32,973 nt of DNA from NCBI GenBank assembly GCA_005878525.1, contig VBMB01000143.1:1-32973 (forward strand). Reading direction: 5' to 3'. The translations under genes and the position numbers were made by a program. The notes beneath the pieces were generated by a model. That model did not search any database, was not told where the DNA came from, and was given only the letters and a program-made list of their open reading frames with translations. Of the stretch, positions 1 through 32,973 are shown piece by piece; within the stretch, counting starts at the first letter, position 1; each line of letters starts with the position of its first letter. This stretch comes from Methanobacteriota archaeon. Lineage in GTDB: Archaea > Thermoplasmatota > Thermoplasmata > RBG-16-68-12.

Positions 1-2
1 CG

Positions 3-1283
3 GGAGGCCCGAACTTCTTCCAGTTCGGAGACGACGTCTTGTATGAGATCCTGATCGACAACAACGGCGACGGCGTCGAGGACGTCACCTATCAGTTCCG
101 ATTCAAGACGACGACGCAGAACCCCGCGACGTTCCTCTACAACACGGGGCCGATCGGCTCCCTCACGGACCCGAACTGGAACGTGCGGCAGCTGTACTCC
201 GTGACGAAAGTCGTTGGCCCCCGGAGGACCGGAAGTTCGACCGTCCTCGGCTCCGACCTTCCGACCCCGCCGGTCCGGATTGGCCCGCGCTCCACGCCGA
301 ACTACGCGACGCTGGCGGACGCCGCGGTGAGCAGCCTCGGCGCCGGCGTCAAGACGTTCGCAGGCCAGCGGGGCGAAGGCTTCTACGTCGACCTCGGCTC
401 GATCTTCGACCTGGGAACGCTCCGGCCGTTCCAGAACCTGCACCTGATCCCGACGCCCGCAGCGCCCGGCGTCAACGGCACGAAAGGCTTCAACGTCCAC
501 ACGATCGCCATCCAAGTCCCGAACACAGACCTGACCCGGAACGGATTCAATCCGTCGGACCCCGCAGATCCCCGGTCCGTGATCGGCGTCTGGTCCGCCG
601 CGAGCCGGCGCAAGGGGACGATCCGGGAGAAGAACGCGCGGATCGTGCAGAGCGGGCCGTGGGTCCAGGTGAGCCGTCTCGGCGAACCGCTGATCAACGA
701 GGTCGTGATCGAGCTGGGCGAGAAGGACCTCTGGAACAGCCAGACCCCGGACGGGGACTCCCAGTTCCTCGACGACTACGCGCACCCGCAGTTGCAAGGC
801 CTGTTGCCGGTCCTGTACCCCGGCGTCTTCCCACACCTCGCCGCTCTGACCGGGACCGGAGCCTCACGGGCCGATCTGATTGCGATCCTCCTGACGGGGA
901 TTCCGTCCGGCATCATCCCGGGATTCCAGAACTCGAATGGCCCGACCCAGGCGGACGAGCTGCGTCTGAACCTCGCATTCGCTCCGAGCTATCCGGCAAC
1001 TGACTCGGGCATCAATCCGCCCGGGGACAGCGCGAAGCGCTTCGGCCTCCTGGGAGGCGACCTGGACGGCTTCCCGGACGGCCGGCGGGTGTTCGACAAC
1101 GTGACGGCGGTCGAGCTCCGCGCGATTGCGGGCGCCACGTACCCCTTGATCGACAGCAGCTTCACGCCGGACGGCGCCGCCGGGTTGCTCATGGACGGGA
1201 CGAAGGAGGATCTCCCGTTCATCTCGAAATTCCCCTACCTGGCGGTGCCGTACGAGGGATACGAGCACTCGCACGACCCGTAG
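3..1283 (+). CDS. DUF4331 domain-containing protein (5' end missing)
   Basis: The reading frame is open from the left edge of the window, so the true start lies outside it; the TTG at 39 is internal. About 426 residues are visible. The first visible residues (GGPNFFQFGDDVLYEI, then a DNNGDGVEDVTYQF stretch) match the opening of the DUF4331 domain, a family of probably exported beta-rich proteins of unknown function. Further typical blocks are GFNVHTIAIQVP (about residues 162-173) and a late AFAPSYPATDSGINPPGD segment, followed by FPDGRR. Asp and Asn are frequent in the N-terminal part, as in calcium-binding surface proteins (inference). The gene ends with TAG about 160 bases before the next start and has no obvious functional tie to the glycan genes. 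Family assignment is fairly sure; the biological role is unknown. Confidence 0.8.
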   Translation, partial: GGPNFFQFGDDVLYEILIDNNGDGVEDVTYQFRFKTTTQNPATFLYNTGPIGSLTDPNWNVRQLYSVTKVVGPRRTGSSTVLGSDLPTPPVRIGPRSTPNYATLADAAVSSLGAGVKTFAGQRGEGFYVDLGSIFDLGTLRPFQNLHLIPTPAAPGVNGTKGFNVHTIAIQVPNTDLTRNGFNPSDPADPRSVIGVWSAASRRKGTIREKNARIVQSGPWVQVSRLGEPLINEVVIELGEKDLWNSQTPDGDSQFLDDYAHPQLQGLLPVLYPGVFPHLAALTGTGASRADLIAILLTGIPSGIIPGFQNSNGPTQADELRLNLAFAPSYPATDSGINPPGDSAKRFGLLGGDLDGFPDGRRVFDNVTAVELRAIAGATYPLIDSSFTPDGAAGLLMDGTKEDLPFISKFPYLAVPYEGYEHSHDP

Positions 1284-1443
1284 CTCGGGCGATCGTTCAG
1301 GATCCGCGGCGCCTCAGGCCGCTGGCCCCGGTCCGCGTCGGAGGGCGGCGATTCGCATGGGGCACGAGAGACCACAAAAACGCATCAGTGGTACTGCGGG
1401 GGTCAAGAACGGCGGCACTACTGGATCCCCCGGAGATGTTCCC

Positions 1444-2829
1444 TTGAGCGAGCACCGCTTGACCGTATCGTTCGTAGGCCTGGGTTATGTTGGACTCTGT
1501 ACAGCCGTCGCCTTCGCCAATCGGGGTCTCAACACGCTCGGCGTCGATGTCGATCCGGAGCGACTCGCCCTTGTCGAAGTGGGCCGAGCACCGTTTCATG
1601 AGCCGCGGCTCGAGCGGCTCCTCAAGACCGCCGTCCTCTCGGGGCGGTTGCGGGTCTCGGACGAACTCTCGGACGTGGCTGAGACCGATGTGATCTTCCT
1701 CACGGTCGGAACGCCAAGCCAGTTAGACGGATCGATTGACACGCGCCACGTGGAATCCGCGGCCCGCGAAGTCGGGGTCGCCCTTCGAACCGAGCCAGAC
1801 TTTCGGCTCGTGGTCGTGAAGAGCACCGTCGTCCCCGGGACGACGCGGTCCGTCGTCATGCCGTTGCTCGAAGGGAGCAGCGGGAAGAGGGTCGGGGTCG
1901 AACTGGGTCTGTGCACGAACCCGGAATTCCTGAAGGAAGGCTCGGCGATCGACGACACGTTCCGTCCGGACAAACTCGTGATCGGTGCGATCGACGAAGG
2001 ATCGGCGAGCCACCTGAAACGACTCTACCGCGCCTTTTATGGAGCGAAGCTTCCACCGACCATCGAGACCACGCCCGAAACGGCCGAGATGATCAAGTAT
2101 GCGAGCAACGCGTTCCTGGCGACCAAGGTCAGTTACATCAACACGATGGCCAACATCGCGCAGCAGGTGCCGGGGGTCGATGTAGAACAGGTGGCCGCGG
2201 CGATCGGACTCGACCCGCGAATCGGGCCGCTGTTCCTGAAGGCAGGACCCGGTTACGGAGGGAGCTGTTTCCCGAAAGACGTCCGGGCACTGATCGCATT
2301 CAGCCGCGAACGGGGATACGATCCGAACCTCCTTGCGGCCGTGGAGAAGACGAACGAACGACAAGCGGCCAAAGTCGTGGAGCTCTCGGAAAAGCTCATT
2401 GGCTCGTTGGAGGACAAGCGGGTGGCCATCCTCGGCCTCGCGTTCAAAAAAGACACGGATGACGTTCGGGAAGCGGCTTCGATCCGGGTGATCCACCGCC
2501 TCAAAGAGAAGGGGGCGCACGTCACGGCGTACGACCCGATGGCGATTCCCGGTGCGCGGCTGGTCCTCGGCGACGCCGTCGAGTTCGCCGCAGATCCGAA
2601 GTCCGCGATTCAAGAGGCTGATTGCTGCATCGTCATGACGGAGTGGGACGAGTTCCGCAATTTGACGGGGAAAGACTACGCCGAACACATGCGGAGACCC
2701 AACGTCGTCGACGCGAGACGGCTGTACCGGCCCGATGAGCTGGAAGGCGTGAATGTCGTGGCCATCGGCATCGGCCATTCCGGGTCGATCCAGTCGGGTC
2801 CCACGCCGGAATCGAGGTTGATCGCATGA
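1444..2829 (+). CDS. UDP-glucose/GDP-mannose dehydrogenase family protein (probable UDP-glucose 6-dehydrogenase)
   Basis: This enzyme oxidises the C6 hydroxyl of a nucleotide sugar twice, using NAD, to give the uronic acid (family knowledge). The N-terminal Rossmann motif GLGYVGL lies about ten residues in. The catalytic cysteine block GPGYGGSCFPKD has its Cys near residue 275. The C-terminal UDP-binding domain carries GLAFKKDTDDVREA. The chosen start is TTG 1444, because a GGAG at 1432-1435 sits eight bases upstream and the frame upstream of it does not look coding; this gives 461 residues, normal for the family. The longer frame from 1357 is possible. The stop overlaps the ATG of the next gene (ATGA), so the two are co-translated. 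A GalU-like gene at 11060 could supply UDP-glucose, which favours UDP-glucuronate as product, but GDP-mannose or UDP-ManNAc dehydrogenase cannot be excluded. Confidence 0.9.
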   Translation: MSEHRLTVSFVGLGYVGLCTAVAFANRGLNTLGVDVDPERLALVEVGRAPFHEPRLERLLKTAVLSGRLRVSDELSDVAETDVIFLTVGTPSQLDGSIDTRHVESAAREVGVALRTEPDFRLVVVKSTVVPGTTRSVVMPLLEGSSGKRVGVELGLCTNPEFLKEGSAIDDTFRPDKLVIGAIDEGSASHLKRLYRAFYGAKLPPTIETTPETAEMIKYASNAFLATKVSYINTMANIAQQVPGVDVEQVAAAIGLDPRIGPLFLKAGPGYGGSCFPKDVRALIAFSRERGYDPNLLAAVEKTNERQAAKVVELSEKLIGSLEDKRVAILGLAFKKDTDDVREAASIRVIHRLKEKGAHVTAYDPMAIPGARLVLGDAVEFAADPKSAIQEADCCIVMTEWDEFRNLTGKDYAEHMRRPNVVDARRLYRPDELEGVNVVAIGIGHSGSIQSGPTPESRLIA

Positions 2830-3809
2830 TGGAGGCCGACGGCGAGTTCGCCGCGGAGGCGTTGCGGTTCTCGGTCCAACTGGCCCAGCGAGACTTCCAG
2901 GCCGAGCTGCTTCGGTTGTACCGTTCTCACGGGTGGACTCGCACCTTGCCGGCGATGCGTCTTCGGGTGCTCAAGGCGCACAAAGATCGGTGCACGTTCG
3001 AGATATCTCTGGACACCGAGAACGGATGGCAGAGCCTGATCGGGAAAGTGCACGATGTCGACCGTTCGGACGTGGTCGGGGTCATGCAGTCCATTGTGGA
3101 CGCCGGCTTCGGTCCCACCGCGGAATTCGCGATTCCACGACCCTTGACGCATGTGCCTTCGTTGCACGTGCTCTTGGAGGAGAGAGTTCAGGGGACGCAG
3201 GCGAAGGAAATCTTCCTGGACGGCGATCTCAACGAGCAACTCGCGACCGCACGGCGGTGCGGCGCTTGGTTGGCTCGATATCATACGGGGGCACCTCGAC
3301 AGGGCCATTTCGCGGAGCCTTCTGAATTCCTCGACCAGATCCGCTACTGGGCGCAGCAGATGCGGAGCTTCGGAGGCCCGCTCGGCATCAAGGCCGCGCT
3401 GTTGTTGCGAAATCTGGAAACGGCGATGCCGACGCCGGGCAGCTTCGAACCGTGTGCGGGGCACGGCAGTTACATGCCGGAGCACGTGATTATCTGCGGA
3501 CGCCGCACGGTGGTGATCGACCTGGACGAGTTTGACGTGGCCGACCCGGCTCGGGACCTGGCATGGTTCATCGTGTCTCTCGAGCGTCTGGGTTTGAAGA
3601 AGCGGGGCTCCCTCCGGGCCCATGACCAATCCGTCGACGCCTTTCTGGATGCCTACCGCGCGTCCGGGCCCCGGGACGCATCGAAGCACCTTGCGTTCTA
3701 CAAAGCCGCGGAATGCTTGCACAGGGCGGTCCGAGATTTGCTCAAACGGAGTCCTCCGATCCCCGAGTGGAGCGAGATCATGCTCGACGAAGGGCTTGGC
3801 GCGCTGTGA
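2826..3809 (+). CDS. APH-fold phosphotransferase-like protein with altered catalytic loop
   Basis: A 327-residue protein of the aminoglycoside phosphotransferase/choline kinase fold. The usual Brenner motif HGDxxxxN is here HGSYMPEH (His at residue 213): the catalytic Asp is Ser and the metal-binding Asn is His. The second metal-binding block, IDLDEFDVADPARDLAWF, is intact (Asp at residue 232). The start ATG (2826, or the adjacent ATG 2829) overlaps the stop of the dehydrogenase, so it belongs to that operon. It may be a divergent kinase for a sugar, lipid or small molecule of the glycan pathway, or a pseudokinase with a binding role. The C-terminal half is rich in helix-forming residues. Fold assignment is good; activity is uncertain. 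The neighbouring minus-strand gene is a second APH-fold protein with a more regular motif. Confidence 0.75.
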   Translation: MMEADGEFAAEALRFSVQLAQRDFQAELLRLYRSHGWTRTLPAMRLRVLKAHKDRCTFEISLDTENGWQSLIGKVHDVDRSDVVGVMQSIVDAGFGPTAEFAIPRPLTHVPSLHVLLEERVQGTQAKEIFLDGDLNEQLATARRCGAWLARYHTGAPRQGHFAEPSEFLDQIRYWAQQMRSFGGPLGIKAALLLRNLETAMPTPGSFEPCAGHGSYMPEHVIICGRRTVVIDLDEFDVADPARDLAWFIVSLERLGLKKRGSLRAHDQSVDAFLDAYRASGPRDASKHLAFYKAAECLHRAVRDLLKRSPPIPEWSEIMLDEGLGAL

Positions 3810-3863
3810 CGGGTTCAAACGAATCAAGACGCAACCAATCGTTCCTCCCGATCGGTTCTGAAC

Positions 3864-4880
3864 TCACTCAACCAGTCCGATCCGTTCCCCGACCGCATGA
3901 AGTTCTTGGAGGAACTTCTTGGCTTTTTTCGGGACCATCGGTCGCCCGCCTGGGCCGAACTGCGGCGTCATCAAACTCGGGTCGCCGAGCCAGCGGAAAT
4001 TCATGTACACCCGGGCGGCCTCCAGGATTTCCGGGAAGTCATCGGGAGCGCCGTCCGGCCACCGGGATCGTCGGTATTCGCGTTCACATTTCCGAACGAG
4101 TGGTCGAGGCCACGAATGCGTCAAGGACGCGAGATCGATCTCTCCAGGCGCGATCGCGGCGGACTGCCAGTCTGCGGGCCAGCTCGTCCCGTTCTGGTAG
4201 ATGATGTTCAACCCGAAGTATTCGCCGTGGATGACGGTTCGAGGTGCCTCTAATAGGCGTGGGGTGAGGGTCCCGAATTCGTCGCAGAGGTCCAACAGCC
4301 ATGGGAACCGATTCTGCAGGTGGGCGAACAACTTCCTGGTCCGCCGTGCCCAACCCGCGTAGTAGGCCGCGTCGTACGTCCGGAGGAATCTCAGTCGAGC
4401 ACTCGAGTACCGCCGGCGGTTCGCGGCATGAAATCTCCCGATCCATCGCGCCGCCCGCACCATCGCGTTCGGGTCGCGGGAGTGGCTGCTCTGGATGCCG
4501 CCTTTCAGGTACTCGATGACCAGCCAGGGAACTCCCGCGGTTCCGTCGCGGTACACACCGTAGAAGGTGGGGGTCGACGTGCGCAGCGGTCGCAGGACGT
4601 CCCGATAGACGCGGGCCTCGTACCCCACGTCACCTCGGTGGCCATAGACGCCGTCGAACGTCCTCGTCCCGTATTTGATGAAGACGCGCAACGGGGTTCC
4701 GTTCCCCCTGACGCGGCACGTCACGATCTCCGTCGGGAAGGTGCTCTCGTACGGGTTCGGCTGACGCCTGAGTACCGTGACGCTCTCGTTTCCGGTGCCG
4801 TTCTCGCGAAAGACGGCCGCGAGACCGGTTGTGAGTCGTCCCTGATCCGGGAACCTGGAACGCGACCCGTTTGGCTTCAA
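3864..4880 (-). CDS. APH-fold phosphotransferase (second copy)
   Basis: A 338-residue phosphotransferase-family protein. The catalytic loop reads HGEYFGLN (His near residue 218), with Glu in place of the canonical Asp and the metal-binding Asn kept. It is followed by a DWQSA block in the position of the DxD/DFG equivalent. An N-terminal VFIKYG resembles the ATP-binding lysine strand, so ATP use is more plausible than in the other APH-like gene. The start is TTG 4880: its TTGA overlaps the TGA stop of the ABC transporter, and a G-rich GGGGGGA lies about five bases upstream. A longer frame to TTG 4910 is less likely. It is the last gene of the minus-strand glycan operon. Substrate is unknown; nearby sugar nucleotide genes suggest a sugar, glycolipid or carrier (inference). 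It converges with the + strand gene ending at 3809, 54 bases away. Confidence 0.78.
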   Translation of the reverse strand: MKPNGSRSRFPDQGRLTTGLAAVFRENGTGNESVTVLRRQPNPYESTFPTEIVTCRVRGNGTPLRVFIKYGTRTFDGVYGHRGDVGYEARVYRDVLRPLRTSTPTFYGVYRDGTAGVPWLVIEYLKGGIQSSHSRDPNAMVRAARWIGRFHAANRRRYSSARLRFLRTYDAAYYAGWARRTRKLFAHLQNRFPWLLDLCDEFGTLTPRLLEAPRTVIHGEYFGLNIIYQNGTSWPADWQSAAIAPGEIDLASLTHSWPRPLVRKCEREYRRSRWPDGAPDDFPEILEAARVYMNFRWLGDPSLMTPQFGPGGRPMVPKKAKKFLQELHAVGERIGLVE

Positions 4881-7177
4881 TCGGTCCCCCCGTCGACGAG
4901 CGTCCTCCAATCCGCTGGGCCGACAGCGGTCAGGCTTTGAAGGCTCGACTCCACCTCGTCCGTCAATCGGCTCATCCCCCCCGGCTCGAGGATGAGGATG
5001 GAGTTGCAGGTCCTGAGCGTGCTCGCCCGGTGGGCGATCATCAGGGTCGTGCGTCCTTTCATCAGCCGCTGGATTGCGTCGAGCACGGTCGCCTCCGTTT
5101 GGACGTCGAGCGAACTGGTCGGCTCGTCCAGGATCAGGATCGGCGCGTCTTTCAGGAACGCCCGCGCGAGCGAGATGCGCTGTCGCTCCCCGCCCGACAG
5201 CTTCATTCCCCGCTCGCCAACCTGGGCGTCGTATCCGTCCGGGAGCCTCTTGATGAACTCGTGCGCTCCCGCCAACTTCGCCGCCTCCACGATTTCATCG
5301 CTCGTCGCCTCCGGTTTGGCGAAGGAAATGTTCTCCGCAATTGTCGTCGAGAAGAGCAAGGTGTCCTGCAAGACGACGCCGAACTGGTTTCGGAGGTCCG
5401 CGATCCGGTAGTCCTTCAGGTCCACATCGTCGAGGGTGATGACGCCCTCCGTGGGGTCGAAGAACCGGAGGATGAGGCTGGAGAGCGTCGTCTTGCCCGA
5501 ACCCGTCGGGCCGACGACGCCGAGGCACATGCCCGGTGCGATGTCAAACGAGACGTGGCGTAAGATGAGGCGACTGCGATCGTATCCGAAGGACACGTTG
5601 TGGAATGCGATCTTCCCGACCGCCCGATCCAGCCATCGGGCACCGCGCTTCTCCGGGACGTCGGGTTGCTCGCTCAGAATTTCGAGGAATCGTTCCATCC
5701 CGGCCAAGGCCATCTGAACGTCGAGGACCTTCTTCCCCATGTCTTTCAGGGGCGAGTACAACTGGGTGAGGTAGTAGTTGACCATCAGCAACGCCCCGAG
5801 GCTCAAGGTGCCGGCGAGCACGTGCTGGATGCCGACGTACAGCACGGCCGCCAAGCCAATCGCGGTCACCACCCCGACCAGCATGCTGTAGACCCCTCCC
5901 TCCACGAGGACCTTCAACGCGGCAGAGGCCGTCTCGGTGTACCGGAACCGGAACTCCTCGTTCTCCCGCTCCTCCTGGCCGAACGCTTTCACGACCCGTG
6001 CGGCACTCAGCGACTCCTGCGCGGCGGACATCGCCGCACTCTCGGACGACTTGACTTTCCTCCAGCCGAGCCGCATTCGTCGCTTGTAGACCAGGGTGAA
6101 CAGGAACATGAACGGCGTCACGGACAACGCGATCAAGGCGAGCTGCCAGTCGAGGCGCACCATGACCAGCATCATCCCGCCCAACGTCAGCACGGCCGTC
6201 ACTAGAGGAATCAAGCCGTCCGTCGACAAGGATCGGAGCGAGGTGGCGTCGTTTTGGATGCGGTAGGTGGAATCGGTCGTGCCCTTCGTGTCGTGGTAGA
6301 CGGTCGAGAGACGTTGCATCTGCCGGAACAGGCGCACCCGCATGTCGGTAGTCATCCGGTTCCCGACCCGATTGGTCAACCAGATGCTCACCAGGTTCTG
6401 CAGATAGCTCAGGACCGTGCCGCCGAGCAAGATGCCGAGCGCGAGTGCGGTCACATATTCCTTCGAGAGCTGAGAGGGATCCGGGGCCAAGATCGAGAGA
6501 TACTCCGGAAACGGCTGCGACCCGGCGACGTTGTCGACAATGAGCTTGATGGGCAACGGGGTAAGGATGGTGAGCGGCACGACGGAGAGGGACACCACGA
6601 AGAGCAAGGCGATTGACCGCGTGTACGGTCTCATCTCGCGGAGCGACCTCCGGACGGTTCCGCCCCCTTCGGGGGACGCCCGGGATTCCGCAGAGCTGGT
6701 CCGCGCGCGTGCGTCGAGCCGGCGCCGTCGGGAGGCAACGACCGCCCAGCCGATCCACGCGACGGCCGGTGCGAAGATCCGCAGGAACCGGAGCTGGGAA
6801 TCCGAGAAGAACGAGCGTCCGAAATCCCAGAGCTGCGGGAAGAGAGGAACGTCCAGTTGGTAGTTCGCGACGAGATGGCCGGACAGGAACGAGAGGAGGG
6901 AGAGGGCAGTGACAATCACGGCGACGGACTTCGCGAGCTTGCGCCCAGCCGACATCGGCCCGGAAGGGGAACGATCGCGTCCGGACCGAGATGCCCCCCG
7001 CGCGGACGTCCGTTCTGTGTTGGCATCCTCCTCCGTGTCGACGAACGTCCTGAGCTCGTCGAGAAGCTGAGCATAACTCCGATCGGCCGCTCGGCGAAGT
7101 TGCCGTCTGGCTGGGTCGACGCGGCGGGCGAACTTCCGAGGGTTCTGCTTGTCCGGCGAATCCGCAGGCCTCGTCAC
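4877..7177 (-). CDS. ABC exporter, fused permease and ATPase, with N-terminal membrane extension
   Basis: A half-size exporter of the MsbA/multidrug type, 766 residues. Walker A GPTGSGKTT is near residues 555-563, the signature LSGGERQR near 658, Walker B ILILDEP near 678, and the H-loop is in MIAHRAS. Before the usual six-helix permease there is a charged N-terminal region of about 75 residues and two extra hydrophobic segments (around residues 80-97 and 125-140), which is unusual. The start is GTG 7177, six bases after a strong GGAGGAGGT; a frame running up to 7321 overlaps the previous gene and lacks such a site. It would work as a dimer in the membrane, moving a lipid-linked or free glycan, or another amphiphile, outward (inference from family and neighbours). 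Its stop overlaps the start of the downstream APH-like gene, so export and phosphotransfer are translationally coupled. Confidence 0.92.
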   Translation of the reverse strand: MTRPADSPDKQNPRKFARRVDPARRQLRRAADRSYAQLLDELRTFVDTEEDANTERTSARGASRSGRDRSPSGPMSAGRKLAKSVAVIVTALSLLSFLSGHLVANYQLDVPLFPQLWDFGRSFFSDSQLRFLRIFAPAVAWIGWAVVASRRRRLDARARTSSAESRASPEGGGTVRRSLREMRPYTRSIALLFVVSLSVVPLTILTPLPIKLIVDNVAGSQPFPEYLSILAPDPSQLSKEYVTALALGILLGGTVLSYLQNLVSIWLTNRVGNRMTTDMRVRLFRQMQRLSTVYHDTKGTTDSTYRIQNDATSLRSLSTDGLIPLVTAVLTLGGMMLVMVRLDWQLALIALSVTPFMFLFTLVYKRRMRLGWRKVKSSESAAMSAAQESLSAARVVKAFGQEERENEEFRFRYTETASAALKVLVEGGVYSMLVGVVTAIGLAAVLYVGIQHVLAGTLSLGALLMVNYYLTQLYSPLKDMGKKVLDVQMALAGMERFLEILSEQPDVPEKRGARWLDRAVGKIAFHNVSFGYDRSRLILRHVSFDIAPGMCLGVVGPTGSGKTTLSSLILRFFDPTEGVITLDDVDLKDYRIADLRNQFGVVLQDTLLFSTTIAENISFAKPEATSDEIVEAAKLAGAHEFIKRLPDGYDAQVGERGMKLSGGERQRISLARAFLKDAPILILDEPTSSLDVQTEATVLDAIQRLMKGRTTLMIAHRASTLRTCNSILILEPGGMSRLTDEVESSLQSLTAVGPADWRTLVDGGTD

Positions 7178-7277
7178 GCCGCGACCTCCTCCTGGAGCGC
7201 CGGGCGGCGGGACGGCCGATCGAACGGTCCAGTGCCGCCGAAGAAGCCCTGGGGTATCGAGGCGACCCGTTCGTACA

Positions 7278-9791
7278 TCACGCGGCCCCGAACCGTTCGA
7301 GCAAGTCTCGCATGATCCCACCGGAAAATCCCGTGTCGGTAAGTGCCCGCGCGACGACGAAGGCCGCGGCGATCGCTGACACCAAACCGGAAAGCCAGAC
7401 GCCGGACCAGAGTGCGGAGATTGCCAGCGCTGCGAACGCCGCGCTCAGGACAACCGCGGACTTCGAGCATTTCGGGGAGACTCGGAAGCGCAGGAACTGC
7501 TTGCCGGGGGCGTGCTCTTCGACCGCGAGGAGCAATCGACTCCGCCCGAGCGGACCTCCCGACAGTTCGAGGTCCCAGGAGTCAAACTCGCCGCCGGCTC
7601 TCGCGATAGCGCCAGCGTGTAACAGCTCCGCCTGAAGTTTTCGAAGGGTCTCCTCCGGAGCTTCCCGCTTGTCACGCCAATACGTCATCTCGAGGCGACG
7701 ATACCGGGGCCGAGCTGTCGGTCCTCGCCTCCGCCACGGAGTCAGGCCGCCCCGAATTCTCCCGCGCAGGCGCGCCATGGGCTGGAGAAGGTCCAGAACC
7801 AGGACGACGACTCGGAGCCCGAGGAGCGACCACCACGGCTTCCGAGTGGCCGCGACGAAATTGGCCCGGCGGGCGCTGATCGATGCTTGCGCAATCGGAA
7901 GCACAATCGCGACGAGCAAGATCGGTCCGACCACGATCGAGGCGCCCCAGCCGAGGCTGAGCAGGAACATCCCCGCGAGGAGGGCGATCATCAGGTACCA
8001 CTCCGGGGCGAGAGCCATGGACCAGCGAGAATTGCGCGATTCGTACAGGGATTGGAACGGCGCCGTGCCCCAGACGCCCTGGTACACGCGCCCGTGCATC
8101 GCCGAGAAATCGAGCGAGACGCCCCTCCCGTAAAGGCGTCCGCGCCAGCTCAGTTGCCCGATCGAATTGTAGCGAGCCGGCCACTTGTGTTCGAGCAGGG
8201 CCTCGGCTTTTCCGTACCCGACTTGCTGCTTCCAGAACCTCCGGATCGATTTGCGGCGGTGATGCCAGACGACGGCGGCCGGCGAGTAGCCGATGAGTCC
8301 CCCGCGGTCGCGGAGCCGCCAGCATATGTCGACGTCATCGCCGGCGGCTCGGAACACCGGGTCGAATCCGCCGATCGCCTCGAGCGCGTCCTTCCGGAAC
8401 GCCATGTTGCATCCCGGGATGTGCTCCGCGACGGTGTCGGAGAGCAGGACCGGGTTCGGACCGCCGGGCGCGTTCGCGACGGCGTCCGCGATCCAACCGT
8501 CGTTCGGAGGTGGGAGGTTCGGTCCGCCCACGCCGACGTACTTCCCCTCCATGAACGCGAGGGCGAGAAATCGCAACCAGTGAATCTCGGGGTACGCGTC
8601 GTCGTCGATGAACGCGACGATCTCGCCCGCGGCGGCCCGGGTGCCGACGTTGCGCGCGGCGCTGAGCCCCTGGTTCTTGGTCGTGATGAGCCGGACATGG
8701 TACTCCGATGCGATCTGCGGCGTCGCGTCGGTCGACCCGTCATTGACCACGATTACCTCGTAGTCCGGGTAGTCGAGTTGCTCGAGTCCCGCGAGCGTGT
8801 CGCGAAGCGTCGCGGCCCCGTTCAAGGTGGACACGACGACGGAAATCTTTGGCCAATGAAGGTCGGGGGGAAACGGCGATTCGGCGAACGCCCGGGACAC
8901 GGCTTGCAACGCAGGCTTGGCCGTCCGATCCCGCGTCGTCAACCCGAACGCCCAGTCTTCGACCCGGAATTTCCCGTGATACCACTCGTCGGTCCAGGCG
9001 AAGACGATGACCCCCGCACAGCCGACACGGAAGGCAGCCCGGACCTGGCCCGACAACATCGCAGCCTGCGTCTCCTCGCCGTTTCGGAGGCTGTCCAGTC
9101 CGATTTCGCTGAGCAACACGGGGTGATCCTCGCTCAGGCTGTGCAGTCGCGCGAGGTAGTCCTCGAGCGACCGTCGGGATTCCAGGTACACGTTGAACGA
9201 CACGAAGTCGAGGAACGGGAGCCGCAGGTATTCCGTCGACGGATAGTTCACGTAGGTCACGAGGGCGTCGGGGTCTTCCTCCTTCGCGATGCGATAGAGC
9301 CGCTCGATGAACTTCTCGACCCGCCGCCTCCCATGCCAACGCACGATCGACGCAGGGATCTCGTTTCCGATGCTGTATCCGAACACGGCGGGATGGCCGG
9401 CACAAACCCGGATCCATCGTCGGATGCGGGCTTCGATTTCTTCGACCTTGCCGGGCTCATCCAAGAAGGCCATGTGCTCACCCCAGTTGAGTCCCACCAT
9501 GACCCGAAGCCCGTGCTCCAGGGCGACGTCGAGGAGCCAGCGCGGCGGACCCGTGTGGACCCGAACGACGTTGAAGCCGTTCGCGGCCATTTGGGCGAAG
9601 TCTCGTTTCACCGTCTCGGCCGTGAACCGCTCGTCGCCGTTCTCATCGACGAAGAACGTGCCGTAGCTGATGCCGCGAACCCAGAACTTTTCTTTTCCCA
9701 CATAGAGGAACTTTCCTCGAACCGTGGGGCGCCCCACCAACGACGACCGTTCAACCGAAACTTCCGTGACGATTTGGGCCACGTTCACCAT
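7278..9791 (-). CDS. Glycoside hydrolase-like TIM barrel fused to GT2 glycosyltransferase, membrane anchored
   Basis: An 837-residue fusion. Residues about 25-305 form a clan GH-A barrel of the GH2/GH5 type: GNEIP (Glu144) fits the acid/base and LLSEIG (Glu229) the nucleophile position. Residues about 315-530 form a GT2 family GT-A domain: VNDGSTD with Asp351, the DDD metal-binding triplet at 396-398, GGFDPVF, and GDDVD at 484-488 as probable base region. Hydrophobic segments lie around 599-633, 657-670 and twice in 780-820, so the protein is probably anchored in the membrane. ATG 9791 is the start; no strong ribosome binding site is seen. The gene is 51 bases after the epimerase stop and 100 bases before the ABC start. 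No signal peptide precedes the barrel, so both catalytic domains may face the cytoplasm, or the N-terminal domain may only bind sugar. Donor and acceptor are unknown. Confidence 0.88.
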   Translation of the reverse strand: MVNVAQIVTEVSVERSSLVGRPTVRGKFLYVGKEKFWVRGISYGTFFVDENGDERFTAETVKRDFAQMAANGFNVVRVHTGPPRWLLDVALEHGLRVMVGLNWGEHMAFLDEPGKVEEIEARIRRWIRVCAGHPAVFGYSIGNEIPASIVRWHGRRRVEKFIERLYRIAKEEDPDALVTYVNYPSTEYLRLPFLDFVSFNVYLESRRSLEDYLARLHSLSEDHPVLLSEIGLDSLRNGEETQAAMLSGQVRAAFRVGCAGVIVFAWTDEWYHGKFRVEDWAFGLTTRDRTAKPALQAVSRAFAESPFPPDLHWPKISVVVSTLNGAATLRDTLAGLEQLDYPDYEVIVVNDGSTDATPQIASEYHVRLITTKNQGLSAARNVGTRAAAGEIVAFIDDDAYPEIHWLRFLALAFMEGKYVGVGGPNLPPPNDGWIADAVANAPGGPNPVLLSDTVAEHIPGCNMAFRKDALEAIGGFDPVFRAAGDDVDICWRLRDRGGLIGYSPAAVVWHHRRKSIRRFWKQQVGYGKAEALLEHKWPARYNSIGQLSWRGRLYGRGVSLDFSAMHGRVYQGVWGTAPFQSLYESRNSRWSMALAPEWYLMIALLAGMFLLSLGWGASIVVGPILLVAIVLPIAQASISARRANFVAATRKPWWSLLGLRVVVLVLDLLQPMARLRGRIRGGLTPWRRRGPTARPRYRRLEMTYWRDKREAPEETLRKLQAELLHAGAIARAGGEFDSWDLELSGGPLGRSRLLLAVEEHAPGKQFLRFRVSPKCSKSAVVLSAAFAALAISALWSGVWLSGLVSAIAAAFVVARALTDTGFSGGIMRDLLERFGAA

Positions 9792-9842
9792 CCCTTGGGC
9801 GACGGAGAGGACACTCGCTTCGTCCCGAAGACCACGCGTCGG

Positions 9843-10778
9843 TCAGAATCGGAGCATCCGTTCTCTCAGGATCTTCAGTCCTTCCTCCAGGCGGACCCTC
9901 GGCTCGTGGCCAAGGACCTTGTGAGATTTTCCCGGATCCCCGACGAACCTCCGGACCTCGAAGTTGTTCGGAGGACTCTGGATGATCCGAGACGAAGAAT
10001 CGGTCAGCCCGACGATCATGGTGGCCAGGTCTGATACGGACACGCCCCGGCCCGTCACGAAATGGAATTCCTGTCCGGAGACGCCCGAGCCTCCATCGAG
10101 GCACGCCGCGAACGCCTTCAGAATCCCGGAGATCGTGTCATCGATATACGTGAAGTCGAGAACCTGATCGCCTCCGTACAGCGTGATGTCTTCGCCGCGA
10201 AGTGCCTTCGTCATGAACTTCGGGATCACCCGCTCGGGCAGGTCTCTTTCACTACCGTACACATTGGAAAACCGGAAGATGACGGGATGGACGGAAGGAG
10301 AGACGGACGGATCCGCGTAGGACCCGCAAGCCCTCTCCGCGCAGAGTTTCGTCATCCCGTACACCGACAAAGGCTTCTTCGGATGGTTCTCGTCGACCGG
10401 CAGATACTGCGGCTCGCCATACACTTCCCGGCTCGACGCGTAGAAGAGGACGGGTGGAGTCTCCGATTTCCGGCACGCCTCCAGGACATTCAGGGTGCCG
10501 AGTTGGTTCGTCGTCCAACAGGCGTACGGATCCATCTGTCCCCAGGCTACCCGAGAGACGGCCGCAAAGTGGAACACCGCGTCGTGGCCCGCGACGGCGT
10601 CCTTGACCGCGCCGTAATCACGGATATCGCCGCGAATCTTCGGACCCTGCAACGACGTCGTGTTGCCATTGAATTGCACGTCGAAGAGGGTGACGGAATG
10701 GCCCCGTTCCTCGAGGCGCTCCGCCAAATGACTGCCAATGAATCCATTTCCACCGGTGATCAGGACCCGATCCACCAT
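9843..10778 (-). CDS. NAD-dependent epimerase/dehydratase (extended SDR, UDP-sugar)
   Basis: A 311-residue extended short-chain dehydrogenase. The NAD-binding GGNGFIGSH is at the N terminus, followed by HFAAVS, the SSREVYG strand and the catalytic YGMTK (Tyr and Lys). FRFSNVYG and FTYIDD are typical of the GalE, UDP-xylose synthase and related group. The product could be an epimerised or decarboxylated UDP-sugar; the sequence alone does not decide. The start is ATG 10778, since GAGGTG lies just upstream at 10782-10787; the in-frame GTG at 10784 overlaps that site and is rejected. It is the first gene of the minus-strand operon and is divergent from the GalU-like gene at 11060, so a shared regulatory region lies between them. 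Confidence 0.9.
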   Translation of the reverse strand: MVDRVLITGGNGFIGSHLAERLEERGHSVTLFDVQFNGNTTSLQGPKIRGDIRDYGAVKDAVAGHDAVFHFAAVSRVAWGQMDPYACWTTNQLGTLNVLEACRKSETPPVLFYASSREVYGEPQYLPVDENHPKKPLSVYGMTKLCAERACGSYADPSVSPSVHPVIFRFSNVYGSERDLPERVIPKFMTKALRGEDITLYGGDQVLDFTYIDDTISGILKAFAACLDGGSGVSGQEFHFVTGRGVSVSDLATMIVGLTDSSSRIIQSPPNNFEVRRFVGDPGKSHKVLGHEPRVRLEEGLKILRERMLRF

Positions 10779-11059
10779 TTTCACCTCTGATAATATCTCC
10801 GGACCGAAGGCTGGAGGAAAAATGCCCCGGCGAGCGTCCTCCTCCGCATGGCGCCCTCAAAACCGCGGGAGGCGGGGTCGGGCCATATTCCCCGTGTATT
10901 CGAATGTGCTCCAAGCGCAGCACCCATCCGAGGTTGCACCCATGTTGAAAACATGACGTTGACGTAGGGGCCTCGCTGTCTTGGGGCCCGTTCGGATAAC
11001 GTCGGGAAGTGGACGAACTGCACTCTGGGTCGACCCGGGAAGCAACTGCATCGAATGGA
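10779..11059. promoter_or_regulatory. Divergent intergenic region with a perfect palindrome
   Basis: This 281-base gap separates the epimerase (-) and GalU-like (+) genes and should hold both promoters. At 10941-10955 there is a perfect inverted repeat, CATGTT-GAA-AACATG (six-base arms, three-base centre), the shape of a dimeric repressor site. AT-rich pieces lie at 10788-10799 (TGATAATATC) and 10993-11000 (CGGATAAC). The first is too close to ATG 10778 to be a leaderless TATA box. No open reading frame here looks coding. Confidence 0.4.
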
Positions 11060-12073
11060 ATGGACGGATACACTGCGCTGATCACAGCGGGCGGGATCGG
11101 GACCCGACTCCTCCCGTTCTCCAAAGAGATTCCCAAGGAGATGTTACCGATCATCGCCCATGACGGGGACGATTCCCTCGAGCTCAAGCCGCTCGTCCAG
11201 GCGATTTTCGAGCAACTGTACACCGCCGGAATCCGAAACTTCTACATCGTCGTCGGGAGGGGCAAGCGAGCGATCGAGGACCACTTTTCCACGGATCCGG
11301 GATTCTTGGAATTCCTCGAGAAGAAGGGAAAACGCCCGAAGGGCATGTCCGACTTCTACGAGAAAATCAAATCTTCGAATCTCGTGTTCCTCAATCAACC
11401 GGAGCCGCTGGGTTTCGGGGACGCGGTCTTGCTCGGCCGATCCCACATCGACGGTCCGTTCATCGTGCAGGCCGCGGACACGTTCATCCTCTCCGATGGA
11501 GTCGAATACCTGGAGCGGTTAACCGGGCTGCATCGAAAGTATCGTGCGTCCGCGACGATGCTGTTACGAGAGATCGCGCAGCCTCAGAACTATGGCGTCG
11601 TCGAGGGAGACTACTTGGAGCCGGGGGTGCTGAAGATCACCTCCGCGGTGGAGAAGCCGGAAACGCCGCGGAGCCATCATGCGATCATGCCGGTGTATGT
11701 CCTCGGCGACCAAATTTTCGAGGCCCTTTCGAAAATCGGACCCGGCAGAGGCGGAGAACTGCAGCTCACAGACGCGATTCAGAGCCTTGTCGCGGCCGGA
11801 GAGAGGGTGATTGGCGTCAACCTCCCAGGCGACGAACTCATCCTGGACCTGGGAAGCCCGGAGACGATGATTGCGGCCCTGAAGCTCTCGTTGCAGCACG
11901 CGGATGCGCGGGCTCATGCGGATCGAGAGTTCACAAAAACAAAGCGCGGGCCGCCCGGCCGAGGGGAGCCCGGAATCGGCAAGACGGTGCCCGAGCATGG
12001 AAGCCTTCCCGCCCTGGTTCCTTTGATGATCGAGTGGCGGCCCGCGCATGACCGCGAGGCGGCTTCCGGGTGA
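11060..12073 (+). CDS. galU: UTP-glucose-1-phosphate uridylyltransferase-like nucleotidyltransferase
   Basis: A 337-residue GalU-type enzyme that would join UTP and glucose 1-phosphate to give UDP-glucose. The signature is at the N terminus: ALITAGGIGTRLLPFSKE followed by IPKEMLP, with the Gly-rich loop, Arg and Lys needed for nucleotide binding. Further family blocks are QPEPLGFGDAVLLG, the ADTFILSD metal-binding strand, and VEKPETP. The start chosen is ATG 11060, placed just before the signature. GTG 11009 in the same frame would add 17 poorly conserved residues and remains possible. No strong ribosome binding site is visible. The last 45 residues after the fold are Arg/Pro rich and unlike the family core. 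It probably feeds UDP-glucose to the dehydrogenase at 1444 and the epimerase at 9843. Other sugar-1-phosphate specificities cannot be excluded. Confidence 0.85.
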   Translation: MDGYTALITAGGIGTRLLPFSKEIPKEMLPIIAHDGDDSLELKPLVQAIFEQLYTAGIRNFYIVVGRGKRAIEDHFSTDPGFLEFLEKKGKRPKGMSDFYEKIKSSNLVFLNQPEPLGFGDAVLLGRSHIDGPFIVQAADTFILSDGVEYLERLTGLHRKYRASATMLLREIAQPQNYGVVEGDYLEPGVLKITSAVEKPETPRSHHAIMPVYVLGDQIFEALSKIGPGRGGELQLTDAIQSLVAAGERVIGVNLPGDELILDLGSPETMIAALKLSLQHADARAHADREFTKTKRGPPGRGEPGIGKTVPEHGSLPALVPLMIEWRPAHDREAASG

Positions 12074-12171
12074 GAAGCCCTCACGTCTTCATTGCGTTCA
12101 TTCGTCCATTAGCGTACAGACAGCCCCCTCCTTGAGAACCCCAGATGAGCCTTTCGGTCGGTGGGAAGGAT

Positions 12172-12297
12172 GGCTTAAGCCCTATTGTCTCGGCACGCGC
12201 CACATCACGCTTATCATGTGGTGCCTTTGGTTCGAAAATTGTCCCAATACGGCTATGACCCGGCACCGAGGGGTGCCGGCCAGGAGGTGAATGCACC
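12172..12297 (+). promoter_or_regulatory. Structured leader or operator region before the small membrane protein
   Basis: A TATA-like GGCTTAAGCC is at 12172-12181, and a second AT-rich candidate, TTCGAAAATT, is at 12231-12240. Two inverted repeats follow. The first is GGCAC (12192-12196) plus CACAT (12201-12205) against ATGTGGTGCC (12216-12225), with a four-base bulge. The second is a perfect eight-base stem, CCGGCACC (12260-12267) and GGTGCCGG (12272-12279), with loop GAGG. GGTGCC at 12220-12225 can instead pair with GGCACC at 12262-12267, so two exclusive folds are possible. The second stem ends two bases before the strong AGGAGGTGA at 12282-12290. Confidence 0.45.
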
Positions 12298-12672
12298 ATG
12301 GAAGCGACCCGCGCGAAGTCAGGGTCGGGGTTCGGCCAATCGTGGCGCGAACTCTCGCACACGCCGACGCACCAGGTACCGATCGTGCTTGGCGCGTTTG
12401 TGGCCCTGATCACGGGCATCCTGACGTATCTCTTCGATGCGTCGAAGGCAGGCGCGATCGTGGCCGCGACCGCCGCAGAGGCCTATCTGGTCATCTTCGG
12501 CATCGTCGGTCTGATCGGCTACGCCGTGTCGAAGCAGAACGTGCAGAATGGCTCCATCGTGGCCATGATCGCCGGTCTGGCGATCGTGGTCTTGGTGGGG
12601 GCGCAGCTGGGCCTGTTTGCAGGCCTGCTCCTCCTCGCCGGAGCCATCTGGAGCCTCGCGTCGACCCGGTAA
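12298..12672 (+). CDS. Small multi-pass membrane protein, unknown function
   Basis: A 124-residue protein that I do not recognise. After about 25 hydrophilic residues there are four hydrophobic segments: IVLGAFVALITGILTYLF, AYLVIFGIVGLIGYAV, IVAMIAGLAIVVLVGA and LFAGLLLLAGAIWSL. They are separated by short loops, so nearly the whole protein is in the membrane. The start ATG is certain enough: AGGAGGTGA ends eight bases upstream. The ribosome binding site is among the strongest in the window and is preceded by a stable hairpin. A T-rich tract follows the stop. The TrmB regulator starts 198 bases downstream on the same strand with its own promoter-like sequence, so the gene is probably monocistronic. 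Confidence 0.75.
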   Translation: MEATRAKSGSGFGQSWRELSHTPTHQVPIVLGAFVALITGILTYLFDASKAGAIVAATAAEAYLVIFGIVGLIGYAVSKQNVQNGSIVAMIAGLAIVVLVGAQLGLFAGLLLLAGAIWSLASTR

Positions 12673-12696
12673 TCGGGCCGACGTAATCGAGGCGAC

Positions 12697-12730
12697 CTTT
12701 TTTTCCACCTCTTTCTTTCCTCTTCATCTT
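12697..12730 (+). terminator. T-rich tract, probable archaeal terminator
   Basis: A run of eight T followed by a pyrimidine-rich stretch with further T clusters begins 24 bases after the stop of the small membrane protein. Archaeal RNA polymerase terminates at such U tracts without needing a hairpin. Confidence 0.5.
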
Positions 12731-12816
12731 TCCCCCGCTCGGGCTGAGGCCTGACGAAATCGTAACGTTCGATGTGACAATGGCCGGGCCATCGGATGGA
12801 AACCGCATCTGTCGGC

Positions 12817-12847
12817 GTAACAGGTCTCGTTACAATGTAGTTAATAG
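12817..12847 (+). promoter_or_regulatory. TrmB gene promoter with inverted repeat
   Basis: GTAAC (12817-12821) and GTTAC (12829-12833) form an inverted repeat around seven bases. Directly next to it lies the TATA-like TAGTTAATAG (12838-12847), 24-33 bases before the ATG at 12871, which fits a leaderless transcript. A repeat just upstream of the TATA box could be an autoregulatory or activator site. A related CGTAACGTT is found at 12761-12769. Confidence 0.5.
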
Positions 12848-12870
12848 ACGGTGGGGCCCATTCGTTCGAG

Positions 12871-13683
12871 ATGAAAATCGCGGAGGCCTCCGAAGCGCTT
12901 CAGCGGATCGGCCTGAGTCGCTACGAGGCCCTCGTGTTCGTGAACCTCGCCCGCGCCGGGGCCACGACCGCGGGCGACGTCGCCCGAGCGAGCGGCGTGA
13001 ATCGCGTCCAGACCTACCGCGCCCTCGAGGGGTTGGAGGCCCGGGGGCTCGTTGAGGTCACATTGGACCGTCCGCGTCGGTATGCGGCCCGGGCGATCAA
13101 CGAGGTGTTCGACATGATCGCGGACGAGAAGCGCTCCGAGCTCGAGAAGCTCGACGGGGTCCGGAAGACGTTCCTCGAGGCCTGGCCGAAGCTCTCCGGG
13201 CGGACGCGGGAGCCGCCGACCGTGCGCCTCCAGGTAATCAAGGGCCGCGCGCAGATCTACCGGACCCTGCAGCAGTTCGTCTCCACCGCGAAAGCGGAGG
13301 TCCTCGCCTTCACGACGACGAAGGGGCTTCAGCGCTCGTTCCGCGCCGGGATCAACGAGGCCCTCCTCGCGGCGATGCGACGCGGGGTGAAGGCGCGGCT
13401 CGCGGCGGACATCAACGAAACGAACGAGGTGCTCATGGCCCGAGTCGCGAAATACGTCCCGCTGCGACACGTGGACCGACAGCGCGCGCGGTTCATCATC
13501 GTGGACCGCGACTCGATCTTGGCGTTCCTCATTCAAGACGAGAAGACCCTCCGCGGCGACGGGGAGACCGCCCTGTGGACGAACAGCCCGGACTTCGTCA
13601 AGGCCCATCTCGAGTTCTTCGAGAAGTCGTGGGCCTCCGGAGTCCCTGCGAGGCGGCGGCTCGCGGCCCTCCGCGCGCCCTAG
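12871..13683 (+). CDS. TrmB-family transcriptional regulator
   Basis: A 270-residue regulator. Residues about 1-80 form a winged helix: LQRIGLSRYEALVF, then AGDVARASGVNRVQTYRALEGLEARGLVEV, the recognition helix and wing typical of TrmB. A coiled, charged linker (about 80-100) leads to a C-terminal domain (about 115-255) with VIKGRAQIYRTLQQF and HVDRQRARFIIVDRDSILAF, as in the phospholipase-D-like effector domain of TrmB proteins. TrmB proteins usually bind sugars and repress or activate sugar transport and metabolism genes. Here no sugar transporter is directly adjacent, so the target is unknown; the repeat upstream suggests autoregulation. ATG 12871 is supported by the TATA-like box about 28 bases before it. 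The next gene starts 86 bases downstream. Confidence 0.88.
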   Translation: MKIAEASEALQRIGLSRYEALVFVNLARAGATTAGDVARASGVNRVQTYRALEGLEARGLVEVTLDRPRRYAARAINEVFDMIADEKRSELEKLDGVRKTFLEAWPKLSGRTREPPTVRLQVIKGRAQIYRTLQQFVSTAKAEVLAFTTTKGLQRSFRAGINEALLAAMRRGVKARLAADINETNEVLMARVAKYVPLRHVDRQRARFIIVDRDSILAFLIQDEKTLRGDGETALWTNSPDFVKAHLEFFEKSWASGVPARRRLAALRAP

Positions 13684-13769
13684 TCGTTATCGAAAACGAG
13701 AACGGCCCGCGGTTTGGGAAAAAGACTATGGGCCCCATACGCCGTGTCGCCGCCGGGAGGAGATCTCGT

Positions 13770-14324
13770 TTGTCGAAGAGAATCGTCGGACTGGCCCTGC
13801 TCGCGATGGCCCTCGTCACCGCGGCGTTCGCGGTCACCGTCGCGAGGGCGGACGATGAAAGCGGATTGCATTGGAATGCCGTCCTCGCCGGGATCAATGA
13901 GAGGCCGGCGCCGCGGGACACAAGTGCTCGCGGGGTGGCGATCTTCCAGTTGAGCGCGGACGGGGAATCGATTCACTACAAGGTGATTGCCGCGAACATC
14001 AACAACGTGATCATGGCGCACATCCATCTGGGAGACGCCAACACGGCGGGCCCGGTCATCGTCTGGCTGTATCCGATCGGCGGTCCCCCGCCTGCGGCGC
14101 CCGGTGGCGGTCGCTTCAACGGCATCCTGGCCCAAGGAGACTTCGACGCGACGAAGTTCGTCGGACCCCTTGCGGGCAAACCGATGAGCGCTTTGCTGGA
14201 GAACCTGACCGCGGGAACCGCCTATGTGAATATCCACACCGACGATGGTGTCGCGCCACCGAACACGGGACCGGGCGACTTCCCTGGTGGGGAGATTCGC
14301 GGCCAGGTGAAGCCGACCGACTGA
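13770..14324 (+). CDS. Exported CHRD-domain protein
   Basis: A 184-residue secreted protein. The start TTG 13770 is chosen because GGGAGGAGAT lies five bases upstream and because it places a classic signal peptide at the N terminus: SKRIVG, a hydrophobic core LALLAMALVTAAFAVTV, and the cleavage site ARA before DD near residue 27. The rest is a CHRD domain, a beta-rich module first seen in chordin: LHWNAVLAGINERPA, FQLSADGESIHYKV, MAHIHLGD, and the end block YVNIHTDDG..GGEIRGQV. Function in prokaryotes is not known; it is probably exposed on the cell surface. ATG 13728 in the same frame has no ribosome binding site. It lies downstream of the TrmB gene and converges with pabC. Confidence 0.88.
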   Translation: MSKRIVGLALLAMALVTAAFAVTVARADDESGLHWNAVLAGINERPAPRDTSARGVAIFQLSADGESIHYKVIAANINNVIMAHIHLGDANTAGPVIVWLYPIGGPPPAAPGGGRFNGILAQGDFDATKFVGPLAGKPMSALLENLTAGTAYVNIHTDDGVAPPNTGPGDFPGGEIRGQVKPTD

Positions 14325-14372
14325 AGGGAACGGCGATCTCAAGAGAGTCGATCGCTCGGTCGAGCTCCCCGG

Positions 14373-15194
14373 TTACCATTTCGCCTCAGCTTCCAAGAGC
14401 GCCGCATAGCCATCCTGAATCGTGCGGGTCACTCGGCCGGGGGCTTCCATTCGTCGCCCATCGACCGAAGCAATGCCGAGGACGCCGACCCCGCTGCCGG
14501 AGAGGAACACCTCGTCGGCCCCGCGCAGCCGATCGAGCGAGACGAATATCTCCCGCGCCCGGATCTTGGCCCGCGCCGCAATCTCGAGGACCGCACTTCG
14601 GGTGATTCCAGGAAGCGCACCCTCGTACGTCGGGGGCGTCTGGAGGGATCCGCCCGAGACGAGGAACACGTTGCGCGCGGTCGTCTCGACCACGCGACCT
14701 TTTTCGTTGAGGAGGACCGCATCGAAGGCGCCTTCCGCCTCGGCCTCTCGCAGCGCGACCGCCTCCGCGCCGCGGGCGATCGATTTGACCTGACTCATCG
14801 GGCCGGACATCCGCCGGATGGAGACCGCGACGTGCAACGCCGGTTGCGACGGAATCTCTGGGAGGGCGCGGGACGTAATCGTCGCCATCCCTCGGGTCGT
14901 GGGCCGCTCTCCCGAGATGACCGTGATCCGGGCAAGACCCTCAACGACGCCGTTGGCCTCGACAACCTTCCTCGCGCCTTGACGGAGGTCCTCGAATCCC
15001 CATGGTGGTTCGATACGTAGGACTTCCAGAGCGGACCGAAGCCGTTCGAAGTGCGCCTCGAGTCGGAAAGGTGCCCCGCGGTGGATTCGGATTGTCTCGA
15101 AGCATCCGTCCCCGTACAGGAACCCGCGGCTCCCAATCGGGACTCGCGCGTCGTCCTCGGAGATCAGGGCGCCGTCAAGCCACGCGGAGGCCGT
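14373..15194 (-). CDS. pabC: Class IV aminotransferase, probable aminodeoxychorismate lyase, with no standard start codon
   Basis: This PLP enzyme would release pyruvate from aminodeoxychorismate to give p-aminobenzoate. The reading frame contains a full-length family member: WLDGALISEDDARV, GSRGFLYGDGCFETIR, a middle RITVISGERP, the PLP-lysine region SQVKSIARG, then EKGRVVETTARNVFLV and the glycine-rich SGSGVGVLGI. ATG 14888 is internal and would remove the N-terminal third. The frame opens at a TGA (15201-15203) and holds no ATG, GTG or TTG before the conserved N terminus. ACG 15194 follows GGAGGTGA by six bases and would give a normal 273-residue protein. A +1 frameshift from pabB (GCT-TGA-C, around 15174-15180) is the alternative, and a sequencing error in ATG the simplest. 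Branched-chain aminotransferase activity is possible; the pabB overlap favours PabC. Confidence 0.82.
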   Translation of the reverse strand, partial: TASAWLDGALISEDDARVPIGSRGFLYGDGCFETIRIHRGAPFRLEAHFERLRSALEVLRIEPPWGFEDLRQGARKVVEANGVVEGLARITVISGERPTTRGMATITSRALPEIPSQPALHVAVSIRRMSGPMSQVKSIARGAEAVALREAEAEGAFDAVLLNEKGRVVETTARNVFLVSGGSLQTPPTYEGALPGITRSAVLEIAARAKIRAREIFVSLDRLRGADEVFLSGSGVGVLGIASVDGRRMEAPGRVTRTIQDGYAALLEAEAKW

Positions 15195-16584
15195 CCGAGG
15201 TCACCTCCACGCGGTCTTGCGTGAGGGCCTCCTCATGTCCGCGGAGCTTGTCGAGCGTCTCCCGATACTCCGCCTCCGGGTCCGAGTCCGCCACGATGCC
15301 GCCGCCGACCGCGAAGTAGGCCGTCTCGCCGATGACGGTCGCCGTGCGGATCGCGATGTTCCAGTCGATGGAGCGATCCCAGGAGACGTATCCGATCGCG
15401 CCGGTGTACACGCCGCGGCGGTGCGGCTCGAGCCGCTCGATGATCTCCATGGCCCGCGGCTTCGGAGCGCCCGTAATCGAGCCGCCAGGGAACGTGGCCC
15501 TCAGCAGGTCGGGGATCGTCACATCGTTTCGAAGGCGTCCTCGCACCACGCTCTCCAGATGATGCACGTTCGGGAGGGTGCGAAGGCCCTTCAGGAGCGG
15601 CACGTGCACGCTGCGGAACTCGCACACCTTGCCGAGGTCGTTCCGCTCCAGGTCGACGATCATCACGTTCTCCGCGGCGTCTTTCTCGCTCGCGAGGAGT
15701 TCCCGCGCGAGGCGCTCGTCCTCCGCGGGCGTTCGACCGCGGGGCCGGGTCCCTTTGATCGGACGGGTCTCGATGTCCCGGCCGCGGACGCAGAGGAACC
15801 GTTCCGGACTCGCCGACAGCAGGCGGTGATCTCCCGCCTCGAGGAATCCACCGAACGTCGAGGGCGTGCGCGCCCGGAGGCGCTCGTACGCCGCCGTGGG
15901 CGTTCCTCGCAGCGGAAGCGCGACACGATGGGAGAGGTTGACCTGGTAGATCTCCCCGTCGTAGATCGCCCGTTTCGCTTCCTCGATCGTGTGGACGTAT
16001 GCATCTGGGTCGAGGGGTTCGATCGGGTGCGGTTCGGGAGGCACGCACAGCTGGTGCGGGATCGGCGGAGGTTCGTACGGGATGCGGGCGCGGGGGGCGA
16101 TTACGAACGTCTCGCCCCATACTCGGTCGAGGACGTACACACGCGGATAGATTGCGAAATGCATGTCCGGGAGCCGAAGGTCCGACAGTTTCTCATCCGG
16201 CAATCGTTCCATCTGGCGGCCCAGGTCGTACGCGAAGTAGCCTACGGGTCCTCCGAGGAACGGGTACGCCGGCGTGCCGGCGGTGGCCCAAGGCAGTGCG
16301 TCGACGAACTCGCCGAACGCTTCGAGTGGATTTCGATTGGTCGATGACTCGCCCCAAGGCGTCGCATATGCCGCGTTGGGACCGCGGCTCCGGAACCATC
16401 CGATGGGATCGGATCCGAGGAACGAATAGCGGGCCAGCTCCGGGTCCGGCAAGGAGGAATCGAGGAAGAACGGCCATCGACCGCGTTGCAGGCGACGAAA
16501 CAGAGCGATCGGATCCCGCCGGCCGATCGGACGCACCGTGAGACGCAGGCGCTCCGGCATCGAGAGGGCATCGGGAGAGCCCAT
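15175..16584 (-). CDS. pabB: Aminodeoxychorismate synthase component I
   Basis: A 469-residue chorismate-utilising enzyme. With ammonia, usually from a PabA subunit not seen here, it makes 4-amino-4-deoxychorismate, the first step to p-aminobenzoate and folate. The key sequence is RPIKGTRPRG with Lys at residue 277: this lysine separates PabB from anthranilate synthase TrpE, which has Ala there. Other chorismate-binding motifs are DGEIYQVNLSHR, LLSASPERFL, IVDLERNDLG and FPGGSITGAPKPRAME. ATG 16584 is taken as start; ATG 16560 is equally possible and neither has a ribosome binding site. The frame further up overlaps the VOC gene and looks non-coding. Its end overlaps the pabC frame, so the two form an operon. 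Confidence 0.9.
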   Translation of the reverse strand: MGSPDALSMPERLRLTVRPIGRRDPIALFRRLQRGRWPFFLDSSLPDPELARYSFLGSDPIGWFRSRGPNAAYATPWGESSTNRNPLEAFGEFVDALPWATAGTPAYPFLGGPVGYFAYDLGRQMERLPDEKLSDLRLPDMHFAIYPRVYVLDRVWGETFVIAPRARIPYEPPPIPHQLCVPPEPHPIEPLDPDAYVHTIEEAKRAIYDGEIYQVNLSHRVALPLRGTPTAAYERLRARTPSTFGGFLEAGDHRLLSASPERFLCVRGRDIETRPIKGTRPRGRTPAEDERLARELLASEKDAAENVMIVDLERNDLGKVCEFRSVHVPLLKGLRTLPNVHHLESVVRGRLRNDVTIPDLLRATFPGGSITGAPKPRAMEIIERLEPHRRGVYTGAIGYVSWDRSIDWNIAIRTATVIGETAYFAVGGGIVADSDPEAEYRETLDKLRGHEEALTQDRVEVTSDGLRVA

Positions 16585-16636
16585 CTGAGGTTTTGGGTAG
16601 GCGGGGCCGACTCGCGGCGAGGCCCGAGCGGGCCGA

Positions 16637-17015
16637 TCAGTCGAGCAGCTCGATCCAGATCCCGTCCGGATCCTTGACATAGACTTCCGTGCCTTCCGCC
16701 TTCTCCGGGGGCACGGCGGGCTTCGCTCCCTTGCGGATCAGTTCGCGGTACGCTTTCTCCGCGTCGTCCACGACGAACGCCAGGTGGTCGATCTCCTCGC
16801 CCTTCCGATAGGGAGCGTAGAACCGGGTTTCCCGGAGGATACCAGTTCAGTTCGAGTCGTTGGCGGGACCCGGCCCCCTCGAGCTGGACGTACTTACCGC
16901 CGTGCGGCATCGTCCCACGGTTCACGACCCGCATCCCGAACGCCTTCGTGTAGAAGGCAAGAGAGCGTGTCAGGTTTCGCACTCGAATGCCCGTGTAGTA
17001 GAAGCGGTACTTCAT
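16637..17015 (-). pseudogene. VOC/glyoxalase-family protein, interrupted by a frameshift
   Basis: The first part reads as a vicinal oxygen chelate domain (KYRFYYTGIRVRNL, LAFYTKAFGMRVV, GGKYVQLEG, LELNWYPPG). Near 16824-16832 (GGGTTTCCC on the + strand) the frame breaks. The next frame then continues the same protein: FYAPYRKGEEIDHLAFVVDD, KGAKPAVPPEKAEG, and the C-terminal VKDPDGIWIELLD before TGA at 16637. Removing one base from the GGAAACCC run joins both parts as WYPPGTRFYAPY, about 125 residues, the usual length. The metal ligands seem present (His in DHLAF, Glu in WIELLD). Because both halves are well conserved, a recent mutation or a sequencing error is likely. The gene lies 52 bases upstream of pabB on the same strand. 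ATG 17015 is the start. Confidence 0.8.
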
Positions 17016-17090
17016 GGGAAGCGAGACCTCGCAAGGGCCGTATGTAGTTGCCACCGTCATTCGGCGGCCAGTGCCAGCAGCGTGTGAAGA

Positions 17091-18485
17091 TCACGCCGTT
17101 CCGGTTGGCGCCTCGATCGCGGCGCAGACCGTGTCGAAATCCCAGAGCCCGTCCGGCCTGGCGGCCTTCGCCTTCAGGTGATCCAAATGGCCGGCGTTCG
17201 CGAGGAGGTTCACAATCCACGCGGTGTATGCGGGCGATCCGGTCGCACCGGGTGAATTGTAATTCACCACGTGGAACGAATGGGGCCCGGGAATCTCGAT
17301 CGCCTCTTTGACGAAGTTCCCGTGCGGGTCGACGACCTGGGCGCGCACGCCCGCGGTCCCCGGTCGCGTGAGGTACTTCATGCGGAGGGCGGGGAGGAAT
17401 TCTTGGACGCGCTTCGCCATCGCCCGCTTCGAGATGGAGGAGGCCCATTCTTCCGTCGCGAGCATCATGAAGTCGGGATTGAAGAGGGCCGCGAGTTTGT
17501 TTCCGACCGGGCGTTCGAGCAGTTTCTTCACGGCCTCCGCCGGGTCATCGAAGAATCCGTGGTACGTGTACGGACCCGGGACCGGGACCGCATTGGGACC
17601 GATCTCCCGCCGTCCGTCCGCGCGGACGATCCAGTGCGGGTCAAGGAACGGCAGCTCCGGATGACGCGGGACGGTGTAGATGTTCCGGCCGCACAGATAA
17701 TGCCACTCCGGGCCGACCTCCCAGTATTCACCGCGGAAGTGGAGGTCCGTGTACTCGAGGCCGACGCCGAGGGCGTGCGCGATGTCGATCGAGTGGCCCC
17801 CCGCAGCGTTGATCAGAAATCGTGTGCGCAGCGCTTCGTGCGATTGATTGGCCCTCACTCGAATCCGTTCTCGCGAGTCCACATAGACGCGGTCCGACGC
17901 GGTCTCGAGCGCGAGTCGGATCTCAAGGTGATCATCGAGAGCAGTGACCGACTCGACGTTGGATCCCAAGAGGAACTTTGCCCCAGCGCGCTCCGCGTCC
18001 TCCCGCAGCGCCTGCGTGAACACCTGGTAATCGACGGCCGTGTCCGTCTTCGACCAGATCGCGCCATGGCTGCGAACGTTCGGCTCGAGGCGTCTCACAT
18101 CCTCCGCGGTCAGAAGGGCGAGTTCGTCCTCTCCCATCCCGTTCGCGAGGCCCCAGTCCCGGTATTTCTCGAGACGGGACACCTGGTCCGGACGGACCGC
18201 GACTTCGAACGTGCCGACGGGCAGCCAGGGCAAGCCGCGTTCGGCCGCGAACACTTTCCACATCCCGTAAGCGGTTTGAGCGGACCGCGCAAAGACCTTT
18301 CGCCCGACCGGGTCCAGGTAGAACGGTCGATGAACGACGCCGGTGTTTCGGCGCGACGTGTGCATCGCGACTTGCGATTCCTTCTCGAGGACGGCGATGC
18401 GACCGTCGTAGCGGTTCGCGAGCCAGTACGCGAACGAGGTCCCGAGGATCCCGCCACCGACGATCGTGACGTCCCAGGGCTCCAT
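17091..18485 (-). CDS. FAD-dependent oxidoreductase, L-2-hydroxyglutarate oxidase (LhgO)-like
   Basis: A 464-residue protein of the D-amino-acid oxidase fold (DAO family). The FAD-binding IVGGGILGTSFAY begins at residue 8. MHTSRRNTGVVHRPFYLDP is the characteristic LhgO-type segment near residues 42-60, and FLINAAGGHSIDIAHALG is the second FAD-contact strand. The C terminus has the FHVVNYNSPGATGSPAYTAWIV block. LhgO enzymes oxidise L-2-hydroxyglutarate or a similar 2-hydroxy acid to the 2-oxo acid, passing electrons to the membrane or oxygen; the exact substrate here is not certain. ATG 18485 is chosen because the TATA-like ATAATAAA (18513-18520) is about 31 bases upstream. The longer frame to 18560 would place that box inside the gene. 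Confidence 0.87.
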   Translation of the reverse strand: MEPWDVTIVGGGILGTSFAYWLANRYDGRIAVLEKESQVAMHTSRRNTGVVHRPFYLDPVGRKVFARSAQTAYGMWKVFAAERGLPWLPVGTFEVAVRPDQVSRLEKYRDWGLANGMGEDELALLTAEDVRRLEPNVRSHGAIWSKTDTAVDYQVFTQALREDAERAGAKFLLGSNVESVTALDDHLEIRLALETASDRVYVDSRERIRVRANQSHEALRTRFLINAAGGHSIDIAHALGVGLEYTDLHFRGEYWEVGPEWHYLCGRNIYTVPRHPELPFLDPHWIVRADGRREIGPNAVPVPGPYTYHGFFDDPAEAVKKLLERPVGNKLAALFNPDFMMLATEEWASSISKRAMAKRVQEFLPALRMKYLTRPGTAGVRAQVVDPHGNFVKEAIEIPGPHSFHVVNYNSPGATGSPAYTAWIVNLLANAGHLDHLKAKAARPDGLWDFDTVCAAIEAPTGTA

Positions 18486-18512
18486 GGTCCGATTTCGAGG
18501 AACCGTCCGGAG

Positions 18513-18520
18513 TTTATTAT
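18513..18520 (-). promoter_or_regulatory. TATA-like box of the LhgO-like gene
   Basis: ATAATAAA on the minus strand, centred about 31 bases before ATG 18485, fits an archaeal promoter with a leaderless or nearly leaderless transcript. Confidence 0.5.
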
Positions 18521-18712
18521 GCCTGTGGGCACTGTAACCTGTGTGCTGGCTTCTTGACACTCACGCGGTCTCGGCTCCGACCCCTTAATGAATTACGCAA
18601 ATGGTTCAAACGCGGCATTCGGAATAAGCAGGACCAGTCTCCTTCCGGTTTTTCACTTTCGGCCATCTCTCGGTGGAGGGTTGAAACATGTCGCCGTATC
18701 TAGTGACAGCCC

Positions 18713-19951
18713 GTGAAAACCCACCGTGCCCTTGTCTTCCCGGTCACGTGGCAGAGCCCTATGTTGGACTGGCTTCTCCGCGAATTCCGACTCCTCGTGA
18801 ATGAATCGATTCGTATCGCCCTGAAGGAAGACATCAGATCCCGCGCTCGCCTCGTCAGAGCGGCGTACAAAGGCCTGAGCGCCACGCATGTTGTCTACAA
18901 GCAGTACATCCCGTCGGCCTTCGAGGTCGCGTTGTCCGTACTGAAGCCCCACCGCCGGCGACTGAAACGGGGGAAGCGATCCTCAACCCCCTATATCCGC
19001 AAGCTCATGCTCAAAGCGGAGAATCAGTCGTATCGGCTCGACCCGAAGACCGGACGCCTTCGAATTCCGATTCGAGCGATGGAAGCCGTACAGCTTCATC
19101 TGCCTCTTTCAGAATGGCATCAATCATTCCTGAGCGATCCTTCTTGGGGCCTCGGTTCGCTCACGGTTGTGCCGGGCAAGATTATCCTCGTCGTCCGGAG
19201 AGGAGCGCCAAGGCCCTACGAGCCAGAGGCGGCGATCGCTCTCGACACAAACGAGGATTCCCTCGATGGTGTGGTCGCATCCGGCGAGCGGATGGTCCCG
19301 ACGGCCCTCCCTTTCGACGGCGTCCGAGCAGTCCAGGAGACCCACTTCCGGCGACGAAGGAGGCTTGCGAGGAAAAAGGCTGGGGACCGAAGGGTCATGT
19401 GTCGTTTGTTGAATCGGGAAGGCCAACGGGAGCGGCATCGGATCCACCAGCGACTGCACCGAATCTCGAAACGACTCGTGCAGTTCGCTGAAAGCCGACG
19501 GGCCGCGATTGTCCTCGAGGACCTCACCCTCCACGGCGCAGGCGGCCGCTCCCGTCGGATGAACCGCCGCCTTTCCTCCTGGCCTCGTTCTATGATCCAT
19601 CGTCAGATCGAGTACAAAGCCGCCCTCGCGGGTGTGCCGGTCATCAAAGTCAATCCAGCCTGGACCAGCAAGACCTGCCCCGTGTGTGGCGCTCGGCGCC
19701 GAGATAGGGTGGGCAAGGTGTTCGTGTGCCTGATGTGCGACTGGGAAATGGACCGGCAGATCAACGCAGGCATGAACATCCTGAAGACCGCCTTGGCCTC
19801 CAACGAGGCCTTGGCAAGGGCTGTACGGTTCCAGCCCGGTGCCCTCCGCCATGATGTGGTGAGTCCCCTCTACGACCTGTTCCGAAGAGGAACGGGCGCA
19901 CGGGAGGAGCCGAGCGGAGTCGAGTCGCGTCCGGGGCGAGGCCTTACGTGA
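18713..19951 (+). mobile_element. tnpB: Lone TnpB (IS200/IS605-type RNA-guided nuclease), apparently intact
   Basis: A 412-residue TnpB. The RuvC triad is complete: Asp178 (IALDTNED), Glu269 (VLEDL) and Asp347 (MDRQINAGMNIL). The zinc ribbon is intact with Cys322/Cys325 (CPVCG) and Cys339/Cys342 (CLMCDW). Known TnpB proteins are RNA-guided DNA nucleases that help the element persist. No tnpA transposase is next to it, so it is either mobilised in trans or stranded. The GTG start is followed at once by typical N-terminal residues (KTHRALVF). The last 55 residues after the RuvC Asp are not conserved; by analogy, the guide (omega) RNA would overlap this end and the following bases. Hairpins at 19950-19962 and 19981-19994 lie there. 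I could not define the left end. It sits between two minus-strand metabolic genes. Confidence 0.88.
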
Positions 19952-19994
19952 CAGAACCTGTCTGTGTACTTGCAATACCTTGCGGTAAGCCGCA
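19950..19994 (+). repeat. Two short hairpins after tnpB, candidate right end
   Basis: GACAG-AAC-CTGTC (19950-19962) overlaps the tnpB stop. TGCGG-TAAG-CCGCA (19981-19994) follows, ending eight bases before the stop of the convergent peptidase gene. IS200/IS605 right ends and the 3' part of their guide RNA carry such subterminal hairpins, but the second could equally be a terminator. Confidence 0.35.
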
Positions 19995-20001
19995 CCGAAG
20001 G

Positions 20002-21099
20002 CTACCGTCCAATCTCCATCCGGACCGGGCCGATCGTGCAATCGAATGAGACGGTCGGATCCGCCGCGCTTCGCTCCAGTTGCGGATGCGGTCCGAGTCC
20101 TATACCGACATCATCTTTCACGATGCTGTTGTCCAGCATGCATGGTTCCGCGGCCGCGTTCAAGCCAACGGAAACATATCCAATCCGGGCACTCGTCACC
20201 TTCGACATCCGGAGCACTCGATGGAGCAGCTCTGCGTTCTCCGCAGCCCCCGATTCGACGATTTTCCCGGATTCAAGGCGGAACCATGGGCGGACGATCG
20301 CACGCCCTGCGAATGGAATGGGGTCCGTCCCGCGAATGTCTCCGTTGACAGATTCCGGACGGACGGCCACCTCGAGACGGCCCGCCGGCAAAGCCGTTCG
20401 AACGAATCCGCGGCGGATGTCCTCCGCGCTGATGATGCCGTCGCTCACGATCGGCGCGATGCCCTTCGTCTCGAACCGCAGGTCGGTCCCCGCATCCGAC
20501 TCGATCCGGACCTTCTTCCGCCCCCGAAGCGACCGGGCCAACGCGGCGCCCGCTTGCTGGATTGCCTTCAAGTCCACGGCGAGTGCCTTGTGGTAGCTCC
20601 CGTACCATTTCTCGTAGTCGAGTCCGTAGGTCTCTGCGCGCTCCGGTGTGATGCGCCCAATCGGCAAGTCGATGTCCCGGACCCGCCGCTTCCTCCGCGG
20701 TTCGTGTTGTCGGTCGCCCCCCAAGCTATTCGCCTCAAACTTCTCGGGTGGGATGTCCCGCATTCGGCGGGCGTCCGCGGGGCCGCCGAGGTAAATGTGC
20801 GCGGTTTCCGCCTCGGCGATCGCATGTTCGATTGGGGAGGCTGTACTCAGCCACTTCGTCGACAGCTCTTCCATCGACGTGAACCAGAGGTCGTCCGTCA
20901 TGAGCGTAAGGTGCGTGTCGCTCCCTGCGCGGCGCGCTTCGAGGGCCAGCGCTTCAGCGAGTGGGATGGTCGGCGGATAGGTGTAGATCGTAAAGACGTC
21001 CTTCCATCCGAGACGGAGGGACGTGTGGACGACTTGGCGAGCGAGCGGAATCCACGATTCGAACGGAGGAGGGGGCGCTTGCCGCGTCTGAAGGGCCAT
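20002..21099 (-). CDS. M29-like aminopeptidase family protein, possibly with altered metal site
   Basis: A 365-residue protein resembling the thermophilic aminopeptidase T/PepS/AmpS family (M29). It has the VVHTSLRLGWKDVFTIYTYP opening, a ALALEARRAGSDTHL stretch, VRIESDAGTDLRFETKG, the LPAGRLEVAVRPES block and LESGKIVESGAAENAELLHRVL. In active M29 enzymes a Glu follows the next helix (the GEF-type motif) and HWD-type residues close the site. Here the corresponding places read ARIGYVSVGLN and VSFDCTIGPVRM, so at least two metal ligands appear to be replaced. It may be an inactive or functionally shifted relative (inference). ATG 21099 is supported by CTTTAAAG (21122-21129) about 27 bases upstream; the longer frame to 21288 overlaps the neighbouring gene. 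Confidence 0.65.
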   Translation of the reverse strand: MALQTRQAPPPPFESWIPLARQVVHTSLRLGWKDVFTIYTYPPTIPLAEALALEARRAGSDTHLTLMTDDLWFTSMEELSTKWLSTASPIEHAIAEAETAHIYLGGPADARRMRDIPPEKFEANSLGGDRQHEPRRKRRVRDIDLPIGRITPERAETYGLDYEKWYGSYHKALAVDLKAIQQAGAALARSLRGRKKVRIESDAGTDLRFETKGIAPIVSDGIISAEDIRRGFVRTALPAGRLEVAVRPESVNGDIRGTDPIPFAGRAIVRPWFRLESGKIVESGAAENAELLHRVLRMSKVTSARIGYVSVGLNAAAEPCMLDNSIVKDDVGIGLGPHPQLERSAADPTVSFDCTIGPVRMEIGR

Positions 21100-21121
21100 G
21101 GATTGCCGAATCGTTCGGGGC

Positions 21122-21129
21122 GCTTTAAA
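21122..21129 (-). promoter_or_regulatory. TATA-like box of the M29-like gene
   Basis: The palindromic CTTTAAAG lies about 27 bases before ATG 21099, the spacing expected for a leaderless archaeal transcript. Confidence 0.5.
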
Positions 21130-21200
21130 GGCCTCATCGAAAGCTAGCGCTCGCGCTATCCTGTAGTCATCGACCGCCAGGGAGCAGACGGTTTCTCCGA

Positions 21201-21629
21201 TTACTTGAGGGCGAAGACCTTGGCGATGAACTCGCCCGTCGATGTGTTGTAGGTCCCTTCGAACCGGCCTTTCGCGGTGTTCAGCCACTTCAGTTTTTCT
21301 GAGAGCGTCTGGTAAACGGCTTCCCCTTCGGCGTGAACCGACGTCGGGCTGATTGTCCGCCCCGTGCCTTTCGCCTTGATGATCAGCATGTCGCCGTCAT
21401 CGGTCTGATCGATCCCGCGGGACTCGAACTCGTACGTCCCGTCGGGCTTGAAGACCGCGTCCACGGTCTCCATGTGGGACGCGTCGTACTGCCCCTTCAC
21501 CGTTCCCTGCAGATTATAGGAGATCAGGACCCCGTCGGGCGTGAACTCCTTAATCGTCACGGACGTCGTTTTTTCGCTCAGCTCGCCTAGAAATTCCTCT
21601 TCGGGCATGGTTTCGAAAACCTCCTCCAC
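21201..21629 (-). CDS. Small acidic protein, unknown; possibly a beta-barrel lipocalin-like fold
   Basis: A 142-residue protein (135 if started at ATG 21608). It has no signal peptide or membrane segment. The pattern of alternating polar and hydrophobic residues with many Gly and Thr (VLISYNLQGTVKGQYDASH, TYEFESRGI, DMLIIKAKGTGRT, GRFEGTYNTSTGEF) suggests an antiparallel beta barrel, loosely like the DUF3224/allene-oxide-cyclase-type folds, but I do not recognise a family with confidence. The sequence GTG GAG GAG GTT at 21629 can be either the start or a GGAGGAGGT ribosome binding site for ATG 21608, ten bases downstream. It lies between two larger minus-strand genes with separate gaps, so its own promoter is likely. 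Confidence 0.7.
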   Translation of the reverse strand: MEEVFETMPEEEFLGELSEKTTSVTIKEFTPDGVLISYNLQGTVKGQYDASHMETVDAVFKPDGTYEFESRGIDQTDDGDMLIIKAKGTGRTISPTSVHAEGEAVYQTLSEKLKWLNTAKGRFEGTYNTSTGEFIAKVFALK

Positions 21630-21729
21630 CTGTGCGCCCCATGGTGTGCGACAGGTAATAGGTCTTTCGGCATGGAGGAATCCGAAGACCCGGAGGTCTC
21701 CCGTCGCGAACGGAAGCTCTGGGGATGCA

Positions 21730-22812
21730 TCAGGCCGACCACGCGATGCCGAGGTCGGTTCCGATTTTCTTGAGACCGTCGACGACTTTCGGATCCAGGG
21801 GAATCCCTTCTTTGCGGAACTTCTCCGTTCGCGCGAAGCTCTTCTCTCCGTGAACGTAGATCCGGTCCTGACCCTGCGCTTTCGGGCTGTCTTTCAGCTC
21901 GCGCGCCAGCCGGTCCATGTCCCGCCGGAACTCGTCGAGTGGGCGGAACGCGGTCGGATCGAGGGCCATGAAGAAGTGCCCCACGTTCGGTTTCTTCTCC
22001 TCCGCGTAGACTTGCAATCCCGTCGCGGCTCCGCTCAGCACGCCGCAGAGGACGTCGACCATGAGCGCGAGTCCGTATCCCTTGTGACCGCCGAGCTCCT
22101 CGCCTTCGCCACCGAGAGGCAAGAGGCCTCCGCCGAGGCGCTTCGCGAGGGCATTCAGCACCCGGGCGGGATCCGTTGAGCTTCGGCCGGTCTCGTCGAC
22201 CGCCCATCCGTGAGGCATCGGTTGCCCGAGTCGATTGTACACTTCGACCTTGCCGCGAGGCACCGTGGACGTCGCCATGTCGAGGACGAACGCTTTCTCC
22301 TTCATCGCGGGCGCCGCGAGGCTGATCGGATTCGTCCCGAGGATCGAGGTGCGTCCGAAGGTCGGGACGACGAGCGGGCCCGCATTCGTCATGCTGAGGC
22401 CGATCAGATGGTGCTCGAGGGCCATGAGCGCGTAGTAGCCCGCGATGCCGTAGTGATTCGAATTGCGCACCGCGACCACGCCGACCGAGGTGTCCTGCGC
22501 CTTCCGGATCGCCAGGTCCATCGCTTTCTTCCCGACGACCTGGCCGAGGCTTTGACCGCCATCGACGAGGGCCGTCGCCTTCGCCTCCCGGATGATGCGA
22601 CTCTGGTCCGTCGCCTTCATGGTGCCCTGCTTGAGGCCGTTCACGTATCGGCCCAGACGTGCGACCCCGTGGGAGTCAATCCCGCGAAGGTCGGCGAGGA
22701 CGAGGACGTCCGTCGTCACGCGTGCATCTTCCGCGGGGACACTCAGCTTGGTGAGGACTTGTTCGCAAAATCGACGGAGGGGTTTCTCCTGAACCGTGAA
22801 GGTGTCCGCCAT
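21730..22812 (-). CDS. Ldh-family NAD(P)-dependent 2-hydroxyacid dehydrogenase (malate/sulfolactate type)
   Basis: A 360-residue member of the malate/L-lactate dehydrogenase family that is unrelated to classical LDH. The active-site DSHGVARLGRYV has His48, and NSNHYGIAGYYA carries the second conserved His (120). GTNPISLAAPA and LDMATSTVPRGKVEVY contribute to NAD(P) binding. GGHKGYGLALMVDVLCGVLSGA is the late family signature. Members reduce or oxidise malate, sulfolactate, ureidoglycolate or similar acids; archaeal members are often malate or sulfolactate dehydrogenases, and the substrate cannot be read here. ATG 22812 is the start, with GGAG about seven bases upstream and CTTATAC at 22851-22857. 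The frame continues upstream to 23250 but that part is antisense to the AlkD-like gene. Confidence 0.9.
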   Translation of the reverse strand: MADTFTVQEKPLRRFCEQVLTKLSVPAEDARVTTDVLVLADLRGIDSHGVARLGRYVNGLKQGTMKATDQSRIIREAKATALVDGGQSLGQVVGKKAMDLAIRKAQDTSVGVVAVRNSNHYGIAGYYALMALEHHLIGLSMTNAGPLVVPTFGRTSILGTNPISLAAPAMKEKAFVLDMATSTVPRGKVEVYNRLGQPMPHGWAVDETGRSSTDPARVLNALAKRLGGGLLPLGGEGEELGGHKGYGLALMVDVLCGVLSGAATGLQVYAEEKKPNVGHFFMALDPTAFRPLDEFRRDMDRLARELKDSPKAQGQDRIYVHGEKSFARTEKFRKEGIPLDPKVVDGLKKIGTDLGIAWSA

Positions 22813-22882
22813 CCCTGCGCTCCGTCGGCGCAACCGAAGAGACCTTGCCCGTATAAGCTTGCGGTTCGTTGGTGGAATTCGA

Positions 22883-23599
22883 TCAATGTTTTCGGCGGAG
22901 TTCCTCTCGGAAGGTTTTCGGTGCGCGTTCCGTTGCCACGGAGATGACGATCCGTGGCAGGCCGCGTGCGTGTTTCCGCAGGAAGGCCTCAGTGCGCCGT
23001 CGATCCTTCTTCCAGCACTCCCGGAGCCACGTACCAACCGCACGTTGGACCCAGAATTCCTCATCGTACAGAAGTTTCTCCAGGAGTTGGAAGGGCCGAT
23101 CGAGTTCGCCCGCCCGGACGAATCGGTGGAGTGCGTAGGTCGATGCGCGTCGCCGCCAGGTGTTCTTCGCGCGAGTCCATCGAAGGATGTCTCGGAATCG
23201 GGACGCCTTCGCGTACACCATCCCCGCGATCGGGCCGGAGGCGAGACCATCGCTCAGTCCCCATCCGGTCGCGGCGTCGACCCAGCCGTCCGCGAGCCTC
23301 CACGAGTCGTCGTCGATAATCTTTTCGTACCGGCCAAGGAGAAGTATCGCAAGCGACTTCTCTTCGAAAACCGGGCCGGACCAGAGCGCGTCGGCGAGTG
23401 CGTTCACCTCCCCGGCGCCCAAGGTCCGATGCTCCTTCGCAAATGCTGCGACGATCGCGCGCACCGTCGGCACGGTCAGGCCGAGGACCGGCACCGGCGA
23501 ACCGACATACGATCGGAGATCCGCCGGAGCAGACGCCTTCGGCGCATTACGAAGTTTCTCGACGAGTTGATTCCTCGCGGCCCGGACGTCGAGCGGCAT
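22883..23599 (-). CDS. AlkD-like DNA alkylation repair protein
   Basis: A 238-residue all-helical protein built of HEAT-like repeats (DNA alkylation repair family). Visible are VPTVRAIVAAFAKEH, EKSLAILLLGRYEKII, the WVDAATGWGLSDGLASG segment in the place where AlkD carries its Asp/Trp pair, and the late block EEFWVQRAVGTWLRECWKKD followed by AFLRKHA. AlkD glycosylases remove bulky alkylated bases such as N3- and N7-alkylpurines. ATG 23599 is preferred since CCTTTATGG (minus strand, 23624-23634) is about 29 bases upstream. ATG 23653 with the AT-rich box at 23674-23681 is the alternative and would add 18 residues. It is divergent from the SDR gene. Confidence 0.85.
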   Translation of the reverse strand: MPLDVRAARNQLVEKLRNAPKASAPADLRSYVGSPVPVLGLTVPTVRAIVAAFAKEHRTLGAGEVNALADALWSGPVFEEKSLAILLLGRYEKIIDDDSWRLADGWVDAATGWGLSDGLASGPIAGMVYAKASRFRDILRWTRAKNTWRRRASTYALHRFVRAGELDRPFQLLEKLLYDEEFWVQRAVGTWLRECWKKDRRRTEAFLRKHARGLPRIVISVATERAPKTFREELRRKH

Positions 23600-23623
23600 C
23601 GATTCGAGAGGAACCGCGACGGG

Positions 23624-23681
23624 CCATAAAGGTGCCATCGGCCGATGCGACATTGATTCGAGCCGCGTCGGACGTTTATAC
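23624..23681. promoter_or_regulatory. Divergent promoter region between the AlkD-like and SDR genes
   Basis: On the minus strand CCTTTATGG at 23624-23634 is about 29 bases before ATG 23599. On the plus strand GTTTATAC (23674-23681) lies about 50 bases before ATG 23730, implying a leader of about 25 bases. The second box is also TATA-like on the minus strand (GTATAAAC). Confidence 0.45.
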
Positions 23682-23729
23682 ATTTTGTAAACGAGAAGCG
23701 AGATAAATCGCCGATGGCCTTCTTCGGAC

Positions 23730-24485
23730 ATGGCGCGGTGTTCGAATGCTGGTACTCCCGCTCACGCGGAACGCGTCGCCCTGATCACGGGGGCGAGCCG
23801 CGGCCTCGGATATACCGTCGCGGAGTTCCTCGCCCGGCAACGTTGGACCCTCATCCTCACGGCGCGTCACGAAGTTCCGTTGCTCGAGGCCGTGAAGCGC
23901 CTTCAGGCCACTGGCGCCTCGATCAGCGCCGTCCCCGGTGATGTGGCGCACGATCAACACCGACGCGACCTGGTCGCCGCGGTCCGCCGCGTAGGTCGTC
24001 TGGATATTCTGTTCAACAACGCTTCCGAACTCGGCGCTTCCCCGTTCCCCGCCCTGGTGGACTTCCCGCTCGACGTCCTCCGACGCGTGTTCGAGGTCAA
24101 CGTCATCGCGCCGCTCGCGCTCATCCACACATGCCTTCCGGTCCTGAAGAAATCGCGAGGCCTTGTCGTGAACATCACCAGCGACGCCTCACGCGGCGGA
24201 TATCCCGGGTGGGGCGGCTACGGGAGCAGCAAGGCCGCGCTCGACCTCTTGAGCAAGACGCTCGCGAACGAACTACGCGAAGCCGGCGTCGGCGTCGTGG
24301 CGGTCGACCCGGGCGATCTCCGGACGCAGATGCACCAGGATGCGTTCCCGGGACAGGACATCAGCGACCGGCCACTCCCGGAGGTCACGCTGCCGTTCTG
24401 GGCGTGGCTCGAGGGCCAAGACCCGTTGCGAATCACAGGCCAGAGGTTCGAGGCCCAAGGCACCGTCTGGGAGGTGCCCGCATGA
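23730..24485 (+). CDS. Short-chain dehydrogenase/reductase
   Basis: A 251-residue classical SDR. TGASRGLG (residues 20-27) binds NAD(P), ILFNNAS is near 93-99, and FEVNV holds the conserved Asn124. The catalytic residues are Ser151 (NITSDAS), Tyr164 and Lys168 (YGSSK). GVVAVDPGDLRTQM is the usual PG motif with a variation. A basic residue after the first strand (LTARHE) suggests NADP use (inference). The 13-residue N-terminal tail before ERVALIT is longer than needed, and ATG 23730 is the only good start. Its last codons overlap the next gene by ATGA, so the SDR and the QueA-like protein are made together. Substrate is unknown. Confidence 0.88.
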   Translation: MARCSNAGTPAHAERVALITGASRGLGYTVAEFLARQRWTLILTARHEVPLLEAVKRLQATGASISAVPGDVAHDQHRRDLVAAVRRVGRLDILFNNASELGASPFPALVDFPLDVLRRVFEVNVIAPLALIHTCLPVLKKSRGLVVNITSDASRGGYPGWGGYGSSKAALDLLSKTLANELREAGVGVVAVDPGDLRTQMHQDAFPGQDISDRPLPEVTLPFWAWLEGQDPLRITGQRFEAQGTVWEVPA

Positions 24486-25516
24486 AACGTCAGGAACTCG
24501 TCTTCGAGCAACCGCGCGAACTGTTCGCCTCGACACCCGTCGAAACCGAACACGGGGCCCGCGATGCGGTGCGTCTCCTTGTGACGACGCCATCGGGGCA
24601 CCGGCACGCGACGTTCGCCGACTTGCCGCGATTCCTCTCCGCGGGAGACCTCCTCGTCGCGAACGAAAGCGCGACATTGGCGGCGAGCCTCGAGGCCCAC
24701 GGGCCCTCCGGTTCGTACACGCTCGACCTGAGCACGCGATATGCGGACGGCCTGTGGCTCGCCGAGCCCCGGTGGGATCCGGCCCATCCGGGCCCCATGC
24801 CGATCGAGGCGGGCGAAGAGGCCCGCGTGGGCGACGCGACGGTCCGGTACGTCGCCCCGTATCCGGGAATCCCGAGGCTTTGGTTCATCACCGCGGACCG
24901 ACCGCTCGAGCCGATCCTCCAACGTGCGGGCGTGCCGATTCACTACGGTTACGTTCAGAAGGTCTGGCCCTTGGACGCGTACCAGAGCCTGTTCTCCCGG
25001 GTTCCTGGGAGTGCGGAGATGCCCTCCGCGGCGCGACCGATCACCCCGAAGATTCGGGAGGCGCTCGAAGTCGCGGGCGTCCGGTTCACGTCCGTCCTCC
25101 TCCACTCCGGCGTCAGCAGCCTCGAGATCGAGACGGACCAGGTGGAGGAACAGGCCGTGTACCCGGAGCCGTTCGAGGTCTCATCGGCCACCGCCGACCT
25201 GGTGAACCGCACTCGGGACGGCGGCCATCGCGTCATCGCCATCGGGACCACGGTCGTCCGCGCGCTCGAGTCCGCATGGACGCCGGACGGCGTGCGACCT
25301 CGACGAGGATTCACCCGTCTCTTCGTCCATCCTGGAAATCCCGTCCGATCGGTCGACGGATTGCTGACGGGCTTCCACGACCCCGTCACGAGCCACCTCG
25401 CGATGCTCGCGGCGTTGATCGGGCTACCGCGCGTCATGGAGGCGTACCGCGCGGCGATCGCGAGCGGATACCGGTGGCACGAATTCGGGGACAGCCACCT
25501 CATCCTGCGAAAGTGA
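24482..25516 (+). CDS. QueA-like S-adenosylmethionine:tRNA ribosyltransferase-isomerase family protein
   Basis: A 344-residue protein of the QueA family. Landmarks are FLSAGDLLVANESATL (the QueA DLLVxNxT-type strand), HYGYVQKVWPLDAYQSLFS, VRFTSVLLHSGVSSLEIE, a YPEPFEVSSATADLVNRTRDGGHRVIAIGTTVVRALESA block that is very characteristic, and VDGLLTGFHDPVTSHLAML. True QueA transfers ribose from SAM to preQ1 in bacterial tRNA. This sequence resembles a shorter branch common in actinobacteria, with HSGVSS in place of the canonical HVGLGTF, and no other queuosine gene is seen here. Archaea make archaeosine and normally lack QueA, so the role may differ. ATG 24482 overlaps the SDR stop. The SDR partner suggests a shared pathway (inference). 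Confidence 0.85.
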   Translation: MKRQELVFEQPRELFASTPVETEHGARDAVRLLVTTPSGHRHATFADLPRFLSAGDLLVANESATLAASLEAHGPSGSYTLDLSTRYADGLWLAEPRWDPAHPGPMPIEAGEEARVGDATVRYVAPYPGIPRLWFITADRPLEPILQRAGVPIHYGYVQKVWPLDAYQSLFSRVPGSAEMPSAARPITPKIREALEVAGVRFTSVLLHSGVSSLEIETDQVEEQAVYPEPFEVSSATADLVNRTRDGGHRVIAIGTTVVRALESAWTPDGVRPRRGFTRLFVHPGNPVRSVDGLLTGFHDPVTSHLAMLAALIGLPRVMEAYRAAIASGYRWHEFGDSHLILRK

Positions 25517-25539
25517 TCGGATCCGACGACGGGTGGCTT

Positions 25540-26901
25540 TCAAGGCGGAATGTTCTGATTCATCCGGAACCGGTTCTCCGGATCGTACCTGCGCTTGAGG
25601 CGGACGAGCCGTTCGTATTTCTCCGGGTCGTAGGCCGCCCGAACCCGTTCGGCTCCCTCGTCGCGTTCGCCCCCGAGGTAATTGACGTAAACGCCACCGG
25701 ATGCGAACGGCTCCATCGCATTCCAGAGACCCCGAGTCCACGCGATGTTTGCTTCGTCCTCCACGGGATCAGACCAAATCGACGTGATGACCAGGTCGAA
25801 ACGCGCGTCTCGATGGCCGAAGGCGGTGTCCCGTTCTCCAACGCGGGAGACCGCACCGCCTAGATACTCGAGCACGACCTGAGTGCGTTTCGAGGGCACG
25901 TTCTCCGCGTGCCGGACCATAGTATCGACGGCCTCCTCTCCGAGATCGGCTAGGAAGCCGGACTTCCAATAGTTCCGTGCGCCGGGCGGATATGCCGGTC
26001 CAAGGATGCCTTGGAGGTCAACGTACGACATTCGCTTGATATCATCCAGGATCGGCGGGCCAAATTCGCGGACCGGTCGTAGAATTCGTTCCCCCTCATC
26101 CAACGGGCCGAAGTAGCCCGCGAGGATGACCGCCACGGGAACGCCGTCCGGCGAAGTGCCCAGTGCGGCAAACAAGGTGAGTTCATCGGGTGCCCCCTCG
26201 ACGAACTTGCTATAGAATCGAAGGAGTTCCCGGGCTCGTCCCATGGGATGGACGAGGACACCGCCGAGAATCGCACCGACCGGATGCAGTCGGAACTCGA
26301 ACGACGTCGCAACCCCAAAGTTCCCGCCGCCGCCTCGGACGCCCCAGAACAGATCTGGATTCTCCTGTTCGTTCGCGTGGGTGACGCGTCCCTCCGCCGT
26401 AACGAGATCGACCCCGAGGAGGTTGTCGCAGGCGAGGCCCTGGGTCCGAGCGAGGAAACCGGACCCGCCCCCCAGGGTCAGTCCGGCGACGCCGGTGGCG
26501 GGGACGACTCCGCCCGTTGTCGCCAACCCGGCACGCTGCGCCGCCTGATCGAATTCGCCCCATGTGACCCCTCCGCTGACGATCGCGGTTCGTCGCTCCT
26601 CGTCGACCCGGATGTCTTTCATCAGAGACAGGTCGATCACGAGGCCTTCATCGCACACCGCGTTCCCCGACACATTGTGTCCACCGCCTCGGACTGCCAA
26701 GACGAATCCATGCTCCCTTGCGAAGGCGATCGATTGGATCACGTCGTCCGCGTCCTTGCATCGCACAATCACCGCGGGTCTGCGATCGATCATCGCGTTC
26801 CAGATTCGCCTTGCCTCGTCGTACTTCGCGTCTTCCGGTCGAATGAGCTCCCCATGCAACCCCTTGGCGAACTCCGCAAACTCTTCGTTCGATGCCGACA
26901 T
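25540..26901 (-). CDS. FAD-binding oxidoreductase, berberine-bridge-enzyme-like
   Basis: A 453-residue flavoprotein with a PCMH-type FAD domain and a BBE C-terminal segment. RGGGHNVSG carries the His (75) that usually binds FAD covalently. The second attachment Cys of bicovalent members is absent: the region reads GGVVPATGVAGLTLGGG. FWGVRGGGGNFGVAT follows, and the C terminus ends FRMNQNIPP as is typical of the family. Such enzymes oxidise sugars, alcohols or secondary metabolites with oxygen or another acceptor. The start is ATG 26901, with GGAGGGG about five bases upstream; the longer frame to 26973 is not supported. It converges with the QueA-like gene. No partner defines its substrate. 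Confidence 0.9.
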   Translation of the reverse strand: MSASNEEFAEFAKGLHGELIRPEDAKYDEARRIWNAMIDRRPAVIVRCKDADDVIQSIAFAREHGFVLAVRGGGHNVSGNAVCDEGLVIDLSLMKDIRVDEERRTAIVSGGVTWGEFDQAAQRAGLATTGGVVPATGVAGLTLGGGSGFLARTQGLACDNLLGVDLVTAEGRVTHANEQENPDLFWGVRGGGGNFGVATSFEFRLHPVGAILGGVLVHPMGRARELLRFYSKFVEGAPDELTLFAALGTSPDGVPVAVILAGYFGPLDEGERILRPVREFGPPILDDIKRMSYVDLQGILGPAYPPGARNYWKSGFLADLGEEAVDTMVRHAENVPSKRTQVVLEYLGGAVSRVGERDTAFGHRDARFDLVITSIWSDPVEDEANIAWTRGLWNAMEPFASGGVYVNYLGGERDEGAERVRAAYDPEKYERLVRLKRRYDPENRFRMNQNIPP

Positions 26902-26982
26902 GGCTCCCCTCCGGCGCCTTGACGCGAATGCGGGAGGCCGTGTAAAGGACTTGCGGTGCCTCGCCAGTTCCACAGAAGCGTT

Positions 26983-27312
26983 CTATGCCCCGAGCCTCGC
27001 GAAAAAGGCGGCCAAGACGAGCACCGCGGAAATGCAGATTCCGGAAAATACCGCGCCAATGCCTAGCGCGCTGCGGAACGGTCCGGGTCCCGCGCGGGCT
27101 CGATGGAGCGCCAGGAACGCGATGAGGTTCGCCGCGTTCGCCACGAAGACCGCAAGCATGACTAGCGGCACGGATGTCCATAGACCGGGGGAGAATAAGG
27201 CGACGACGAGAATCCCCGCCGTGACAATGGGCACCCCGATTCCAAAGGAGGCGGCGGCAAGATGGGCGGGCCCCAGGACTCGATCCCTCGTCCCTGACTC
27301 GGAAGGATACAT
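26983..27312 (-). CDS. Small membrane protein, unknown
   Basis: A 109-residue protein with three hydrophobic segments: GIGVPIVTAGILVVALF, SVPLVMLAVFVANAANLIAFLAL and IGAVFSGICISAVLVLAAFFA. It has short loops and no recognisable family. ATG 27312 is preceded by AGGTGGGG at five bases; a GTG at 27321 in frame overlaps that site. It lies 81 bases upstream of the BBE-like gene on the same strand and may be transcribed with it. Confidence 0.6.
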   Translation of the reverse strand: MYPSESGTRDRVLGPAHLAAASFGIGVPIVTAGILVVALFSPGLWTSVPLVMLAVFVANAANLIAFLALHRARAGPGPFRSALGIGAVFSGICISAVLVLAAFFARLGA

Positions 27313-27596
27313 GATCCCCACCTATGTATCAGATGCCCGGGGAAGAACGTGTCGTTTCGCGAGGCTCAACCGCCTGGGCATCTCGGGCTATCCTCCGGTG
27401 TGTTCTTCGTCTCGGCGGGCAGTTATGGGTCGGAGTGGCTCGATCCGAAAGCGGCTTCAAGGGAATCGTCCTCGGCTTGTCTAGAGCGGACGTTGAGTGG
27501 GCTCTTCAAGCCCACCTGGTACCTGCACAGCTCATCGCGTTTTCCCCCATTTCCACTTGGGTGCTAGGCCTCTCCCGAGACAAGCTACTCAAACGG

Positions 27597-27872
27597 ATGG
27601 ACCTGTCCGAACATCACGTCTCCCGCGCCACGCCGATCCTGCTATCCCTCTGGGGCTTTGTTGCGCTCGCGTTCTTTCTCACCGTCGCGTCATTTCTGGG
27701 GTACGCCCTGTCAGCCGATCGCGTTGCTCTGATCCTTCTCACCGTCTTCCTCGGGGCGGTTGCCATCGTCGCATCTGTATTGTCCGCGGTGCGGCGCAAG
27801 AGGGCCGGTGCCGCTGAGCGAGCGACGGCGAGCCCCCACGACGATCTCCCCTGGATTCCTGATTTCCTTTAG
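27597..27872 (+). CDS. Small membrane protein, unknown, start uncertain
   Basis: About 91 residues with two hydrophobic segments, ILLSLWGFVALAFFLTVASFLGYAL and VALILLTVFLGAVAIVASVL, then a basic tail and an acidic end. The frame is open back to ATG 27324, but the first 90 codons do not show the local codon bias, and that start would lie only 11 bases from the divergent minus-strand start, leaving no room for promoters. ATG 27597 is therefore preferred. The stretch 27313-27596 otherwise shows no convincing gene. The next membrane protein gene follows after 20 bases. Confidence 0.5.
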   Translation: MDLSEHHVSRATPILLSLWGFVALAFFLTVASFLGYALSADRVALILLTVFLGAVAIVASVLSAVRRKRAGAAERATASPHDDLPWIPDFL

Positions 27873-27892
27873 ACATCGCTCTATGGCCCGAA

Positions 27893-28360
27893 GTGGCGGT
27901 CGTGGTCCTCGCTGTCGTCCTCCTCGGCGTCCTGGCCGCGTTCGTCTTCTTCCTCGTGTGGCTTCCGATTCTGTTCTTGGTGATTAGTCTCATCACGTTC
28001 GGCACGTGGTGGCGAATCCATCGAGGGACCTTCGTCATGGCGATGGAAGACCGCCCGCCGAAACTGCGCGGGGTCGGGGAGGACCTACTCACGCGGGGTG
28101 CGATTCTTTCGAGGACGTGGGACATCCACCTCGAAGGCGCCACCTTGCGGACTGCAAACGAAAGGAGACGGTCCTACGCCCGCGCAAGGCGATTCTTTCT
28201 CTTCTTGGGAATCGCGAGCCTACCCCTGGCGGGGTTGGTGGTCGGGTCCAGGTTTCTTCCATCGGTCGGATGGACCTACATGATTATTCCAACCGCCGGC
28301 GTGGCGATGCTTCTAAGCACCGCACTTGTTGCGACGATCTACCGTCTCAGATTCCGCTAG
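27893..28360 (+). CDS. Membrane protein, unknown
   Basis: A 155-residue protein with a long hydrophobic start (VVVLAVVLLGVLAAFVFFLVWLPILFLVISLITF, probably two helices), a hydrophilic middle of about 60 residues, and two further helices (FFLFLGIASLPLAGLVVG and YMIIPTAGVAMLLSTALVATIY). The middle part is rich in Arg and probably cytoplasmic by the positive-inside rule (inference). GTG 27893 is the start by frame; no good ribosome binding site is seen. It lies 20 bases after another small membrane gene, so they likely form one unit. Confidence 0.65.
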   Translation: MAVVVLAVVLLGVLAAFVFFLVWLPILFLVISLITFGTWWRIHRGTFVMAMEDRPPKLRGVGEDLLTRGAILSRTWDIHLEGATLRTANERRRSYARARRFFLFLGIASLPLAGLVVGSRFLPSVGWTYMIIPTAGVAMLLSTALVATIYRLRFR

Positions 28361-28378
28361 ATGGGTCGTCGAAGCAAA

Positions 28379-28388
28379 GGCTTTAAGG
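28379..28388 (+). promoter_or_regulatory. TATA-like box of the LsrF-like gene
   Basis: GGCTTTAAGG lies about 50 bases before ATG 28436. Transcription would begin near 28408 and include AAGGGA (28424-28429), a plausible ribosome binding site seven bases before the ATG. Confidence 0.5.
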
Positions 28389-28435
28389 CCTCACGGAATG
28401 CGACGCCAGCCGGTAGACGGTCCAAGGGAACAAAC

Positions 28436-29230
28436 ATGACCTGGGGACTCCAAAACCGCCTCTCCCGGATCATCCGCCCGACCGACGGCCACACGGTCAT
28501 GCTCGCTGCGGACCACGGATACTTTCTCGGGCCGACGCACAAACTGGAGATCCCTCGCAAGACGTTGGAGCCGCTTCTGCCATACGCCGACGCCGTGATG
28601 GTGACCCGCGGCGTCGTGCGCACCTCGATCGACCCGGGCGCGAACGTGCCGATCGTCCTCCGTGTGAGCGGCGGCGCGAGCGTGCTGAACGAAGACCTTT
28701 CGAACGAAAAGATTACGACCTCGATGAAGGAGGCCGTTCGACTGAACGCCTCCGCGGTCGCGATGTCGATCTTCGTCGGCGCAACTCACGAGCACGATTC
28801 GCTGGTGAACCTAGGAAAACTCGTCGATGAGGGCGAGGACGCCGGCGTGCCGGTCTTGGCGGTTACCGCCGTGGGCAAGGAGCTCGAGAAACGTGACGCT
28901 CGATACCTCGGCCTCGCGTGCCGGATTGCTTCCGAGTTCGGGGCCCACTTCGTTAAGACGTATTACGCCGACGATTTCTCGAAGGTCGTCGAATCGTGCC
29001 CGGTCCCGCTCGTCGTCGCGGGCGGCCCGAAGCTCGAGACGGAACTCGACGCGCTCGAGCTGGCCTATGACGCGATCCAGGACGGCGCGAAAGGCGTGGA
29101 CATGGGTCGCAACATCTGGCAGTCGACCAATCCCGTCGGCATGATTCGCGGCATTCGCGCGGTCGTCCACGAACGTGCGACCCCGAAGGAGGCGCTCGAT
29201 CTCGTGAAGGGCACGAAACCGAAGAGGTAG
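28436..29230 (+). CDS. LsrF-like class I aldolase/thiolase (DeoC/FbaB superfamily)
   Basis: A 264-residue TIM-barrel enzyme close to LsrF, which splits phosphorylated hydroxypentanedione with CoA into acetyl-CoA and DHAP. WGLQNRLSRI, TVMLAADHGYFLGPT, VMVTRGVVRTS, VLRVSGGASVL, VRLNASAVAMS and the C-terminal GVDMGRNIWQS all match that family. The Schiff-base lysine is Lys174 in FVKTYYADD. Archaeal relatives include fructose-bisphosphate aldolase and 2-amino-3,7-dideoxyhept-6-ulosonate synthase; identity to LsrF looks higher. With no autoinducer-2 genes nearby, the natural substrate is probably another phosphorylated ketose or dione (inference). ATG 28436 is chosen over 28361 because the promoter lies between them. 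The zinc dehydrogenase follows after ten bases. Confidence 0.87.
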   Translation: MTWGLQNRLSRIIRPTDGHTVMLAADHGYFLGPTHKLEIPRKTLEPLLPYADAVMVTRGVVRTSIDPGANVPIVLRVSGGASVLNEDLSNEKITTSMKEAVRLNASAVAMSIFVGATHEHDSLVNLGKLVDEGEDAGVPVLAVTAVGKELEKRDARYLGLACRIASEFGAHFVKTYYADDFSKVVESCPVPLVVAGGPKLETELDALELAYDAIQDGAKGVDMGRNIWQSTNPVGMIRGIRAVVHERATPKEALDLVKGTKPKR

Positions 29231-29240
29231 GCGCCGGCCC

Positions 29241-30260
29241 ATGCGCGCCGCGATGTACTACGCGAACGACGACGTGCGGATCGTGGACATACCGAAGCCG
29301 CGGATCGGACCCGGAGAGATTCTCGTCAAAGTGCGGTCCAGCGGAATCTGCGGCTCCGATGTGATGGAGTGGTACCGCAGGCCGAAGGCGCCGCTCGTCC
29401 TCGGCCACGAGATCGCCGCGGAAGTCGTCGAGGTCGGCGCGGGTGTGGACCGTGTCAAGGTCGGCGACCGCGTGTTCGTGTCCCACCACGTTCCGTGCGG
29501 CCAGTGTCGGTATTGTGTCGCAGGCCATGAGACCGTGTGCGATACGTTGCGGACGACGAATTTCGACCCGGGAGGATTCGCGGAGTTCGTGCGGGTTCCC
29601 GCGGTCAACGTGAAGCATGGAGTGTTCGCGTTGCCGAAGGGGATTTCGGACGACGAGGGCGTCTTGGTTGAGCCCTTCGCCTGCGTGGTCCGCGGGCAGC
29701 GCTTGGCCGGATTTCGTCCGGGTCATACGGTCGTGGTGATCGGCAGCGGCGTGGCGGGACTCCTCCACGTGAAACTCGCGAAGGCGTCCGGAGCCGCGAA
29801 GGTGATCGCGACGGACATCGTCGAGTATCGGAAGGCCGCGGCACGAAAGGCGGGAGCCGACGTCGTCATCGACGGTCGCGAGGACGTGCCCGCGAAGGTG
29901 CGGGAGGCCAACGACGGCCTCCTGGCAAAATACGTGATTACGTGCACGGGAGCCCCGAAGGCGATCGTCCAAGGCCTCGGATCCGTGGATCGAGGCGGCA
30001 CGGTCCTGTTCTTCGCGCCCTCCGAGCCGACTGCGAAGGTCGAGATCCCGTTCAACGCGGTGTGGCGCGAGGAGGTCACGATGACGTCGTCGTATGGCGG
30101 GAGTCCGCGAGACATCCAAGAGGCGATCGAACTTCTCGCCACCCGCCAAGTGACCGTGGCGGACCTGATCACTCATTTGCTGCCCCTTGCCGAAGCCGGG
30201 AAAGGATTCCGGCTCGTCGCCCAAGCGGAGGATTCGCTCAAGGTCGTCCTCCGACCCTAA
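29241..30260 (+). CDS. Zinc-dependent medium-chain alcohol/polyol dehydrogenase
   Basis: A 339-residue MDR enzyme of the sorbitol/threonine dehydrogenase group. Catalytic zinc ligands fit Cys37 (GICGSD), His56/Glu57 (GHE) and Glu144 (VEP). Four structural-zinc cysteines are at 86, 89, 92 and 100 (CGQCRYC, then ETVC). The nucleotide-binding motif is VIGSGVAGLLHV, with Asp at the end of the second strand (ATDIVEYRK), which favours NAD. The ATG lies ten bases after the stop of the LsrF-like gene, so they form an operon. A plausible pair of reactions is oxidation of a polyol followed by cleavage by the aldolase, after phosphorylation by an enzyme not seen here. The MFS transporter is convergent downstream. 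Confidence 0.9.
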   Translation: MRAAMYYANDDVRIVDIPKPRIGPGEILVKVRSSGICGSDVMEWYRRPKAPLVLGHEIAAEVVEVGAGVDRVKVGDRVFVSHHVPCGQCRYCVAGHETVCDTLRTTNFDPGGFAEFVRVPAVNVKHGVFALPKGISDDEGVLVEPFACVVRGQRLAGFRPGHTVVVIGSGVAGLLHVKLAKASGAAKVIATDIVEYRKAAARKAGADVVIDGREDVPAKVREANDGLLAKYVITCTGAPKAIVQGLGSVDRGGTVLFFAPSEPTAKVEIPFNAVWREEVTMTSSYGGSPRDIQEAIELLATRQVTVADLITHLLPLAEAGKGFRLVAQAEDSLKVVLRP

Positions 30261-30319
30261 ACCTTGTTTCCGGAGGTCGGAGGCCCACGAGACCGAAAGA
30301 TCTTTTCCTCTGCGGAACC

Positions 30320-31747
30320 TCACTTCATCGTCGTTGTGTCTGCCCCGAACCCCATTGGCGTCGAAGCCCCGCCAGATGCAGGGGTCGGAGTGACTTCCTC
30401 CCAGATCTTCGTGTCTTTCGTTTCGGGCAGGTACTTCATGCCGATCAGGAACGTCATGATGGGCACGGCAATCGGCCAGATGAGGGCTGCATAGAGATTG
30501 CCACCGGTTGCCGCGTAAATACCGAAGAAGATGAGCGGTGTGAATCCTCCGAATTCGCCATTCCCAAGGTGGTACGGAAGGGACATGGAGGTGTAGCGGA
30601 TCCGGGCCGGGAAGAGCTCGACCAAGAACGCGGCGATCGGGGCGTAGACCATGGTAACCCAGACGACCTGGATGAAAACCAAGCCGACCATGACGGGGAA
30701 GTTCAGCGGTTTTCCGAAGATCATCATCCCCGTGTAGATCGGGGCATAGCTGAGGGCGGCAAGCAGGCATCCGGCCATCATTATCTTCTTTCTGCCGATC
30801 CGGTCCGAGAGCCGGCCGAACACGATGAAAAACGGTGTCGCGAGGACGAGGGCGATGAATATGATTTCGTTTGAGGTGAAGAAGTCGATTTTCAGGCCGA
30901 TCTCAGGCCGTTGCAGGAAGAACAGGGCAAGGAACTGCCCCGTGTACCATACGACCGCCTGGCCCGCGGTCGCGCCGAACAAGGCCAGGAGGATGAGCTT
31001 CCAGTTTTTACGGCTCGCCAGCGCTTCGGTCAAGGGCTTCTTGGAGCTCCGCCCCGTCGCCTTCAGGCGGGTGAACAGGGGCGTCTCTTTGAGCTTCCAT
31101 CGGATGTACAGAGAAATTGCCACGAGAACGAGGGAGAGCACGAACGGGATTCGCCAGCCCCAGGCCCGGAAAGCTGTGTCGCCGACGATGTAGTCCGTCC
31201 CGAGGATTACCGCAATCGACGCGAAGAGGCCGATCGTGGCCGTCGTCTGAATGTAGCTGGTCCAGTACCCGCGCTTCGCATCCGGTGCGTGCTCAGCGAC
31301 GTAGATCGCCGCGCCGCCGTATTCGCCGCCGAGGGCGAGCCCCTGCACGCACCGAAGGACCATGAGCGCGAGAGGCGCCAGAATGCCAATCGCGGCATAC
31401 ACCGGGATGAAGGCAATCGCCGCGGTCCCTAGACCCATGATTGTGACGGTGAGGAGGAACGCGTACTTCCGACCAATGAGATCCCCGATCCGTCCGAAGA
31501 CGATCGCGCCGAAGGGCCGGACCGCGAATCCGCTCGCGTAGGTCGCGAGGAACGCAAGGAAGTTGATCGCCGGATCCGATGTGAGTTTGAAGAATAGAGG
31601 AGTGAGGATGAAGCCGAGGGTCACGAAGATGTAGAAATCGTACCATTCGATGATCGTCCCCGACGACGCCGCGGCCACGATGAATCGCATGCCACGACGA
31701 GTTACGCCCGTGAAACTGTCCGCTGCCGACCCCACTCCCGTCGCCAT
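30320..31747 (-). CDS. MFS transporter of the metabolite:H+ symporter (MHS) family
   Basis: A 475-residue secondary transporter with about 12 hydrophobic helices. SSGTIIEWYDFYIFVTLG is the usual first helix of the MHS family (ShiA, ProP and KgtP types), and VFGRIGDLIGRKYAF is the loop 2-3 motif. A second copy, VFGRLSDRIGRKKIMM, lies between helices 8 and 9. Substrates of this family are organic acids, osmolytes and shikimate; the neighbouring acetyl-CoA synthetase and dehydrogenase suggest an organic acid (inference). ATG 31747 is preferred over ATG 31771 because the TATA-like CTATTAG lies about 28 bases before it. A perfect palindrome lies between that box and the start. Confidence 0.9.
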   Translation of the reverse strand: MATGVGSAADSFTGVTRRGMRFIVAAASSGTIIEWYDFYIFVTLGFILTPLFFKLTSDPAINFLAFLATYASGFAVRPFGAIVFGRIGDLIGRKYAFLLTVTIMGLGTAAIAFIPVYAAIGILAPLALMVLRCVQGLALGGEYGGAAIYVAEHAPDAKRGYWTSYIQTTATIGLFASIAVILGTDYIVGDTAFRAWGWRIPFVLSLVLVAISLYIRWKLKETPLFTRLKATGRSSKKPLTEALASRKNWKLILLALFGATAGQAVVWYTGQFLALFFLQRPEIGLKIDFFTSNEIIFIALVLATPFFIVFGRLSDRIGRKKIMMAGCLLAALSYAPIYTGMMIFGKPLNFPVMVGLVFIQVVWVTMVYAPIAAFLVELFPARIRYTSMSLPYHLGNGEFGGFTPLIFFGIYAATGGNLYAALIWPIAVPIMTFLIGMKYLPETKDTKIWEEVTPTPASGGASTPMGFGADTTTMK

Positions 31748-31750
31748 AGC

Positions 31751-31779
31751 GTGCCAGAACCTGGCACGCATCTAATAGG
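31751..31779 (-). promoter_or_regulatory. MFS promoter with operator-like palindrome
   Basis: GTGCCAG (31751-31757), AAC, CTGGCAC (31761-31767): a perfect seven-base inverted repeat around three bases. It is just inside the TATA-like CTATTAG (minus strand, about 31772-31779), overlapping the expected transcription start. A bound regulator would block the promoter. If ATG 31771 were used, the repeat would be inside the coding region. Confidence 0.55.
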
Positions 31780-31891
31780 GGGATGTTTACAGACGACCAC
31801 ACGTGTGTTCGTCGCATGTTCCAGGGGCCCTGGCAAGTCGCACCTGGCCGCCTTCCCGATGGGCTCGATACTATCACTGTGATTCATTACC

Positions 31892-31901
31892 ATCTTTAAC
31901 C
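31892..31901 (+). promoter_or_regulatory. TATA-like box of the acetyl-CoA synthetase gene
   Basis: ATCTTTAACC lies about 65 bases before ATG 31961 and would give a leader of about 35-40 bases containing GGGGAA shortly before the start. It faces away from the MFS promoter. Confidence 0.45.
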
Positions 31902-31960
31902 TGGAAAGGCTCTACGGCCACCTGTCGGCCGGACAACGGGTCGGTTCGCGGGGAACGTCC

Positions 31961-32973
31961 ATGGTCGTCTCTAGCGCAACGATTGACAGCCTGCTGAAGG
32001 AGAGAGAGCAGTACCCGCCTTCGGCGGCCTTCCGAAAGAGCACCCACTTGAAGAACGACACGTTCCGCCAAGACGCCGCGAAGGATCCAGGGGCCTTCTG
32101 GTCGCGCATGGCGAAGGAACTCGAGTGGATCGCCCCCTGGTCGAAGGTCCTCGAGTGGAACCCGCCCTTCGCCAAGTGGTTCCTCGACGGAAAGCTCAAC
32201 GTCTCCGCGAATTGCCTGGACCGTCATCTGGCCGGACCCCGTCGGAACAAGGCCGCGCTCGTCTGGGAGGGCGAGCCGGGAGAACGCCGAGTCCTGACGT
32301 ACCACGACATGTGGCGGGAGGTCAGTCGCTTCGCGAACGTCCTCAAAGGCCTGGGCGTGAAGCGGGGGGACCGGGTCACGATCTACATGCCCATGATCCC
32401 GGAGCTCCCGATCGCGATGCTCGCCTGCGCCCGCGTCGGCGCCGTGCACAGCGTGATCTTCGGGGGCTTCAGTGCGCGCGCGATCCGGGACCGGGCCGGG
32501 GACGCGGAGACCCGCGTCATCGTGACGGCGGATGGCGGCTACCGCCGCGGGACCGTCCTGCCGCTGAAGAAGATCGTCGACGAAGCCGTCGCCGGTCTGG
32601 ATGTCGTCCAGCACGTCGTCGTCTTCAAACGCGCCGGCATCGAGGTCTCGATGCGGGAGGGGCGCGACCATTGGTGGCACGAGCTCATGGCGAAGGCGGA
32701 CGCGGAATGCGAACCGGAGGCGATGGACGCCACGGACCCGCTGTTCCTCCTCTACACGTCCGGCACGACGGGGAAGCCGAAGGGGATCCAGCATTCGACG
32801 GGAGGGTATCTGGTCGGCGTCGCGACGACGATGAAGTACGTCTTCGACCTGAAGGACGAAGACCTGTTCTGGTGCACCGCGGACATCGGGTGGGTGACCG
32901 GCCATTCGTACATCGTGTACGGTCCCCTCGCGAATGGCGCGAGCGTCTTCATGTACGAAGGCGCGCCGGATTG
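31961..32973 (+). CDS. acs: Acetyl-CoA synthetase (AMP-forming), 3' end missing
   Basis: The frame from ATG 31961 stays open to the window edge (337 complete codons). It encodes the N-terminal half of acetyl-CoA synthetase, which activates acetate with ATP and CoA to acetyl-CoA. Landmarks are the AcsN-type region ([41 protein letters not shown]), [38 protein letters not shown], the P-loop-like [12 protein letters not shown] near residues 265-276, and [21 protein letters not shown]. The extended N terminus and [12 protein letters not shown] are typical of acetate or propionate enzymes rather than long-chain fatty acid ligases. The start is not supported by a strong ribosome binding site. It is divergent from the MFS transporter. 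Confidence 0.9.

Follow-up and report, generated by a model that had tools for sequence, protein, structure and literature searches.

Where does translation begin when a reading frame holds no standard start codon ahead of its conserved N terminus? The question is raised by two overlapping genes on the minus strand of the window, that is, the whole stretch of 32,973 nucleotides analysed, which is part of a 2.0-Mb draft genome made up of 165 contigs. The upstream gene (15175..16560) is pabB-like, of the aminodeoxychorismate/anthranilate synthase component I family (Chorismate_bind 5e-92, Anth_synt_I_N 3e-26), and scores 328.6 bits with the TIGR00553 pabB profile, for a cut-off of 328.4. Its frame is open to 16680 and ends at TGA 15177-15175; judged from the N termini of relatives, its start is probably ATG 16560. 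It overlaps by 20 nt a class IV aminotransferase frame of the pabC, or aminodeoxychorismate lyase-like, type (14373..15194), which runs for 273 codons from ACG 15194 to the stop TAA 14373-14375 and matches Pfam Aminotran_4 with E=7e-50. The scores of this frame fall below the curated PabC cut-offs (99.5 bits for the equivalog pabC_Proteo, versus 176.85), and the top-scoring family, a BCAT subfamily, is likewise below cut-off. The name pabC was therefore given by context: the frame has the Aminotran_4 domain, adjoins pabB, and lies in a genome with a folate pathway. The product may plausibly act in the synthesis of p-aminobenzoate, because the genome also encodes dihydropteroate synthase (DHPS, TIGR01496).

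The first-pass annotation had reported that the pabC frame contains no ATG, GTG or TTG between an in-frame TGA (15201-15203) and ATG 14888, and that a full-length Shine-Dalgarno sequence, GGAGGTGA, stands six bases before ACG 15192-15194. Both statements were borne out, the former on the sequence as well as on its translation. ATG 14888, the first standard start in the frame, is residue 103 counting from the ACG. After TGA 15203-15201, which closes the frame upstream in all seven species carrying the gene (see below), the codons read CCT CGG ACG GCC TCC GCG TGG CTT GAC GGC. The Shine-Dalgarno lies at 15208-15201, within the pabB codons GTG-GAG-GTG-ACC, and overlaps this TGA. Its eight nucleotides are complementary to those at the 16S 3′ end of congeners, AUCACCUCCU; the 16S 3′ ends found in congeners are GGATCACCTCCT, giving eight paired bases with GGAGGTGA.

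The singularity of this arrangement was assessed on the window and 60 other stretches of its genome, 739 kb in all. A count over 1.48 million strand positions gave 38 copies of GGAGGTGA, and the chance of encountering it at spacings 4-7 before any given codon is ~1e-4. Among 629 scored gene frames, ranked by codons lost before the first standard start, pabC is the most extreme, with its first standard start 96 codons past the coding start; it is not at the top when frames are ranked by the coding score lost upstream of that codon. A genome-wide habit of using ACG after strong Shine-Dalgarno sequences was rejected, pabC being the sole case in the 739 kb of an ACG placed near a gene start with a Shine-Dalgarno of at least 7 nt at spacing 3-7.

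The ACG also falls where the protein is expected to begin. In phmmer alignments, residue 5 counted from the ACG aligns with residue 5 of the solved relatives 5mqz and 1daa, which places the ACG at the position of their Met1. The peptide predicted from such a start is (M)ASAWLDGALISEDDAR, with or without the Met. The closest PabC relatives found outside the genus are verrucomicrobial (L047 and L048, about 41% and 38% identity, respectively). They have the same two genes in the same relative frame, pabB running over the pabC start in a short overlap, and differ by having at the equivalent place an ATG, made by the pabB codons AAT-GCC. This shared overlapping layout, together with the closest PabC sequences outside the genus, suggests a transfer between bacteria and this archaeal genus.

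We compared 19 genomes of the genus, 7 of which carry a pabB-linked pabC; the six other copies are 49-93% identical to that of the window. The run GGAGGTGA-N6-ACG was found at an identical place in 7/7 species, the whole conserved run being TGGAGGTGAC, and the pabB stop follows 17 nt after the A of the ACG in each of them. None of the seven has an ATG at the ACG site. Initiation at ACG, one of two routes that the first-pass annotation had proposed for pabC, is thus supported, as codon and Shine-Dalgarno are both unchanged in these relatives. Of the near-cognates of AUG lying between the upstream TGA and the conserved core, ACG alone is shared by the seven species, and in three of them (L003, L007 and L009) no standard start occurs before residue 74. 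In 6/7 species the pabB codon lying over the ACG is GAC (Asp), for which the synonymous GAT would create an ATG; in L009 this codon is CAC (His) and the ACG is still kept. Synonymous sites elsewhere in pabB are well scrambled, with only 14/97 fourfold wobble positions unchanged among five species, yet TGGAGGTGAC ranks third in length among the invariant runs of the pabB codon alignment.

These counts are to be read with some care. The seven pabC-carrying species share ancestry, so that 7/7 does not amount to seven independent events. Conservation of the A and the G of the ACG is partly explained by the Asp-Gly (GAC-GGC) of pabB, and the C alone is weak evidence, because GAC is favoured over GAT (about three times as frequent). 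Two further points weigh against initiation at the ACG: strong Shine-Dalgarno sequences are uncommon in this genome, and strings of the form GGAGGTGA-N4-7-ACG are found some 2 to 13 times in each genome. As for the product, pabC has a dN/dS of 0.13-0.27 among six species, and of about 0.5-0.64 against the most divergent one, for which synonymous sites are near saturation. Judged from the first of these values, pabC is translated, and its protein is made and under purifying selection.

Several observations on the comparison set can be added. A pabB-linked pabC is absent even from G016 and G017, which are about 98% complete, and DHPS is present in nearly all 19 genomes. In the closest relative (L004, from G013), pabB is split into two frames at 984-1140, around PabB residues 310-376, possibly by an assembly indel. 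Close relatives with names are the Euryarchaeota MAGs EA_6, EA_10, EA_11 and EA_24; by these isolate names, they would be soil Thermoplasmata of the Ca. Angelarchaeales / RBG-16-68-12 type, a group described from the Angelo reserve (PMC9038741).

We conclude that pabC is probably translated by Shine-Dalgarno-directed initiation at ACG 15194, which pabB termination probably assists. In the mechanism we propose, pabC would be translated from a joint pabB-pabC message, pairing of the 8-nt Shine-Dalgarno with the 16S 3′ end would place the initiator Met-tRNA on the ACG, which would thereby be decoded as Met, and ribosomes finishing pabB 17 nt further on would probably assist the start by translational coupling. 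ACG is a poor start in E. coli, which counts against this reading; a weak start may here keep the level of PabC low compared with that of PabB. We also considered a special initiator tRNA for ACG, which may still exist: the sole tRNA-Thr(CGT) detected is shaped like an ordinary elongator. The only tRNA-Met found carries an intron and reads CAT, and the initiator tRNA did not turn up in the assembly, which is incomplete.

The other route offered by the first-pass annotation was a programmed +1 frameshift at the end of pabB, GCT-TGA-C slipping to CTT-GAC, which would yield a PabB-PabC fusion. The pabC frame is indeed +1 relative to pabB, and TGA-C ends pabB in 7/7 species, an arrangement that recalls prfB (RF2). 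The resemblance stops there. The comparison of the slip site in relatives speaks against the shift, in that the heptamer GCTTGAC (stop TGA at 15175..15177) is kept in 5/7 species and replaced by GGTTGAC in L007 and GCGTGAC in L009; the codon before the stop is thus GCT, GGT or GCG according to species, rather than a conserved slippery codon, and in each of the three heptamers the P-site tRNA would re-pair poorly. In prfB, the Shine-Dalgarno-like stimulator precedes the slip codon by about 3 nt. Here 20 nt separate the end of the Shine-Dalgarno (15201) from the proposed slip codon GCT 15180, a spacing that fits initiation and not a prfB-type shift. Moreover, such an event would fuse two enzymes, unlike in prfB, and would leave a perfectly placed Shine-Dalgarno-ACG unexplained. 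We therefore regard the frameshift as unlikely.

Just as improbable, in our opinion, is the absence of any defined ACG start, ribosomes leaving pabB re-initiating elsewhere or at a codon that differs from species to species. Candidate codons do exist in some genomes, namely GTG at residue 4 (L005 and L006), TTG at residue 10 (L004) and GTG at residue 11 (L008). However, they are not conserved and lack the Shine-Dalgarno spacing, a start at residues 10-11 would cut off the conserved first strand, and L003, L007 and L009 offer no such codon in this region. Editing of the mRNA is a far less probable solution still: a C-to-U change would turn ACG into AUG, as described for start creation in plant chloroplasts (PMC9845219). 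A single C-to-T mutation, synonymous in pabB, would do the same in the DNA. To our knowledge, C-to-U editing of start codons in mRNA is not known in archaea. Finally, one might suspect a pseudogene in decay, or a mistake in sequencing or assembly, in draft metagenome assemblies, one of which has the pabB frame break mentioned above, but the probability is negligible, since the same codon in seven divergent species rules out an error at the pabC start, the frame is intact (275 codons in 6/7 species, 277 in the seventh), and its dN/dS is low.

A second gene of the genus appears to use a non-standard start. In the genome of the window, pyruvate phosphate dikinase (ppdK) lacks any standard start upstream of the conserved N terminus. 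Across the loci compared (L213, at G000:C49:11036-11185 on the minus strand, L215-L226 and L228), the start position is CTG in 13 of the 14 readable genomes and ATG in the fourteenth (L228), so that a conserved CTG is apparently the start of ppdK. At many of these loci, a TATA-like TTATATA is present roughly 30-40 nt upstream, as expected if the ppdK message were leaderless-like. The ppdK case makes it more believable that the lineage tolerates near-cognate starts. A broader proposal, which we put forward only tentatively, is that start-codon selection is relaxed in this genus, with ACG (pabC) and CTG (ppdK) fixed as starts while the genus diverged, and that selection might maintain the ACG in order to hold PabC output low, comparable to the GTC of sigR.

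Natural starts outside ATG, GTG and TTG are known, such as the ATT of E. coli infC and the GTC of Streptomyces sigR (PMC5472188). The pabC case is similar in that it concerns one conserved gene with a start beyond the three standard codons, for which no standard start gives the complete protein and both codon and Shine-Dalgarno are conserved in 7/7 species; in all three genes the start probably sets a protein ratio by its low output, a role that for pabC would follow from our reading of the start. It differs by its codon, ACG, with a mismatch at the middle base, by the position of the start, which the gene upstream overlaps, and by its host, an archaeon without bacterial IF3. ACG itself is known as a start in eukaryotes, from mammalian initiation, and in chloroplasts, where it is edited to AUG (both as cited in PMC9845219). 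The codon is the same, but eukaryotes and organelles rely on scanning or RNA editing, whereas pabC would depend on a Shine-Dalgarno in an archaeal polycistronic message. In our literature search, whose coverage of subscription papers was incomplete, no description of an ACG start conserved among archaea or bacteria came up, and nothing relevant on ACG starts in archaea or with a Shine-Dalgarno.

Because a perfect ribosome-binding site with an ACG behind it is retained in all seven species, our results suggest that ribosomes naturally start PabC at a codon not normally accepted. NCBI table 11 lists CTG, ATT, ATC and ATA as extra starts, and not ACG. Gene finders restricted to standard starts will, in these genomes, cut PabC short or set its N terminus at the wrong place. 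If true, a natural, conserved archaeal ACG start would enlarge the range of codons to be admitted as starts in prokaryotic annotation, and pabC would provide a clean evolutionary case of a weak start retained though one synonymous change gives ATG.

Follow-up and report, generated by a model that had tools for sequence, protein, structure and literature searches.

A gene for an SDR and a gene for a QueA-like protein of the PF02547 family, found in a Thermoplasmatota genome, form a conserved two-gene unit that recurs in archaea and bacteria and encodes a branch of QueA-type proteins separate from canonical QueA. With some reserve, we consider it probable that the pair is a redox-responsive pathway whose QueA-like enzyme uses SAM to act on some acceptor that is not preQ1-tRNA.

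The pair lies in the 32,973-nt window, by which we mean the whole stretch of DNA that was analysed, and is listed in Table 1 together with its predicted promoter elements, of which AGATAAATC would be the TATA box. The initial annotation had described a QueA-family gene overlapping an SDR by ATGA; both open reading frames proved to be real and to lie where it had placed them. We examined 27 archaeal loci, in each of which the QueA-like gene is whole (the SDR of one, L068, runs to the contig end), and at all 27 the SDR immediately precedes it and either overlaps or abuts it, so the pairing is not a matter of chance. The two genes overlap by 4 bases at 19 of these loci, by 8 bases at six and by 11 bases at one, and abut at one; since start codons were picked for this count by their closeness to the SDR stop, the exact 4-base figure leans on that choice. 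No regulator gene was found beside the pair within the window.

Table 1. Positions of the SDR/QueA-like pair and of predicted elements upstream of it, numbered along the window
Feature	Position	Strand	Details
Predicted palindrome-like operator GTTTATACATTTTGTAAAC	23674-23692	.	19 bp; aligned in 10/10 genus, family and order loci
TATA-box-like AGATAAATC	23701-23709	+	about 25 nt 5' of the SDR start; similar AT-rich element in aligned relatives
SDR, first gene of the operon	23730-24485	+	251 aa; PF00106, 148.5 bits
ATGA overlap of SDR stop and QueA-like start	24482-24485	+	read in the sequence; similar overlaps in relatives
QueA-like protein (PF02547), second gene	24482-25516	+	344 aa; PF02547, 240.6 bits (cut-off 25)

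The host assembly (2.02 Mb in 165 contigs, 81% complete) encodes TgtA at 480.6 bits (cut-off 350) and ArcS at 473.1 bits (cut-off 440). Because both exceed their cut-offs, the host is an archaeon with the archaeosine route, as the initial annotation had supposed in calling the genome archaeal, and we saw no sign of bacterial origin. Contamination by a bacterial contig was ruled out both by TgtA and ArcS in the genome and by ten further genomes of the order, in which the gene is present at full or nearly full length with 59-95% identity. Across the phylum, PF02547 was detected in 82 of 389 genomes. Canonical-scoring QueA (best E 1e-86 or lower) was found in 57 of them, 20 had a best E of 1e-36 to 1e-75, and the other five held fragments only, one of these (G009) also falling in the 1e-36 to 1e-75 range. 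An SDR adjoins the gene in 18 of the 20 mid-scoring genomes, and the remaining two (G010 and G323) are fragments. Within the order, the protein was matched in 24 of 37 genomes, several of these matches being fragments or weak and eight being of the canonical kind at 31-33% identity; no match was found in two genomes of the same genus, G415 and G401, which are 98% and 94% complete. The QueA-like gene is thus accessory in its lineage. The 57 phylum genomes with canonical-scoring QueA also make the earlier premise that archaea do not need QueA too broad, and QueF scored over its cut-off in 18 of the 30 such genomes tested. A complete or partial queuosine pathway has already been published for 34 archaeal genomes, according to excerpts of PMC8204110.

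The PF02547 match spans residues 5-341 of the QueA-like protein, which therefore belongs to the family over its full length and also by its fold. A sequence search against solved structures returned only 1wdi, 1vky and 1yy3 at E <= 0.001. Consistent with this, an AlphaFold2 model built from 40 sequences (mean pLDDT 94.8) matched, in Foldseek at the same threshold, only four chains of these three QueA-family structures, with TM-scores of 0.54-0.59 on the query and an rmsd of 9-10; for this predicted model, these values would reflect domain orientation and unresolved loops. The protein scores below the NCBIfam QueA equivalog cut-offs (188.6 vs 324 bits and 157.1 vs 267.45 bits; TIGR00113/NF001140). 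Residues 208-213 read HSGVSS, and the canonical sequences compared read HxGxGTF. More generally, the canonical motifs APTAGLHF, HxGxGTF, TNFHLP and YGDAM are absent and are replaced by EMPSAxRP, HxGVSSLE, TGxHxPxxSH and HEFGDS. The earlier assignment to a divergent QueA branch, made on the HSGVSS motif, is therefore borne out by that motif together with the first of the two equivalog scores.

The checks proposed in the initial annotation included a phylogeny of QueA-like proteins and a count of SDR-QueA pairs across genomes. For the phylogeny, we aligned 85 rows, comprising 28 of the 80 best named-genome loci, 20 of the first 30 phylum-survey loci and others, and left out 12 rows shorter than 270 aa. 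The rows left out include seven canonical archaeal ones and both extra QueA proteins of G429 and G432, as well as L157, L168 and L175. In the resulting tree of 73 proteins, which is quick and unrooted, includes a very long row, L051, and is uneven in composition, the SDR-linked proteins form a branch of their own, split from canonical QueA with 99% SH-aLRT. The canonical side comprises 17 rows, namely canonical QueA, two plasmid paralogues and one viral QueA. The two rhizobial proteins, like several of the ten from family f7, have long branches.

A comparison of 15 canonical with 53 SDR-linked rows, from which L051 and the rhizobial rows were excluded, revealed 25 columns conserved alike on both sides, including G255-T256-T257, L207-H208, E229, T296, H299 and G336-D337. 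Nine further columns are switched, each conserved to at least 85% on both sides; in the numbering of the QueA-like protein, and from canonical to SDR-linked, these are P153I, P155Y, A179E, T182S, L185R, T213S, N297G, F332W and S334E. Within the SDR-linked branch H305 and H333 are conserved to 98-100%, and the rhizobial protein keeps seven of the nine switched residues. We infer from these alignments that the SAM core would be kept and the acceptor side changed in the SDR-linked branch, and hold this as inference because the QueA crystal structures, in the sections of PMC10491745 consulted, carry no bound substrates.

Turning to the pair count, a scan of 84,980 named genomes confirmed at least 578 relatives, and the best 80 of these (by record title, about 44 Actinomycetota, 12 Chloroflexota, 13 archaea and 11 others) were analysed. 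The full set of 115 QueA-like loci, drawn mostly from Actinomycetota, Thermoplasmatota and Chloroflexota, counts four contigs twice (L084/L067, L085/L071, L094/L041 and L095/L038) and includes one untyped fragment (L042). By script, an SDR was directly upstream on the same strand at 107 of the 115, compared with 0 of 41 canonical or other QueA loci, a control that includes two genomes twice (G293 and G360) and mostly has 1.5 kb of flank, enough to hold an adjacent gene. Six of the exceptions are cut by a contig end, with 2 to 328 bases upstream; L162, the only locus of its kind, has an MFS transporter gene between the SDR and the QueA-like gene; and L114 was a script artefact, its SDR being visible on separate inspection. 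In addition, the distance matrices of SDR and QueA-like proteins from 42 loci are correlated at r = 0.89, a value reached in none of 5000 permutations (maximum 0.43), and the organism history common to both genes contributes to this figure. The SDR-linked kind is also present on rhizobial plasmids.

We considered whether the gene might be phage cargo and rejected this, as the one viral contig matched in a single scan (L171) carries canonical QueA by motif and by tree. Searches of phage records gave 21 untyped matches, with 24-36% identity among the 20 listed. Pfam scans of neighbour genes picked by a GC-frame rule (47 of them upstream, 34 downstream) did not find a conserved third operon enzyme: the frequent neighbour families are regulators, and among the 25 most frequent families no other occurs in more than two of the 47 upstream genes. 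A HAD/ACT phosphatase-like gene was seen in three to four of the 34 downstream genes, and many clusters of neighbouring ORFs were antisense.

The SDR partner has the features of a classical SDR, with TGASRGLG, NNAS and the catalytic residues S151, Y164 and K168. In an alignment of 42 partners, T20, G21, G25, L26, G27, N97, N124, S151, Y164 and K168 are conserved to at least 90% and R46 is nearly invariant. Because a conserved Arg is predicted to follow the second strand, the enzyme is probably NADPH-dependent. The nearest solved structures are 3i1j, an unnamed SDR (E 8e-31), and the YciK entries 3iah and 3f1k (1e-24 to 3e-24). The partner shares the SDR fold with these proteins but differs from them in that most partner SDRs have a segment of their own, similar to PGDMRTxMHQ. 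We know of no pairing of YciK with QueA.

The pair recurs largely without the queuosine pathway. We searched 36 chosen genomes that carry it (19 archaeal plus 17 bacterial isolates from the best 80 loci). TGT was detected in 19/19 archaeal and 3/17 bacterial genomes, strong QueC (E < 1e-40) in 19/19 and 4/17, and QueF over its cut-off in 0/19 (with two weak matches below the cut-off) and 2/17; all three were jointly absent from 12 of the 17 bacteria. A further PF02547 match was present in three of the 17, as a full-length, canonical-scoring gene in Thermosporothrix (G432; 5e-138), as two adjacent strong pieces in Ktedonospora (G429) and as two weaker pieces in Bailinhaonella (G422; L175). Thermosporothrix and Ktedonospora are the two QueF-positive bacteria, and both have TGT in addition to the extra strong PF02547 match. 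As for the host genome, neither QueF over the cut-off nor a second PF02547 gene was found in the 81% that is covered, and its TGT is the archaeal TgtA; we thus found neither preQ1 synthesis through QueF nor a TGT for tRNA position 34, and the complete bacterial queuosine pathway that the initial annotation had named as evidence against its reading did not appear. Its proposal that the gene acts outside queuosine synthesis gains support from the bacterial hosts, 14/17 of which lack TGT and 15/17 QueF. Its further suggestion of a 7-deazaguanine acceptor has lost ground, with no TGT in 14/17 and no strong QueC in 13/17 bacteria. Excerpts of PMC10570037 describe species without tgt, among 1134 analysed, as mostly Actinobacteria and Tenericutes. 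Import of preQ1 would be of no help without TGT and, judged by gene content, queuosine is not the pair's job.

Regulators of redox or Fe-S type recur around the pair. Eight of the ten aligned archaeal promoters match the predicted operator pattern GTTTRTANANTTTGTAAAC with at most two mismatches; L069 and L074 in the alignment, and L071 left out of it, diverge more. At this threshold the pattern occurs once in the 2.0-Mb host genome, at the pair, and a reversed-pattern control gave 0, so that as a guide to a regulon it leads to no other site in this genome. Copies of the operator precede the pair in other families too. Across 1.33 Mb of fetched loci (overlaps included), 27 matches with at most two mismatches correspond to about 18 distinct sites, 15 of them upstream of the pair or its operon; the others are beside an unlinked SufR-like gene (L185), before a SufR-like gene (L194) and on an AT-rich plasmid (L168). 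In f7 loci six matches were observed, compared with 0.1 per replicate in single-base shuffles. Where SufR-like and SDR genes diverge, the junction holds the operator, with no mismatches at L044 and L047 and one at L051.

A SufR-like gene is directly upstream of the pair at the six family-f4 loci fetched and at L035, while among the ten f7 loci it is divergent in three and on the 3' side in one. The SufR-like proteins score 100-126 bits (archaeal ones 100-114), below the SufR equivalog cut-off of 178.8, and SufR was the best NCBIfam family for each of the seven scanned. By eye, they have three conserved Cys spaced C-x12-C-x27 or 28-C, a pattern that we take to resemble the cluster ligands of characterised SufR. 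Across the order, pair and SufR-like gene were both present in 10 genomes, the pair only in 5, the regulator only in 5 and neither in 17 (Fisher p = 0.016), with fragments counted as presence, the regulator called at E < 1e-30 and incomplete MAGs included; in genomes at least 90% complete the counts were 3, 1, 0 and 8 (p = 0.018). The regulator has other work as well, since all seven f7 genomes searched that lack the pair carry SufR-like genes. The copy in the host genome is split between reading frames.

In bacteria, the 47 upstream genes include nine MerR proteins and eight GAF/HisKA_3 kinases with LuxR-type regulators. All five MerR proteins tested exceeded the SoxR cut-off, and in records of R. 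etli a gene next to the pair is annotated as soxR. In Rhizobium etli CFN42 the pair corresponds to RHE_RS29345 and RHE_RS29350. We then counted regulators in a search seeded with genes found beside the pair. A SoxR, SufR-like or kinase/NarL gene lies within 1.5 kb at 61 of 111 distinct SDR-linked loci (SoxR 14, SufR-like 20, HK 21, RR 14), compared with 0/37 canonical loci; this control of 34 archaeal and three bacterial loci, mostly with 1.5-kb flanks, is fair for SufR-like genes and weak for SoxR and kinases because it is mostly archaeal. NarL-type genes are common in general, and a single genus, Nonomuraea, accounts for several of the kinase loci. At 46/111 SDR-linked loci none of the three regulator types was found within 4 kb.

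The SoxR loci were scanned with a palindrome of the SoxR-type consensus. At all 14, the best palindrome of the whole locus, with 0 to 4 mismatches (four at three of the loci), falls at the soxR-SDR junction, so that every one combines a SoxR gene with a predicted promoter palindrome. Among 68 loci without SoxR, a palindrome anywhere was found with at most three mismatches in four and at most four in nine; in two loci without SoxR, L115 and L152, it lies just 5' of the SDR. At several SoxR loci the palindrome overlaps the longest reading of soxR or of the SDR, which indicates that the true start of that gene lies further in.

For QueA, excerpts of PMC10491745 set out a proposal in which SAM is deprotonated and depurinated and an amine adds to the resulting vinyl sulfonium, after which an ylide closes to the epoxide and methionine is lost. 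By analogy, the QueA-like enzyme may deprotonate SAM and expel adenine to give a vinyl-sulfonium intermediate, to which a nucleophile of the acceptor would add before a five-carbon ring closes and methionine leaves. The acceptor would not be preQ1 in tRNA. The SDR and the non-canonical QueA-type enzyme would act on one substrate chain, the SDR either making a carbonyl or amine acceptor or reducing a carbonyl in the product. The response of the operon to redox or Fe-S stress would in many bacteria run through SoxR or through a NarL regulator paired with a GAF-domain histidine kinase, and in Thermoplasmatota through the GTTTRTANANTTTGTAAAC operator with its SufR-like regulator. That the controls are of the SoxR and SufR kind suggests a role for the product when such stress occurs. 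A bolder form of this proposal, which we put forward tentatively, is that the pair would be the first QueA-type system outside 7-deazaguanine metabolism, a stress-induced pathway of bacteria and archaea that would convert SAM ribose to a cyclopentyl group carried by a small metabolite, and for which Fe-S or redox sensors would have been recruited independently across lineages.

Other readings account for parts of these data. In many bacteria SoxR responds to redox-cycling compounds, and the SoxR loci with their promoter palindromes would fit a detoxification of foreign redox-active compounds, in which a quinone or carbonyl is reduced by the SDR and capped by the QueA-like enzyme; we regard this as rather unlikely, given the other regulators at Thermoplasmatota and kinase-linked loci and a transporter gene inside the pair at L162 only. 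It is quite doubtful that the QueA-like protein merely breaks down SAM into adenine, methionine and a pentose-derived aldehyde that the SDR clears. An SDR would be a natural aldehyde reductase, and the 25 columns common with canonical QueA could serve depurination, but residues particular to the branch are invariant in it (E179, S213, G297, H305 and E334) and suggest a specific second substrate.

The retention of the QueA fold over the whole length, and the action on tRNA of the fold's known member (excerpts of PMC10491745), would agree with modification of another amine-bearing RNA nucleoside whose side chain the SDR finishes. SoxR-type control and a patchy, accessory distribution would be unusual for a tRNA modification, however, and the 25 commonest neighbour families do not include an RNA-binding one, making this reading improbable. 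Finally, the pair might modify a 7-deazaguanine in tRNA, in DNA or in free form, perhaps within the archaeosine route in archaea: all 19 archaeal pair genomes searched have TGT and strong QueC, and the host has TgtA and ArcS. In archaea, however, TGT and QueC are to be expected whether or not the pair is present, and with 12 of the 17 bacteria lacking TGT, QueF over the cut-off and strong QueC together we consider this reading highly improbable. Since the bacterial pair genomes mostly lack TGT and strong QueC, a 7-deazaguanine is unlikely as a common substrate.

Compared with QueA, the tRNA preQ1(34) S-adenosylmethionine ribosyltransferase-isomerase, the QueA-like protein has the same fold, a similar length and the near-invariant columns described above. 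It differs in its scores below the cut-offs, its switched motifs, its SDR partner, the lack of TGT and QueF in most bacterial hosts searched and the redox-type regulators near about half of its loci. The plasmid QueA paralogues L167, L168 and L170 are also non-canonical, and L167 and L170 share E179 and E334 with the SDR-linked branch. Unlike that branch, all three lack an upstream SDR and neighbour differing mixes of thymidylate synthase, PqqD, radical SAM and diaminopimelate decarboxylase genes. In the tree, which does not include L168, both L167 and L170 group with canonical QueA. The archaeal queuosine pathway likewise involves QueA-family genes in archaea, but there, in the excerpts of PMC8204110, QueA occurs with QueH and Tgt, whereas the QueA-like gene has an SDR partner and a genome with no QueF detected. 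A literature search by titles and the starts of abstracts, with most subscription papers outside its reach, found no description of the SDR/QueA-like pair. As far as could be seen, the fold family is known and the branch, its partner and its regulation are undescribed.

Taken together, the two-gene unit points to an unstudied use of SAM, because the pair recurs without the queuosine pathway and often beside redox-type regulators. Counting COG0809/PF02547 as queA credits organisms in which the SDR-linked branch is the sole representative, Actinomycetota included, with a queuosine step. The excerpts of PMC10491745 describe QueA chemistry, with SAM as pentose donor and a proposed sulfonium ylide, for a single reaction; another branch that is widespread, has a partner of its own and is apparently regulated by stress would make a new SAM-dependent reaction accessible to study.

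In the window, the gene lying upstream of the SDR gene is a divergently transcribed DNA-alkylation-repair gene. Since its longest reading begins within the start of the SDR gene, the repair gene probably starts at a more internal position, so that a promoter region shared with the SDR gene would remain.

Coordinates of genes adjoining or interrupting the SDR-QueA-like pair
Feature	Location	Strand	Remark
DNA-alkylation-repair gene (PF08713)	window 22883-23731	-	transcription directed away from the SDR gene
SDR and QueA-like genes of Actinomadura kijaniata	L162:1913-5011		separated by an MFS transporter gene

The Actinomadura transporter may export or import a substrate or product. Large Rhizobium etli plasmids (loci L164 and L166) carry a soxR/SDR/QueA-like cassette, and the QueA-like proteins encoded there are highly divergent, with a branch length of 2.4 in our tree. 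Sinorhizobium, Streptococcus salivarius and Geobacillus plasmids encode further QueA paralogues (loci L167, L168 and L170), and neighbouring genes encoding thymidylate synthase, PqqD, radical SAM, diaminopimelate decarboxylase or aminoglycoside phosphotransferase proteins give their surroundings the look of biosynthetic clusters. These paralogues may represent another use of QueA chemistry.

Genome searches of two bacteria that carry the pair, Bailinhaonella and Nonomuraea solani, revealed a strong QueC in both and TGT in neither, as if preQ0 had a destination other than tRNA in these organisms. The Bailinhaonella genome additionally carries a second PF02547 gene, which is split into two pieces.

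Within the archaeal phylum of the host, 57 of 389 genomes encode a canonical-scoring QueA (for example genome G034 and locus L012). A QueF match over the cut-off was present in 18 of the 30 such genomes tested; some of these matches may be QueF-like. Queuosine, or a relative of it, may therefore be made in those archaea.
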